Shown in pieces: positions 1 through 64,000 of a stretch of DNA of 64,000 bases (the stretch's first letter is position 1; every line of letters starts with the position of its first letter). The notes below the pieces were generated by a model. It did no database searches, had not been told where the DNA came from, and saw only the letters and a list, made by a program, of their open reading frames with translations. The DNA comes from Amycolatopsis endophytica (lineage in GTDB: Bacteria > Actinomycetota > Actinomycetes > Mycobacteriales > Pseudonocardiaceae). The stretch spans positions 4,464,001 through 4,528,000 of the forward strand of contig NZ_JACCFK010000001.1 of NCBI RefSeq assembly GCF_013410405.1, written 5' to 3'. A program made the translations under genes and the position numbers.

Positions 1-1
1 C

Positions 2-2445
<2,444 letters not shown>

Positions 2446-2449
<4 letters not shown>

Positions 2450-3363
2450 CCGTCCCGGACCTCGGAACCGACCGCCTGCGCCTGCGTGGCCTGCACGCCG
2501 CCGACACCGAAGCGGTCGTCCGGGTCTTCGCCGACCCCGCGATGAGCCGGTACTTCGAAGCCGATTTCAGCGACCCGGACCAGTGCCGCGCTTCGATCGC
2601 ACGGCGTCTCACCTACACCGGGCCCGACGGCACCGGCCACTGGGTGATCGAACGCGACGGCACGGTCATCGGGCTCGCGCACCTGCGGCCCTCCGCCGAG
2701 CTTCCCGGTGATCTCATGGAAATCGGGTACTTCCTCGACCGGGCTCACGGCGGGCAGGGACTGGCCACCGAGGCGGCCGCCGCGCTGCTGCGCCACGGAT
2801 TCACCGCACTGGGCCTGCCCGCGGTGTGGGCGCTCATCCACGAGTCCAATGTGGCCAGTCAGAACCTGGCCCGCCGACTCGGTTTCACCGACGTCGGCGG
2901 CGGCGAGCACTACGGCGCGCCCCATCGCGTGTTCGTCGCACTGCCCGGGACCGCGGGCCAGTGGCACCACGTCGAGGTGTGGGTGCCGGACCTGGCCCGC
3001 GCGGAGGCGAGCTTCGGCTGGCTGCTGGGCGAACTCGGCTGGCGCGAACACCAGCGCTGGCCCGGCGGCGTCAGCTGGAAACTCGGCACGGGCTACCTCG
3101 TGGTCGAGCAGTCCCCGGCGCTCACCGGCGACCACCACGACCGCTGCGCGCCCGGGCTCAACCACCTGGCACTGCACGCCGGCCCAGCGGATCGCCTCGA
3201 CGCGCTCGTCACGGCGGCGCGCGACCACGGGTGGCGGGCCCTGTTCGAAGACCGCTACCCGCACGCCGGCGGCGCTGATCATTACGCCGCGTATCTGGAG
3301 AACGCCGACGGCTTCGAGGTCGAACTCGTCGCCGAATCACCGCGGGTCACTCGACCGGGTTAG
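2446..3363 (+). CDS. GNAT N-acetyltransferase fused to a glyoxalase/VOC domain
   Basis: A 305-residue, two-domain protein. Residues about 1-165 are a RimJ/RimL-like GNAT acetyltransferase: it opens [19 protein letters not shown], and the acetyl-CoA loop is [13 protein letters not shown]. Residues about 175-300 are a vicinal-oxygen-chelate domain, with [19 protein letters not shown] and a terminal FEVELVAE supplying His/Glu positions that could bind metal. The substrate is unknown. The ATG overlaps the aroQ stop (ATGA), so it is translated with the aro genes, but nothing in the sequence ties it to shikimate metabolism. Fusion of these two folds is uncommon; there is no internal stop and the linker is only about ten residues. 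Confidence 0.85.
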
Positions 3364-3408
3364 TCACTCTCTACACTGGGCTGGCTGTTGCTGAGGGAAG
3401 GACCGACG

Positions 3409-4917
3409 GTGGCGATGCGTGAGGTGCTCGGCGGGATGCTGGCCGCGGTGCTGGCCGTCACCGCGCTGGCCGGGTGCACCGGCAGCGTCCCGCCCCAGGC
3501 CGAGGGCTCCCAGGGCGGCGTGATCGGTGGCGCCCCGCCGGAAACCACCACGACCTCGCCCGGCGCGGTCCAGTTGCAGACCGGCTCGCCGCGGGAAAGC
3601 CCCGGCGTCGTCGCGGCGGGCGGCCCCGGCGCGCCCTACAACTACGGCCCGACGCTGATGTCCGACGGCGCCACGACCCGGATGTGGTGGTGCAGCCAGG
3701 ACCCGGCCGCGCTGCCACCGGGCGACGACATCCTCTACGCCCAGGCCGGCTCCCCGGACGGCCCGTTCACCGGTCCCGGCGGTGGGGTGCCGCCCGCGGC
3801 ACTGTCCGGCAACCCCGGACAGTTCGACGGGGTGCACGCGTGCGACCCGTCGGTGATCCGCGTCGACGGGACCTACTACCTGTACTACACGGGTGCCGCG
3901 GGCGATCACGCGCTCGGCAACTCGATCGGCCTCGCGACCAGCACCGACGGCATCACCTGGCAGCGCGTCAACGGCGGCAGGCCGATCGTCGACCCGGCAC
4001 ACGACACCCACCGCGACAACCTCTACGGCGCCGGGCAGCCCGCCGTCGTGTACCTCGACGGCTGGTTCTACCTGATGTTCACCGACACCACCGGCCTCGG
4101 CGCGGGCTGGAACGGTGCCGGGCAGTTCGTGCTCCGCTCGACCGACCCCACCTTCGCGAGCGGCGTGGAAGCGCTGGGAGAGGCCGGATTCGCGGCGGTC
4201 GCAAGCACCGTCACCCCGCGCACGAAGTCGCTGGTCGACGCGTTCAGCGCCGACCTGATGTGGATCGACGCCCTCGACGCGTGGGCCATCGCGCACGAGA
4301 CCGCGGACGGCACCACGGTCACCTTCTGGGACCGCGACTTCGTCCGCTCCCCGTACCGGCCGCTGCTGATCCCGGGGGCGTGGCGGGAGGGGCCGGGCCT
4401 GGTCCGGCAGCCGGACGGGCACGCCCCGGTGTCGGCGACCGATCCGTGCGGGCGCGTGCCGCTGGACGTCGTGCGCGCGACCGTGACCGGTGAAGCCAAC
4501 GCGCCGACCGACCTGCGGCGGTTCGGACTGGACATCGTCGGCGTCGACGCCTGCGCCGATCCGCAGCGGGCGCTGACCATCCTCGACGGGTTCGCGGTGC
4601 CCTCGCCGGTGCGGACGATGGACCTGGTCGTCTCCGGGCAGGTGGTGCGCGTCGACCGCCGCTCGGTGGCGCGGGAACTCGCCGACCACGTGCTCGACCG
4701 CCGCCCGGACGTGATGGACCGGTTCCCGGTCGCGGCGCGGCTGGAGTCCGGGACGCGTGCGCTCGCGGCCGACGGCCTTGGCCTCGGTTTCCTGCTGGAC
4801 GACGGCCGGCTCTACCCGGTGCGCGAGCCCGGCGCGGTCACCGCCAACGGCTCCTCGACGGAGGACGTGACACCGGCGCGGTGGCGTGGCTTCCCGGCGG
4901 GTCCGGCGCTGGGCTGA
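3409..4917 (+). CDS. Secreted lipoprotein with GH43-like beta-propeller
   Basis: About 502 residues. A hydrophobic signal segment ends in the lipobox LAGC within the first 30 residues, then comes a Pro/Thr-rich linker, so the protein should be lipid-anchored outside the membrane. The body has repeated beta-propeller motifs of the GH43/GH117 superfamily, notably CDPSVIRVDGTYYLYYTGA and WFYLMFTDTTGLGAGW. A glycan-related role is plausible; the substrate is unknown and I cannot place the catalytic acids with certainty. Start choice: the GTG at 3409 lies 7 nt after GGGAAGG (3395-3401). An ATG at 3415 is the alternative, and the TTG at 3388 is less likely. It appears monocistronic. Confidence 0.75.
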   Translation: MAMREVLGGMLAAVLAVTALAGCTGSVPPQAEGSQGGVIGGAPPETTTTSPGAVQLQTGSPRESPGVVAAGGPGAPYNYGPTLMSDGATTRMWWCSQDPAALPPGDDILYAQAGSPDGPFTGPGGGVPPAALSGNPGQFDGVHACDPSVIRVDGTYYLYYTGAAGDHALGNSIGLATSTDGITWQRVNGGRPIVDPAHDTHRDNLYGAGQPAVVYLDGWFYLMFTDTTGLGAGWNGAGQFVLRSTDPTFASGVEALGEAGFAAVASTVTPRTKSLVDAFSADLMWIDALDAWAIAHETADGTTVTFWDRDFVRSPYRPLLIPGAWREGPGLVRQPDGHAPVSATDPCGRVPLDVVRATVTGEANAPTDLRRFGLDIVGVDACADPQRALTILDGFAVPSPVRTMDLVVSGQVVRVDRRSVARELADHVLDRRPDVMDRFPVAARLESGTRALAADGLGLGFLLDDGRLYPVREPGAVTANGSSTEDVTPARWRGFPAGPALG

Positions 4918-4923
4918 GATTCC

Positions 4924-5421
4924 TCAGTCCCCGGCGGCGCGGTGACGGGGCGTGGGCCGCGGGCGCGCGCTGGGACGCGGACGCCGGGGCGCCGTCCGGT
5001 CGTCCTCGGGCTCTTCGGGTCCGCCGGGGCGCTTGAGCCGCCCGCCGACGAACAGGCCGAGCCCGGCCGGGACCAGAACCAGCAGCGCGGTGAACGCGGC
5101 GCCACCGGACACCGCGGGCCACAGCTCGGTCGCGCCGGTCCGGTCGACGAACAGGGCGCGCCCGATCACGTACAGCACCCCCGACACCGGCCCGGCGACC
5201 AGCGCCGCGATGAACCACGTGCGGCCCGCCTCCTCGCGGCGCGTCCACGCGTCCAGCGCGCTCCACAGCGCCGCGGCGCCCACCAGCAGCGCGATCACCG
5301 CGATCCGGGTCGTCGTCAGGCCCGTCGGGTCATAGACCGTCGCCTTGGCGAGCGCGATCTCCGCGATCGCGTGCAGCACCGCCATGCCGAGCCCGCGAAC
5401 CAGCCAGGACCGAAACACCAT
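4924..5421 (-). CDS. Small membrane protein, B-4DMT transporter-like
   Basis: A 165-residue protein with four predicted membrane helices (near residues 10-25, 38-56, 70-88 and 102-125) and a basic, Pro/Arg-rich cytoplasmic tail. The size and position match the conserved actinobacterial membrane gene that sits between the aro genes and pepQ (Rv2536 in M. tuberculosis as I recall), which databases call a B-4DMT family transporter. No substrate can be proposed. A GAGG ribosome site lies 8 nt before the ATG. It is divergent from pepQ across only 33 bp. Confidence 0.7.
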   Translation of the reverse strand: MVFRSWLVRGLGMAVLHAIAEIALAKATVYDPTGLTTTRIAVIALLVGAAALWSALDAWTRREEAGRTWFIAALVAGPVSGVLYVIGRALFVDRTGATELWPAVSGGAAFTALLVLVPAGLGLFVGGRLKRPGGPEEPEDDRTAPRRPRPSARPRPTPRHRAAGD

Positions 5422-5442
5422 TCACCCATCCTCACACCGCAC

Positions 5443-5448
5443 TAAGCT
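5443..5448 (+). promoter_or_regulatory. -10 box of pepQ, leaderless
   Basis: TAAGCT lies 6 nt before the GTG start of pepQ, and no Shine-Dalgarno sequence is present. The transcript would begin at or next to the start codon. Confidence 0.5.
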
Positions 5449-5454
5449 GCCACT

Positions 5455-6552
5455 GTGCCCGACCTCCACGCCGCCCGGCGCGACGCCCTGCGCTCCCTGC
5501 TCAACGAGTCCGGCGTCGACGCGTTGCTCGTCACCGACCTGCTCAACGTCCGCTACCTGACCGGTTTCACCGGGTCCAACGCCGCGCTGCTGGTCCACGG
5601 CGGGGGAGAGGACCGCACGCTCTTCTGCACCGACGGCCGCTACACCACCCAGGCCGGGGCCGAGGTGCCCGACCTGGAGCGCGTGATCGACCGCGAATCC
5701 GCCCCCGCGCTACTGGACCGGGCGAGCACGCAGGCCGCCGCGCACCGGCGCACCGGCTTCGAGAGCCAGCACGTCAGCGTGGAGGCCCACGATCTGCTCG
5801 CCCGCCACGCCGGGGGCGTCGAGCTGATCCGCGCGCCCGGTCTGGTCGAACAGCTGCGGCTGGTCAAGGACGAAAGCGAGATCGAGGCACTGCGCATGGC
5901 CTGCGCGGCCGCCGACCGCGCGCTGGCGGGCCTGCTGGAGCACGGCGGCATCCGGCCGGGCCGCACCGAGCTCGACGTCGCCCGTGATCTGGAGAACCGG
6001 ATGCTCGACCACGGCTCGTCGGGGCCGTCGTTCGAGTCGATCGTCGCGTCCGGGCCGAACTCGGCGATCCCGCACCACCGTCCCACCGGTCGCGTCCTGC
6101 GGGCCGGTGACCTCGTCAAGCTCGACTTCGGCGCGACCGTCGACGGCTACCACTCCGATATGACCCGCACCGTCGTGCTCGGCCGTCCCGCGGACTGGCA
6201 GGAGGACCTGTACGAGCTGGTCCGGCGCTCGCAGCAGGGCGGGCTGGACGCCGCGCTGGACGGGCGGGAACTGGCCGAGGTGGACCGGGCCGCGCGGAGC
6301 GTGATCGAGGACGGCGGGCACGGCGAGGAGTTCTCGCACGGCCTCGGCCACGGCGTCGGGCTGGAGGTCCACGAGGCACCGAGGCTCGCGGGAAACGTCG
6401 CCGGTACACTGTCCGCTGGCATGACGGTCACCGTGGAACCTGGCGTCTACCTCGCCGGCCGCGGTGGCGTGCGCATCGAGGACACGCTGGTCGTGCGGGA
6501 CGCCGCTCCCGAACTCCTCACCCTGAGCAGCAAGGAACTCGTGGTCGTCTGA
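5455..6552 (+). CDS. pepQ: Xaa-Pro aminopeptidase / M24 metallopeptidase
   Basis: A 365-residue M24 peptidase that removes residues next to proline. The N-terminal creatinase-like domain spans about residues 1-125 and the pita-bread catalytic domain the rest. All five metal ligands are visible: two Asp in KLDFGATVDGYHSDMT, His in GHGVGLEVHEAP, Glu in TVEPGVY, and Glu in GGVRIEDT. There is no ribosome site before the GTG; a TAAGCT -10 six bases upstream suggests leaderless translation. It heads the pepQ-efp-nusB group, an order conserved in actinobacteria. Confidence 0.92.
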   Translation: MPDLHAARRDALRSLLNESGVDALLVTDLLNVRYLTGFTGSNAALLVHGGGEDRTLFCTDGRYTTQAGAEVPDLERVIDRESAPALLDRASTQAAAHRRTGFESQHVSVEAHDLLARHAGGVELIRAPGLVEQLRLVKDESEIEALRMACAAADRALAGLLEHGGIRPGRTELDVARDLENRMLDHGSSGPSFESIVASGPNSAIPHHRPTGRVLRAGDLVKLDFGATVDGYHSDMTRTVVLGRPADWQEDLYELVRRSQQGGLDAALDGRELAEVDRAARSVIEDGGHGEEFSHGLGHGVGLEVHEAPRLAGNVAGTLSAGMTVTVEPGVYLAGRGGVRIEDTLVVRDAAPELLTLSSKELVVV

Positions 6553-6588
6553 CGCGGCCCGATCGGAAACAGGAGAACTGGACAACCC

Positions 6589-7146
6589 GTGGCCACCACC
6601 AACGACCTCAAGAACGGCCTGGTGCTGAACCTCGACGGACAGCTCTGGTCCGTCGTGAACTTCCAGCACGTCAAGCCGGGCAAGGGTGGCGCCTTCGTGC
6701 GCACCACGCTCAAGCACGTGCTGACCGGCAAGGTGGTGGACAAGACCTTCAACGCGGGCACCAAGGTCGACACCGCGACGGTGGACCGCCGCACCATGAC
6801 CTACCTGTACAACGACGGGTCGGACTTCGTCTTCATGGACGGCGAGACCTACGACCAGATCACGGTGCCGCGGGAGATCGTCGGCGACGGCGCGAACTAC
6901 CTGCTGGAGAACACCGAGGTCCAGGTCGCGATCCACGAGGAGGTGCCGCTCTACGTCGAGCTGCCCACCTCGGTCGAGCTGGTCGTCCAGCACACCGACC
7001 CGGGCCTGCAGGGTGACCGCTCCACCGGCGGCACCAAGCCGGCCACGCTGGAGACCGGCGCCGAGATCCAGGTGCCGCTGTTCCTGAGCACCGGTGCCAA
7101 GGTCAAGGTCGACACCCGCGACGGCCGTTACCTGGGCAGGGCCTAG
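6589..7146 (+). CDS. efp: Elongation factor P
   Basis: EF-P (185 aa) rescues ribosomes stalled at polyproline. It has the KOW-like N-terminal domain and two OB domains. The tip loop KPGKGGAF places Lys32 at the position modified in other bacteria. AGGAGAA at 6571-6577 precedes the GTG start. The gene is 36 nt after pepQ and 1 nt before nusB, consistent with one transcript. Confidence 0.97.
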
Positions 7147-7147
7147 G

Positions 7148-7600
7148 TTGTCCGACTCCCCAGCTCCCCGGCGCGGCGGTCAGCCCGGCCGTCGTGCTCT
7201 CCGCAGGCGCGCCGTCGAGATCCTGTACGAGGCCGCCCAGCGTTCACTCGATCCGGTGACGTTGCTGGCGGACCGGGTGGGCTCGACCGACGCCGACCCG
7301 GTCGGCGACTACACGATCTCGCTCGTCGAGGGCGTGACGGCGAACCGCGAGCGCATCGACGAGCTGCTGGCCGAGCACGCGCACGGCTGGTCCGTGGACC
7401 GCATGCCGCCGGTCGACCTGTCCGTGCTGCGGGTGGGTGTCTACGAGCTGCTGTGGGCGGCCGACGTGCCGGACCCGGTGGCGATCGACGAGGCGGTCGG
7501 CCTGGCCCGCGAGCTGTCCACCGATGATTCGCCGCGGTTCGTCAACGGCGTGCTGGGCCGGATCGGCACGATCGCGGACCGCATCCGCGCGGTTCTCTAG
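7148..7600 (+). CDS. nusB: Transcription antitermination protein NusB
   Basis: NusB (150 aa) binds boxA RNA with S10 and supports rRNA antitermination. It is an all-helical protein with the family motifs RRRAVEILYEA near the N-terminus, LSVLRVGVYELLW, and PRFVNGVLGRI near the C-terminus. The only plausible start in frame is the TTG at 7148, one base after the efp stop; no ATG or GTG occurs until well inside the fold. A GGGCAGGG-like ribosome site sits in the end of efp. The gene ends at a strong terminator shared with convergent bldD. Confidence 0.93.
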   Translation: MSDSPAPRRGGQPGRRALRRRAVEILYEAAQRSLDPVTLLADRVGSTDADPVGDYTISLVEGVTANRERIDELLAEHAHGWSVDRMPPVDLSVLRVGVYELLWAADVPDPVAIDEAVGLARELSTDDSPRFVNGVLGRIGTIADRIRAVL

Positions 7601-7610
7601 AGCACAGCAG

Positions 7611-7645
7611 AAAGGCCCGGCGCGCGGAGACCGCGCCGGGCTTTT
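7611..7645. terminator. Bidirectional terminator between nusB and bldD
   Basis: A 10-bp perfect GC stem (GCCCGGCGCG, 7615-7624, with 7632-7641) encloses a 7-nt loop. It is flanked by AAAG on the left and TTTT on the right, so it has an A/T tract on either strand. It sits between the convergent nusB and bldD stops. Confidence 0.85.
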
Positions 7646-7661
7646 CGCTGCTCAGAGGTCT

Positions 7662-8150
7662 TTAGTCCTCCTTGGCGGGACGCGCTTCGGGAGGCAGAAC
7701 GCCCCAGTCGATGAGCTGCTCGGTCAGCTCGCCGGGGGTCATGTCGTAGATGATGGCCAGCGACCGCAGGTCCTCGGTGCGGATGGAGAGCACCTTGCCG
7801 TTGTAGTCGCCGCGCTGGCTCTGGATGGTGGCGGCGTAGCGGGCGAGCGGGCCGACCTTCTCGGCGGGCAGCTGCTGGAGCCGCTCCAGGTTGATGACGA
7901 TCTTGGTGGCGGGTTCGGCGCCGGACGGTACCCGGCCCTCGGGCAGCAGTTCGACCACCGGCACGCCGTAGAAGTCGGCCAGCTCGGCCAGCTTCTGCAC
8001 GGTCACGGCACGGTCGCCACGTTCGTAGGAACCGACCACGACGGCCTTCCACCGTCCCCCGGACTTCTGCTCGACCCCGTGCAGGGACAGGCCCTGCTGC
8101 TGGCGGATCCCGCGGAGCTTCGCCCCGAGCGCCTTGGCGTAATCGCCCAT
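7662..8150 (-). CDS. bldD: Developmental master regulator BldD
   Basis: BldD (162 aa) represses sporulation genes when a c-di-GMP tetramer joins two C-terminal domains. The N-terminal XRE-type helix-turn-helix covers about residues 1-75 ([20 protein letters not shown], then YERGDR). The C-terminal domain keeps the c-di-GMP signature RGD-X8-RxxD exactly: RGD at 113-115 and RTED at 124-127. The location between nusB and pyrR is the same as in Streptomyces. A GGAGA ribosome site precedes the ATG, and a BldD-type box overlaps the promoter, consistent with autorepression. Confidence 0.95.
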
Positions 8151-8213
8151 CTGGTGGTTCTCCGTTTCCTCGCCCAGTCGGTCTCATGGGCCGCCGGGGA
8201 ACTGCCGAGTTGA

Positions 8214-8254
8214 ACACTCAGAGTAATGGTTACGCATTGTCGTCACCAGGTCAA
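8214..8254 (-). promoter_or_regulatory. bldD promoter with BldD box
   Basis: On the minus strand, TTGACC (8254-8249) is followed after about 16-17 nt by TAACCAT (8232-8226) as -35/-10. Directly downstream is the palindrome ACTCTGAGT (core 8216-8224), which fits the published BldD consensus core ACnC(A/T)GnGT. A BldD dimer here would block initiation. Confidence 0.6.
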
Positions 8255-8303
8255 GAACATGATGCCTCTCGCACCACCCGGACGGCTGAACGGCATCGCC
8301 TGT

Positions 8304-8309
8304 TAGCAT
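8304..8309 (+). promoter_or_regulatory. -10 box for the pyr operon
   Basis: TAGCAT fits the actinobacterial TAnnnT -10. It would start a leader of about 70 nt ahead of pyrR that includes the PyrR-binding element. I see no convincing -35. Confidence 0.4.
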
Positions 8310-8342
8310 CGGGGAGGTTTCCTCGGCAAGCAGGAGATCGAC

Positions 8343-8380
8343 GTCCTTTAAGGACCCGTCCGGTGAGGCGGGGAAGGAGT
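8343..8380 (+). promoter_or_regulatory. PyrR-binding RNA element covering the pyrR ribosome site
   Basis: The leader contains, in order, TTTAA (8347-8351), GTCCGGTGAGGC (8358-8369) and GGGGAAGGAG (8370-8379). These match the conserved parts of the PyrR-binding loop known from Bacillus and mycobacteria (TTTAA, GTCCnGnGAGGC, AAGG). The element runs into the Shine-Dalgarno of pyrR, and there is no terminator hairpin. UMP-bound PyrR would therefore block translation, the mode described for mycobacteria. Confidence 0.75.
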
Positions 8381-8385
8381 CCGCT

Positions 8386-8976
8386 GTGGCGTCACGCCCT
8401 CGTGACGCGGCAGCACCAGGTGGCGAGCGTGAGCTGCTCTCCGCCGGTGATGTCGCGCGCACCATCGCCCGGATGGCCCACCAGGTCATCGAGAAGACCG
8501 CCCTCGGCGGCGGCCCGGGCGCACCACCCGTTCTCCTGGGCATCCCGACCCGGGGCACCTCGCTGGCCACGCGGCTGGCCGAGCGCGTCGCCGAGTTCTC
8601 CGGCGTCGAACCGCCCACCGGGGCCCTGGACATCACCCTCTACCGCGACGACCTGCGCCGCCGTCCCACGCGGCCGCTCGCGGACACCTCCCTGCCCGAC
8701 ACCGGTATCGACGACCGTGTCGTCATCCTGGTCGACGACGTGCTGTTCTCCGGCCGGACCGTGCGCGCGGCGCTGGACGCCCTGCGCGACCACGGCCGTC
8801 CGCGCGCCGTGCAGCTGGCCGTCCTGGTCGACCGCGGGCACCGCGAGTTCCCGATCCGGGCCGATTACGTGGGCAAGAACATCCCGACCGCCCGCGCCGA
8901 GGACGTCGCCGTCCTGCTGTCCGAAGTGGATGGGCGCGACGCGGTGCTGCTGCGCGAGGGGGAAGCGAAGGCATGA
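8386..8976 (+). CDS. pyrR: Pyrimidine operon regulator / uracil phosphoribosyltransferase PyrR
   Basis: PyrR (196 aa) is an RNA-binding attenuation protein with weak UPRTase activity. It has a type I phosphoribosyltransferase fold with the PRPP loop [18 protein letters not shown], plus [15 protein letters not shown] and [11 protein letters not shown]. The GTG at 8386 follows GGGGAAGGAG at 6-nt spacing; this ribosome site is part of the PyrR-binding leader. It is the first gene of pyrR-pyrB-pyrC-(PH)-carA-carB-pyrF, and its stop overlaps the pyrB ATG. Confidence 0.95.
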
Positions 8977-9905
8977 AGCACCTGCTGGCCACCGAAGGCC
9001 TCGACCCCGACCTGGCGACCGCGGTGCTGGACACCGCCGACGGTCTCAAGCGCACGCTGCTCGGCCGCGAGGTCCGCAAGCTGCCGACGTTGCGCGGCCG
9101 CACCGTCATCACCATGTTCTACGAGAACTCCACCCGGACCAGGGTCTCCTTCGAGATCGCCGGGAAGTGGATGAGCGCCGACGTGGTGAACGTCTCCGCC
9201 GGCGGCAGCTCGGTCGGCAAGGGGGAGTCGCTGCGGGACACCGCGCTGACCCTGTCCGCCGCGGGCGCCGACTGCGTCATCGTCCGCCACCCGGCCTCGG
9301 GCGCGGCGCAGCGCCTGGCCGGCTGGCTGGAGGGCACCGGCACCTCGGTCGTCAACGCGGGCGACGGTATGCACGAGCACCCCACGCAGGCGCTGCTCGA
9401 CGCGGCCACCCTGCGGGAACGGCTCGGCGGCATCAAGGACCGGCGGGTCGCCATCGTCGGCGACGTGCTGCACAGCCGGGTCGCTCGCTCCAACATCCAC
9501 CTGCTGTCCGCGCTCGGCGCCGAAGTGGTGCTGATCGCCCCGCCGACGCTGCTGCCCGCCGGGGCCGGTGCGCTGCCGGTGACCGTGTCGCACGACCTGG
9601 ACGCCGAACTGCCCGCCCTGGACGCCGTGATGATGTTGCGGGTGCAGGCCGAGCGGATGCACGGCGGGTTCTTCCCGTCGGCCCGCGAGTACTCGATCGC
9701 CTACGGCCTGAACGAGGCGCGGACGCGGCTGCTGCCCGAACACGCGGTGGTGCTGCACCCCGGCCCGATGCTGCGCGGCATGGAGATCTCCTCCGCGGTC
9801 GCCGACGCGCCGTCCGCGGCGATCACCGAACAGGTCCGCAACGGGGTGCACGTGCGGATGGCCGTCCTGTACCACCTGCTGGCCGGAGAGGAAGACGCGA
9901 AGTGA
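8973..9905 (+). CDS. pyrB: Aspartate carbamoyltransferase catalytic subunit
   Basis: ATCase (310 aa) joins carbamoyl phosphate and aspartate. The carbamoyl-phosphate loop STRTR is at residues 53-57, HPTQALLD near 135, and the C-terminal [11 protein letters not shown] loop is intact. No regulatory pyrI partner is adjacent, as in other actinobacteria, where PyrB partners with dihydroorotase. It starts in an ATGA overlap with pyrR and ends in a GTGA overlap with pyrC. Confidence 0.96.
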
Positions 9906-11191
9906 ACCAGGTACTGATCAAGGGCGCCCGGCTCTACGGCGAGGGCGACCCGGTGGACGTCCTGGTCACCGGCGGCACCATCGCCGAGGTCGGCGAGGTC
10001 GACGTGCCCGAGGGCGCCGAAGTCATCGAGGCGGCGGGCCAGGTGCTGCTGCCCGGCTTCGTCGACCTGCACACCCACCTGCGTGAACCGGGCCGCGAGG
10101 ACACCGAGACGATCGAGACCGGCTCGGCCGCCGCCGCGGTCGGCGGGTACACCGCCGTCTTCGCGATGGCCAACACCGACCCGGTCGCCGACAACTCGGT
10201 GATCGTCGAGCACGTGTGGCGCCGGGGCCGCGAGACCGGCCTGGTCGACGTGCACCCGGTCGGCGCCGTGACCGTCGGCCTCAAGGGCGAGCGGCTGGCC
10301 GAGCTGGGCACCATGGCGAAGTCGGCGGCGGGCGTGCGGGTGTTCTCCGACGACGGCCACTGCGTGCACGATCCGCTCATCATGCGCCGCGCGCTGGAGT
10401 ACTCGACCGCGCTGGACGTGGTGATCGCGCAGCACGCCGAGGAGCCGCGGCTGACCGTCGGCGCGCAGGCCCACGAGGGCGAGCAGGCATCGCGGCTGGG
10501 CTACGCGGGATGGCCCGCCTCGGCCGAGGAGTCGATCGTCGCGCGCGACTGCATCCTCGCCCGGCACGCCGGTGCGCGCCTGCACGTGTGCCACGTCTCG
10601 ACCGCCGGGACCGCCGATGTGCTGCGCTGGGCGAAGGATCGAGGCACCCGCGTCTCCGCCGAGGTCACCCCGCACCACCTGCTGCTCACCGACGAGCGCC
10701 TGGACACCTACGACCCGGTGAACAAGGTCAACCCGCCGCTGCGGGGAGGCACCGACGTGGAGAAGCTGCGCGCCGCGCTGGCCGAGGGCGTCATCGACTG
10801 CGTCGCCACCGACCACGCCCCGCACGCGCCGCAGGACAAGGACTGCGAGTGGGCGGCGGCCCGGCCCGGCATGCTCGGCCTGCAGACCGCGCTGTCCGTC
10901 GTCGCCGCGACCATGGTCGAAACCGGACTCCTGGACTGGCGCGGCGTGGCGAAGGTCATGAGCGAGCGCCCCGCCGAGATCGCCGGGCTGCCCGACCAGG
11001 GACGGCCGCTCGCCGTGGGCGAACCCGCCAACCTCGCGCTGGTCGACCCGGGCGCACAATGGACCGTGCGGGGGGCGGAGCTGGCCAGCCTCGCCGCCAA
11101 CACCCCGTACGAGGGAATGCGGTTGCCCGCCGTGGTGACCGCGACGCTGCTGCGCGGGCGCGTGACGGCCCGCGAAGGGAAGATCTGCTGA
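9902..11191 (+). CDS. pyrC: Dihydroorotase
   Basis: Dihydroorotase (429 aa) cyclises carbamoyl aspartate. It is an amidohydrolase TIM barrel: the HxH metal pair is in [14 protein letters not shown] (His57 and His59), further ligands are in QHAEE and CHVST, and the catalytic DHAPH motif lies near residue 305. The GTG start overlaps the pyrB stop, and the TGA overlaps the next ATG by one base. Length and motifs fit the class I enzymes of actinobacteria. Confidence 0.95.
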
Positions 11192-11697
11192 TGGACCGGT
11201 TGCTGCTCACCCTGCTGGTGTTCGCCTGCTTCCTGCTCGGCCTGTGGGCCATGCGACGAAGCTGGCGGCGGCGCGCCCGGTCGCAGAGCGCCGTGCTGCC
11301 GCCGTTCCCGCGGACCCCGGAAGAGCCCGGCGCCGAGGTGCTGCCGGAGACCAAGGGCCTGTACGTGAGCACCACCACGGCAGGCGACTGGCAGGACCGG
11401 ATCGTCACGCGCGGGGTCGGCCTGCGCGGACGGGCGGTGCTGCGGCTCTACCCGTCCGGCGTCGAGATCGACCGGGCGGGCGCGCCCGGGTTCTTCATCC
11501 CCCGTGAGTCCATTGTGGAGGTCAAACGCGCGAGCGGGATCGCCGGGAAGGTGATGGGTACCGACAGCCTCATCGTCATCACCTGGCGTCTCGGCGAGAA
11601 GGAGCTGGACACCGGCTTCCGCGGCGACGACCTCGACGTCTATCCACAGTGGATCAAAAGCTTGTCGGAACGAGAGATCAAGGGAGGAGCCCAGTGA
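11191..11697 (+). CDS. Membrane-anchored PH-like protein of the pyr operon
   Basis: A 168-residue protein with one N-terminal membrane helix (about residues 4-22), a basic RRSWRRRAR stop-transfer stretch, and a C-terminal PH-like beta domain (about 55-160, including GRAVLRLYPSGVEIDR). Its place between pyrC and carA is the same as that of Rv1382 in M. tuberculosis, so it is a conserved passenger of the operon. No function is known; it may be a membrane-side scaffold. It overlaps both neighbours by 1-4 bp. Confidence 0.8.
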   Translation: MDRLLLTLLVFACFLLGLWAMRRSWRRRARSQSAVLPPFPRTPEEPGAEVLPETKGLYVSTTTAGDWQDRIVTRGVGLRGRAVLRLYPSGVEIDRAGAPGFFIPRESIVEVKRASGIAGKVMGTDSLIVITWRLGEKELDTGFRGDDLDVYPQWIKSLSEREIKGGAQ

Positions 11698-12823
11698 CCG
11701 TGGGCACCAGGACACCGGCCGCATTGGTGCTGGAGGACGGGCGGGTGTTCCGCGGATCGGCCTACGGCGCCCAGGGTCGCACGCTGGGCGAGGCCGTGTT
11801 CTGTACCGGCATGACCGGCTACCAGGAGACGCTGACCGATCCGTCCTACCACCGTCAGATCGTGGTGCAGACCGCGCCGCAGATCGGCAACACCGGCTGG
11901 AACGACGAGGACGACGAGTCCGCCCGCATCTGGGTGTCCGGCTACGTCGTGCGCGACCCGGCCCGTACCCCGTCGAACTGGCGGTCCCGCCGCACCCTGG
12001 ACGACGAGCTGGCACGCCAGGGCGTCGTCGGCATCAGCGGCGTCGACACCCGCACCCTGACCCGCCACCTGCGTGAGCAGGGCGCGATGCGCGCCGGGGT
12101 GTTCTCCGGCGACGCGCTGGACACCGACGAGGCGATGGTCGGGCAGGTGCTCGCGAGCCCGCCGATGAAGGGTGCCGACCTGGCGGGCGAGGTCACCACG
12201 GCCAAGCCGTACGTCGTGGCGCCCGAGGGTGAGCGCCGCTTCCGCGTCGCCGCGCTGGACCTGGGCATCAAATCCAACACCCCGCGCCAGATGAGCCGCC
12301 GCGGCATCGAGCTGCACGTGCTGCCCTCGACGAGCTCGGTGGAGGAGCTGCTGGCGGTCGAACCGGACGGGGTGTTCCTGTCCAACGGCCCCGGTGACCC
12401 GGCCACGCAGGACCACGCGGTCGCGCTGACCGAGGAGGCGCTGCGCCGCGAGATCCCGCTGTTCGGCATCTGCTTCGGCAACCAGGTCCTCGGCCGCGCG
12501 CTGGGGCTGGGCACCTACAAGATGCGCTACGGCCACCGGGGCATCAACATCCCGGTGATCGACGTGGAGACCCGGCGGGTGGCGATCACCGCGCAGAACC
12601 ACGGCTTCGCCCTCGAAGGCGAGCCCGGTCAGCGGTTCGAGTCGCCCTTCGGGGCCGCCCGGATCAGCCACTACTGCCCGAACGACGACACCGTCGAGGG
12701 CGTGCGCTGCGCCGACGTGCCCGCGTTTTCGGTGCAGTACCACCCCGAGGCGGCCGCCGGACCGCACGATGCGGCGCCGCTGTTCGACGAGTTCGTGACC
12801 CTGATGGAGAAGAAGAGCCGCTG

Positions 12824-12824
<1 letters not shown>
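11694..12824 (+). CDS. carA: Carbamoyl-phosphate synthase small subunit
   Basis: CarA (376 aa) hydrolyses glutamine and channels ammonia to CarB. The N-terminal CPSase domain ([30 protein letters not shown]) is followed by a class I glutamine amidotransferase. The nucleophile Cys is in [11 protein letters not shown], and the His/Glu pair in [11 protein letters not shown]. Asn replaces the usual His in the ICxGxQ loop, which I recall as normal in mycobacterial CarA. The GTG start at 11694 follows GGGAGGAG and overlaps the previous stop; the stop overlaps carB. Confidence 0.96.
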
Positions 12825-16149
<3,325 letters not shown>

Positions 16150-16153
<4 letters not shown>

Positions 16154-16959
16154 CCGGCTTCGGCGCCCGTCTGGTGGAGGCGATCGCCGCGCGCGGGAAT
16201 CTGTGCGCGGGGATCGACCCCCACCCCGGGCTGCTCGACGCGTGGGGCCTGGACCGCGACCCCGGCGGGCTGGAGAAGTTCGCCCTCGCGGCGGTTGACG
16301 TGCTGGCCCAGGAGGTGTCCGTCGTCAAGCCCCAGTCGGCCTTCTTCGAGGCTTTCGGGGCCCCCGGCGTGGCCGTGCTGGGCCGGGTGATCGAGCAGGC
16401 CCGCGACCGCGGCGCGCTCGTCCTGCTGGACGTCAAACGGGGCGACATCGGGTCGACGATGGCTGCCTACGCGGCCGCCTACCTCGGTGACCAGGCGCCG
16501 CTGCGGGCCGACGCGGTCACCGTCTCGCCCTACCTCGGGTTCGGCTCGCTGGCGCCCGCGCTGGGCGCTGGTGAGGGCCTGTTCGTGCTCGCCCGCACCT
16601 CCAATCCGGAGGCGGCTGGACTGCAGAACGCGTTGCTGGACAACGGAAAGACCGTCGCCCAGTCGATTGTGGACGAAGCGGCGCGGTGCAACGCCGGTGC
16701 CGCCTCGCTCGGCGACGTCGGCGTGGTCGTGGGGGCCACCGTTCAGCCCGGCGAGCTCGACCTCGCCGGGCTGAACGGTCCCGTCCTGGCCCCCGGTTTC
16801 GGGGCGCAGGGAGCGACCGTGGACGATCTCCGCCGCTTGTTCGGGCCGGACCTGCCCGGGGTGCTGCCCGCGTCGTCCAGGGACCTTCTCAGGCACGGTC
16901 CGGACCCGGTGGCGCTGCGTGACGCGGTGCGCCGGACCCAGGCGATCCTGACCGGATGA
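16150..16959 (+). CDS. pyrF: Orotidine-5'-phosphate decarboxylase, type 2
   Basis: PyrF (269 aa) forms UMP. The active-site [17 protein letters not shown], with its Asp-Lys-Asp arrangement, marks the longer type 2 family found in actinobacteria. [11 protein letters not shown] and [10 protein letters not shown] are the other conserved loops. The start is the GTG at 16150, overlapping the carB stop. It is the last gene of the pyr operon; 118 bp separate it from mihF. Confidence 0.94.
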
Positions 16960-17006
16960 CGCCAATATCAGGTCCCTGTCCCGGAACCGAGCGACCACCC
17001 CCCGCA

Positions 17007-17036
17007 TTGTGGCCGGTGGCAAGGGGTGGGTACCGT
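17007..17036 (+). promoter_or_regulatory. Possible mihF promoter
   Basis: TTGTGG (17007-17012) and TACCGT (17031-17036) are 18 nt apart, giving a leader of about 35 nt with a GGAGG site before mihF. The overlapping inverted repeat GGGTGGGT/ACCCACCC (17024-17031 and 17043-17050), followed by AATTTT, could instead be a weak terminator of the pyr operon. Confidence 0.4.
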
Positions 17037-17077
17037 CGCGTCACCCACCCAGAATTTTGAGTACTACGGAGGAAAAC

Positions 17078-17395
17078 GTGGCACTTCCCCAGCTGACCGA
17101 GGAACAGCGCAAGGCGGCGCTGGAGAAGGCCGCTGCCGCTCGTCGTGCCCGCGCGGAGCTGAAGGAGCGCCTCAAGCGAGGCGGCACCACGCTCACCGAC
17201 GTGCTGAAGCAGGCCGACGAGGACGAGGTTCTCGGCAAGATGAAGGTCTCCGCCCTGCTCGAAGCCCTCCCCGGCGTCGGCAAGGTGCGCGCCCAGCAGA
17301 CCATGGAGCGCCTGGAGATCGCACCGAGCCGGCGGCTGCGCGGCCTTGGTGACCGGCAGCGCAAGGCGCTGCTGGCCGAGTTCAGCGGCGAGTGA
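17078..17395 (+). CDS. mihF: Mycobacterial-type integration host factor
   Basis: mIHF (105 aa) is a nucleoid-associated protein of actinobacteria, unrelated to E. coli IHF. The sequence ([37 protein letters not shown]) is nearly identical to what I recall for the family. The helix-hairpin-helix-like part [18 protein letters not shown] contacts DNA. The true start is the GTG at 17078, directly after GGAGGAAAAC; an upstream in-frame GTG at 17009 has no such support. The stop overlaps gmk. Confidence 0.96.
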
Positions 17396-18069
17396 GCGAC
17401 ACCGGCAGCGACCGCGTCACCGGGGCCGGCGGGCATGCCGGCCCGGCGTCGCACCGTGAGCCGGCTCAGGGTCAGGCGCGAAGTGGGGCCCGGAGCCGGC
17501 TCACGGTCGTCTCCGGCCCGTCCGGCGTCGGCAAGTCCAGCGTGGTCGGCGCGCTGCGCGGGATGGACCCGGACGTCTTCTACAGCGTCTCGGTGACCAC
17601 CCGCCACCCCCGCCCCGGCGAGGTCGACGGCGTGCATTACCACTTCATCGACCGCGCGGTGTTCGACAAGATGGTCGCCGCGGGCGAACTGCTCGAACAC
17701 GCCGAGTTCACCGGCAACTGCTACGGCACCCCGCGGGAACCGGTCGAGCGGGCGCTGGCCGAGGGCAGGCCCGCCGTGCTGGAGATCGAGCTGCAGGGGG
17801 CGCGGCAGGTCCGCGCCGCCATGCCGGAGGCCCGGCTGGTCATGCTCATGCCCCCGTCCTGGGACGAGCTGGTCGGCAGGCTCACCGGGCGCGGCACCGA
17901 GGAGGAGGCCGCGGTGAGCGCCCGCCTCGCGGAGGCGGAGCGCGAACTCGCGGCGGCGGGTGAATTCGACGTGCGGCTGGTGAACGCCGACGTCGGGGAA
18001 GCCGCGCGGCAGTTGTTAGACTTGCTGCGGGGAGACCACCGACTTCACGAACAGAACTCAGGAGCTTGA
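17392..18069 (+). CDS. gmk: Guanylate kinase
   Basis: Guanylate kinase (225 aa) phosphorylates GMP and dGMP. The P-loop [10 protein letters not shown] is at residues 41-50, followed by the GMP-binding [18 protein letters not shown]. An N-terminal extension of about 36 disordered residues precedes the core and is longer than in E. coli. The GTG start is in a GTGA overlap with mihF. The order mihF-gmk-rpoZ-coaBC-metK is conserved in actinobacteria. Confidence 0.95.
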
Positions 18070-18073
18070 GCGC

Positions 18074-18346
18074 GTGACCGCATCGACCGGGATTTACGGC
18101 GAGGAACTCGAAGGCATCACCAACCCGCCGATCGACGACCTGCTGGCCAAGGTCAGCTCGAAGTACGCGCTGGTGATCTACGCCGCGAAGCGTGCTCGTC
18201 AGATCAACGACTACTACGCCCAGCTCGGCGAGGGCCTGCTCGAGTACGTCGGCCCGCTCGTGGAGCCGGGTCCGCGTGAGAAGCCGCTGTCGATCTCGCT
18301 GCGCGAGATCCACGCCGGCCTGCTCGAGCACACCGAGGGTGAGTAA
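18074..18346 (+). CDS. rpoZ: RNA polymerase omega subunit
   Basis: Omega (90 aa) helps assemble RNA polymerase around beta prime. It contains the core [18 protein letters not shown] and the actinobacterial C-terminal extension [16 protein letters not shown]. The GTG start follows AGGAGCTTGAGCGC, 4 bases after gmk. Its TAA lies inside the coaBC start region (8-bp overlap). Confidence 0.95.
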
Positions 18347-19559
18347 ACCTCGCGTCGTCCTCGGGGTAGGCGGCGGCATCGCCGCCTACAAGGCCTGTGA
18401 GGTGCTGCGCGGGCTGACCGAGTCCGGTCACGACGTCCGCGTGGTGCCCACCGAGGCCGCGCTGAACTTCGTCGGCGCGGCCACCTTCGAGGCGTTGTCC
18501 GGTCACCCGGTGCACACGGGCGTGTTCACCGAGGTCGACCAGGTGCAGCACGTCCGCATCGGCAAGGAAGCGGACCTCGTGCTGGTCGTCCCGGCGACCG
18601 CGGACCTGCTGGCCCGTGCGGCCCAGGGCCGCGCCGACGACCTGCTCACCGGCACGCTGCTCACCGCGCGCTGCCCGGTCGCGTTCTTCCCGGCGATGCA
18701 CACCGAGATGTGGGAACACCCGGCGACCCGGGACAACGTGGCGCTGCTGCGGTCCAGGGGCGCCGTGGTCACCGAACCCGCCGCGGGACGGCTGACCGGC
18801 GCCGACACCGGCAAGGGACGGCTCACCGACCCGGCCGAGATCGTCGACCTGGCCAGGCTGCTGCTCGCCGCGCCGCGCGCGCTGCCCCGCGACCTCGAAG
18901 GCAAACGCGTCGTCGTCTCCGCCGGTGGCACGCGCGAACCGCTGGACCCGGTGCGTTACCTGGGCAACCGCTCGTCCGGCAAGCAGGGGTACGCCCTGGC
19001 CCGGGTCGCCGCGCAGCGCGGCGCCGAGGTCACGCTCGTGGCCGGGCACACCGTCGAGCTTCCCGATCCGGCGGGCGCCGAACTGCGCCGCGTGTCGACC
19101 GCCGGGGAGATGCGGGAGGCGGTCCGCGAGGCCGCCAAGGAGGCGGACATCGTCGTGATGGCCGCCGCTGTCGCTGATTTTCGCCCCGCGAGCCGGTCCG
19201 GTCACAAAATCAAAAAAACCGATGACACCCCCGATCCCGTCATCACACTGTCCCGGAATCCGGACATTCTCGCGGAACTGGTCACGAATCGATCGCCGGG
19301 ACAGGTCATCATCGGTTTTGCCGCGGAAACCGGGGACGAGCACGGTAGCGTACTCGATCACGGCCGTGCGAAACTGCGGCGCAAAGGCTGTGACCTGCTG
19401 GTTCTCAACGCCGTCGGGGATGGCCGGGCGTTCGAGGTCGAGGACAACGCGGGCTGGTTGCTGGCCGCCGACGGCAGCGAGCGGCCTATCCCGCTGGGGT
19501 CGAAATCGCAACTGGCGGCCGCGGTGTGGGACGCCGTCGGGGAATTCATCGGGCACTGA
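18339..19559 (+). CDS. coaBC: Bifunctional phosphopantothenoylcysteine decarboxylase/synthase
   Basis: CoaBC (406 aa) makes 4'-phosphopantetheine from phosphopantothenate and cysteine. The N-terminal CoaC flavoprotein starts [18 protein letters not shown]. Its substrate motif reads PAMHTEMW in place of the classical PxMNxxMW, a form I also recall from mycobacteria. CoaB begins near residue 190 ([22 protein letters not shown]), and AAAVADFRP and KIKK are present. The GTG at 18339 overlaps rpoZ by 8 bp and gives the standard length. The stretch from about 19165 to 19420 has visibly more A/T at third positions than the rest. Confidence 0.95.
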
Positions 19560-19608
19560 CCGGTGCGCCTGGGCCGGCGCTCCGGAGGGACAGAAGAGTT
19601 GATGGGAT

Positions 19609-20820
19609 GTGAGCGTGGTGACCGCGTCTAATCGCAGGTTGTTCACTTCGGAGTCGGTGACCGAAGGGCACCCGGACAAGATCTGTGACGCCATCAGCGA
19701 CTCGATCCTGGACGCCCTGCTGGCGAAGGACCCGCGTTCGCGCGTCGCGGTCGAGACGATGATCACGACCGGCCAGGTGCACGTGGCCGGTGAGGTGACC
19801 ACCGAGGCCTACGCCGACATCCCGACGATCGTGCGCGAGCGGATCCTCGAGATCGGCTACGACTCCTCCGCCAAGGGGTTCGACGGCAACTCCTGCGGCG
19901 TCAACGTCGCGATCGGCGCGCAGTCCCCGGACATCGCGCAGGGCGTGGACACCGCCTACGAGTCGCGCGTGGAGAACGCGATCGACGAGATCGACCGGCA
20001 GGGCGCGGGCGACCAGGGCCTGATGTTCGGGTACGCGTGCTCGGACACGCCGGAGCTGATGCCGCTGCCGATCGCGCTGGCCCACCGCCTGTCCCGCCGG
20101 CTCGCCAGGGTGCGCAAAGACGGCGTGCTGCCCTACCTGCGCCCGGACGGCAAGACCCAGGTCACCATCGAGTACGCGGGCGACCAGCCGGTGCGGCTGG
20201 ACACCGTCGTGGTGTCCACGCAGCACGCCGAGGGCATCGACCTGGACAGCATGCTCGGCGTCGACGTCCGCGAGCAGGTCGTGCTGCCCGAGCTGAACGA
20301 GCTCGACCTCGACCACGGCGACGTGCGGCTGCTGGTCAACCCGACCGGCCGCTTCGTCATCGGCGGCCCGATGGGTGACGCCGGGCTGACCGGCCGCAAG
20401 ATCATCGTGGACACCTACGGCGGCATGGCCCGTCACGGTGGTGGCGCGTTCTCCGGCAAGGACCCGTCGAAGGTGGACCGCTCCGCGGCCTACGCGATGC
20501 GCTGGGTCGCCAAGAACGTCGTCGCCGCGGGGCTGGCCGGGCGGGTCGAGGTGCAGGTCGCGTACGCGATCGGCAAGGCGTCGCCGGTCGGCCTGTTCGT
20601 CGAGACCTTCGGCACCGAGACGGTCGACCCGGCCAAGATCCAGACCGCGATCAGCGAGGTGTTCGACCTGCGCCCGGCCGCGATCATCCGCGACCTGGAC
20701 CTGCTGCACCCGATCTACGCCGCCACCGCCGCGTACGGCCACTTCGGCCGTACCGACGTGAAGCTGCCCTGGGAGAACACCGACCGCTCCGACGCGTTGC
20801 GGTCGCTCGCGGGCGCCTGA
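19609..20820 (+). CDS. metK: S-adenosylmethionine synthetase
   Basis: MetK (403 aa) forms SAM from ATP and methionine. It begins with the methionine-binding [20 protein letters not shown] and has the P-loop-like [19 protein letters not shown]. Length is standard. Three in-frame GTG codons (19609, 19615, 19618) compete. The first lies 10 nt after AGAAGAG; the last gives the N-terminus seen in many homologues. The 49 bp upstream leave no room for a SAM riboswitch. Confidence 0.95.
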
Positions 20821-20863
20821 GTACTTCCGGAACGTGTCGGAGGGGTCTGGTAGAGAACTAGGC

Positions 20864-22933
20864 GTGACCTCTTCCGACGCGCTCTGGGACCTGCCCGCGC
20901 CCGCGCCGCCCAAGCGCGCCGCGGCGAAGCGTCCCGCGTCCCGCAAGGGGCAGCCGAAGCCGGCGGAACACGACCCGGTCGCGCGGATCGTGGTCGACGT
21001 TCCGCTGGCGCACCTGGACCGCACGTTCGACTACCAGGTACCGGACAAGCTCGACGCCGACGCGGTGCCCGGCTGCCGGGTGCGGGTGCGGTTCGCGGGG
21101 CAGCTCGTCGACGGGTTCCTGATCGAGCGCGCCTCGACCACCGACCACAAGGGGCGGCTGGCGTTCCTGGAACGCGTCACCTCGCCGGAGCCGGTGCTGT
21201 CCCCGGAGCTGCACGACGTCGCCCGGCGGGTGGCCGACCGGTACGGCGGCACCCTGATGGACGTGCTGCGGCTGGCGATCCCGCCCCGGCACGCCAAGGC
21301 CGAGTCCGAGCCACCGCGCGAGCCGGCGAAGGTCACCGAAGCGCCGTCGTCGCAGGCGTGGCAGCGCTACCAGTTCGGCGAGTCCTTCACCGGAGCGCTC
21401 CGGGCGGGCAAGCAGGCGCACGCGGTGTGGCAGGCGCTGCCGGGGGAGGACTGGCCCGCGCGGCTGGCCGAACTGGCGGGGCTGGCCGCGGCTTCCGGGC
21501 GGGGTGCGGTGCTGGTGGTGCCCGACCACCGCGACCTGACCCGGGTGCACGAGGCGTGCGTGCGCGTGGCCGGTGCGGGCGCGGTCGTCGCGTTGTCCGC
21601 CGACACCGGCCCGGCGGAGCGGTACCGGCGGTGGCTCGCGGTGTCCCGTGGTTCGGTGCCGATCGTGGTCGGCACGCGCGCGGCGATGTTCGCGCCGGTC
21701 GCCGACCCCGGGTTGTTCGTGGTGTGGGACGACGGGGACGACCTGCACGTCGACCCGCACATGCCCTACCCGCAGGTGCGGGACGTGCTGGCGTTGCGGG
21801 CGCACGCGCAGGGCGCGTCGTTCGTGGCGGGCGGGTTCGCGCGCACGGCCGAGGCGCAGCTGCTGGTCGAGACGCGGTGGGCGCATCCGGTGGCGGGCTC
21901 GCGGGACGAGCTGCGGAAGGCCGCGCCGCGGGTGACGCCGGTCGGCGAGGACTTCGACGTGGCGCGCGACGAGGCCGCCCGCGTGGCGCGGCTGCCGTCG
22001 GTGGCGTTCGAGGCGGCGCGGCAGGCGTTCACGGCCGGGGCTCCCGTGCTGGTGCAGGTGCCACGGCGCGGTTACGTGCCCGCGCTGGCCTGCGCGCAGT
22101 GCCGGGCGCCCGCGCACTGCCGCCGGTGCGCCGGGCCGCTCGGGTTGCCTGGCGGGGCGGGAGCCGACGTGGCGCACGCGCCGAACTGCCGGTGGTGTGG
22201 CACCCCGGAGGCGCATTTCCGGTGCCCGGCCTGTGGTTCGGCGCGGTTGCGGGCGGTCGTGGTCGGGGCGAAACGGACCGCGGAGGAGATGGGCCGGGCG
22301 TTCCCGGGTGTGCCGGTGCGCACGTCGGGGGCTCGCGAAGTGCTGGCTTCCGTTCCGGCGCGGCCGGCGCTGGTGGTGTCGACGCCCGGGGCCGAGCCGG
22401 TCGCCGAGGGCGGGTACGGCGCGGCGCTGCTGCTGGACGGCTGGGCATTGCTGGGGCGGCAGGACCTGCGGGCGGCGGAGGAGACGTTGCGGCGGTGGAT
22501 GACGGCGGCGGCGCTGGTGCGGCCGTCGTCGGCGGGCGGACGGGTGATCGTCGGCGCGGAGGCGCCGTTGGCCCCGGTGCAGGCGCTGGTGCGGTGGGAT
22601 CCGGCCTGGCACGCCGAGCGGGAACTGTCCGAGCGCCGCGAGCTGGGTTTCCCGCCGGTCGTGCGGATGGCGAGCGTCGAGGGCACCCCGGAGGCGGTGG
22701 CGGCGTTGCTGGCGGAGGCCGGGTTGCCCGGATCGGCCGAGATCCTGGGGCCGGTTCCGCTGACCGAGCCCGACGAGGAGGGCCGTTCCGAACGGGAGCG
22801 CGTCCTGATCCGCGTGCCCCGCGGCGAGGCCCGTGCGCTGGCCGCCTGCCTTGGCGCCGCGCAGGCCACGCGGGCCGCGCGCAAGGAGACCGCGACGGTG
22901 CGGATCCAGCTCGACCCGCTGGCGCTGATCTAA
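20864..22933 (+). CDS. priA: Primosomal protein N' (PriA), helicase-degenerate actinobacterial form
   Basis: About 689 residues. The N-terminal DNA-binding domain (VVDVPLAHLDRTFDYQVP) and the paired-Cys zinc motifs CAQC, CRRC, CRWC and CPAC are intact. The ATPase motifs are not: no GxxxxGK[ST] is present where Walker A belongs (GRGAVLVVPDHRDL), and the DEAH-box position reads DDGDD. This matches other actinobacteria, whose PriA is annotated as lacking helicase function and may only recruit proteins at restarted forks. Start: the GTG at 20864 has TAGAGA seven bases upstream and no ribosome site, so leaderless; a GTG at 20834 is the alternative. It overlaps the convergent neighbour by 4 bp. Confidence 0.88.
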   Translation: MTSSDALWDLPAPAPPKRAAAKRPASRKGQPKPAEHDPVARIVVDVPLAHLDRTFDYQVPDKLDADAVPGCRVRVRFAGQLVDGFLIERASTTDHKGRLAFLERVTSPEPVLSPELHDVARRVADRYGGTLMDVLRLAIPPRHAKAESEPPREPAKVTEAPSSQAWQRYQFGESFTGALRAGKQAHAVWQALPGEDWPARLAELAGLAAASGRGAVLVVPDHRDLTRVHEACVRVAGAGAVVALSADTGPAERYRRWLAVSRGSVPIVVGTRAAMFAPVADPGLFVVWDDGDDLHVDPHMPYPQVRDVLALRAHAQGASFVAGGFARTAEAQLLVETRWAHPVAGSRDELRKAAPRVTPVGEDFDVARDEAARVARLPSVAFEAARQAFTAGAPVLVQVPRRGYVPALACAQCRAPAHCRRCAGPLGLPGGAGADVAHAPNCRWCGTPEAHFRCPACGSARLRAVVVGAKRTAEEMGRAFPGVPVRTSGAREVLASVPARPALVVSTPGAEPVAEGGYGAALLLDGWALLGRQDLRAAEETLRRWMTAAALVRPSSAGGRVIVGAEAPLAPVQALVRWDPAWHAERELSERRELGFPPVVRMASVEGTPEAVAALLAEAGLPGSAEILGPVPLTEPDEEGRSERERVLIRVPRGEARALAACLGAAQATRAARKETATVRIQLDPLALI

Positions 22934-23472
22934 CGCGTCAGCGTGTAGAGCGCGACGGCGAACAGCGCGACCCCGGACAGCACACCGGACACCAGCCCGA
23001 TCATCGCGGCGCCCGCCCCGGCGAACGCGAGCACGAACCCGGCCACGCCGAGCGCCGTCATCACGCCGCCCAGCGTCAGGAACCTTGCGAGCCGGAATGC
23101 CCGCCCCATCGCGAGGAAGTGCACGCCGACGACCACGGCGATCCACGCGACGCCGGCCTCGCCGTGGCCCAGCACGCCGTTGATCACGAACAGCCCGCCG
23201 AAGAGCGCCACCACCTCCGCCAGGACGATCCACCGGAACTGGCTGCGGTCGAAGAACGTGGTGCCCGCGCCGCCCTCCGGCTTCCCCCGCCGCGCCAGCA
23301 GCACGAACAGCCCTGCCGCCACCACGGCCCCTGCCACCCGGATGGCCACCGGCCACGGCGAGGCCAGCCCGCCGCTGTTGACGAGCACGAACACGAGCCC
23401 GAACACGATGGCGACGATCGAGCCGATCGCCTCTCCGGCGCTGATCCTGGATGCGGTGGTCACGGTGATCAT
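22930..23472 (-). CDS. Conserved membrane protein, unknown function
   Basis: A 180-residue protein with about six hydrophobic helices, beginning MITVTTASRISAGEAIGSIV. It has no domain I can name. The ATG at 23472, with the GGCAGG-type site just upstream, is preferred over an upstream start that would add 30 Arg/Pro-rich residues unlike a membrane N-terminus. It is convergent with priA and separated by 108 bp from the catabolic genes on the same strand, so it probably does not belong to them. Confidence 0.65.
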   Translation of the reverse strand: MITVTTASRISAGEAIGSIVAIVFGLVFVLVNSGGLASPWPVAIRVAGAVVAAGLFVLLARRGKPEGGAGTTFFDRSQFRWIVLAEVVALFGGLFVINGVLGHGEAGVAWIAVVVGVHFLAMGRAFRLARFLTLGGVMTALGVAGFVLAFAGAGAAMIGLVSGVLSGVALFAVALYTLTR

Positions 23473-23580
23473 CCTGCCCTGCCCGGGTTGAGCGGCGGGG
23501 CGGAACGGGGCAAACCGCGGGAAATGCGGGCTCCGCGTGCGGCGGTTCGTCGGGGCCGTCAAGCGGCGGGTCGCCGAACC

Positions 23581-24567
23581 TCAGGCCCCGCGGCCGGTCG
23601 TGATCACGACCTTCCCGCGCACCCGCCCGTCCTTGACGTACTGCAGCGCATCGGCGACCTTCTCCAGCGGAAAGGTCGTGTCGACCGCCGCGTTGAGCCT
23701 GCCCTCGGCGTGCAGGGCGAACATCTCCGCCATCGTCGACCGCATCAGCTCCGGCATGCGGTCCCGGTAGTCGCTGCTCTGCAGTCCGATCACGCTGATG
23801 CTCTTCACCAGCACGTGGCCCGGTTTGATCGGGTTCTGCCCGCCGGAGGCGAACCCGACGATCACGATCCGGCCCTCCCACGCCGTGCACCGGATGATCT
23901 GGCTGAGGAAGTCGCCACCGAGCATGTCCAGTGCGACGTCCACCCCCCGGCCACCGGTGAGGGCGCGCACGTCGTCGCGCAGAGTCCGCGGACCCGACGT
24001 GAGCACGTGGTCGGCGCCCTGGGCGCGGGCCAGTTCCGCCTTGGACTCGTCCTGGGCCAGCGCGATCACCGTGGCACCGTAGGCTTTGGCGACCTGGACA
24101 CCTGCCGAGCCGACCCCGCCTCCCGCGCCGGTGACCAGCACGGTCTCCCCGGCCCGCATCTGGCCTCGCCGCAGCAGCCCGAAGTAGGCGGTGCTGTACA
24201 CGAGCCCGAACGCGGCGGCCTCCTCGTAGGAGATCGTGCCGGGCAGCTGCATGACCAGCTCCTCGGGCACGAGCAGCTGCTCGGCATAGCCGCCGTACTC
24301 GACCAGCGCCAGCACCCGGTCACCGGCGCCCAGCCGCGTCACACCCTCGCCGACCGCCAGAACCCGGCCCGCGGCCTCCTTGCCCGGGCTGAACGGACGC
24401 GGCGGCAGGTTCTGGTAAGTCCCCTCCACCACGAGGATGTCGGGAAAGTTGACGCTCACCGCGGCCACCTCGACGACGACCTCACCGGGACCGGGAACGA
24501 GGTCCGCGATTTCCTCGACGACCAGTGCCGACGGCGGTCCGAACTCCTTCACGAGCGCAGCGCGCAT
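23581..24567 (-). CDS. NADPH:quinone oxidoreductase (MDR family, zinc-free type)
   Basis: A 328-residue medium-chain reductase. It has a GroES-like N-terminal half (PGPGEVVVEVAAVSVNFPDILVVEG) and a Rossmann domain with VLVTGAGGGVGSAGVQVAKA around residue 145. No catalytic-zinc Cys/His set is visible, which fits the quinone-reductase/enoyl-reductase branch. It is the last gene of the minus-strand catabolic cluster. Members of this family can reduce enoyl-CoA or ketone intermediates; which applies here is unknown. A GGAG site precedes the ATG. Confidence 0.85.
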   Translation of the reverse strand: MRAALVKEFGPPSALVVEEIADLVPGPGEVVVEVAAVSVNFPDILVVEGTYQNLPPRPFSPGKEAAGRVLAVGEGVTRLGAGDRVLALVEYGGYAEQLLVPEELVMQLPGTISYEEAAAFGLVYSTAYFGLLRRGQMRAGETVLVTGAGGGVGSAGVQVAKAYGATVIALAQDESKAELARAQGADHVLTSGPRTLRDDVRALTGGRGVDVALDMLGGDFLSQIIRCTAWEGRIVIVGFASGGQNPIKPGHVLVKSISVIGLQSSDYRDRMPELMRSTMAEMFALHAEGRLNAAVDTTFPLEKVADALQYVKDGRVRGKVVITTGRGA

Positions 24568-24597
24568 GGGATCAGTTCTCCTCTCGGGACAGCGTGT

Positions 24598-24732
24598 TCA
24601 GGAAGCGGCGAGCTCACGCGGCGCGGCCTTCCGGATCTTGCCGCTCTGCGTCACCGGCAACGCGGACCGGACGCCGGGCAGGTCGAACACGGCGGCCGCG
24701 CGGTGGGCCGCGCCGTCGGACAGCCCGGTCAC
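24598..24732 (-). pseudogene. 44-codon remnant of an acyl-CoA ligase C-terminus
   Basis: A short frame starts with a GTG that overlaps the TGA of the CoA-transferase-family gene (GTGA) and runs 44 codons to a TGA at 24598. Residues 25-44 contain LPVTQSGKIRK, the C-terminal lysine motif of acyl-CoA synthetases, and end RELAAS. The complete ligase in this cluster ends almost the same way (LPVTQSGKIQKFKLRELVSS). No adenylation core precedes it. It is best read as the leftover end of a second, deleted ligase gene that remains open and may still be translated. Confidence 0.6.
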
Positions 24733-25880
24733 CGGCGGTCGCCCGGCGAGGTCCACAGTGGATCCACCTCGGGGGGCAGGGGCGGCAATGCGGGATAGCC
24801 GAGCCGTCCCGGCTGGGCACGCACCGCCGGGTCGAGCGGGCTGCGCAGGGTGCCGACGTCGAAACCGGGTCCGGTGAGCCGTTCCGGCCGGTCCGGTTCG
24901 ACCAGCCCGCTGTCGACGGCTTCGTCGAACGTCGCGACCACGGCCGTGCAGACGTCCTCACCGTCGAACACCTTGCGCCAGTGCCCGGCCGGGTGCGCGC
25001 CGATGCGCTCGGCGACCGCCGCGATCACCGCGTCCTCCTGTCCGTCGTCGTCGACGAGGTGCTCCGGCAGGTCGATCAGCTGGGCGAGGCGTTCCCAGAA
25101 CTTCTGCTCGAGTGCGGCGACCGCGAGGTGCCGTCCGTCCGAAGTGGCGTAGATCTGGTAACGAGGGCTGCCGCCGGTGAGCTGCTCGGCGCCGGGGCGC
25201 GGCCACCCCCCGCCGCCCTGGTGCGCCGCGAAGTAGCCGTAGGCGAGCACCTGGAGGTTGTGCGCCATCGAAATGTCGAGGTGGCAGCCCGTCCCGGTGA
25301 GGTCACGCCGCCGCAGCGCGAGCAGGATGTTCACCACGGCCGGGTAGCTGCCCGCCGCGATGTCGGCCAGGACCGAAACGGGCAGCTGGGGAGTCCCGGA
25401 GGCGTCGGTGACCACACCGAGCAGACCGGTCTCGGCCAGGTAGTTCAGGTCGTGCCCGGCCCGCCCCGCATGCGGTCCCTCCTGGCCGTATCCGGTGATC
25501 GAGCAGTACACGACGCCGGGATTGCGGGAGCGAACGTGCCCGTAGCCGAGACCGAGCCGGGCGGCGACCCCGGGCCGGAACTGTTCCACGACGACGTCCG
25601 CACCCGCGGCGAGGTCGAGCACCCGGTCGCGGTCGGCGGGGTTTTTCAGATCCGCGGCGAAGGCCCGTTTGCCGCGGTTGAGCACGGCGTAGTTCGCGCT
25701 CGCGTCACCGAGTTTCGGGTGGTAGGAACGCATTTCGTCGCCGCGGCCGGGACGTTCGATCTTGATCACGTCGGCGCCCGCCTCGGCGAGCATGAGGGTC
25801 CCCAGCGGGCCGGGCAGCAGAGTGGACAGGTCCAGGACACGCACTCCGGACAACGGTGGCGCGGTGGTGTTCGAGCTCAT
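24729..25880 (-). CDS. CaiB/BaiF family, alpha-methylacyl-CoA racemase type
   Basis: A 383-residue class III CoA-transferase-fold protein. AGHDLNYLAETG (Asp144), with a His 29 residues earlier (His115), matches the His/Asp pair of alpha-methylacyl-CoA racemase (His126/Asp156 in MCR), so epimerisation of a 2-substituted acyl-CoA is more likely than CoA transfer. That is an inference from motifs. The ATG at 25880 follows AAGGCGG. It lies 10 nt after the ligase gene in the same operon. Its job could be to convert the wrong stereoisomer of a branched or alicyclic substrate. Confidence 0.8.
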   Translation of the reverse strand: MSSNTTAPPLSGVRVLDLSTLLPGPLGTLMLAEAGADVIKIERPGRGDEMRSYHPKLGDASANYAVLNRGKRAFAADLKNPADRDRVLDLAAGADVVVEQFRPGVAARLGLGYGHVRSRNPGVVYCSITGYGQEGPHAGRAGHDLNYLAETGLLGVVTDASGTPQLPVSVLADIAAGSYPAVVNILLALRRRDLTGTGCHLDISMAHNLQVLAYGYFAAHQGGGGWPRPGAEQLTGGSPRYQIYATSDGRHLAVAALEQKFWERLAQLIDLPEHLVDDDGQEDAVIAAVAERIGAHPAGHWRKVFDGEDVCTAVVATFDEAVDSGLVEPDRPERLTGPGFDVGTLRSPLDPAVRAQPGRLGYPALPPLPPEVDPLWTSPGDRR

Positions 25881-25890
25881 CTGCCGCCTT

Positions 25891-27555
25891 TCACGGGACC
25901 TGGGACGAGACCAGCTCGCGCAGTTTGAACTTCTGGATCTTGCCGCTCTGGGTGACCGGGAGCTCGTCCAGCAGCACCAGCCGCTCCGGCAGGTAGTGTT
26001 TCGACAGCCCACGGGCCAGCAGGTACTCGCACAGGCCCGGCAGGTCGAGCACCGCGTCGTCGCGGATCACCAGCACCGCGGCCGCGCGCTCGCCCAGCCG
26101 GTCGTCCGGGTAGGCGACAACGGCGGCGTTGAGCACGTCGGGATGGTCGAACAGCAGCGTCTCCACATCGGTGACCGGGATGTTCTCCCCGCCCCGGATG
26201 ATGATGTCCTTGCTCCGGCCGCGCAGCGAGACCCAGCCGTTGGAGTCGATGCTCGCGGTGTCACCCGTCCGGAACCACATCCCGGGCAGGAACGCGTTGT
26301 CCGTCGCATCGGGACGGTCGTAGTAGCCCAGCACCATTCCGGGGCCCTTCATCAGCAGCTCTCCGGTCACCCCGGGCGGCACGTCCCGGCCCAGTTCGTC
26401 GACGACCCGGGCCGCGGACCCGGCGACGAGCGACCCGTCGGTGCACTGGATGTCGTCCGGCTCCGCCGGCGTGCAGGAGACGGTGATCCCGCACTCGGTC
26501 ATGCCCCACGCGGGCGCGATGTAGGCGCCGAACGCCTTGCCGGCCCGCGCGGGCAGCGTGCGCGGCACCGAAGAGCCCGCGATCACCAGGCACCGCAACG
26601 GGCACGTGGGATCGCCGGCGAGGTCGGTGCGCATCATGTCCTGCAGGAACGTGGGCGCGCCGAAGAAGGTGGTGATCCCTTCCTCGCGGATCACCCGCGT
26701 GCCCCAGTCCGGATCCCACCGGTCGACGTGGACGCCGGTGCCGGCGAGGTACGTCGTGAACAGCACGCCCCACATCCAGCCCGTGTGGTGGCCCACCGGG
26801 GAGGCGACGAGCTGCACCATCGGATCACCGAGCGTCTCGGGTCCGAGGTGGTCGGCCAGCGCCCTCGCGTCGTAGAGCAGGGTGTCGTGGGTGTGCATGG
26901 CGCCCTTGGGCTCACCCGTCGTGCCCGAGGTGAAGCCCAGGTAGCAGATCGCGCTCGGGTCGGGATCGGAGAACTCCCGTGGTGGCACGTCGTCCAGCGC
27001 GGACCAGGCGATCTCGCCGGCGCGCAGGTCCGCGGGCCCGTCGCCGAGCACGATGACGGTTTCCAGGTGCGGTAGTTCCGCGCGCAGGTTCCGCGACAAC
27101 CCCAGGTGGTCCGTGCCGCGCCATGAGCGCGGGATCACCAGCACCTTCGCCTTGCTGCGGCGGAGGATCGCGGCGGCCTGCCGCTCGCCGTAGGACACCG
27201 GGATCCCGGCGTAGACCGCGCCGGCCTCGTTGATGCCGAACAGCAGCGCCGCGTACTCGATCCAGTTCGGCAACATCAACGCCACGGCGTCACCCCGCCC
27301 GACGCCGACCGCGGCCAGTGCCGAGGCGGCGTGGTGCGCGGCGGCGTCGAACTCGCGGTAGTTCTGCCGGACGACCGGCGCGCCGGTGCGGTGGCCGACG
27401 AGTGCGGGGCGGTCCGGGTACCGGGCGGCCGTCTCGGAGAGCACCGAGCGGATGGTGCGGTTCTGCCACCAGCCCGCGGCGCGGAACGCGTCGGCCTCGG
27501 CGTCGGTGAGGGGAGTGTGCTGACCGCCGAGCGACTCGGCGAGTGGAGTGCCCAT
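25891..27555 (-). CDS. Acyl-CoA ligase (AMP-binding), cyclohexanecarboxylate-CoA ligase-like
   Basis: A 554-residue ANL-superfamily ligase that activates a carboxylic acid to its CoA thioester via an acyl-AMP. The P-loop is GFTSGTTGEPKG, the hinge GRSKDIIIRGGENIPV, and the C-terminal lysine motif LPVTQSGKIQK. The N-terminal stretch RAAGWWQNRTIRSVL resembles the AliA/cyclohexanecarboxylate-CoA ligase branch as I remember it. The ATG at 27555 has GAAAGG at good spacing; the ATG at 27561, overlapping the preceding stop, is the alternative. It is probably the entry enzyme of the cluster. Confidence 0.85.
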   Translation of the reverse strand: MGTPLAESLGGQHTPLTDAEADAFRAAGWWQNRTIRSVLSETAARYPDRPALVGHRTGAPVVRQNYREFDAAAHHAASALAAVGVGRGDAVALMLPNWIEYAALLFGINEAGAVYAGIPVSYGERQAAAILRRSKAKVLVIPRSWRGTDHLGLSRNLRAELPHLETVIVLGDGPADLRAGEIAWSALDDVPPREFSDPDPSAICYLGFTSGTTGEPKGAMHTHDTLLYDARALADHLGPETLGDPMVQLVASPVGHHTGWMWGVLFTTYLAGTGVHVDRWDPDWGTRVIREEGITTFFGAPTFLQDMMRTDLAGDPTCPLRCLVIAGSSVPRTLPARAGKAFGAYIAPAWGMTECGITVSCTPAEPDDIQCTDGSLVAGSAARVVDELGRDVPPGVTGELLMKGPGMVLGYYDRPDATDNAFLPGMWFRTGDTASIDSNGWVSLRGRSKDIIIRGGENIPVTDVETLLFDHPDVLNAAVVAYPDDRLGERAAAVLVIRDDAVLDLPGLCEYLLARGLSKHYLPERLVLLDELPVTQSGKIQKFKLRELVSSQVP

Positions 27556-27557
27556 GC

Positions 27558-28517
27558 TCATCCTTTCGCGGAACCGGCCAGGTCGAGCGCGCCGTCCCGG
27601 CGGGTGGCCGCGGTGTCGCACGCGGCCCGCAGCGACACCGCGTCGCGCAGCAGGCGTTCGACCGGGTACTCGGTGAGGTAGCCGTAGCCACCGTGGGACT
27701 GCACCGCCCTGGCGGCGGCGTCGATGGCGGTCTCGCAGGCGGACTCGAGCACCGCGGCGGCCTGCCACGGTGCTGCCTCCGCGCTCTGCACCACCTGGCG
27801 CAGCTGGACGGCGGCGGCTCCGGACGAATCGAACAGCGCGTCGCGCACCGCCGGCAGGGCGGTGAGCGCGCCGCCGAACTGCTTGCGGACGGCGCTGTAG
27901 CCGAGCGCGGCCTCCGCGGCGGCGTCGGCGATCCCCGCGGCGACCGCGGCGGCACCGAGCCGGAGCCGCACGCGGGCGCCGTCCACGTCCCCACCGAGCG
28001 TGGTCCCGTCACCGTCGAACCGGACGATCCTGGTCAGCGCCCCGTCCAGGCCGGTGTGCCGGACAGCGGTGTAGTGCAGGGACTCCGGCCCGTACAGCCG
28101 TGCACCTTCCGCACCGAGGACGACGACGTGCGGCGCCTCTCCCGCCGCGTCCACCCGGTGCCCGCCGGTCACGGCGATCGCGACGTCACCGGCGTGGACG
28201 CGGGCGAGCAGGCCGGGGTGGCCCTCGAGCAACTCGGCCGCGGCGTGCGCCTGCACGGCCGCCCACGCCAGTGCGGCCCAGCGGCGCGCGAGCCGCGCGA
28301 CCGCGACCGCCGCCAGTGCCTGGTCACCGCCCCCGCCGCCGAGGCGTTCGGGGACCGCGAGCGTCCACACACCGAGATCGGCCAGCCGTGCCCGCAGGTG
28401 CGCCACCTCGTCCGGCCGCGCGTCGGAGAGCTGGATGTCCACATCGGACATCAGCGCGTCGAGCATCGCGACGAGATCGGACTGGTCCCCGGTCAGGGCC
28501 GGGGTGTTGCGGCTCAT
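27558..28517 (-). CDS. Short acyl-CoA dehydrogenase-like protein, probably non-catalytic subunit
   Basis: A 319-residue protein. The C-terminal half is recognisably acyl-CoA dehydrogenase (YSAVRKQFGG, then SHGGYGYLTEYPVERLLRDA). It is about 60-70 residues shorter than usual. The substrate/FAD loop TEPxAGSD is missing, and the terminal YEGTxE segment carrying the usual catalytic glutamate is absent. In actinobacterial steroid catabolism such degenerate subunits pair with an active one in alpha2beta2 enzymes, so it may partner the full-length dehydrogenase encoded further upstream in this operon. It starts in an ATGA overlap with the ring-hydrolase gene. Confidence 0.75.
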   Translation of the reverse strand: MSRNTPALTGDQSDLVAMLDALMSDVDIQLSDARPDEVAHLRARLADLGVWTLAVPERLGGGGGDQALAAVAVARLARRWAALAWAAVQAHAAAELLEGHPGLLARVHAGDVAIAVTGGHRVDAAGEAPHVVVLGAEGARLYGPESLHYTAVRHTGLDGALTRIVRFDGDGTTLGGDVDGARVRLRLGAAAVAAGIADAAAEAALGYSAVRKQFGGALTALPAVRDALFDSSGAAAVQLRQVVQSAEAAPWQAAAVLESACETAIDAAARAVQSHGGYGYLTEYPVERLLRDAVSLRAACDTAATRRDGALDLAGSAKG

Positions 28518-29293
28518 TTCCAGAACCTGTCCGGATCGGGCCGGCGCCGCTCACCGAACGAGGCACTCACCTCGTGCGCTTCCTGCGTGGTGAGGTAGAC
28601 GCTGAGCAGCTGGTCGTGGGCCATCCGGGCCTGGCCGGACACGCCGTTGTGCTTGCCGGAGAACGCGGCCTTGAGCCCGCCCAGCGCCATCGGGCTGCGG
28701 GTGGTCAGCTCGCGCGCGACCTCGGTGGCGCGCTCGCGCAGATCCGCGGCGGGCACGACCTCGTTGGCCAGGCCCATCTCGAGCGCTTCCTGCGCGGAGT
28801 ACTTGCGGTTGAGGTACCACATCTCCTTGGCGCGCTTGCGGCCGATGGTGTCTTCCAGGTACCAGCTGCCATATCCGGCGTCGAAGCTGCCGACCATCGG
28901 CCCGACCTGGCGGAACACGGCGGTGTCGGCCGCGATGGTCAGGTCGCACACGGTGTGCAGCACGTTGCCGCCGCCGACGGCGAACCCGTTGACCGCCGCG
29001 ATGATCGGCTTCGCGATGGTGTCGATCGCCTGGTAGACGTCGATGATCGGCAGGACCTGCGACTGGTCGAGCGAGGTGGCCTCGTCGTGCTCGCCGCCGA
29101 TGCAGAAGAACTTCTCGCCCGCCCCGGTGAGGATCGCCGCCCGCAGGGCCGGGTCGAGCCGGAACCGCTGCAGCGCGTCGGACAGTTCGAGGCAGGTCTC
29201 GTGCCGGAACTTGTTGCCGGCCTCCGGCCGGTTGAGCGTGATCGTGAGGACCGGGCCGTCGCGGTCGACGGCGATGTCGCGGTAGCTCGTCAC
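28514..29293 (-). CDS. Crotonase-family ring hydrolase, BadI/MenB-like
   Basis: A 259-residue crotonase. Unlike simple hydratases it carries the MenB/BadI signature: GGGNVLHTVCDLTIAAD (108-124) and QVGPMVGSFDAGYG (129-142). The stretch KEMWYLNRKYSAQEALEMG follows, with a Tyr-rich C-terminal segment ending ERRRPDPDRFWK. MenB closes a naphthoate ring; BadI uses the reverse Claisen-type chemistry to open 2-ketocyclohexanecarboxyl-CoA to pimeloyl-CoA. In a beta-oxidation cluster the BadI role is the better guess. The GTG start follows GGAAG and overlaps the neighbouring stop. Confidence 0.8.
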   Translation of the reverse strand: MTSYRDIAVDRDGPVLTITLNRPEAGNKFRHETCLELSDALQRFRLDPALRAAILTGAGEKFFCIGGEHDEATSLDQSQVLPIIDVYQAIDTIAKPIIAAVNGFAVGGGNVLHTVCDLTIAADTAVFRQVGPMVGSFDAGYGSWYLEDTIGRKRAKEMWYLNRKYSAQEALEMGLANEVVPAADLRERATEVARELTTRSPMALGGLKAAFSGKHNGVSGQARMAHDQLLSVYLTTQEAHEVSASFGERRRPDPDRFWK

Positions 29294-30156
29294 TGGGTGT
29301 CTTCCTTTCCGGTGCGGAATCCCTGCCCGTTCTTGGCGCCGAGGCGGCCGGCGGCCACCATCTGCCGCAGGAGCGGGGGTGGCGCGAAGTGTGGGTCGAG
29401 CGTGCCCTCGTACGCACTGCGCGCCGCGTGTTCGTGCACGTCGAGCCCGATCAGATCGAGCAGTTCGAGCGGGCCGAGGCGGTAGCCGAGACCGAGCTTG
29501 ATCGCGGTGTCGATGTCCTCGGCGGAGGCCAGCTCGTTGTCGTACTCGGCGATCACGTCGTTGAGGTAGGGGATCAGCAGGTGGTTGACCAGGAATCCGG
29601 GCCGGTCCCTGACCACTACGGGGTCCTTGCCGATCGATTCGGTGAACGCGACCAGCGCCGCCACGACGTCCGGCCCGCTCTGCAGCGCGCGGACGACCTC
29701 GACGACCTTCATCAGTGGCGCGGGGTTGAAGAAGTGGAGGCCCGCGAAGCGCCGCGGGTTGCGGACCGCTCCCGCGAGGTCGGTCACCGACAGCGCCGAG
29801 GTGTTGGTGACGATCGGCGTGTCCGCGCCGACGACCGCGGAGACCCGGGCGAGCAGGTCCCGCTTGACGTCCGCGCGTTCGGTGACGGCCTCGATCACCA
29901 GGTCGGCGGCGGCCAGTTCGGCGACATCGGTGACGGTCGCGACCCGCGCCAGGATCTCGTCGCGCCGCGGCTCGGTCAGTTTGCCGCGCCGGACACCGCC
30001 GTCCAGGAAGGACCTCAGGTGGGCCAGACCCGCCTCGATGCGCTCCTGATCGGTCTCCAGAACGGTGACGGAACGGCCGGACTGCGCCACGACCTGGACG
30101 ATCCCGGCACCCATCGTGCCGAATCCCAGTACGGCCACGGTGTGGATCTCGGACAT
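29290..30156 (-). CDS. 3-hydroxyacyl-CoA dehydrogenase (first of a tandem pair)
   Basis: A 288-residue NAD-dependent dehydrogenase of the 3-hydroxybutyryl-CoA dehydrogenase/PaaH type. It has an N-terminal Rossmann motif VLGFGTMGAGIVQV, the catalytic HFFNPAPLMKVVEVV, and the helical C-terminal dimerisation domain (PGFLVNHLLIPYLNDV). It oxidises a 3-hydroxyacyl-CoA to 3-ketoacyl-CoA. A GGAG site precedes the ATG. It is a divergent paralogue of the next gene rather than a recent copy. Confidence 0.88.
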   Translation of the reverse strand: MSEIHTVAVLGFGTMGAGIVQVVAQSGRSVTVLETDQERIEAGLAHLRSFLDGGVRRGKLTEPRRDEILARVATVTDVAELAAADLVIEAVTERADVKRDLLARVSAVVGADTPIVTNTSALSVTDLAGAVRNPRRFAGLHFFNPAPLMKVVEVVRALQSGPDVVAALVAFTESIGKDPVVVRDRPGFLVNHLLIPYLNDVIAEYDNELASAEDIDTAIKLGLGYRLGPLELLDLIGLDVHEHAARSAYEGTLDPHFAPPPLLRQMVAAGRLGAKNGQGFRTGKEDTQ

Positions 30157-30166
30157 GGGTCTCTCC

Positions 30167-31045
30167 TCAGGAACCGAACAGGCGGGTGTCGTCGTAGGTG
30201 TAGAAGCCGCGCCCGGTCTTGCGGCCCAGGTCCCCGGCGGCGACCATGCGGTCGACCATCGGGGGCGGGAAGAACTTCGGGTCGCGCAGCTGCTCGTAGA
30301 GGCGGGTGGCGACCTGCTGGTGGATGTCCATCCCGACGACGTCGAGCAGCTTGAACGGGCCCATCGGGTGCCCGAGCGCTCCGGTGACGGCGGCGTCGAT
30401 CGACTCCTTGGTGCCCAGGCCGTTCTCCAGCGCCTGGATGCAGCTGTTCTCCCACGGGATGAGGAACCGGTTCACGATGAAGCCGGGCCGGTCCTTGGTG
30501 ACCACGGTGGTCTTGCCGACCGAGGCGAGGAACTCGATCGTGGCCCGGTGCGCCCAGCTCGCGGTGTGCCTGCCGTCGGCCACCTCGACGAGCTTCATCA
30601 GCGGCGCCGGGTTGCAGTAGTGCGTGCCCACCACGCGCTCCGGCCGCGACGATCCCGCGGCGATGCCGGTCACCGACAGCGTCGAGGTGTTGGTGTGGAA
30701 CAGCGTGTCCTTGCCGACGATGCCGTCCAGCTCACCGAAGAGGTCCTTCTTGACCGCCATGTTCTCGTAGATCGCCTCGATCACCACTCCGGCGCCGGCG
30801 AGGTCCTTGAGGTCCGTGGTGCCCTCGATGCGCGCCGACGCGGTGGCCGCCGCCTCCTCGGTGAGCTTGCCCAGCTCGGCGCTCTTGGCGAGGAACCCGC
30901 GCACGGCGTCCACCCCGCGGGCGACGCGGCCGTCGTCGAGGTCGTGGATGAGGGTCCGGTAACCGCCGCGTACCGCCACGGTGGCGATGCCGGATCCCAT
31001 GGTCCCGGCACCGAGCACCGCGACGGTGCGTTCCTGCGAAGTCAC
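30167..31045 (-). CDS. 3-hydroxyacyl-CoA dehydrogenase (second of a tandem pair)
   Basis: A 292-residue paralogue of the adjacent dehydrogenase. It has VLGAGTMGSGIATV at the N-terminus, THYCNPAPLMKLVEV around the catalytic His, and PGFIVNRFLIPWENSC in the C-terminal domain. The differing substrate-side residues (CNP for FNP) suggest a different chain or ring substrate. The GTG at 31045 has GGAGAC at 7-nt spacing. Ten bases separate the pair. Confidence 0.88.
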   Translation of the reverse strand: MTSQERTVAVLGAGTMGSGIATVAVRGGYRTLIHDLDDGRVARGVDAVRGFLAKSAELGKLTEEAAATASARIEGTTDLKDLAGAGVVIEAIYENMAVKKDLFGELDGIVGKDTLFHTNTSTLSVTGIAAGSSRPERVVGTHYCNPAPLMKLVEVADGRHTASWAHRATIEFLASVGKTTVVTKDRPGFIVNRFLIPWENSCIQALENGLGTKESIDAAVTGALGHPMGPFKLLDVVGMDIHQQVATRLYEQLRDPKFFPPPMVDRMVAAGDLGRKTGRGFYTYDDTRLFGS

Positions 31046-31076
31046 GTCGTTGTCTCCGTTTCGTGTGTTCCGCGGC

Positions 31077-31829
31077 TCAGCGGACCGTCTGCCCGCCGTC
31101 GAGCACGATGTGCTCGCCGGTCATGAAGTCCGATTCCGGCCCGGCGAGCAGCAGCAGCCACGGGGTGATCTCGCGGGGTTCGCCCATGCGCCGCGCCGGG
31201 ATCGCCCGCACCACCTTCTCGGTGGTCTCGGCGTCGGCCCGCATCTCCGCGTTCAGATCGGTGGCGAAATAGCCAGGGGCGATGGCGTTGACCTGGATCC
31301 CGGACCGGGCCCATTCCATGGCCATGGACCGGGTGAAGGCGAGCACCCCCGCCTTCGAGGCCGAGTACGCGGCGTGGTTGGCCACGCCTTGCAGCGCGAA
31401 GTTCGACGCGATGTTGATGACCTTGCCCGACTTCTGCGCGACGAAGTGCCGCCCCACCGCGCGGGTCGCCAGGTACACGCCCCGGAGGTTGGTGGCGAGC
31501 ACGCGGTCCCACTCGTCCGGTTCCTGCTCCAGCAACGGTGTGGTGGCCACGATCCCGGAGTTGTTGACCAGGATGTCGACCCGCCCGAACCGCTGCACCG
31601 TCGCCTCGGTCATCCGCTCGACCGCGGAGGCGTCGGTGATGTCGGTGGGACAGGCCAGTGCCTCGCGACCGGCCGCCTCCTGTTCGGCCACGAACCTGTC
31701 CAGTTCGGTGGCCGTGCGGGCCGCGACGGTCACCCGGGCGCCGGCGCCGGCCAGTGCCCGCGCCATCTCGCGGCCGAGGCCGCGGCCCGCTCCGGTGACG
31801 ATGGCGACTTTGCCGTTCAGCGAACTCAT
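31077..31829 (-). CDS. SDR-family oxidoreductase
   Basis: A 250-residue classical short-chain dehydrogenase: TGAGRGLGREMA cofactor loop, NNSG, active-site Ser in INIASN, and YSASK as the YxxxK pair. In the proposed pathway it could oxidise 2-hydroxycyclohexanecarboxyl-CoA, as BadH does, but the sequence alone does not separate this from general alcohol dehydrogenation. The ATG at 31829 follows GGAG at 5-nt spacing. Confidence 0.85.
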   Translation of the reverse strand: MSSLNGKVAIVTGAGRGLGREMARALAGAGARVTVAARTATELDRFVAEQEAAGREALACPTDITDASAVERMTEATVQRFGRVDILVNNSGIVATTPLLEQEPDEWDRVLATNLRGVYLATRAVGRHFVAQKSGKVINIASNFALQGVANHAAYSASKAGVLAFTRSMAMEWARSGIQVNAIAPGYFATDLNAEMRADAETTEKVVRAIPARRMGEPREITPWLLLLAGPESDFMTGEHIVLDGGQTVR

Positions 31830-33043
31830 GCCCGCTCCTTTCGTGCGGTGTCGCGGGCGATGAGCATCCGCTGCACCTCGTTGGTGCCGTCGTAGATCTG
31901 GGTGACCTTCGCGTCGCGCAGGCACCGCTCGACACCGACATCGGTCAGGTCGCCGTACGGGCCGAGGATGCGCATCGCCTCGCGAGCCGTGTCGAAACCG
32001 AGGTCGGTGCAGGTCTGTTTCATGATGCCGATCCGGCCCGCGTTCGGACTGCTGGACCGGTCGACCTCGCGTGCCACGCCGAACAGCAACAGCCTGCCCT
32101 GCAACAGTTTTCCCCGCAGGGTGGCCAGCGCGAACGCCGCCTCGTCCGGCAGTTTCGGTCCGTGCGCGCGCGTGAGCACCCGCAGCGCGCGGCCGTAGGC
32201 GGCGCGGGCCAGTCCGACACCCTGGGCGGCCGCGCTGATCCGTGACTTGATCACGGAGTTCATCACGACCTGCCAGCCACCGCCCTCGTCACCGAGACGG
32301 TGGTCGGCGGGGATGGGCACCCCGTCGAAGAACAGCTCGGCCGTGCTCGAACCGTGCATGCCCATCTTCGACAGCGGGGTGCCACGGCCGAGCCCCTCCC
32401 ACTGTCCGTTGAGGACGAACGCGGTCACGCCCCGGCGCCCCAGGGCACGGTCCACGGTGGCGAAGCAGATGATGACGTCGGCCCTGTCGCCGGTGGTGAT
32501 GAACGTCTTCGACCCGGACAGCGAATAGCCGCCCGGCACCGGCGCGGCGACCGACCGCAGGCTCGCGACGTCGCTGCCCGCCCCCGGCTCGGTGATGCCC
32601 AGCGCGCCGTAGGCGGCGCCGGTGAGCAACCCCGGGATGTAGCGCTCGGCCAGTTCGGGCGAGCCGGTGATCAGGATCGGGTACGCGGCGTGCATCTGCG
32701 TCATGTAGACCAGGCTCGTGGCCGCGCAGCCCGCCGTGATCTCCTCCATCGCCGCGGCGTAGGCGACGTTGGTGTCCGCGGTGCCGCCGAGGTGCCGGGG
32801 GAAGATGAGGCCCGCCAGCCCCGCGGTGGCGAGTGCCTGATAGCTGTCGTGCACGAACTGGTGCGTGCGGTCCGCCGCGGCCGCGCGCGGCGCGACCTCG
32901 TGCGCGACGACGTCCCGCACCTGCGCGCGCACCGCGAGCTCACGGTCGTCGAGCAGGGCGTCGGCGGCGGACTCGTCCAGGCTCTCGTGGTGGGCGAGAT
33001 AGGCCTTCGGGTCGGTGTCGATGTCCAGGGGTGTGGCGTTCAT
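31826..33043 (-). CDS. Acyl-CoA dehydrogenase, full length
   Basis: A 405-residue FAD-dependent dehydrogenase that introduces an alpha,beta double bond. The three usual domains are present, with GITEPGAGSDVASL near residue 150 and SKTFITTG after it. At the C-terminus IYDGTNEVQRM replaces the common IYEGTNEIQR, so the position of the usual catalytic glutamate holds Asp385. It shares ATGA overlaps with both the hydratase and the SDR genes. It is a candidate for the first oxidation of the CoA thioester, perhaps together with the short dehydrogenase-like protein. Confidence 0.87.
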   Translation of the reverse strand: MNATPLDIDTDPKAYLAHHESLDESAADALLDDRELAVRAQVRDVVAHEVAPRAAAADRTHQFVHDSYQALATAGLAGLIFPRHLGGTADTNVAYAAAMEEITAGCAATSLVYMTQMHAAYPILITGSPELAERYIPGLLTGAAYGALGITEPGAGSDVASLRSVAAPVPGGYSLSGSKTFITTGDRADVIICFATVDRALGRRGVTAFVLNGQWEGLGRGTPLSKMGMHGSSTAELFFDGVPIPADHRLGDEGGGWQVVMNSVIKSRISAAAQGVGLARAAYGRALRVLTRAHGPKLPDEAAFALATLRGKLLQGRLLLFGVAREVDRSSSPNAGRIGIMKQTCTDLGFDTAREAMRILGPYGDLTDVGVERCLRDAKVTQIYDGTNEVQRMLIARDTARKERA

Positions 33044-33828
33044 GCCGGGTCCTCGAATTCCGGGGCGCGCTTGCCCTGGAAGGCGGCCACGCCCTCGGCC
33101 GCCTCGCGGCTGCCGATCGCCAGTGCGGCGAGCCCCGTCTCCAGGTCCAGCCCCGCCTCCAGGGCCATGTCGAGGCCACGGTCCACGGCCCCCAGGATGG
33201 CCCGTACGGCGCGGGGGCCCCGCGCGGCGATCGTCCGCGCGATCCGTAGCGCCTCCGGCAGCAGGTCCTCCGGCTCGGTGGGCGCCATGACGGCAAGGCC
33301 GAGCTGGTGGGCGCGTTCGGCGTCGATGCGGCTGCCCGTCAGCATGACGTGGCGGGCTACCGCGGGCCCGGCGACCCGGGCGAGCCGCTGCGTGCCGCCG
33401 TAGCCCGGGATGAGGCCGAGCCCGGACTCCGGCAGACCGAATGCGGCCTTCCGGGAGACGACGGCGAACGAGCAGGCGAGCACCAGCTCGAAACCGCCGC
33501 CCAGCGCCAGCCCGTTCACCGCGGCGACCACCGGGACCCGGCTGCGCTCGATACCCCGGATCACCGCCTGGCCGGCCCGCATGACCGGGACGGCGGATTC
33601 CGCGTCGAGTGGCGCCAGCTCGTCCAGATCGGCACCGGCGCTGAAGGCTTTCTCCCCGGTTCCGGTCACCACGATCGCCCGGATCCGGCCGTCCCGGCCC
33701 AGTGCCGCGATCTCGTCGCCGAGCCGTCGCAGCAGCGCGGCGTTGAGCGCGTTGTGCACGTCGGGGCGGTTGATCCGCACGGTGGCCACCGCGTCGTCCC
33801 GCTCCACGACCACGAACTCGTCACTCAC
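33040..33828 (-). CDS. Enoyl-CoA hydratase
   Basis: A 262-residue crotonase with both catalytic glutamates of authentic hydratases (Glu114 in LGGGFELVLACS, Glu134 in FGLPESGLGLIPGYGG). It should add water to the enoyl-CoA made by the neighbouring dehydrogenase. The GTG start lies near GAAGG and overlaps the end of the CoA-transferase gene; the stop overlaps the dehydrogenase start. Confidence 0.9.
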   Translation of the reverse strand: MSDEFVVVERDDAVATVRINRPDVHNALNAALLRRLGDEIAALGRDGRIRAIVVTGTGEKAFSAGADLDELAPLDAESAVPVMRAGQAVIRGIERSRVPVVAAVNGLALGGGFELVLACSFAVVSRKAAFGLPESGLGLIPGYGGTQRLARVAGPAVARHVMLTGSRIDAERAHQLGLAVMAPTEPEDLLPEALRIARTIAARGPRAVRAILGAVDRGLDMALEAGLDLETGLAALAIGSREAAEGVAAFQGKRAPEFEDPA

Positions 33829-35056
33829 CGACCTTCACCCCTTCCTGCACCGCACCGTCCGCGAGCAGAGCGTCGATGTCGGAGTCGGTGAACCCGCACT
33901 CCGCCAGCACCTCCCGGGTGTGCGCACCCAGGACCGGGCACGGCGAGTTGCGCGGCTCCGGGATCGAGGCGAAGCGGAAGGGGCTGTGCACGCTGTGCAT
34001 CGCGCCGTCGGTTCCCGGAACCGGCAGGAGGCTTCCGCGGGCCACGACCTGCGGGTCGGTGACCACCTCCGAGAGGGTCTGCACGAGCGAGCACGGGATT
34101 CCGGTCTCCCCCAGGATCTTCTGCCATTCGGCGGCGGTGCGCTCACCGAGCTTGCCGGTGACCGCCGCGATCAGCCGCTCGCGGTGCGCACGCCGGCCCG
34201 CGTTGTCGGCCAGCGCGGGATCTTCGCCCAGCTCGGGAAGACCGACGACGTCGCAGAACCGGCGCCACATCTGGTCGTTGCCGATGGCGATCGCCAGGTC
34301 CCGGTCGGCGGTCGGGAACGACTGGTACACCGCGAGCACCGAATCGGTCCCGCCGCTGGGCGCCGGTTCCGCCTCACCCGCGAGGTAGGCGGCGATCCGC
34401 GGCGCCATCACCGCGAGGTCGGAGTCCAGCAGGGACACGTCGATCAGCTCGCCGGCACCGTGTTCGCGCTGGCGCACCACCGCGGCGCTCACCGCCAGCG
34501 CGGCGCACATCCCGGTGATCACATCGGACAGTGCCGAGGAGACCCGCTGGGGTGCGCCACCCTTCGCGCCGGTCACCGACATGATCCCGGAACGGGCCTG
34601 TGCGGCGAGGTCGTAGCCGGGCAGCGCGTGGTCGGGCCCGTCGAGCCCGAAGCCCGACATTGCGCAGTAGATCAGCGCGGGGAACTCGGCGTGCAGTGTC
34701 TCGTGGTCGATTCCGAGGGACTTCAGCTTGCCCGGGTTGAGGTTCTCCATGAACACGTCGGCCGAACCGATGAGCCGCCGCAGTGTCGCCAGCCCTCGCG
34801 GGTCGCGGAGGTTGATCACCACGGACCGCTTGTTCCGGTTGGCGGAGGCGAACCACGCCGAGGTGTCCTGGACGAACGGCGGGCCCCAGGTGCGGGCGTC
34901 GTCACCGGCGCCGGGGCGTTCGACCTTGATCACGTCCGCGCCCAGGTCCGCCAGGTACATCGAAGCGGTCGGGCCGGCGTAGGAGGTGGTCATGTCGATG
35001 ACCTTCAGGCCCGCGAGCGGCCCTGGGGCGGCGTTCCGCCGATCCTGGTCGTTCAT
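33821..35056 (-). CDS. CaiB/BaiF family CoA-transferase
   Basis: A 411-residue class III CoA-transferase. The catalytic Asp149 is in PGYDLAAQARSG, and the N-terminal fold KVIDMTTSYAGPTASMYLADLGADVIKVERPGAG is typical (quoted here only as the family landmark). Unlike the second family member in the cluster, it lacks the GHD racemase motif. It is therefore a good candidate for moving CoA to the incoming acid from a pathway thioester. ATG 35056 with GAGGA at 8 nt is the start. A promoter and putative GntR operator lie directly upstream, making it the first gene of the long catabolic transcript. Confidence 0.85.
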   Translation of the reverse strand: MNDQDRRNAAPGPLAGLKVIDMTTSYAGPTASMYLADLGADVIKVERPGAGDDARTWGPPFVQDTSAWFASANRNKRSVVINLRDPRGLATLRRLIGSADVFMENLNPGKLKSLGIDHETLHAEFPALIYCAMSGFGLDGPDHALPGYDLAAQARSGIMSVTGAKGGAPQRVSSALSDVITGMCAALAVSAAVVRQREHGAGELIDVSLLDSDLAVMAPRIAAYLAGEAEPAPSGGTDSVLAVYQSFPTADRDLAIAIGNDQMWRRFCDVVGLPELGEDPALADNAGRRAHRERLIAAVTGKLGERTAAEWQKILGETGIPCSLVQTLSEVVTDPQVVARGSLLPVPGTDGAMHSVHSPFRFASIPEPRNSPCPVLGAHTREVLAECGFTDSDIDALLADGAVQEGVKVGE

Positions 35057-35068
35057 TCGCACGTCCTC

Positions 35069-35097
35069 ATAATGTTGGACATTTACAGTCGAGTCAA
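35069..35097 (-). promoter_or_regulatory. Promoter of the catabolic operon
   Basis: On the minus strand, TTGACT (35097-35092), a 17-nt spacer and CATTAT (35074-35069) form one of the best -35/-10 pairs in the window, about 12 bp before the CoA-transferase start. The 13-bp operator candidate overlaps the -10. Confidence 0.65.
35071..35083 (-). promoter_or_regulatory. Putative GntR operator, site A
   Basis: Plus-strand AATGTTGGACATT is an AATGT/ACATT inverted repeat with a 3-bp centre. It has the GT-n3-AC core of FadR-type GntR sites and overlaps the -10 of the catabolic promoter. Confidence 0.55.
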
Positions 35098-35101
35098 GGG
35101 G

Positions 35102-36439
35102 TCAGGCCGTGGCCGTCGATTCCCGGCCGGCCGCGACCTCGCCGCCGCGGTCCGCGATGTCGTCCCGATAGGACTCGCGGGCGGCGAACACCGCGACGAA
35201 CGTCATCACTCCGCCCGCCACGATGTAGAGCGACAGTGGCCAGGCGCTGTCCGCCCACGAGAAGAGCGCGGCCGAGACGAAGGGGACCGGACCGCTCATG
35301 ATCATCCCGCCGACCTGGTAACCGATCGCGGAACCGCTGTAGCGCAGCCGGGTTTCGAACAGCTCGGGCACGAAGCTCGCCAGCGTGGCGTAGGTGAGCG
35401 AGTGGGCGACCGGCAGTGCGATCACCATCGCGAGCACGATCGCGATGGTGCTCCCGGTGTCGATGAGCCAGAAGAACGGGAAGCCGATCACGGCGGTGAT
35501 CACGCATCCGGCCAGCAGCACCGGCCTGCGCCCGAACCGGTCGGCGAGCACGGCGGTGACGGGAATCGTGAAGATCTGGATGAACGAGGCGATGCACACC
35601 GCGAGCAGAACGCTACCTCGCGTGACACCGGCCTGCTGCGAACCGTAACTCAGGGCGAACACGGTGGCCATGTAGAACGGGATGTTCGCGGCGGCCATCG
35701 AAAAGATCGCGATGACGATGCCCTTCCACGACTTGCGGATCACCTCCGCGGCCGGGAACTTCGCCTGGCGCCCCTTGTCCTGCACCGACTTGAAGGCGGG
35801 CGACTCGTCGACCTTCAGCCGGATGTAGAGGCCCACCAGCACCAGCACCACGCTGGCGAGGAACGGCAGCCGCCAGCCCCACGACACCAGCGCTTCCGCG
35901 GGCAGTTGTTCCACCAGGTAGAACATCGCGGTGGCCAGGACGAGACCGGCCGGCACCCCGCACTGCGGCCAGCTCGCGTAGAACGCCCGCTTGCCCGGTG
36001 GTGCGTGCTCGACCGCCATGAGCACCGCGCCGCTCCACTCGCCGCCGATCGCGACCCCCTGGACCAGCCGCGACAGCACGAGCAGCAGTGGGGCCCAGAT
36101 CCCGATCTGGGAGTAGGTGGGAAGCACGCCGACCATCGCCGTGCCCACGCCCATCAGCACCAGGCTCAGCACGAGCATGGTCTTGCGGCCGAGCCGGTCG
36201 CCGAAGTGGCCGAAGACGACACCACCCAGCGGCCTCGCGGCGAACGCGACACCGAAGGTGGCGAACGAGGCGAGCGTGCCCGCCAGCGGGTCGAGCGCCG
36301 GGAAGAAGATCTTGCCGAAGATCAGGGCCGACGCGGTCCCGAAGATGAAGAAGTCGAAGAACTCGATGACGGTGCCGATGAAGCTCGCGAACGCGATCTT
36401 GCCGATGGACACCGTGGGGGCCGGGGACTGAAGAGCCAT
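35102..36439 (-). CDS. MFS transporter, metabolite:H+ symporter (MHS) family
   Basis: A 445-residue protein with 12 predicted membrane helices. GHFGDRLGRKTMLVLSLVLM is the loop 2-3 signature, and RLVQGVAIGGEWSGAVLMAVE is typical of the MHS family, which imports small acids such as shikimate, alpha-ketoglutarate, proline or aromatic acids. It is probably the uptake system for the substrate of the cluster. ATG 36439 with GGAG at 8-nt spacing is chosen over an upstream start that would add 30 polar residues. A putative GntR site lies about 90 bp upstream. Confidence 0.88.
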   Translation of the reverse strand: MALQSPAPTVSIGKIAFASFIGTVIEFFDFFIFGTASALIFGKIFFPALDPLAGTLASFATFGVAFAARPLGGVVFGHFGDRLGRKTMLVLSLVLMGVGTAMVGVLPTYSQIGIWAPLLLVLSRLVQGVAIGGEWSGAVLMAVEHAPPGKRAFYASWPQCGVPAGLVLATAMFYLVEQLPAEALVSWGWRLPFLASVVLVLVGLYIRLKVDESPAFKSVQDKGRQAKFPAAEVIRKSWKGIVIAIFSMAAANIPFYMATVFALSYGSQQAGVTRGSVLLAVCIASFIQIFTIPVTAVLADRFGRRPVLLAGCVITAVIGFPFFWLIDTGSTIAIVLAMVIALPVAHSLTYATLASFVPELFETRLRYSGSAIGYQVGGMIMSGPVPFVSAALFSWADSAWPLSLYIVAGGVMTFVAVFAARESYRDDIADRGGEVAAGRESTATA

Positions 36440-36527
36440 GGTGTGTCTCCTGAGTAGGTCGCCCATGCGCCGGAGACGACGCGTCGTTGCGATGACAGCC
36501 ACCGTAAGGCAGAAGGTCCAGCTGTTC

Positions 36528-36540
36528 AAGGTCCAACATT
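36528..36540 (-). promoter_or_regulatory. Putative GntR operator, site B
   Basis: Minus-strand AATGTTGGACCTT matches site A at 12 of 13 positions, upstream of the transporter gene. Part of it (AAGGTCCA) recurs as a direct repeat 15 bp away at 36513-36520. Confidence 0.5.
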
Positions 36541-36587
36541 TGGCAACAAAGCATCAGAAGCTCGCGGTATTCGCGCAGGTCGAACCA

Positions 36588-36609
36588 CCCGGCGCGCGTA
36601 CACGCCGGG
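36588..36609 (-). terminator. Possible weak terminator after the GntR gene
   Basis: CCCGGCG (36588-36594) and CGCCGGG (36603-36609) form a 7-bp stem with an 8-nt loop, 15 bp past the regulator stop. No T tract follows on the minus strand. Confidence 0.3.
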
Positions 36610-36624
36610 CCGACGGTGCCGAAC

Positions 36625-37362
36625 TCAGCGCCGCGCGTGCTGGGCGAGGTGCCTGCGCAGGTAGGTGAGGTGCTTGACGATCGCGGCTTCGGCGGCGTCG
36701 GCGTCGCGGGCCTCGATGGCGGCGACGATGACCTTGTGCTGGCGCACCGTCGCCCGCCCGACCTCCGGCGAGAGGTCGAGGTAGTGCACCGGCTCGGTCT
36801 CGTGGTGCAGTGCGGACACGAACGACGCGAGCACCCGGTTTCCCGACGCCTGGGCGATGAGCGTGTGGAACTGCTCGTCGAGTTTGGGTACCTCGGGGTC
36901 GTCCACCGACGCCGCCTTCTGCCTGCGCACGATGTCGTGCAGCCGCTCCACGTCCTCGTCACCACGGTTGGCGGCCGCGAGCCGGACCGCGGGGATCTCG
37001 AGGTGCTGCCGCATCTCCGCGACCTCGGCGAAATCGATGCTGCCCAGGGTGAGCAGGTTGTGCACGCTGTCGATCACCGCGGTGCCCAGCGAATGGTGGT
37101 CGAGCAGCTGTACGAAGTTGCCGCCGCGCGAACCCGGCTGCTTGTAGATCATGCCCTGGGTGGTGAGCGACCGCAGCGCCTCGCGCACCGTCGTCCGGCT
37201 CACGTTGAACTGCCGGGCCAGCTCGGCCTCCGGCGGCAGCAGGTCTCCCGTCTTGAGCTCACCGGACAGGATCGCGACCCGGAGCCGCTCCTCGACCTGC
37301 TCGCGCGGACGAAGAACCTTCTGGCCGATCACCCGGCTCCGCTGGGATTCCCGCAGATCCAC
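36625..37362 (-). CDS. FadR-type GntR transcriptional regulator
   Basis: A 245-residue regulator with an N-terminal winged helix (ELARQFNVSRTTVREALRSL around residues 47-66) and a C-terminal helical FCD ligand domain. The FCD domain has the His/Asp metal-site pattern (EMRQHLEIP, FHTLIAQASGN, HKVIVAAIE). Members usually repress and are released by an acyl-CoA or acid inducer. It lies upstream of the transporter on the same strand. Motifs shared by its own, the transporter's and the catabolic promoters suggest it controls all three. The start is a GTG with a weak ribosome site. Confidence 0.9.
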   Translation of the reverse strand: MDLRESQRSRVIGQKVLRPREQVEERLRVAILSGELKTGDLLPPEAELARQFNVSRTTVREALRSLTTQGMIYKQPGSRGGNFVQLLDHHSLGTAVIDSVHNLLTLGSIDFAEVAEMRQHLEIPAVRLAAANRGDEDVERLHDIVRRQKAASVDDPEVPKLDEQFHTLIAQASGNRVLASFVSALHHETEPVHYLDLSPEVGRATVRQHKVIVAAIEARDADAAEAAIVKHLTYLRRHLAQHARR

Positions 37363-37412
37363 CCTTGCCCCACCTGCCTGCTGATCCGATGCCGAACGGC
37401 ATTCGAACGACG

Positions 37413-37425
37413 ATTGTCGGACATT
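37413..37425 (+). promoter_or_regulatory. Putative GntR operator, site C
   Basis: ATTGTCGGACATT matches site A at 11 of 13 positions and lies 51 bp upstream of the regulator's own start, as expected for autoregulation. Confidence 0.5.
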
Positions 37426-37836
37426 CTCACGTTATCACCTCGACCGGCCGAGGACGAGCGTGCTCTCGCGGCCACGCCGGCCCGTCCGCGCATGGTCGTC
37501 TTCTCGATGCGATCGCCGTCGGCGCGGCTGCTGCGCAGGCCGCCGACGCTCTCGTCGCCGTTCGCCGTGGCTCCCGCGACGGTGAGGGCGCCACGCGCCG
37601 AACGGGCTCCTGGCCGCTTGAGGCCGCGATCCGTGCGCGGCCGGTGGCGGCGCGCGGGTTCGCCCGTCCGGACCTCGCCGCGACCCGCGAAACCCGGCCC
37701 GGCAGGGCACCCGCGCGGTGTACCGCGGCCCGACGGCGTGCTCGGGGACGAGCCGACCGAATTCTCCCGTGTCGGCCGTCGCGGGCGGCGGGGGCGGGTG
37801 TGTGGTCCGGCCGGGCGGGGTGGTGTGGCCGGTCAC

Positions 37837-37842
37837 TAGACT
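37837..37842 (+). promoter_or_regulatory. -10 box of the fmt transcript
   Basis: TAGACT lies 7 nt before the ATG at 37850, so the mRNA would begin at that ATG and carry the 12-codon upstream frame as a leaderless coding sequence. Confidence 0.5.
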
Positions 37843-37849
37843 GGGCGCG

Positions 37850-37888
37850 ATGTCCGCCCACGCCACGCCCGCCGCCGAGGTGCGTTGA
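37850..37888 (+). CDS. Possible leaderless 12-codon upstream ORF of fmt
   Basis: ATG at 37850 opens a frame of 12 codons ([12 protein letters not shown]) whose TGA overlaps the fmt ATG (TGATG). A TAGACT -10 seven bases upstream would make it leaderless. The GAGG that serves fmt sits inside its last codons. Termination here could hand ribosomes to fmt. No function of the peptide is implied. Confidence 0.4.
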
Positions 37889-38814
37889 TGCGCCTCGTGT
37901 TCGCCGGTACCCCCGAACCCGCCGTGCCCTCGTTGCGGGCGCTTCTCGACTCGCCCCGGCACGAGGTCGTCGCCGTCGTGACGCGGCCCGACGCGCCAGC
38001 CGGGCGCGGGCGCAAGCTGCTCCGCTCGCCGGTGGGCGCGCTCGCCGACGAGCACGGTATCGAGGTGCTCACCCCGGCCAAGGCCGGGGACCCGGACTTC
38101 CTCGCCAGGCTCACCGAACTCGCCCCCGACGCCTGCCCGGTCGTCGCCTACGGGGCGCTCCTGCCGCAGCGCGCGCTGGACATCCCGCGGCACGGCTGGA
38201 TCAACCTGCACTTCTCGCTGCTGCCCGCGTGGCGCGGCGCCGCGCCGGTGCAGGCCGCGATCCGCGCGGGCGACGAGATCACCGGCGCCTCCACGTTCCG
38301 CATCGTCAAGGAGCTCGACGCGGGCCCGGTCTTCGGTGTGGTCACCGAGAAGATCGCCGCCGACGACACCGCGGGCGTGCTCCTGGACCGGCTCGCCGTC
38401 TCCGGTGCCCGCCTGCTCGCGTCCACTGTGAACGGCATCGAGGACGGTGAAGTGCGGGCCGTGCCGCAGCCGGCCGACGGCGTCAGCTACGCCCCCAAGG
38501 TCACGGTCGACGACGCCCGCGTGACGTTCACCGACCCGGCCGCCGCCGTCGACCGGCTCATCCGCTCGGTCACCCCGGATCCCGGTGCGTGGACCGAGTT
38601 CCGTGGCGAACGGTTCAAGCTCGGCCCCGTCACGGTCGTCGACGAGCCCGCGCTGGAACCGGGGGAGCTGCGTGTCGAGCGCAAGCGCGTCCTGGCGGGC
38701 ACCGCGACGAAACCGGTGCGGCTGGGTGAGGTCCAGGCGCAGGGCAAGAAACGCATGGCGGCCACCGACTGGGCCCGCGGCACCCGCATCGAGCAAGGAG
38801 AACGTCTTTCATGA
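37888..38814 (+). CDS. fmt: Methionyl-tRNA formyltransferase
   Basis: Fmt (308 aa) formylates initiator Met-tRNA. The catalytic loop [18 protein letters not shown] supplies the active-site Asn and His, and the Asp follows in [12 protein letters not shown]. The C-terminal OB domain binds tRNA. The ATG at 37888 is preceded by GAGG and by a 12-codon upstream frame whose stop it overlaps. It heads fmt-rsmB-flavoprotein, and its own stop overlaps rsmB. Confidence 0.96.
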
Positions 38815-40226
38815 ACGAGCGCAGGCCCTCGCGGCCCCAGCGCGGCCGCCCGGCGCCCCGCAAACAGGGGCCCCGCCGCCCGCCGGCCGAGGACCCGGCG
38901 CGCCGCGTCGCGCTGGACGTGCTGCGCGCCGTCCGCCAGCGCGACGCCTACGCCAACCTGGTGCTGCCCGACCTGCTCCGCAGGCAGCGGCTGTCCGGCC
39001 GCGACGCCGCGCTGGCCACCGAGCTGGCCTACGGCGCGTCCCGCGCGCAGGGCATGCTCGACGCGATCATCGCCGCCTGCCTGGACCGTCCGCTGGACAA
39101 GGTCGACGGTCCGGTCCTGGACTGCCTGCGCCTGGGCGCCTACCAGCTGCTGCGCACCCGCATCCCGCAGCACGCCGCGGTCACCTCGACCGTCGACCTG
39201 GCCCGCGCGGACGCCGGTTCGCACGTCGCCGGGTTCGTCAACGCCGTTCTGCGCAAGATCTCCGAGCAGGACGAGGACGCGTGGATGGCGGAGCTGACGC
39301 CGGACCGCGACTCCGACCCGATCGGGCACCTGGCGATGCGCACCGCCCACCCGCGCTGGGTGGCCCGCGCGTTCGCCGAGGCGCTGGGTGACAAGGGCAG
39401 CGACCTCGAGGCCGCCCTGGAGGCCGACGACGCCCGCCCCGCCGTCCACCTGGCCGCCCGCCCCGGTGAGATCAGCGCCGACGAGCTGGCCGCCATCACC
39501 GGTGGCGACGTCGCCCCGTACTCGCCCTACGGCGTGCACCTGCCGACCGGTGCGGGCGACCCCGGTGACTCCGAACCCATCCGCGAGCGCCTGGCGGTGG
39601 TGCAGGACGAGGGCAGCCAGCTGTGCGCGGTCGCGCTGACCCGGGCGCCCCTGGCGGGTCCCGACGAGCGATGGCTCGACCTGTGCGCGGGCCCCGGTGG
39701 CAAGGCCGGGATGCTCGGCGCGCTCGCCGCGACGCAGGGCGCGCACGTCGACGCCGTCGAGCAGGCCCCGCACCGGGCGAAGCTCGTCGAGCGGGCGACC
39801 GAGGGCCTGCCGGTGACGGTGCACGTCGCCGACGGCCGCGAGTCCGGCCTGGCACCCGGCTTCGACCGCGTGCTCGTCGACGCGCCGTGCAGCGGTCTGG
39901 GCGCGCTGCGGCGGCGCCCGGAGGCCCGCTGGCGGCGCAAGCCCTCCGACGTCCCGGATCTGAGCAAGCTGCAGGGCGAACTGCTCACCGCGGCACTCGA
40001 TCTCACCCGTTCCGGTGGTGTCGTGGCCTACGTCGTCTGCTCGCCGCACCTGGCCGAGACCGAGGGTGTCGTCGGCGACGTCGCCCGCCGGTCGAAGGCT
40101 CAGGTACTGGACGCCCGTGAGTTCTTCCCTGGCGTGCCGCAGCTGGGCGACGGTCCGTACGTGCAGCTGTGGCCGCACCGGCACGGCACGGACGCGATGT
40201 TCTGCGCCGTGCTGCGCAAGCCGTGA
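38811..40226 (+). CDS. rsmB: 16S rRNA m5C967 methyltransferase RsmB
   Basis: RsmB/Fmu (471 aa) methylates a cytosine of 16S rRNA with SAM. It has an N-terminal NusB-like RNA-binding domain (about residues 25-165) and a C-terminal methyltransferase domain with [12 protein letters not shown] for SAM. The two catalytic cysteines are in [19 protein letters not shown] and [16 protein letters not shown] basic, Pro-rich N-terminal tail precedes the fold. The start is in an ATGA overlap with fmt. Confidence 0.94.
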
Positions 40227-40732
40227 CCGTCCTTGGCCTGGTCGGCAGCTCGTGCGGCGGTCTGGACACGCGCTTCCGCGCCGAACTGGCCGCCCCGGCC
40301 GCCGGGCGTGGTCATCGGCTCGCCATCACGCTCACGCCGGCCGCGCACCGCTGGCTGGACGCGGCGGGGGAGCTGGACGGGCTGGCCGCGCTGACCGATC
40401 TGCCGGTGCGGTCGGTGTCCCGGCTGCCCGGTGAGCCTCGGCCGCACCCGGACCCGGCGGTCTTCCTGTTCGCGCCGGCCTCGGCCAACTCGGTCGCCAA
40501 GCTCGCGCTCGGCATCGCCGACAACCAGGCCCTGACCGTGCTGGGCGACGTGCTCGGCGATCCCGCGGCCACGATCGTGGTGGGCTACCAGGTCCAGGAC
40601 ACCCGGTTCCGGCATCCGGCGTGGCGGCGCCACCTGGACACCCTCGCCGAGGCCGGGGTGCGGATTCGGCGGCTGGAGTACGGCGAGCCCTGGTCGGACA
40701 TCCTCGACCTGCTGCCGGGGCCCACACCGTGA
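40223..40732 (+). CDS. Flavoprotein-family protein (HFCD fold)
   Basis: A 169-residue protein of the flavin-dependent Cys-decarboxylase-like fold. It begins [11 protein letters not shown], has [22 protein letters not shown], which aligns with the PATANTxxKxAxGxADxL flavin motif, and a C-terminal [11 protein letters not shown]. The substrate is unknown. It overlaps rsmB by GTGA, and a separate promoter for rpe follows, so it is the last gene of the fmt group. Confidence 0.7.
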
Positions 40733-40762
40733 GTGGGCCCGAGGGCGCGGGGACACAGGATC

Positions 40763-40768
40763 TACACT
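40763..40768 (+). promoter_or_regulatory. -10 box of rpe, leaderless
   Basis: TACACT ends 8 nt before the GTG start of rpe, and no Shine-Dalgarno is present between them. Confidence 0.5.
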
Positions 40769-40776
40769 CCGTAACC

Positions 40777-41469
40777 GTGGCCCACCGACCTCTCATCGCG
40801 CCGAGCATCCTGTCCGCGGACTTCGCCCGTCTGGGGGAGGAAGTCCACGCCATCAGCGGCACCGCCGGTGGCGGCGCCACCCGGGCCGACTGGGTGCACG
40901 TGGACGTGATGGACAACCACTTCGTGCCCAATCTGACCCTGGGCCTGCCGGTGGTGCAGTCCCTGCGCAAGGCCACCGATCTGCCGCTGGACTGCCACCT
41001 GATGATCGAGGACCCGGACCGCTGGGCGATCGGCTACGCCGAGGCCGGTGCCTACAACGTGACCGTGCACGTCGAGGCCGCCGCCGACCCGGTGATGCTG
41101 GCGAAGAACCTGCGGGCCGCGGGGGCGAAGGCGGGCCTGTCGGTCAAGCCGGGCACGCCGCTGGAGGACCACCTCGACACCCTCAAGCACTACGACACCC
41201 TGCTGGTGATGTCGGTCGAGCCCGGTTTCGGCGGCCAGTCGTTCATCCCGGACGTGCTGGAGAAGGTCCGCACCGCGCGTCGCCTCGTCGACACCGGGCA
41301 CCTCAAGCTCGTCGTCGAGATCGACGGCGGCATCAACGCCGACACGATCGAGCAGGCGGCCGAGGCCGGCGTGGACTGCTTCGTCGCCGGATCCGCCGTC
41401 TACGGCGCCGAAGACCCCGGCAAGGCCGTCGCGGCCCTGCGTGACCGTGCCGCCCGCGCGGCACACTGA
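40777..41469 (+). CDS. rpe: Ribulose-phosphate 3-epimerase
   Basis: Rpe (230 aa) interconverts ribulose- and xylulose-5-phosphate. It is a TIM barrel with all landmarks: [46 protein letters not shown] and EIDGGIN. The GTG at 40777 is chosen by homology and by the -10 just upstream. Twenty bases separate it from the riboflavin genes. Confidence 0.95.
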
Positions 41470-41488
41470 CAACGGCAAGGAGACGGCC

Positions 41489-42120
41489 ATGTTCACCGGA
41501 ATCGTCGAGGAACTGGGCGAAATCACCGCGGTCGAGCAGGTGCCCAACGCCGCGCGGCTCACGGCGCGGGGGCCCATCGTGACCTCGGACGCCAAGCACG
41601 GCGATTCGATCGCGGTCAGCGGCGTGTGCCTGACCGTGGTGGACGTGTTCGGCTCCGACTTCACCGTCGACGTGGTGCACGAGACGCTGCTGCGGTCCCG
41701 GCTGGCCAAGATCGCCGTCGGCGACCGGGTGAACCTGGAGCGGGCCACCGCGGTCGGGGACCGGCTCGGCGGGCACATCATGCAGGGCCACGTCGACGGC
41801 ACGGGCGTGTTCCTCAACCGTGACGAGTCCGGGCTGACCCGCTTCGCGCTGCCCGGGGGCCTGTCCCGCTACATCGTGGAGAAGGGCTCGATCGCCGTCG
41901 ACGGCATCTCCCTCACCGTGACGGGTGTGACGAACGACGAGTTCTCCGTGGCGCTGATTCCGACGACACTGGAACTGACCACCCTCGGCCGCGCCGAGCC
42001 GGGCGATCTGGTGAACCTCGAGGTGGACGTGCTCGCCAAGTACGTGGAAAAGCTCGCGGCGCCGCACCTGCCCGGCCGCGCGGAGGACAATGGGGCCCGG
42101 GCGGGTTCACAGGAGGACGC

Positions 42121-42124
<4 letters not shown>
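41489..42124 (+). CDS. ribE: Riboflavin synthase, alpha subunit
   Basis: Riboflavin synthase (211 aa; called ribC in some genomes) dismutates two 6,7-dimethyl-8-ribityllumazine molecules. Two tandem lumazine-binding barrels are visible: [10 protein letters not shown], with [12 protein letters not shown], in the first, and [19 protein letters not shown] in the second. AAGGAGAC precedes the ATG. No FMN riboswitch is possible in the 20 bp behind rpe, and no ribD is present in the group. Confidence 0.95.
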
Positions 42125-44392
<2,268 letters not shown>

Positions 44393-44435
44393 GCCCGACC
44401 GGGCGCGAGTTCCGCAGTCGGGGCGTGAACTCTCC

Positions 44436-44455
44436 GTGCGGGGCCGGCCCCGCAC
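44436..44455. terminator. Palindrome between convergent PH-protein and xth genes
   Basis: GTGCGGGGCCGGCCCCGCAC is a perfect 20-bp palindrome that can fold as an 8-bp GC stem in either transcript. There is no T tract. It lies 44 bp after the PH-protein stop and 3 bp from the xth stop. Confidence 0.5.
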
Positions 44456-44458
44456 AGG

Positions 44459-45235
44459 TCAGACCGTCAGGTCGACCACCACGGGGGCGTGGTCGGAGGT
44501 GCCCTTGCCCTTGCGGGCCTCCCGGTCCACGTAGGCGTCGCTCACCGAGCCGGTGAACTTCGCCGACCCGTACACCAGGTCGATGCGCATCCCGTTGTTC
44601 TTCGGGAACGCCAGCTGCCGGTAGTCCCAGTACGTGTAGGGCGTGTCGTACTTGAGGGCACGCGGCAGCACCTCGTCCAGGCCCGCGTCGCGCAGCGCCG
44701 CCAGCGCGGCGCGTTCCGCCTCCGTCACGTGGGTCATGCCGTCGAACAGCGTGATGTCCCAGACGTCGGAGTCGGTCGGCGCGATGTTGAAGTCGCCCAG
44801 CACCGCGAACGGCCGGTCGTCGGCCGTCTCCGCCACGACCGTGGCGCGCAGCGCGTCCAGCCACCGCAGCTTGTACTCGTAGTGCGGGTGCGCCACCTCC
44901 CGCCCGTTGGGCACGTACACCGACCACACCCGCACGCCGCCGCAGGTCGCGCCGATCGCGCGCGGCTCGGAGGCGTCGTCGAACGTCGGCTCGCCGTCCA
45001 GGCCGCGCCGGACGTCCGCCAGGCCGGCCCTGGACAGGATCGCGACCCCGTTCCACCGGCCCGTGCCGTAGGCGGCGACCTCGTAGCCCGCGTCGGCGAC
45101 CTCGGCGGGGAACGCCTCCGTCGCGCATTTCAGCTCCTGCAGGCACACCACGTCCGGCGCGGCGGTCTCCAGCCAGGACAGCAGCTTCGGCAGCCGCGCG
45201 GTGACGGAGTTGACGTTCCAGGTGGCGATGCGCAT
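44459..45235 (-). CDS. xth: Exodeoxyribonuclease III
   Basis: ExoIII (258 aa), an AP endonuclease and 3' exonuclease in base-excision repair. The EEP-family motifs run in order: [52 protein letters not shown] and the terminal [11 protein letters not shown]. The Mg-binding Glu and the catalytic Asp/His are all present. It is divergent from uvrC across 90 bp. Confidence 0.94.
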
Positions 45236-45312
45236 GATCCCGAGAATCGCATACCCCCGCGCACCCGCCGCATCCGGCGGGAGGGGTGCGTCGGAGTGTC
45301 ACACCCGAGCCA

Positions 45313-45318
45313 TAGGCT
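45313..45318 (+). promoter_or_regulatory. -10 box of uvrC, leaderless
   Basis: TAGGCT lies 7 nt before the uvrC GTG. The GGAGGG between them is too close to the start codon to act as a ribosome site. Confidence 0.5.
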
Positions 45319-45325
45319 GGAGGGC

Positions 45326-47269
45326 GTGGCTGATCCGTCCACCTACCGTCCCTCGCCGGGGAGCATCCCGGACGAGCCCGGCGTGTACAAGTTCCGCGAC
45401 GCGACCAGGCGGGTCATCTACGTCGGCAAGGCCAAGAGCCTGCGCAGCAGGCTGAACTCCTACTTCGCCGACCTGTCCGGGCTGCATCCGCGCACCCGGC
45501 AGATGGTGACCACCGCGGCGGGCGTCGAGTGGACCGTCGTGACCACCGAGGTCGAGGCTCTCCAGCTGGAGTACAACTGGATCAAGGAGTTCGACCCGCG
45601 GTTCAACGTCCGCTACCGCGACGACAAGTCCTACCCGGTGCTGGCGGTCACGCTGCACGAGGAGTTCCCGCGGCTGCACGTCTACCGCGGCCCGCGCAAG
45701 AAGGGCGTGCGGTACTTCGGCCCGTACGCGCACGCCTGGGCGATCCGCGAGACGCTGGACCTGCTGCTGCGGGTGTTCCCGGCGCGCACGTGCTCCAGCG
45801 GCGTGTTCCGGCGGCACGGCCAGATCGGGCGGCCGTGCCTGCTCGGCTACATCGACAAGTGCTCCGCGCCCTGTGTGGGCCGGGTGAGCGCCGACGAGCA
45901 CCGCCGGATCGTGGAGGACTTCTGCGACTTCCTCTCCGGCCGGACCGACGCGATGGTCCGCAAGCTCGAACGCGACATGGCCGAGGCCGCCGAATCGCTG
46001 GAGTTCGAGAAGGCCGCGCGGCTGCGCGACGACATCGGCGCGCTGCGGCGCGCGATGGAGAAGCAGGCCGTGGTGCTCGGCGACGGCACGGACGCCGACC
46101 TCGTCGCCTTCGCCCATGACGAGCTGGAGGCCGCCGTCCAGGTCTTCCACGTGCGCGGCGGCCGGGTCCGCGGTCAGCGGGGCTGGGTGGTCGACAAGGC
46201 CGACGAGATGGGCGTGCCCGAGCTGGTCGAGCAGTTCCTCACCCAGTTCTACGGCGAGCAGGTCGAGCTGGCCGAGCAGGGCACCGACCTGGGCACGCCG
46301 GTGCCGCGCGAGGTGCTGGTGCCGGAGCTGCCCGCCGACCCCGAGGCGATGACCGAGTGGCTGTCCGGCCTGCGCGGCTCCCGCGTGCAGCTGCGGGTGC
46401 CGCAGCGCGGCGACAAGCGGGCGCTGGCCGAGACCGTGGAGCGCAACGCGCAGGAGGCGTTCCAGCAGCACAAGCTGCGCCGCGCGGGCGACCTGACCGC
46501 GCGCTCGGCCGCGCTGGCCGAGCTGCAGGAGCACCTGGGCCTGGACAGCGCGCCGTTGCGCATCGAATGCGTCGACATCAGCCACACGCAGGGCACCGAC
46601 GTGGTGGCCTCGCTCGTGGTGTTCGAGGACGGCATCGCCCGCAAGTCGGAGTACCGCCGGTTCGCGTTGCGGGAGGCCGCCACCGAAGGCGATGTCGCCT
46701 CGATCGCCGAGGTGGTGCGGCGCCGGTTCGCCCGCTACCAGACCGAAACGCAGGAGGGCCTGGCGGGCGACAAACCGGGCATCGACCCGGAGACGGGGCG
46801 GCCGCGCAAGTTCGCCTACCCGCCGAACCTGCTGGTGGTCGACGGCGCGGGCCCGCAGGCGACCGCGGCGGCGGACGTGCTGGCCGAGATGGGCATCACC
46901 GACATCGCCGTGGTGGGCCTGGCGAAGCGGCTGGAGGAGGTATGGCTGCCCGGCGATCCCGATCCCGCGATCCTGCCCCGCACCTCCGAGGCCCTGTACC
47001 TGTTGCAGCGGGTGCGGGACGAGGCGCACCGCTTCGCCATCGCCTACCACCGGCAGAAGCGGGCCAAGCGCGTGCAGGTGTCCGCTTTGGACGGTGTGCC
47101 GGGGCTGGGGCAGGCGCGGCGGGCCGCGCTGATCAAGCACTTCGGTTCGGTGAAACGGCTGAAGGAAGCAGGGGTGGACGAGATCGCCGAGGTGCCGGGC
47201 GTGGGGAAACGCACCGCCGAGGCGATTTTCGCCGCGTTGGCGTCACCAGGGGAGTCGGAGAAGAAGTGA
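45326..47269 (+). CDS. uvrC: Excinuclease ABC subunit C
   Basis: UvrC (647 aa) makes both incisions in nucleotide-excision repair. The N-terminal GIY-YIG nuclease ([21 protein letters not shown]) is followed by the UVR motif near residues 205-240, the RNase H-like 5' nuclease ([17 protein letters not shown]) and a C-terminal double HhH ([29 protein letters not shown]). The GTG start is chosen by homology. uvrC-rapZ-yvcK-whiA is the conserved actinobacterial order. Confidence 0.96.
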
Positions 47270-47280
47270 CGGGAGAGACG

Positions 47281-48162
47281 ATGGCCGAGGATCGCGGCAC
47301 CGGCATGGAGGTGGCGGTGGTGACCGGTCTGTCCGGGGCCGGCCGCAGCACCGCCGCGAAGTGCCTGGAGGATCTGGGCTGGTTCGTGGTGGACAACCTG
47401 CCGCCCGAGCTGATCGCCACCATGGTCGAGCTGGGGGCGCAGGCCCGTGGCGCGATCACGAAGGTCGCGGTGGTGATGGACGTGCGCTCACGCGCGTTCA
47501 CCGACGACCTGTCGTCGATCATCAAGGACCTCGACGCCCGGGGGTACAAGCCGCGGGTGCTGTTCCTGGAGGCCACCGACGCGGTGCTGGTGCGCCGGTT
47601 CGAGCAGGTGCGCCGCGGCCACCCGCTGCAGGGCGACGGGCGGCTCATCGACGGCATCACCGCGGAGCGCGCGATGCTCGCGCCGCTGCGCGAGGAGGCG
47701 GACCTGGTGCTGGAGACCTCCGCACTGTCGGTGCACGACCTGCGCGCCAAGATCGAGGACGCGTTCGGCACCGAATCGGCCACGCAGACCCGGGTCACCG
47801 TGCTGTCCTTCGGCTACAAGTACGGCCTGCCGATGGACGCCGATCTCGTCATGGACGTGCGGTTCCTGCCGAACCCGTTCTGGATCCCGGAGTTGCGCGA
47901 CCACACCGGCCTGGACGCGGAGGTGCGCAACTACGTGCTGTCGCAGGAGGGCGCCGAGGAGTTCCTCGACCGCTACCACCAGCTGCTGCGCCTGATCGGT
48001 GCCGGCTACCGGCGGGAGGGCAAGCGGTACCTGACGCTGGCCGTGGGCTGCACGGGGGGCAAGCACCGGAGTGTCGCCATCTCCGAGGAGCTGTCCAGGC
48101 TGTTGTCCAATGAGGACGGTATGGCGGTGAAGGTGATCCACCGGGACCTGGGACGCGAGTGA
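47281..48162 (+). CDS. rapZ: RNase adapter RapZ-family nucleotide-binding protein
   Basis: A 293-residue P-loop protein (VVTGLSGAGRSTAAKCLEDLG). In the Walker A motif Arg takes the place of the usual Lys (SGAGRST versus SGAGKS), which I recall as common in actinobacterial members. FVVDNLPPEL and the C-terminal GCTGGKHRSV are family hallmarks. The ATG at 47281 follows GGGAGAG; the alternative GTG at 47266 would overlap the uvrC stop. The stop overlaps yvcK. Its role in actinobacteria is unclear, since GlmS/GlmZ control is known only in enterobacteria. Confidence 0.92.
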   Translation: MAEDRGTGMEVAVVTGLSGAGRSTAAKCLEDLGWFVVDNLPPELIATMVELGAQARGAITKVAVVMDVRSRAFTDDLSSIIKDLDARGYKPRVLFLEATDAVLVRRFEQVRRGHPLQGDGRLIDGITAERAMLAPLREEADLVLETSALSVHDLRAKIEDAFGTESATQTRVTVLSFGYKYGLPMDADLVMDVRFLPNPFWIPELRDHTGLDAEVRNYVLSQEGAEEFLDRYHQLLRLIGAGYRREGKRYLTLAVGCTGGKHRSVAISEELSRLLSNEDGMAVKVIHRDLGRE

Positions 48163-49142
48163 CGGGCAGAGGACCGCTGCGCGCGGTCGCGCTGGGCGGC
48201 GGGCACGGGCTGCACGCGACGCTGAGGGCGTTGCGGCGCCTGACCACGGACGTCACCGCGGTGGTCACGGTCGCCGACGACGGTGGTTCGTCCGGGCGGT
48301 TGCGCCGTGAGCTGGGGTCGCTGCCGCCGGGGGATCTGCGGCAGGCGCTGTCCGCGCTCGCGATCGCCGAGACGGGTGAGTCGCTGTGGGCGGAGGTGTT
48401 CCAGCACCGTTTCGGTGGCAACGGCGCGCTCGCCGGGCACGCGGTCGGCAACCTGCTGCTGGCCGGGTTGTTCGAGGTGATGGGCGATCCGGTGGCGGCG
48501 CTGGACGAGGCGCGGCGGTTGCTGGGCGTGTCCGGCCGGGTGCTGCCGATGTCGCCGGAGCCGCTGGAGATCGAGGCGGAGGTGTCCGGGCTCGACGACG
48601 ACGGGTCGCTGCGCCGGATCCGCGGTCAGGTCGCGGTGGCGAGCACACCCGGCCGGGTCGAGCGGATCACGTTGCGCACGCCGCAACGGCCGGGCGGGGA
48701 GCCCTCGGCGTGCGAGGAGGCGGTGCGTGCGGTGCTGGACGCCGAGGTGGTGTTCCTGGGCCCGGGTTCGTGGTTCACGAGCGTCCTGCCGCACCTGCTG
48801 GTGCCCGCGTTGCACGACGCGTTGCTGCGTACCACGGCGACGAAGATCGTGGTACTGAACCTGGTCCCGCAGCCGGGTGAGACGGCGGGGTTCTCACCCG
48901 AACGGCACTTGGACGTACTCTTCCAGCACGCGCCGGCGCTGCGGGCGGATGTGGTGATCGCGGACCGGGACTCGGTTCCGGCTCCGGTCTGTCTGCGGGA
49001 GGCGGCGGGACGGCTGGGGGCCACGGCGCTCCTGGCCGATGTCGCGGATCCGGATCGCGAGGGAGTGCACGATCCGGATGCGCTGGCGAGCTGTGTGCGG
49101 GAAGCTCTCGGTCTGCGCGAGACCGAGGGCCGGAAAGGGTAG
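48159..49142 (+). CDS. yvcK: Gluconeogenesis factor YvcK/CofD-like protein
   Basis: A 327-residue member of the CofD/YvcK family (CuvA in mycobacteria), which binds UDP-sugars and influences cell wall growth. VALGGGHGLHATLRAL and VTVADDGGSSGRLRREL form the nucleotide site, and FLGPGSWFTSVLPHLLV the central loop. It overlaps rapZ by GTGA and sits 9 bp before whiA. Confidence 0.92.
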   Translation: MTGRGPLRAVALGGGHGLHATLRALRRLTTDVTAVVTVADDGGSSGRLRRELGSLPPGDLRQALSALAIAETGESLWAEVFQHRFGGNGALAGHAVGNLLLAGLFEVMGDPVAALDEARRLLGVSGRVLPMSPEPLEIEAEVSGLDDDGSLRRIRGQVAVASTPGRVERITLRTPQRPGGEPSACEEAVRAVLDAEVVFLGPGSWFTSVLPHLLVPALHDALLRTTATKIVVLNLVPQPGETAGFSPERHLDVLFQHAPALRADVVIADRDSVPAPVCLREAAGRLGATALLADVADPDREGVHDPDALASCVREALGLRETEGRKG

Positions 49143-49151
49143 GGAGGGGCC

Positions 49152-50141
49152 ATGGCGATGACCGCCGCCGTGAAGGACGAGCTCAGCAGGCTGCAGCTCA
49201 CGAAGATCGGGCCGCGCCGGTCCGAAGTCGCGTCGATGCTGCGCTTCGCCGGTGGCCTGCACATCGTGGGGGGACGGGTGGTGGTGGAGGCCGAGCTCGA
49301 CACGGGTTCGGTCGCGCGACGGCTACGCAAGGAGATCCACGAGCTGTACGGCCACCATTCGGATGTGCACGTGCTGTCCGCGGGCGGCCTGCGGAAGACG
49401 ACCCGGTACATCGTCCGGGTGGTTCAGGACGGGGAGAGCCTGGCGCGGCAGACGGGTTTGATCGACCAGCGCGGCCGCCCGGTGCGTGGCCTGCCCGCCG
49501 CGGTGGTGTCCGGCGGGATCGCCGACGCCGAGGCCGCGTGGCGTGGCGCGTTCCTGGCGCACGGTTCCCTGACGGAGCCCGGCCGTTCGAGTTCGCTGGA
49601 GGTCACCTGCCCCGGCCCGGAAGCGGCACTCGCGCTGGTCGGTGCCGCCCGCCGGATGGGCATCCAGGCGAAGTCCCGCGAGGTGCGGGGAGCCGACCGG
49701 GTCGTGGTCCGGGACGGCGACGCGATCGGTGCCCTGCTGACGCGCCTGGGTGCGCACGCGAGCGTCCTGCAGTGGGAGGAACGCCGGATGCGCCGCGAGG
49801 TGCGCGCGACGGCCAACCGGCTCGCCAACTTCGACGACGCCAACCTGCGCCGTTCCGCCAGGGCAGCCGTCGCCGCGGCCGCCAGGGTCGGCCGGGCGCT
49901 GGACATCCTCGCCGACACGGCACCGGAACACCTCCTGGCGGCGGGTCGTCTGCGGTTGGACAACCGCCAGGCCAGCCTGGAGGAACTCGGCCAGCTCGCC
50001 GACCCCCCGATGACGAAGGACGCGGTCGCCGGCCGAATCCGAAGGTTGCTGGCGATGGCCGACAAGCGGGCGAAAGAGTTGAACATCCCGGACACCGAAA
50101 GCGCCGTCACCCCGGACATGCTCGAAGAGGAAAGCGTTTAG
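49152..50141 (+). CDS. whiA: Sporulation/division regulator WhiA
   Basis: WhiA (329 aa) joins a degenerate LAGLIDADG-like fold to a C-terminal helix-turn-helix (residues about 250-315). With WhiB it activates division genes in Streptomyces. [15 protein letters not shown] and [13 protein letters not shown] mark the N-terminal fold, and [22 protein letters not shown] the DNA-binding helix. AGGGAGGGG precedes the ATG. gap-pgk-tpi, which usually follow whiA, are not here; a repeat region begins instead. Confidence 0.95.
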
Positions 50142-50142
50142 C

Positions 50143-50346
50143 GGCGAGCGCCAGCGAGCTGCCCTGCCCCAAAATGAGCTGGGTGGTCATCCCGTCGCCT
50201 GAGGCCGTCAGATCACAGTGATAGGCCTCAATCAGGCGACGGGATGACCACCCAGCGACCACCCACCCAAGGTGAGCCGGACTGCGGAAGCCCTGTCATC
50301 CCGGAGCCAGCCCGTCCGGCGAGGACTCTTTTGATCTTTGAACCCG
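50143..50346 (+). repeat. Dispersed repeat, copy 1 (interrupted)
   Basis: It shares four blocks in the same order with the inverted copy at 63144-63237: 20 bp (50143-50162), 16 bp (50179-50194), 31 bp (50296-50326) and 16 bp (50331-50346), all identical. Relative to copy 2 it carries about 109 extra bases, bounded by TCATCCCG at 50187-50194 and 50296-50303. Confidence 0.85.
50179..50255. repeat. Long hairpin inside repeat copy 1
   Basis: Perfect 23-bp inverted arms (50179-50201 and 50233-50255) continue, after a 4-nt bulge, into AGGCC/GGCCT (50202-50206 and 50224-50228) and an inner ATCA-CAG-TGAT hairpin. One arm of the palindrome is shared with copy 2; the other belongs to the inserted segment. 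Confidence 0.9.
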
Positions 50347-50539
50347 CGCCGCCTTCGGCAGGCGAAAAGAGAGGCGCTGCGCGCTAAAAACCCTGGCCTG
50401 GGCTTTCCCCCGATGCGCGAGTGTCTAACGGTCGAGACGCCGCGTCAAGCCGGGAAAGCGGCTGTGTATCGGGGGCGGGGGAGGTGCGGGTGAGGTGGTG
50501 GTTCCGTTTCGTGCCAGGCCGCCGGTCCAGGGACAGGGA

Positions 50540-51328
50540 TCACCCCAGCAACGGTTCCACTTCTGCCGTTTTCTGGGTCACCTCTTGCTCCGCGCTCTCC
50601 GGCTTGGTGCCGCTCGGCCGGTGGCTCAGTACCACCACGACGTACCGGTCGTCTGGTCCGACGAGGCCGCTCGTGTGCGCGTCCACGCCGCCCCGTCCGG
50701 CTGCCCATCCCTGCTTGATCGCCCAGGATCGGCCGGGGAGTGCGCTGGGGATGCCGAAGTGCTGGTTCGTTCCGTCGGCCGCTGTTTCAGGTGCGTCGCG
50801 GAGCGGGTCGAGGATCAGGTCGCGCTGGGATGCGGGCAGGGCGAGCACGGCCCGGTAGATCTTCACCACGTCCGACGCCGACAGGAGCGTGTCGCCCCAG
50901 CGCCCCGGATCCACCGGGGGCTCGGTGTCACTCAGGTTCAGCGACGAGACCGTGCGGCGGACGATCCCGGTGGCGCCGCCCGAGGTCCACAGGGCGTCGG
51001 CGATCGTGTCGTCGCTGTAGGCCAGCATGCGGGTCACGCGCGCGCTCGGGTGCTGCGGGGTGACGTGCCCGCGCTGCACCAGGTCGATCGCGATGAGCAG
51101 CTTCACCAGGGACGCCGAGCGGAAACGGGCGTCCGGCTCGTCCGCACGCAGGGTTTTTCCCGTGGTGCGGTCGAACACGACGACGCTCGTCGCGGAGCTT
51201 TCCGCCGCCACCGGGCCCGGGCCGGACCGCAACGCGAACGCGGTGCCCAGCGCCGCGGCGGCCACCACGACGGCGGCGACGAGGACGATGATCAGGCCAC
51301 GGTGACGCGGCCGGCTCTGCACGGACAT
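50540..51328 (-). CDS. Membrane-anchored serine beta-lactamase-like hydrolase
   Basis: A 262-residue protein with an N-terminal membrane helix (about residues 11-33) and an extracytoplasmic penicilloyl-serine-transferase fold. The SxxK nucleophile motif is SLVK (Ser73-Lys76). The second motif reads YSDD in place of SDN, and the KTG position reads KQG, so activity on beta-lactams is doubtful; related proteins act as peptidases or are inactive. The ATG at 51328 with GAAGGTG upstream is chosen because it opens directly into the signal anchor. It is divergent from a two-component system that may sense cell-wall stress. Confidence 0.75.
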   Translation of the reverse strand: MSVQSRPRHRGLIIVLVAAVVVAAAALGTAFALRSGPGPVAAESSATSVVVFDRTTGKTLRADEPDARFRSASLVKLLIAIDLVQRGHVTPQHPSARVTRMLAYSDDTIADALWTSGGATGIVRRTVSSLNLSDTEPPVDPGRWGDTLLSASDVVKIYRAVLALPASQRDLILDPLRDAPETAADGTNQHFGIPSALPGRSWAIKQGWAAGRGGVDAHTSGLVGPDDRYVVVVLSHRPSGTKPESAEQEVTQKTAEVEPLLG

Positions 51329-51417
51329 GGTGATCACCTTCGACCGGTCATGTCCGGGTCCGGTCGTCGTCGTGTCATGGTTTCGCAACAGAGTCGCCCC
51401 GGTTGGTGAACCACCGC

Positions 51418-51423
51418 CATAAT
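51418..51423 (+). promoter_or_regulatory. -10 box of the two-component operon, leaderless
   Basis: CATAAT lies 7 nt before the GTG at 51431; no ribosome site lies between. Confidence 0.45.
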
Positions 51424-51430
51424 CGTCCGC

Positions 51431-52105
51431 GTGCCGACTGTGCTGTTGATCGAAGACGACCCGGCCGTCCGGGAAGGACTGTGCCTGGGCCTGAGCAGGC
51501 ACGGCCACGACGTCGAACCGGCCGAAGACGGGGAACGCGGGCTCAGCCTGCTCGCCACCCGCCGCCCAGACCTGGTCCTCCTCGACCTCATGCTACCCGG
51601 AATCGACGGGTTCGAGGTGTGCCGCCGCATCCGCGCGACCGGCCCGGTGCCGATCATCATGCTCACCGCGCGCGGCGACGACATCGACGTGGTCGGCGGA
51701 CTGGAAGCCGGCGCCGACGACTACGTCGTCAAACCGGTGCAGCCCCGCGTCCTCGACGCCCGCATCAAAGCGGTGCTGCGACGCGGCGGCACCGCGGGCC
51801 ACGACCGCGAACACCACGGTGCACTGGTGATCGACCGCGCCGCGTGCGAGGTCGCCAAGAACGGCGAACCGGTCCACCTGACGCCGACCGAACTGCGGCT
51901 GCTGCTGGAACTTTCCCGCGTGCCCGGCCGCGTGTTCAGCCGCCAGCAGCTGCTGGAACTGGTGTGGGAACACGACTACCTCGGCGACTCGCGGCTCGTC
52001 GACGCGTGCGTGCAGCGCCTGCGCGCCAAACTGGAGGACACGCCCGCCGCGCCGGTCTACGTCCGCACCGTGCGTGGCTTCGGCTACCGGTTCGGTCCAC
52101 TGTGA
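51431..52105 (+). CDS. OmpR-family response regulator, CseB-like
   Basis: A 224-residue regulator. The receiver domain has Asp9/Asp10 acid residues, the phosphoacceptor Asp52 in LVLLDLMLPGIDGFE, and the signalling Lys in YVVKPVQP. The C-terminal winged helix contains HLTPTELRLLLELSR and VRTVRGFGYRFG. It overlaps the kinase gene by GTGA. The set regulator-kinase-small lipoprotein recalls the CseABC envelope-stress operon of Streptomyces, where a lipoprotein tunes the kinase. Confidence 0.9.
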   Translation: MPTVLLIEDDPAVREGLCLGLSRHGHDVEPAEDGERGLSLLATRRPDLVLLDLMLPGIDGFEVCRRIRATGPVPIIMLTARGDDIDVVGGLEAGADDYVVKPVQPRVLDARIKAVLRRGGTAGHDREHHGALVIDRAACEVAKNGEPVHLTPTELRLLLELSRVPGRVFSRQQLLELVWEHDYLGDSRLVDACVQRLRAKLEDTPAAPVYVRTVRGFGYRFGPL

Positions 52106-53523
52106 TCAGACGGATCCCGCTGCGGCTGCGGGGGATCCGCGCCAGGCTGGTGATGATCATCAGCCTGGTCGCGGTCGTCGCGATCGTCGGCGCCACCGGG
52201 GTCAACTACGTCGCCGCCCGGCGCACCGTGCTCGCCGCGAAACAGGACCAGGAGATGACGCGCCTGCGTGACGCGGTCGACACCCTCGCGCCCGACCTGA
52301 TGATGCCGCCCGACCGTGCGACTCTCGAGGAGATCGTGCGACTGGTTCCCGGAGCCGGTGGCGTGTTCTACGGAACGCTCCGCGCCGGCAACGGTTTTCC
52401 CGTTTCGGAGGTGCCCGCGGAGCTGGTCGCGCGGGTGCGCGCGGACCACCTGATGGTGTTCCAGCGGGTCACGACGCGCTGGGGCGAACCGGTGCTGTTC
52501 GTCGGCATGCCGGTGATGGCGCTGGACACGAATTTCCGGCAGGTCCCCACCGGGATCGAGGTGTATGCCCGCTACTCGCTGGTGGCCGAGCAGCAGCAGA
52601 TCGCCGAGTTCGCGTTCAACGGCTGGCGCACCGCGGCCGTCGCGGTGCCGCTGGCGGTGATCCTGGCGTGGCTCGCCGCGGGCGCGGTGCTGCGGCCGGT
52701 GCGCCGCCTGCGGGACGGCGCGCGCAGTCTGGCGCGTGGCGAGTTGTCCACCCGCCTGCCCGACCGCGGTGGTGACGAACTCGCCGATCTGGCGCGCACG
52801 TTCAACGACACGGCCGCCAGCCTGGAGAAGTCGGTGGGGGAGCTGCGCCGCATGGAGGCCGACGCCCGCCGCTTCGTCGCCGACGTCTCCCACGAGCTGC
52901 GCACTCCGCTGACAGCGATGACGGCGGTGACCGAGGTGCTCGACGAGGAAGGCGCGCACCTGCCCGGCGACACGGGCACGGCCAGCAGACTGGTCAGCGC
53001 GGAAACCCGCAAACTGGCGCGGCTCGTGGACGACCTCATCGAGATCTCCCGGTTCGACAACGGACGCGCGCGCATGGACCGCCGCGAGGCCGACCTCGGC
53101 GAACTGATCGCGGCAACCCTGCGGAACCGGCACTGGGACGACCAGGTCGAGACCGACCTGCCCGCCGGGATCGTCGCGCAGGTGGACGCACGGCGCTTCG
53201 ACGTCGTCGTGGCCAACCTCGTCGGCAACGCGTTGCGCCACGGAGCCCCGCCCGTGCGGGTGCGTCTGTCCGGAACGGACGGTGAGATCGTCGTGGAGGT
53301 CACCGACCGCGGGCCCGGGCTGCCCGAGGACGTGCTGCCCCACGTGTTCGCCCGCTTCTACAAGGCCGACACCGCGCGGTCGCGGTCGGAGGGCAGCGGG
53401 CTCGGGCTGTCCATCGCGGAGAAGAACGCCGGCCTGCACGGCGGCACGATCGAGGCGGGCAACCGGCCGGGCGGCGGTGCCCGGTTCGTGTTGCGGCTGC
53501 CGAGGGCGGAGGTGCGGTCGTGA
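52102..53523 (+). CDS. Sensor histidine kinase, CseC-like
   Basis: A 473-residue membrane kinase: first helix at about residues 13-35, an extracytoplasmic sensor of about 140 residues, second helix at about 175-198, HAMP domain, H-box FVADVSHELRTPLTAM, N-box NLVGNALRHG, and G boxes DRGPGLPEDV and GSGLGLSI. The GTG start overlaps the regulator stop, and its TGA overlaps the lipoprotein GTG. The periplasmic part is not a sensor type I can name. Confidence 0.9.
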   Translation: MIRRIPLRLRGIRARLVMIISLVAVVAIVGATGVNYVAARRTVLAAKQDQEMTRLRDAVDTLAPDLMMPPDRATLEEIVRLVPGAGGVFYGTLRAGNGFPVSEVPAELVARVRADHLMVFQRVTTRWGEPVLFVGMPVMALDTNFRQVPTGIEVYARYSLVAEQQQIAEFAFNGWRTAAVAVPLAVILAWLAAGAVLRPVRRLRDGARSLARGELSTRLPDRGGDELADLARTFNDTAASLEKSVGELRRMEADARRFVADVSHELRTPLTAMTAVTEVLDEEGAHLPGDTGTASRLVSAETRKLARLVDDLIEISRFDNGRARMDRREADLGELIAATLRNRHWDDQVETDLPAGIVAQVDARRFDVVVANLVGNALRHGAPPVRVRLSGTDGEIVVEVTDRGPGLPEDVLPHVFARFYKADTARSRSEGSGLGLSIAEKNAGLHGGTIEAGNRPGGGARFVLRLPRAEVRS

Positions 53524-54014
53524 GGTGGTTGTGGCTGCTGGTCGTGCTGGTCGTGGCCGGATGCGGGGTGCGGCCCACGGATCCGGTGGCGGCGGGCAAC
53601 CCGCCGCTGGGAGCGGCGGCCGGGCCGATCCTGTTCTTCGTGCGCGACGGGAAGCTGGAGCCGGTGATGCGCGAGTCCGGGCGGCTCGGCACCGTGTCCG
53701 GCGCCGTCGTCGACCTGCTGTCCGGTCCGACGCAGGCCGAGATCGCCGCGGGCTACACCACCGAGCTGCTGAACGCGGCGGTCAGCACGTCGGTGAGCGC
53801 GCTGCGGGAGGGCTTCGTGACCGTGTCGCTCAGCCCGGCACCGGTCTACCTCTCCGAGACGGCGGTGGACCAGATCGTGTGCACGGTGATCGCCGTGCAG
53901 GCCCAGCTGGGCGCGAGCGCGGGCGGCATCGGGGTCCGGATCGACGGCCGCGGCTGGCCCGGCGGCGGGATCCAGCCGACCGGCAGCGCGTGGCGCTGCC
54001 CGGTGATCAGCTGA
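53520..54014 (+). CDS. Small lipoprotein, CseA/GerMN-like
   Basis: A 164-residue lipoprotein: LWLLVVLVVAGC is a short signal with lipobox VAGC, followed by a secreted domain with FFVRDGKLEPVMR and LLSGPTQAEIAAGYTTEL, the pattern of GerMN-type domains. It is translated together with the kinase gene (GTGA overlap) and probably modulates that kinase outside the membrane, as CseA does. This role is inferred from position. Confidence 0.75.
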   Translation: MRWLWLLVVLVVAGCGVRPTDPVAAGNPPLGAAAGPILFFVRDGKLEPVMRESGRLGTVSGAVVDLLSGPTQAEIAAGYTTELLNAAVSTSVSALREGFVTVSLSPAPVYLSETAVDQIVCTVIAVQAQLGASAGGIGVRIDGRGWPGGGIQPTGSAWRCPVIS

Positions 54015-54153
54015 GTGATGTGCAGGGCGTGTTACGGCTGCCGGGTGCGGCGCGGCCAGCCGTAACCTGCCGGTTTCCTGCGGGACCGGCCGGTGAAACC
54101 CGTCTCCCGAACCATCGGTTCTGCCCACTACCGGTTCGGGAAAGGGGATGCGC

Positions 54154-55140
54154 ATGGTGTGCGCCGATGTCGGTGCCTGGCTGTCCCGGCGCGGCAGCCG
54201 GGCGGGCGACTGGCCGGTGACCGACCTGGTCGCCGCCAAGGGGGACACGACCGTCAGCGTGGTGATCCCGGCCAGGGACGAGGAGGCGACGGTCGGCGAC
54301 ATCGTGCGCGCGATCCGCCGCGATCTGGTGCAGCGGCACCAGCTGGTCGACGAGGTGCTGGTGGTCGACTCGCGTTCGCGGGACGCGACCGCGCGGGTGG
54401 CCGCGGAAGCGGGAGCGGCCGTGGTCGCGCAGGACGCGGTGCTGCCCGCGCTGCCCGGCCTGCACGGCAAGGGGGAGGCGCTGTGGAAGGGGCTGGCGGC
54501 GTCCCGGGGCGATCTCGTCGTGTTCGTCGACGGCGACCTGTACGACTTCACCGGCGACTACGTGACGGGCCTGCTCGGCCCGCTGCTGACCGATCCGGCG
54601 ATCGCCTACGTCAAGGGCTTCTACCACCGGCCGCTGACCGGTCCGGCAGGCACCGACGCCGACGGCGGGGGCCGCGTGACCGAACTGGTCGCGCGCCCGC
54701 TGCTGAACCTGTACTGGCCCGAGCTGGCCGGTTTCGTGCAGCCGTTGGCCGGCGAGTACGCCGGGCGGCGCGAGGTGCTGGAGCGGGTACCGTTCGTGGC
54801 GAACTACGGGGTCGAGGTCGGCCACCTGATCGACATCCTGGAATCCCGCGGCCTCGACGCGCTCGCCCAGGTCGACCTCGGCAAGCGCACCCACCGGCAC
54901 CAGGACACGCAGGCGCTGGGGCGGATGGCGGGCCAGATCATGCTGACCGTGTTCGACCGCCTGGAACGCTACGGGCGCCTGGTGTCGGCCGAACCCCCGG
55001 CGACGCTGCTCGCGCAGTTCCGCCGCGGCGAGTCCGGCCACGGGATCGACCGCGAACTGGTGGTCACCGACCTGGCGTGCGAGCAGCGACCACCGCTGGC
55101 GTCACTGCGCACCACCGACGGCTCCCGCGACACCGCCTGA
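54154..55140 (+). CDS. gpgS: Glucosyl-3-phosphoglycerate synthase-like glycosyltransferase
   Basis: A 328-residue GT81-type enzyme that would transfer glucose from an NDP-donor to 3-phosphoglycerate, the first step to glucosylglycerate and methylglucose lipopolysaccharides. VSVVIPARDEEATVGDIV starts the GT-A fold, VLVVDSRSRDATA follows, and VVFVDGDLYDF is the metal-binding DxD-like site. EYAGRREVLERVPFVANYGVEVG is the acceptor region. The ATG at 54154 lies 6 nt after AAAGGGG; an ATG at 54148 is the alternative, but the ribosome site would abut it. Confidence 0.85.
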   Translation: MVCADVGAWLSRRGSRAGDWPVTDLVAAKGDTTVSVVIPARDEEATVGDIVRAIRRDLVQRHQLVDEVLVVDSRSRDATARVAAEAGAAVVAQDAVLPALPGLHGKGEALWKGLAASRGDLVVFVDGDLYDFTGDYVTGLLGPLLTDPAIAYVKGFYHRPLTGPAGTDADGGGRVTELVARPLLNLYWPELAGFVQPLAGEYAGRREVLERVPFVANYGVEVGHLIDILESRGLDALAQVDLGKRTHRHQDTQALGRMAGQIMLTVFDRLERYGRLVSAEPPATLLAQFRRGESGHGIDRELVVTDLACEQRPPLASLRTTDGSRDTA

Positions 55141-55167
55141 CCGCACGTTCACGTGCGCGGTGGGGGA

Positions 55168-55605
55168 TCAGTCGGTGAGGCCGCCGAACGCGATCACCTT
55201 CGTGATCCGCGCCCGCACGAGCGCTTCACCGGGTACGGCGTTGCGCTTGCCGAACTCCTCGGCTCGGTCCCCGCCCATGTAGCGGGCGCCGAGCCGGCTC
55301 GACCAGTACCGCATCTCCTCCAGGTCCTCGAACAGGTTCGCCTCGGCGGTGAACTGGACGAACGAGAACGGCGGCTGCTGGTCGTCCACGCACAGCGACA
55401 GGCGCGGGTCACGCCGCAGCGCCCGCCCCTTGACCGTGTCCAGGCCCGTGGTGAAGACCAGCTCGTCGTCGCTGCCGTTCGCGTGCAGGAGGAACCAGAC
55501 GGGGGTGACGTGCGGGCTGCCGTCCGCGTGGGTGACGGCGAGCTTTCCGGTGCGGGTGCCCGCCGAGGCGAACCGCCACCAGTCGTCCCTGTTCAGTGCG
55601 TGCAT
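55168..55605 (-). CDS. PPOX-class (F420- or flavin-dependent) oxidoreductase
   Basis: A 145-residue split-barrel protein of the pyridoxamine-phosphate-oxidase family: GKLAVTHADGSPHVTPVWF, LDTVKGRALRRDPRLSLCVDD and FVQFTAEANLFED. Actinobacterial members of this size often use F420, but the sequence cannot decide the cofactor here. The ATG at 55605 has TACTGT six bases upstream, so it may be leaderless. It is divergent from a MarR gene across 34 bp. Confidence 0.8.
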   Translation of the reverse strand: MHALNRDDWWRFASAGTRTGKLAVTHADGSPHVTPVWFLLHANGSDDELVFTTGLDTVKGRALRRDPRLSLCVDDQQPPFSFVQFTAEANLFEDLEEMRYWSSRLGARYMGGDRAEEFGKRNAVPGEALVRARITKVIAFGGLTD

Positions 55606-55611
55606 GGCGCG

Positions 55612-55617
55612 ACAGTA
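55612..55617 (-). promoter_or_regulatory. -10 box of the PPOX gene, leaderless
   Basis: Minus-strand TACTGT ends 6 nt before the ATG at 55605, in the 34-bp gap shared with the MarR gene. Confidence 0.45.
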
Positions 55618-55639
55618 GCGCCGTGCGATCATCGGCTGC

Positions 55640-56023
55640 ATGTCGAGCGAGGAACCGACCGCGTCGCTGAGCGGGTTCTCCCTCGCGTCGCGGCACCTGT
55701 CGCTGCCGTCCTGCCTGCTCTCGGACGGGCCGATGACGGTCAACGAGCTGGCCGCCCGGCTGGAGGTCGCGCCCACCACCGTCAGCCTGATGGTCGGCGG
55801 CCTGTCCCGCCGCGGCATCCTCGACCGCGGCGAGGACGAGAACGACCGGGGCCGCACCATCGTCAGCATCGCCGGGACCTACCGCGCGGACGTGGAGAGC
55901 CGGCTCACCGCCGGTGCCCGAGCCCGGCGCACCGCGCTCGACCCCCTCACCGCCGACCAGCGGCGGATGTTCATCGACACGCTGCTCACCTACGAGCGCG
56001 AAGTCGAGCGGGAGCGAGGGTAA
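55640..56023 (+). CDS. Short MarR-family regulator
   Basis: A 127-residue winged-helix protein: DGPMTVNELAARLEVAPTTVSLMVGGLSRRGILDR, then the wing with DENDRGRTIVSI (family landmarks). The N-terminal dimerisation helix is shorter than in typical MarR proteins of about 145 residues; no alternative upstream start is in frame. It probably controls the divergent PPOX gene and itself. The 34-bp shared gap is too small for two independent control regions. Confidence 0.75.
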   Translation: MSSEEPTASLSGFSLASRHLSLPSCLLSDGPMTVNELAARLEVAPTTVSLMVGGLSRRGILDRGEDENDRGRTIVSIAGTYRADVESRLTAGARARRTALDPLTADQRRMFIDTLLTYEREVERERG

Positions 56024-56081
56024 CCGTAGCCCGCCCGTCTGCCGCCACCTCCCTCAACCGACGCGCTGCGCGCGGCTGGCC

Positions 56082-56087
56082 TAATCT
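56082..56087 (+). promoter_or_regulatory. -10 box of the SMC operon, leaderless
   Basis: TAATCT lies 8 nt before the GTG at 56096, with no ribosome site between. It is the only promoter-like signal for the three-gene operon. Confidence 0.5.
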
Positions 56088-56095
56088 GAACCGCT

Positions 56096-57565
56096 GTGCG
56101 TGACTCGGACCTGATCAGCGGCGGGCTGGTGGATGAGGGCCTGGCCCGGCGGCTCAAGGCGCTCGCCTGCACCGCGCCCCTGCACGACCTCGACGCGCGC
56201 AAGGCGAAGCTGGACTGGGCCGACGCGACGGTTTACCAGATGGCCGAGATCGCGCTGCACACGATCGACCTGGTCACCATCGCGATGGACTTCGACACCG
56301 GCGCCGACCACGAGGACGTCGTGCGCCGCCTGCAGCCGTTCATCGCCGCGCAGGCCCCGCGCCGCCCCGCCGACGAGCACCTGCGGGTGGCGCGCTGGGT
56401 GCTGGACAACCTGATCAACGTCGGGACCACCGACCGCGGTTTCCGCCGGGTCTACGGCAGCGTCGACGCCGGGGGCACCTACCGGCGCCGCGCGTTCGAC
56501 TTCAAGCTCCTCGTCGAGCTGTCCGCGCCGGACGGCGAGGTGTACCTGCGTGCCAGCGACGAGGCGATCAACGTGCTGGTCGGCGCGCTGGACACCGACG
56601 TCGAGTCGGCCCAGATCGCGGCCGAGGTCAAGCTGGAGAACCTGATCAGCCGCGGCCGCCTCGCCGACGCCAAGCTGGCCGCCGAACAGGCCCGCTACCG
56701 CACCGTCCAGTACGGCGAGACGCTGCGCGCCAAGCTCGACGCGACCCGCCGCGACGTGCGTGCCGTGGACTGGGACCGGGAGATGCCGGAGCTGCTGGAC
56801 TCCGCGCTGACCCACATCGAGGCCCGGTTCCGCGCCGAGAACGCCATCCTGCGCAATATCACCGCCGCGCGTGACGAGGCCGAGGACGTCGACCACAAGC
56901 GCCGCGCCGCCGAGCTGGTCGACATCGTGGGCGACTGCATCAGCCGCCACACCCAGCTGCAGGCGCGGCTGCAGGCCGCGGGCGCCGTCTTCCGCGCCGA
57001 GCAGGACCGGCAGCAGTTCTCCGGGCCGCCGCAGCGGGCCACCGTCGACCTGTTCGGCCAGATTCTGGTGCCCGCCCTGGAGCTGCCGATCGCCGACGCG
57101 GTGTCGCCCCTGGAGTCCTACTTCCACGCCTCGGCCGGGCTGGTCGTGCCGACCGTGCCCGCGCTGCCGTCGCTGGTCTCGCTGCTGCTGCGGCCCTCGC
57201 CGGAGCGCGACAAGGTGGTCGGCGAGGTGCCGGAGCCGGAGCTCGTCCCGCCGGAGAGCCTCGACCACTACAGTGACGAGCAGTGGCGGCGGGCCGACGA
57301 GCTGCTGGACCTGCCGGAGGTGCCGCGGCGGCTGTCCGGCCTGCTGGCCGAGGCCCGCGAGCTGGACCCGGTGCTGCCCCGTCTGGTGGCACTGCGGGCG
57401 CTGCACTCCTACAGTCCCGGGGTGGGCGCGGCCCTCCGGCAGGGGGACGATCGCGCGCTGCTCGCCGTCGACGACGGCACGCTGCTGGAGGACGACGAGT
57501 TCGGCGGCGCCGACCTGCTGCTGAGCAGTGCGGCACTGGAGAGGGAAGAGGAGGGGGCGGCATGA
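56096..57565 (+). CDS. SMC-system subunit A, kleisin-like (MksF/JetA position)
   Basis: A 489-residue, mostly helical protein with no domain I can name with certainty. In order: an N-terminal helical part, a segment around residues 145-180 (RAFDFKLLVELSAPDGEVYLR), a long charged coiled-coil-prone stretch (about 195-320), and an acidic C-terminus. Size, order and coupling to a small winged-helix gene and an SMC-type ATPase match subunit F/A of Mks/Jet systems, which carries the kleisin role. It shows none of the landmarks I remember for DUF3375 or DUF2397. The GTG start is probably leaderless; the stop overlaps the next ATG. Confidence 0.6.
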   Translation: MRDSDLISGGLVDEGLARRLKALACTAPLHDLDARKAKLDWADATVYQMAEIALHTIDLVTIAMDFDTGADHEDVVRRLQPFIAAQAPRRPADEHLRVARWVLDNLINVGTTDRGFRRVYGSVDAGGTYRRRAFDFKLLVELSAPDGEVYLRASDEAINVLVGALDTDVESAQIAAEVKLENLISRGRLADAKLAAEQARYRTVQYGETLRAKLDATRRDVRAVDWDREMPELLDSALTHIEARFRAENAILRNITAARDEAEDVDHKRRAAELVDIVGDCISRHTQLQARLQAAGAVFRAEQDRQQFSGPPQRATVDLFGQILVPALELPIADAVSPLESYFHASAGLVVPTVPALPSLVSLLLRPSPERDKVVGEVPEPELVPPESLDHYSDEQWRRADELLDLPEVPRRLSGLLAEARELDPVLPRLVALRALHSYSPGVGAALRQGDDRALLAVDDGTLLEDDEFGGADLLLSSAALEREEEGAA

Positions 57566-58362
57566 CGCGTCCGGTGACCACCGGCGACGCCGAGAACGCT
57601 GCGCGGCTGATCTCGTTCGGCATGCGGCCCAAGCACCTGCCCTCGCGCGACGTCGTCTACGCCGACCTGGTGCGCCGCTACGGCGAGGACAGCGTGTTCA
57701 AGCAGCTGACCAACTCGGTGGCCGCGGGGCTCGGCCTGATGGTGCTCGACGTGAGCCACCAGGCGGGCGCGGTGCTGGCCGCCACCGACGAGTCGGTGTT
57801 CGAGGTCAAGATGGACAGCTACGCGCGCCAGAGCAAGATCCGCGAGCGCCGCGACACCGAGAAGGTGCTGCACGGCCTCGTGCACCTGGCCACCGCGGCG
57901 CTGGGCTATCCGCGTCCGGACGATCTGGCCAACGACACCTACATCGGCCGGGTGAGCGTCGACCAGGTCGACGGGGTGGTGCGGGAGGCGTGCCGCATCC
58001 TCGACGAGCGCGCCGCCAAGGCGGAGGCCAACAACGATCCGCTGTCGGACTCGCCGGAGCTGGAACAGGCATGGCGCGCCTACGCCCGCCGTCCCGAGGC
58101 CGCGGCCACCAAGGACGGCAGGCTGGCCTCCGACACGACGCGCGGGATGGTGTCGCGTGCCCTGCGGTTCCTGTCCGACCAGGGGTTCCTGGTCCAGGTC
58201 AGCGGCGAGCAGGGCGGCACCTACCGCACCACGCCGCGCTATCAGGTGCAGGTGCGGGAGCTGGCCGCGGACAGCGCGTTCGAGGAACTGCTGGAGCTCG
58301 GTGTGGTCGCGGTCGGTGACGGCGGCGGCACGCTGCGGCCGTCCATTTCGGACACTCTGTAG
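57562..58362 (+). CDS. SMC-system subunit B, winged-helix (MksE/JetB position)
   Basis: A 266-residue protein. Residues about 10-60 are helical (LPSRDVVYADLVRRYGEDSVFKQL). The C-terminal part (about 180-245) reads as a winged helix: DTTRGMVSRALRFLSDQGFLVQV, then GGTYRTTPRYQVQVREL. MksE/JetB proteins are small tandem winged-helix dimers that bind the kleisin; position, size and this fold fit. The ATG overlaps the previous stop, and 10 bp with GGGGGAG lead to the ATPase gene. The specific family is not recognised. Confidence 0.6.
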   Translation: MTRPVTTGDAENAARLISFGMRPKHLPSRDVVYADLVRRYGEDSVFKQLTNSVAAGLGLMVLDVSHQAGAVLAATDESVFEVKMDSYARQSKIRERRDTEKVLHGLVHLATAALGYPRPDDLANDTYIGRVSVDQVDGVVREACRILDERAAKAEANNDPLSDSPELEQAWRAYARRPEAAATKDGRLASDTTRGMVSRALRFLSDQGFLVQVSGEQGGTYRTTPRYQVQVRELAADSAFEELLELGVVAVGDGGGTLRPSISDTL

Positions 58363-58372
58363 GGGGAGACTG

Positions 58373-61300
58373 GTGTACGAGCTGTCCCGGGTGCGGCTGC
58401 ACTCGGTCGGACCGGCCGGTGCCCGGTACCAGAACGTGGTGCTGGACTTCAGCGGCGTCGGCCCGCTGGTCAAGGCGCCGGCGCAGGACGCGTTGTTCAC
58501 CGCGGGCATCCACTCCGCCGACGGGAGCCTGCCGCGGCGGCCGTCGCCGGCGAGCGTGCTGTTCCTGGAGAACGGCGGCGGCAAGTCGGTGCTGATCAAG
58601 CTGATCTTCTCGGTCATGCTGCCCGGGCGCCGCCAGGTGGTCGGCACGACGAGTACGCGGGTGCTGGAGAAGTTCGTCACCGCCAAGGACGTCGCGCACG
58701 TCGTGCTGGAGTGGCAGCACACCGAGACCGGGCAGCGCGTGATCACCGGCAAGGTGTCGGAGTGGCGCGGGCACGTGGTGTCGGGCGATCCGGCGAACCT
58801 GGTCGACTCGTGGTACTGCTTCCGGCCGACCGCGTCGCTGGGCCTGGAGTCGCTGCCGTTCACCGACGAGGGTCGCCTGCTCACGATGTCCGGTTTCGCG
58901 GAGAAGCTGGAGCAGGCACACAAGGCGGAGCCGGAACTGGAGCTGTCCACCACGCGCCGTCACCACGAGTGGACCGAGCGGCTGGACGCCCTCGGCCTGG
59001 ACACCGAGTTGTTCCGCTACCAGCGCGCGATGAACGCCGGGGAGGGCGAGGCGGCCGACGCGTTCGCGTTCACCTCCGACGAGGCGTTCGTCGAGTTCCT
59101 GTTGCGCGCGGTGATCCCCGAGGACGATCCGCGCGATCTGGCCGAAGTCGTGCAGACCTACGCGCACAACCTCGGGCAGCGCGGCGAACTGATGAGCGAA
59201 CGCGATTTCGTCGCGGGCGCGCTGGACCTGCTCGCCCCGCTCAGCGAGGAGGAATCGCTCGCTGCCGCGTCCCGCAAGCTCGCCGGCGTCGCCCGCGAGG
59301 AGGCCCGTGCGCTGGCCGCGTCCGTCATGGCGCGGCACGAGCTGGAGGCCGAGCGGCTGGACGGCCTCAAGTCCTATGTGGACGAAACGCGGGACGCGGA
59401 GAAGCTGGCGGAAGGTGACCACCGGCGCCTGCACGCGGTGGTGACCGAACTGCGCCGCGTGGTGGGGGAGCTGCGGCTGGCCGACGCGACGGCGGAGAAG
59501 AAGCGTCTCGACGACGAGCTGAAACGGGCGCGCGAGGCCGCCGCCGCGTGGCGCGAAACCGGCACGGTGCTCGCGCACGTCAACGCCGCGCAGAAGGCGA
59601 CCGGCATCCGCGAGCTCGTCGGCGACCGCGAGCAGAGCGCGAAACCGGCCCTGGAGGCCAAGAACGCGGCGGCCGTCGCGCTGGCCCGCGGTCTGCTGGC
59701 ACTGGCCCGCGAGGCCGAGGAGCAGGCTGCCGCTGCCGAGTCCCGCGCGAACACGGCGCGATCGGCGGCCGCGCGGGCGCAGGATCAGCGGGACGAGGCG
59801 ACCGCCACCGCGGCCGGGCACCGGGCCGAGCTGGGACAGCTGACGCGCCGCATCGAGGAGGTCCGCGCGCAGGTGCAGCAGTCCGTCCGTGACGGGCTGC
59901 TCAGCGACGGTACTCAGGTCGCCGCCGCCGCGCAGGAAGCCCGCAGCCGCGGGGAAAACGCGGTCACCGAGCTGGGCGCGCGGGAGAGCGAACTCGAAGG
60001 TGTCGCCGAGGACCACGCGCAGGCGCAGTCCGCCCTGTATGCGGCGCAACAGCGCGCGGCGACAGCGCGTTCGGCGTCCGAGCACGCGGCCGAGGAACTG
60101 GCGAAGGCGCACCGCCGGTCGGACAGCCTGGCCGCGCACCCCCGCCTGCTGGAACTGCTCGGTGGCGACTCGGTGCAGCTGGAAACCGACACGCCGGCGT
60201 TGCTCACCCGCCTGCGTGAGGCTCGCGCCACCGCCGAGCGTGAGCAGACCGCGCTGCGCATGGAGGAGTCGGTCGACGAACGGGCGCTGGCCGCGCTCGG
60301 CAGCGGGGGACTGCTGCCCGCGCCGCCGGAAGTCCAGTCCGCTTTGGACGTTCTGGAAGCGGCCGGGATCACGGCGCGCTCGGGCTGGCGTTATCTGTCC
60401 ACCATGGACGTCACGGGTCGCGAGCGGGTGCTGCGCGATCTGCCGCACCTGCTCGGCGGGGTGCTGATCAACGACCCGGCGCAGCTGGACCGGGCGAAGC
60501 AGGCGCTCGCCGGTGCGAAGCTGTTGCCGAGCGTGGTCCTGCCGGTCGCCACCACCGGGGCGGTGCGGGCCGAGGGCTCCGCGCCCGGCGTGGACTTCCT
60601 GGTCACGCCCAATCCGGCGATGTACGACGAGGACGCGGCGGACACCGAACGGCAGGCCATCGCCACCCGGCACGCGCGGCGTCAGAAGCAGCTCGAAGCG
60701 CTCGCCGGGGCGATCAACGACGACGCGGCGCTGGAGTGGAAGCTCACGACGTGGCGTGAGGACTACCCGGCCGGGGCGCTCGCGACGCTCGCGGAAGAGG
60801 CCGAGGCGGCGGCCACCGAACAGACCGAGGCCGAGGCCGCGGCGGCCGCGCAGGAACGGGCGGTGGCGGATCTGGCCGCGCGGCGGGCACGGCTGCGCGA
60901 GGTGATTCCCGCGCTGCGGGCCGAAGCCCGGTCCGGTGAGGAGCGGTCCCGCAAGCTCGCGGAACTGGCCGAGCGGGTCGCGATGATTCCGCAGTGGACG
61001 GAGACGGCGGAGCGCGCGCAGGAGGTCGTCACCCGCGCCGAGGCCGAGACCGAGCAGGCCGCGTCCCGCGCCGCCCGGCTGCGGGAAGAGGCGGCCGAGG
61101 AACAACGCACGGCCGACGGCCACCGCCGCACGGTGACCCACGCCCGCGCCGAGCTGGCCGAGGTGCCCGGCGGCGGTTCGGTGTCCGAGGACGAGCCGGT
61201 GCCCGCCGAACCGGTGGACGCGCTGCGCCGTACGTTCGCCGCGGCCAGCGACGCCTACGCACGCGTCGAGGTCGGCAGCGATCTGCGGGCCGAACTGGAC

Positions 61301-62815
61301 CAGGCCGAAAACGCGGAGTCCGCGGCGCGGGCGGCGCTGGAAGCGCTGGACCCGGCGGTGCGGGAGCAGGCGGCGCGGCTGCTGGAAACGCCGGACGGCT
61401 CCGACGCCGCCACGCGTGCCGCGGCGCTGGCCCGCGCGGGGCGGACGGTGTCGGCGCTGGAGGCCGAGCACAGCGAGGCGATCGGGCTGGTCGCGACGTG
61501 CAAGGCCGAGCTGGACCAGTTGCCGAAGCAGAACGCGTCGCTGGACACCCGGCCGCGCGACGTCGAGCACGGCCGCGAGCTGATCGACGAAGCCGCGGAG
61601 GAGGTTTCGGCGGCGGCGCGGGCGCTGGAGGAGGCCCAGGCTCGCCGGGCGGAGGCCGAGCGCACCCTGGAGTCCGCCACGGCTTCGGCCGCGGGGTTCA
61701 AGATGCTCGCCGAGTCGCTGGCGCACCTGGCTCCCGAGGGTGAGCCGGACAGCGTGTTCGACGGCGACGTGGACGCCGCGCAGGCGCGCTACCGCAAGCT
61801 GAACACGACGCTGACCGACGCCGAGGCCGCGGTCGACTCCGCGGAGAAGCGGGTGCGCGCCGCGGCCGACACGCTCGCCCAGTACGCCACGGACAAGCGG
61901 TTCGAGAAACTGACCAGCCCGGTGCGGCAGCAGATCGTGTCGGTGCGCCGCGACAGCCTGCCCGCGCACGCCCGGGAGTGGACCACGGCGCTGAAGCCGC
62001 GGTTGCGCACGCTCACGGACGATCTGGCGCAGATCGACCGGCACCGGTCCGGGATCGTGGCGCGGTTGCAGGGCATGGTCGAAGGCGCTTTGCGGATGCT
62101 GCGGTCGGCGCAGCGGCTGTCGCGCCTGCCGGAGGGGCTGGGCGGCTGGTCGGGGCAGGAGTTCCTGCGGATCCGGTTCGGCGATCCGGAGGAGCCGAAG
62201 CTGTCCGAGGCGCTCGGGCAGGTCGTGGACGAGGCGGCGATCGGCAAGACCAGCGACGGCCGCGACGTGAAGCGGGACGGGATGTCGCTGGTGCTGCGCG
62301 GGGTGCGGGCGTCGGTGCCCAAGGGGTTCCGGGTGGACATGCTCAAACCGGATTCGGTGCTGCGCACGGAGCGGCAGCGGGTGTCCGAGATCCGCGACGT
62401 GTTCTCCGGCGGGCAGCAGCTGACGGCGGCGATCATCCTGTACTGCACGCTGGCGGCACTGCGCGCGAACAACCGCGGCCTGGTCCGCAACCGGCACTCC
62501 GGGGTGCTGTTCCTGGACAACCCGATCGGCCGCGCGTCGGCCGGGTACCTGCTGGAGTTGCAGCGGGTGGTCGCCGAGGCGCTGGGAGTGCAGCTGATCT
62601 ACACGACGGGCCTGTTCGACGCCGGAGCACTGTCGGAGTTCCCCCTGATCGTGCGCCTGCGCAACGACGCGGACCTGCGCGCGGGCCGCAAATACCTGTC
62701 CGTCGACGCGACGATCCGCAACCACCTCGACGCCCTCGACGAGCCCGACGGCACAGCCCGCATCTCGGCGACGCGGCTGTTCACGAAGCCAGGGGAGCAG
62801 ACGGCGGACACCTGA
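58373..62815 (+). CDS. SMC/MukB-like ATPase (MksB/JetC position)
   Basis: A 1480-residue SMC-architecture ATPase. Walker A is FLENGGGKS (Lys71, Ser72), with Leu at the usual first Gly. A long Ala/Glu-rich coiled coil (about 300-640), a globular hinge-like part (about 645-775) and a second coiled coil (about 785-1220) follow. The C-terminal head has the ABC signature FSGGQ (1344-1348) and Walker B VLFLDNP, with Asp1382 followed by Asn1383 where the catalytic Glu normally stands. It should form a DNA-embracing dimer with the two upstream products. GTG 58373 follows GGGGGAG. No JetD-type nuclease gene follows. Confidence 0.8.
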   Translation: MYELSRVRLHSVGPAGARYQNVVLDFSGVGPLVKAPAQDALFTAGIHSADGSLPRRPSPASVLFLENGGGKSVLIKLIFSVMLPGRRQVVGTTSTRVLEKFVTAKDVAHVVLEWQHTETGQRVITGKVSEWRGHVVSGDPANLVDSWYCFRPTASLGLESLPFTDEGRLLTMSGFAEKLEQAHKAEPELELSTTRRHHEWTERLDALGLDTELFRYQRAMNAGEGEAADAFAFTSDEAFVEFLLRAVIPEDDPRDLAEVVQTYAHNLGQRGELMSERDFVAGALDLLAPLSEEESLAAASRKLAGVAREEARALAASVMARHELEAERLDGLKSYVDETRDAEKLAEGDHRRLHAVVTELRRVVGELRLADATAEKKRLDDELKRAREAAAAWRETGTVLAHVNAAQKATGIRELVGDREQSAKPALEAKNAAAVALARGLLALAREAEEQAAAAESRANTARSAAARAQDQRDEATATAAGHRAELGQLTRRIEEVRAQVQQSVRDGLLSDGTQVAAAAQEARSRGENAVTELGARESELEGVAEDHAQAQSALYAAQQRAATARSASEHAAEELAKAHRRSDSLAAHPRLLELLGGDSVQLETDTPALLTRLREARATAEREQTALRMEESVDERALAALGSGGLLPAPPEVQSALDVLEAAGITARSGWRYLSTMDVTGRERVLRDLPHLLGGVLINDPAQLDRAKQALAGAKLLPSVVLPVATTGAVRAEGSAPGVDFLVTPNPAMYDEDAADTERQAIATRHARRQKQLEALAGAINDDAALEWKLTTWREDYPAGALATLAEEAEAAATEQTEAEAAAAAQERAVADLAARRARLREVIPALRAEARSGEERSRKLAELAERVAMIPQWTETAERAQEVVTRAEAETEQAASRAARLREEAAEEQRTADGHRRTVTHARAELAEVPGGGSVSEDEPVPAEPVDALRRTFAAASDAYARVEVGSDLRAELDQAENAESAARAALEALDPAVREQAARLLETPDGSDAATRAAALARAGRTVSALEAEHSEAIGLVATCKAELDQLPKQNASLDTRPRDVEHGRELIDEAAEEVSAAARALEEAQARRAEAERTLESATASAAGFKMLAESLAHLAPEGEPDSVFDGDVDAAQARYRKLNTTLTDAEAAVDSAEKRVRAAADTLAQYATDKRFEKLTSPVRQQIVSVRRDSLPAHAREWTTALKPRLRTLTDDLAQIDRHRSGIVARLQGMVEGALRMLRSAQRLSRLPEGLGGWSGQEFLRIRFGDPEEPKLSEALGQVVDEAAIGKTSDGRDVKRDGMSLVLRGVRASVPKGFRVDMLKPDSVLRTERQRVSEIRDVFSGGQQLTAAIILYCTLAALRANNRGLVRNRHSGVLFLDNPIGRASAGYLLELQRVVAEALGVQLIYTTGLFDAGALSEFPLIVRLRNDADLRAGRKYLSVDATIRNHLDALDEPDGTARISATRLFTKPGEQTADT

Positions 62816-62825
62816 CGCACACCCT

Positions 62826-62841
62826 CACGCCCCCGGGCGTG
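62826..62841 (+). terminator. Hairpin after the SMC gene
   Basis: CACGCCCCCGGGCGTG folds into a 6-7-bp GC stem ten bases past the stop codon. No T tract follows. Confidence 0.35.
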
Positions 62842-62918
62842 TTGGCCGCTCCCGGCGCCGTGTTTGCCCTTCCGGGCGCCGTGTTTGCCGTTCCCGCTGG
62901 CGTGTTTGCCCTTCCGGG
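62833..62918. repeat. 21-bp imperfect tandem repeat
   Basis: Units at 62851-62871, 62872-62892 and 62893-62913 share the core (G/T)GCGNGTGTTTGCC(C/G)TT in spirit, with GTGTTTGCC invariant. A shortened degenerate unit precedes them (62833-62850) and a truncated one follows. Confidence 0.75.
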
Positions 62919-62992
62919 ACCGCCACCCGGCAACGCAAGGCAACACCCGACCGGCCCGGACCTCCCCCGCCCCTCATCCCCAGCCCGCTTCG

Positions 62993-63050
62993 GTCGCCGA
63001 TCAGGCGGGTCAAGGCACTCTTTCCCGCCTTGACGCGTCTGCTCGGCGAC
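62993..63050. repeat. Imperfect 58-nt hairpin
   Basis: GTCGCCGA (62993-63000) pairs with TCGGCGAC (63043-63050), and GTCAAGGC (63009-63016) with GCCTTGAC (63027-63034). The 8-nt middle segments are partly complementary and the loop is 10 nt. A related but not palindromic sequence lies near 50.44 kb. Confidence 0.75.
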
Positions 63051-63143
63051 TGAAAACCATCCGCGAGGAGGGGCGGGGGCGGTCTGTGGTGACCGACTAC
63101 TGGGCGGCGGCGTGCCCAGCGGTCACCTCGCCTGCCGGAAGCC

Positions 63144-63237
63144 CGGGTTCAAAGATCAAGGGATAGTCCTCGCCGGACGGGCTGGCTCCGGGATGACCAC
63201 CCAGCTCCGGTGTTACTGCAGCTCGCTGGCGCTCGCC
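63144..63237 (-). repeat. Dispersed repeat, copy 2 (uninterrupted, inverted)
   Basis: It contains the same blocks as copy 1 on the opposite strand: 16 bp (63144-63159), 31 bp (63166-63196), 16 bp (63189-63204, running into the previous block) and 20 bp (63218-63237). Here the 16- and 31-bp blocks are fused without the extra bases of copy 1. Confidence 0.85.
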
Positions 63238-63259
63238 ACAGCACGGCGCCGCGCTTGTC

Positions 63260-63904
63260 CTAATCCGACCGCCCATTGACAGCCAGCCCGGCGCCGAGCC
63301 CGATCATCACCAGCCCACCCGTCCCGCCGACCAGTTCGAGTCGCTTCGGCGACCGCGCGAACCACGCACGAGCCGTCCCCGCAACCAGGGCCCACGCGCT
63401 GTCCGACACCACCGCGATCACCGGCAGCGCGATACCGAGCACGATGATCTGCAGCGGCACCCGGCCCGCCGAGTGGTCGACGAACTGTGGCAGCACGGCG
63501 GCCAGGAACACGATCGACTTCGGGTTGGCGAACCCGACCACGAAGCCGTCGCGCAGCACCGCCATCGTGCGGCCCGGTGTCGCGCGGACCGCGTTCGCCA
63601 GCGCCTCGGACAGCTTCCGGCGGCGCCGTACCGCCTGCACACCCAGGTAGACCAGGTACGCGGCCCCGGCCAGCTTGATCACCGTGAACACGGTCGTCGA
63701 GGTCTGCACGATCGCGCCCATCCCGAACGCGATCGCCACGACCTGCGCGTACACGCCGGCCGCGTTGCCGAGCACGGTGATGAGCGCGTCGCGGCGCCCG
63801 ACCGTCAGCGCGCGGCTCACGGTGAACAGCACGCTCGGACCGGGAACCACGACCATCAGGAACACCAGTGCGGCGAAGGCCGCGAAGTGGCTGGGCGACA
63901 CCAT
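63260..63904 (-). CDS. LysE/RhtB-family exporter
   Basis: A 214-residue membrane protein with about six helices. FLMVVVPGPSVLFTVSRAL is the family signature near the N-terminus and GFANPKSIVFLAAVLPQF the central motif. Members export amino acids or homoserine lactones; the substrate is unknown. The ATG at 63904 is supported by a TACGCT -10 six bases upstream (leaderless) and avoids a 21-residue Arg-rich extension. Confidence 0.87.
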   Translation of the reverse strand: MVSPSHFAAFAALVFLMVVVPGPSVLFTVSRALTVGRRDALITVLGNAAGVYAQVVAIAFGMGAIVQTSTTVFTVIKLAGAAYLVYLGVQAVRRRRKLSEALANAVRATPGRTMAVLRDGFVVGFANPKSIVFLAAVLPQFVDHSAGRVPLQIIVLGIALPVIAVVSDSAWALVAGTARAWFARSPKRLELVGGTGGLVMIGLGAGLAVNGRSD

Positions 63905-63910
63905 CCGCCG

Positions 63911-63916
63911 AGCGTA
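63911..63916 (-). promoter_or_regulatory. -10 box of the LysE-family gene, leaderless
   Basis: Minus-strand TACGCT ends 6 nt before the ATG at 63904. Confidence 0.45.
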
Positions 63917-64000
63917 TCGGCGCCGCCGCCCGGGTGACGAATGTTTATCCGCAGGTCGAGGGGCCAACCCCGGAACAGTGACCGGATACCCGCCGAGTGA

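Follow-up and report, generated by a model that had tools for sequence, protein, structure and literature searches.

Several described SMC systems bear comparison with the locus presented here. Among the closest is type III Wadjet (JetABCD), in which homologous JetA, JetB and JetC genes stand in the same order, and JetD-bearing near relatives of our locus exist; our locus differs in lacking JetD, in its fixed chromosomal site and in being present in nearly all genomes of the genera sampled. MksBEF of Pseudomonas aeruginosa, for which we draw on a review and which we count as a precedent in favour of the reading preferred below, appears similar in combining SMC, kleisin and KITE genes but no nuclease gene, alongside canonical Smc, whereas jetABC is of the type III Wadjet family and occurs in actinomycetes. 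An actinobacterial Wadjet-family SMC system is also found in Corynebacterium glutamicum, namely MksBEFG, which includes a nuclease, MksG, and reportedly acts on plasmids (PMC10123090); its MksB has 1111 aa, compared with 1480 aa for JetC. Smc-ScpAB shares the SMC architecture, but the genomes that carry jetC have a distinct smc gene. For Streptomyces, the available sections of two SMC papers name only Smc as the condensin (PMC8410768, PMC13121528), and one of the two reports that neither growth rate nor differentiation is significantly altered in S. venezuelae lacking smc alone. The literature that we searched yielded no published description of a JetD-less type III complex.

The window, that is, the whole 64,000-nucleotide stretch of Amycolatopsis endophytica DNA that was analysed, contains three tightly coupled genes whose features are as follows.

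56082..56087, plus strand: putative -10 element TAATCT, 8 nt 5' of the jetA start codon
56096..57565, plus strand: jetA-like kleisin gene, 489 aa (PADLOC JetA3, PDLC00567, 696 bits)
57562..58362, plus strand: jetB-like KITE gene, 266 aa (4-bp overlap with jetA; assigned by profile comparison)
58373..62815, plus strand: jetC-like SMC ATPase gene, 1480 aa (PADLOC JetC3, PDLC00588, 1924 bits over residues 1-1477)
58574..58588, plus strand: Walker A motif GGGKS, JetC residues 68-72 (motif reading)
60293..60652, plus strand: approximate hinge region, JetC residues 641-760 (break in coiled-coil composition; boundaries approximate)
62402..62416, plus strand: ABC signature FSGGQ, JetC residues 1344-1348 (motif reading)
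62507..62524, plus strand: Walker B motif LFLDNP, JetC residues 1379-1384 (Asn comes after Asp)

The original prediction, made from the letters of the DNA, had described three coupled genes of 489, 266 and 1480 codons, an SMC architecture in the third and a JetABC/MksFEB layout, and all of this holds: the coordinates match, the Walker A, signature and Walker B motifs are intact, and the layout is confirmed by the JetA3 and JetC3 matches together with the profile comparison of JetB. A gap of 10 bp separates the jetB stop from the jetC start. The motif TANNNT lies exactly 8 nt ahead of the jetA GTG in all 19 loci of the genus placed by start codon, and TAATCT is perhaps a putative leaderless promoter of the jetABC operon; a sigma-70 scan found no site. 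The chromosomal site of jetABC is conserved, between whiA and gap-pgk-tpi.

By sequence and profile, the three genes are JetA, JetB and JetC of the type III Wadjet family. When compared using hhalign with the corresponding subunits of 17 accessory type III loci, JetA was matched with a probability of 100 (E 4e-73) and JetB likewise with a probability of 100 (E 1.3e-42). The predicted structure of JetB is a winged-helix model (pLDDT 79.8); that of JetA is of low confidence (pLDDT 61), and its matches are generic helical bundles. PADLOC returned no match for JetB of the jetABC locus (E up to 1), a silence that is uninformative because the JetB of the same genome's complete type III operon is also unmatched (E up to 0.01). 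Against solved PDB chains, the JetC profile had no match at E 0.001, and the JetA and JetB profiles each found one unrelated chain at E up to 10. The score of JetC against the SMC_prok_B profile (20.8 bits) is below the cut-off of 567. The suggestion that the two small subunits lie outside the Jet families was wrong, and the unclassified branch that it allowed for is ruled out by the JetA3 and JetC3 matches and the profile comparisons of JetA and JetB, which group the locus with type III Wadjet subunits. What survives of that interpretation is the layout, the SMC ATPase, the missing JetD and the option of a condensin-like system; its alternative, a defence variant with a different effector, is taken up among the less likely readings below.

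The missing nuclease, in particular, is borne out by the searches. No JetD was found at the window locus or in its fetched flanks, nor by profile search at any of the 19 loci of the genus; the search of 171 loci from which the latter result comes returned either at least 253 bits or nothing at E below 10. Some genomes encode a type III JetD away from the jetABC locus, and that of the window, which has a second, complete type III Wadjet operon elsewhere, is among them. In 11 of the 19 genomes of the genus, none was detected anywhere using PDLC00594, PF09983 and PF09664, and JetD acting in trans is thus ruled out as a general explanation for these 11, as far as the three profiles reach.

JetC3 is present in 19/19 genomes of the window's genus (18/18 of the others), in 80/80 of a second Amycolatopsis genus and in 147/150 Streptomyces genomes. 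The 18 other genomes of the genus all carry jetABC orthologues, with JetC identities of 76-93%. Among the Streptomyces loci with enough downstream DNA, 33 of 34 are JetD-less; a genome-wide search for type III JetD gave a JetD3 match of more than 100 bits in 11 genomes of the 150 and no match of that strength in 139. Comparison with six members of the genus gave dN/dS values of 0.13-0.24 for jetA, 0.06-0.13 for jetB and 0.15-0.25 for jetC (rows for LysE in L053 and L058 were left out, as pN exceeded pS in a misframed alignment). Such purifying selection is not peculiar to this locus, since similar values come from a pair of accessory operons that include jetD (jetA2 0.12, jetB2 0.09, jetC2 0.18 and jetD2 0.20). 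Smc was found alongside JetC in all 15 JetC carriers examined. Together with the JetA3 and JetC3 scores, the orthologues and the dN/dS values put the locus far outside what chance would give. On these sequences, the JetD-less form looks core in the genera sampled, which is one half of what had been named in advance as counting against the original prediction; the other half, an assigned and unrelated role, was not encountered, as the 120 matches listed among 509 JetB homologues are hypothetical or uncharacterized, nameless or, once, a 'membrane protein'. We also considered JetC as a plasmid gene and rejected this: nine plasmid records gave matches, none of them extending across 80% of the query.

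JetD does occur at the same chromosomal site in two loci of the Amycolatopsis-type clade, those of Tamaricihabitans and A. rifamycinica. In the latter, jetD is a segment of ~1.09 kb whose flanks are collinear with those of A. vancoresmycina and A. pretoriensis. When JetD state is placed on the JetABC tree, well-supported branches force at least seven changes, whether gains or losses; JetD-bearing loci are nested in JetD-less clades and vice versa (one JetC tree used only JetC rows of at least 1150 aa). A single loss of JetD is incompatible with these trees.

We lean, on balance, towards reading jetABC as a nuclease-free, MksBEF-like second SMC complex that would serve the host chromosome, and for which we infer ATPase activity, loop extrusion and the chromosome as substrate. 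In its favour stand the JetA3 and JetC3 assignments and the homology of JetB, the absence of JetD, the near-universal presence in the genera sampled, the conserved site, the dN/dS values and the co-occurrence with Smc. The JetA kleisin and the KITE subunit JetB would form a bridge between the JetC dimers, which contribute ATPase and coiled coil; the complex would load on DNA and use ATP to extrude loops, the mode of action proposed for Wadjet and MukBEF, and could handle the host chromosome beside Smc-ScpAB in the manner of MksBEF in P. aeruginosa. Because no Toprim nuclease is attached, the DNA would be compacted or moved, not cut, and a chromosome-handling role instead of defence is possible because nearly all the Amycolatopsis and Streptomyces genomes examined keep the motor gene, mostly without the cutter. 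In most SMC proteins, a catalytic Glu occupies the position at which type III JetC has Asn. Because of this Asn, which follows the Walker B Asp, the predicted hydrolysis of ATP should not be assumed, although the JetD-bearing relatives have it too. Also weighing against this reading are the two JetD-bearing loci of the Amycolatopsis-type clade and the AlkZ-like gene that recurs downstream.

A broader form of this reading, whose chances we put at just short of even, is that Amycolatopsis, Streptomyces and several other actinomycete genera possess an unrecognised second chromosomal SMC complex, namely a nuclease-less type III Wadjet. With seven or more gains or losses of the cutter, the boundary between plasmid killing and chromosome organising could be watched at single loci. 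If true, antibiotic producers would own a second SMC machine, perhaps overlooked in studies of chromosome folding, and natural JetABC pairs with and without JetD (A. rifamycinica and A. vancoresmycina) would offer a test of the passage between nuclease machine and chromosome organiser. Counting JetABC as Wadjet in surveys could, moreover, overstate the plasmid defence of actinomycetes.

It is also conceivable, though unlikely, that the locus is still a defence system, in which JetABC recognises small circular DNA and then compacts it into silence, calls in a nuclease of the host or borrows JetD from elsewhere in the genome. The subunits do come from a defence family, and type III JetD is encoded elsewhere in some genomes, the window's included; set against this are the 11 of 19 genomes of the genus without JetD by PDLC00594, PF09983 and PF09664, the 139 of 150 Streptomyces without JetD3 above 100 bits (again in the search for type III) and a near-universal presence at a fixed locus, unlike that of a mobile defence gene. 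Defence also draws support from the alignment columns that 16 near relatives with JetD conserve (173 in JetA, 81 in JetB and 273 in JetC), for no loss of these was seen in 71 JetD-less Amycolatopsis-type loci. Their retention counts against a JetD-free reading, since a surface that binds only JetD should have drifted. In Streptomyces, 43 of the 527 columns are changed, which may be plain divergence. The JetD surface perhaps lies outside these columns, or is used by another partner.

Less probable again is that JetABC persists as a platform which recombination beside jetC arms and disarms through gain and loss of jetD, the JetD-less form being a phase of the cycle and not a new function. The forced state changes, the collinear flanks of the A. 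rifamycinica segment and the mutual nesting of the two kinds of loci are what one would expect of it; however, 19/19 loci of the genus and 33/34 of Streptomyces with enough downstream DNA are JetD-less, so that JetABC by itself seems worth its cost over long times. We give little credence to a partnership in which Amycolatopsis-type JetABC and a neighbouring AlkZ-like DNA glycosylase form a DNA-repair machine or a defence system with another effector. Of 71 loci at the conserved site, 54 do have the glycosylase gene (PF06224, 227 bits) downstream and in the same orientation, but it is usually distant (median ~2.1 kb; within 300 bp of jetC in nine of the 54), a LysE gene intervenes in 33 of the 54, and no such gene was found near the Streptomyces loci or at that of Tamaricihabitans. 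That the locus is the remnant of a decaying Wadjet operon is very improbable: a missing subunit, and nothing else, speaks for it, against purifying selection, intact motifs and near-universal retention.

The original prediction had called for a survey of neighbouring genes for a recurrent fourth member, and none common to the operons of the Amycolatopsis-type and Streptomyces loci was found. Among 126 near loci, the LysE gene is on the opposite strand in 37 and the AlkZ-like gene is present in 54; a downstream listing of 25 loci gave neighbours that are recurrent but separate. The most frequent neighbours of the Streptomyces loci (n=33) are a NIT-domain sensor kinase (20) and a roadblock protein (19) downstream, LamB/YcsF upstream (19), a GntR-like frame assigned by eye (19) and, in 30, an upstream opposite-strand frame that is perhaps miscalled.

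The window operon encodes JetA, JetB and JetC of a type III Wadjet-family complex, without the JetD nuclease. The operon and its neighbouring features are as follows.

55168-55869, minus strand: PNPOx-domain frame, 61.5 bits
55640-56023, plus strand: MarR-family frame, 29 bits
56082-56087: TANNNT box
56096-57565, plus strand: jetA (gene 1), 489 aa; PADLOC JetA3, 696 bits
57562-58362, plus strand: jetB (gene 2), 266 aa, overlapping jetA by 4 bp; assigned by profile comparison with JetB
58373-62815, plus strand: jetC (gene 3), 1480 aa, 10 bp after jetB; PADLOC JetC3, 1924 bits over residues 1-1477
L033:18512-19678 (a locus extracted from the same genome), same strand as jetABC, just past the window end: AlkZ-like DNA glycosylase gene

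The SMC architecture that the original prediction ascribed to the third gene is borne out by the JetC3 match, by the intact order of Walker A, signature and Walker B, and by a mid-protein break in coiled-coil composition. Its view that the two small subunits fit no Jet family has to be given up: gene 1 is a JetA3, which aligns with JetA of accessory type III loci in a profile comparison (probability 100, E 4e-73), and a gene 2 profile (33 sequences) aligns with a JetB profile (17 proteins from accessory type III loci) at a probability of 100 and E 1.3e-42. Gene 2 has no match in PADLOC or Pfam and its NCBIfam matches fall far below cut-off, but this is uninformative, since the JetB of this genome's complete type III operon is likewise unmatched in PADLOC and Pfam. 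No functional name was found in the source annotations of the 120 JetB homologues listed.

Most SMC ATPases carry Asp-Glu at Walker B. Among aligned rows with letters there, type III JetC proteins have Asp-Asn-Pro with or without JetD (62507-62524 in the window), the sole exception being the frame-shifted locus L109.

The lack of JetD, also predicted, extends to all 19 loci surveyed in the genus. An orthologue of the window operon occurs in the same neighbourhood in all 18 other genus genomes surveyed, with identities to the window proteins of 76-93% (JetC), 86-96% (JetA) and 87-98% (JetB). We rebuilt a JetD profile from 36 sequences and searched 171 loci with it, using start-to-stop frames of 60 aa or longer, where it returned either at least 253 bits or nothing at E <10; all 19 genus loci were without a match at E <10, and thus hold no recognisable jetD remnant. 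One might suppose that JetD is encoded elsewhere in the genome, and the 7.2 Mb genome of the window does possess two JetC3 loci, that of the window and a complete type III operon. This is no general explanation, because 11 of the 19 genus genomes lack any JetD in whole-genome searches with PDLC00594 (covering 16 of the 19), PF09983 and PF09664 (19 each).

The complete operon, jetA2-B2-C2-D2, lies at about 5.160-5.168 Mb of G000:C1 in the window's genome and spans L035:6429-14279, with jetA starting at 6429 and jetD at 13203-14279 (273 bits to PDLC00594). Its GC3 is lower, its jetC and jetD overlap by 4 bp, and at 16358-18181 it is followed by a gene for a KAP-family P-loop NTPase (157 bits to PF07693). 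A stand-alone JetD C-terminal domain fragment (71.9 bits; L036:7546-8397, G000:C1, about 2.7276 Mb) is perhaps a type I Wadjet remnant.

In total, 170 JetC loci comprised 22 duplicates, 22 loci of a distant accessory group and 126 near relatives, of which L178 was set aside for too little downstream DNA. Among these loci, chosen as best matches and not drawn at random, JetD is present in 16 and absent from 109 of the 125 scored near relatives, and present in 19/22 of the distant group. Three distant-group loci without JetD (L056, L118 and L119, probably from Pseudonocardia, genus code g5) have close relatives with it. The class-wide and Streptomyces surveys (345 and 150 genomes) are less biased. 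Of 345 genomes drawn evenly from the class, 53 have JetC3 (one at just 18 bits) and 10 have JetD3 at more than 100 bits, at 11 places in total. In the genus that we took as Streptomyces, JetC3 occurs in 147/150 genomes; 11 genomes have JetD3 matches above 100 bits, and another 10 have matches no stronger than about 32 bits. In at least 8 of the 11, JetD sits beside one JetC match and another JetC match lies elsewhere. JetD is absent from 33/34 named Streptomyces loci that were read directly, and its absence in the remaining genomes rests on the genome search. One Streptomyces genome has a second JetC (G686:C1:8669269-8674873, 1976 bits) near the Amycolatopsis type and immediately followed by a JetD, which may reflect transfer from one genus to another.

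JetC3 was also found in 81/249 genomes of the family survey and in 80/80 of a second Amycolatopsis genus. When named genomes were scanned, 564 relatives turned up, and the best 80 of these were headed by Amycolatopsis (A. tucumanensis, A. deserti and A. thermalba, 93%), followed by Prauserella, Actinophytocola, Haloechinothrix, Tamaricihabitans, Pseudonocardia and others, with many Streptomyces. Identical JetA and JetC sequences link L038 (from the genus of the window) with A. tucumanensis, and L059 (from the second genus) with A. regifaucium. A JetC relative (44% identical across 56% of the query) lies on a 77 kb Rhodococcus plasmid (NZ_CP070616.1, 70891-75462).

The site between whiA and gap-pgk-tpi holds jetABC in most Amycolatopsis-type relatives; its neighbours are found at 71 of the 126 near loci, only 2 of which carry JetD. 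In Tamaricihabitans (L060, L144) the whiA-gap interval contains jetA, jetB, jetC and jetD. JetD is absent in 58 of the 59 rows of the window gene's clade in a JetC tree (88 rows), and well-supported branches force at least six changes of JetD state in a JetA tree (105 rows) and at least seven in a concatenated JetABC tree (43 rows), these being quick searches with long branches that do not distinguish gain from loss. The distant group, in which most loci have JetD, favours a JetD-first ancestry, but A. rifamycinica (L156) looks like a gain, being nested among JetD-less sisters: its jetD, about 1.09 kb, lies between flanks collinear with, and about 92% and 81-85% identical to, those of A. vancoresmycina and A. 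pretoriensis, both without jetD. This JetD falls in a cluster (support 88) that includes JetD of Nocardiopsis and Frankia, among others.

Against six genus members, dN/dS was 0.13-0.24 for jetA, 0.06-0.13 for jetB and 0.15-0.25 for jetC, as compared with 0.03-0.10 for whiA (five pairs), 0.24-0.27 for yvcK (three) and 0.20-0.26 for GPGS (four). A pair of JetD-bearing accessory operons is similarly constrained (0.09-0.20), so constraint alone cannot separate housekeeping from defence. All columns conserved across 16 JetD-bearing near relatives are retained in 71 JetD-less Amycolatopsis-type loci, which speaks for an intact motor; this comparison showed no visible drift of any JetD-binding surface, which counts against a simple domestication story.

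As in the Wadjet family, a dimer of JetABC units would likely extrude DNA loops, driven by ATP. In PMC10586767, extrusion completed on a small circle is the proposed trigger of JetD; without JetD, JetABC would compact or move DNA and not cut it. Canonical Smc is present in 15/15 genomes tested, picked among JetC carriers, so JetABC would be a second SMC complex, in that respect like MksBEF of P. aeruginosa, and may act on the chromosome. PMC10482375 reports Wadjet in 42% of Actinobacteria, and PADLOC demands all of JetABCD, with Muk-like cases placed under "other" (PMC9252829). We found no report in the open-licence literature of a JetD-less, orphan or type III Wadjet complex like JetABC, or of such a Wadjet, MksBEF or MukB-like condensin in Streptomyces.

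In 19/19 genus loci the TANNNT box precedes the jetA GTG by exactly 8 nt, with variable sequence upstream of it, which would fit a leaderless transcript. Downstream, 54 of the 71 loci at the conserved site have the AlkZ-like gene (PF06224, 227 bits) in the orientation of jetABC. Its median distance from jetABC is about 2.1 kb; it lies <300 bp away in 9 of these loci, and a LysE gene intervenes in 33. The Streptomyces loci examined all lack it. Downstream of jetC in the Streptomyces loci L171-L206 are genes for a NIT-domain sensor kinase (20/33) and a roadblock protein (19/33), which we take to resemble a conservon cluster. Upstream of the window operon, the MarR-family and PNPOx-domain frames overlap on opposite strands, and one of their starts has probably been called too early.
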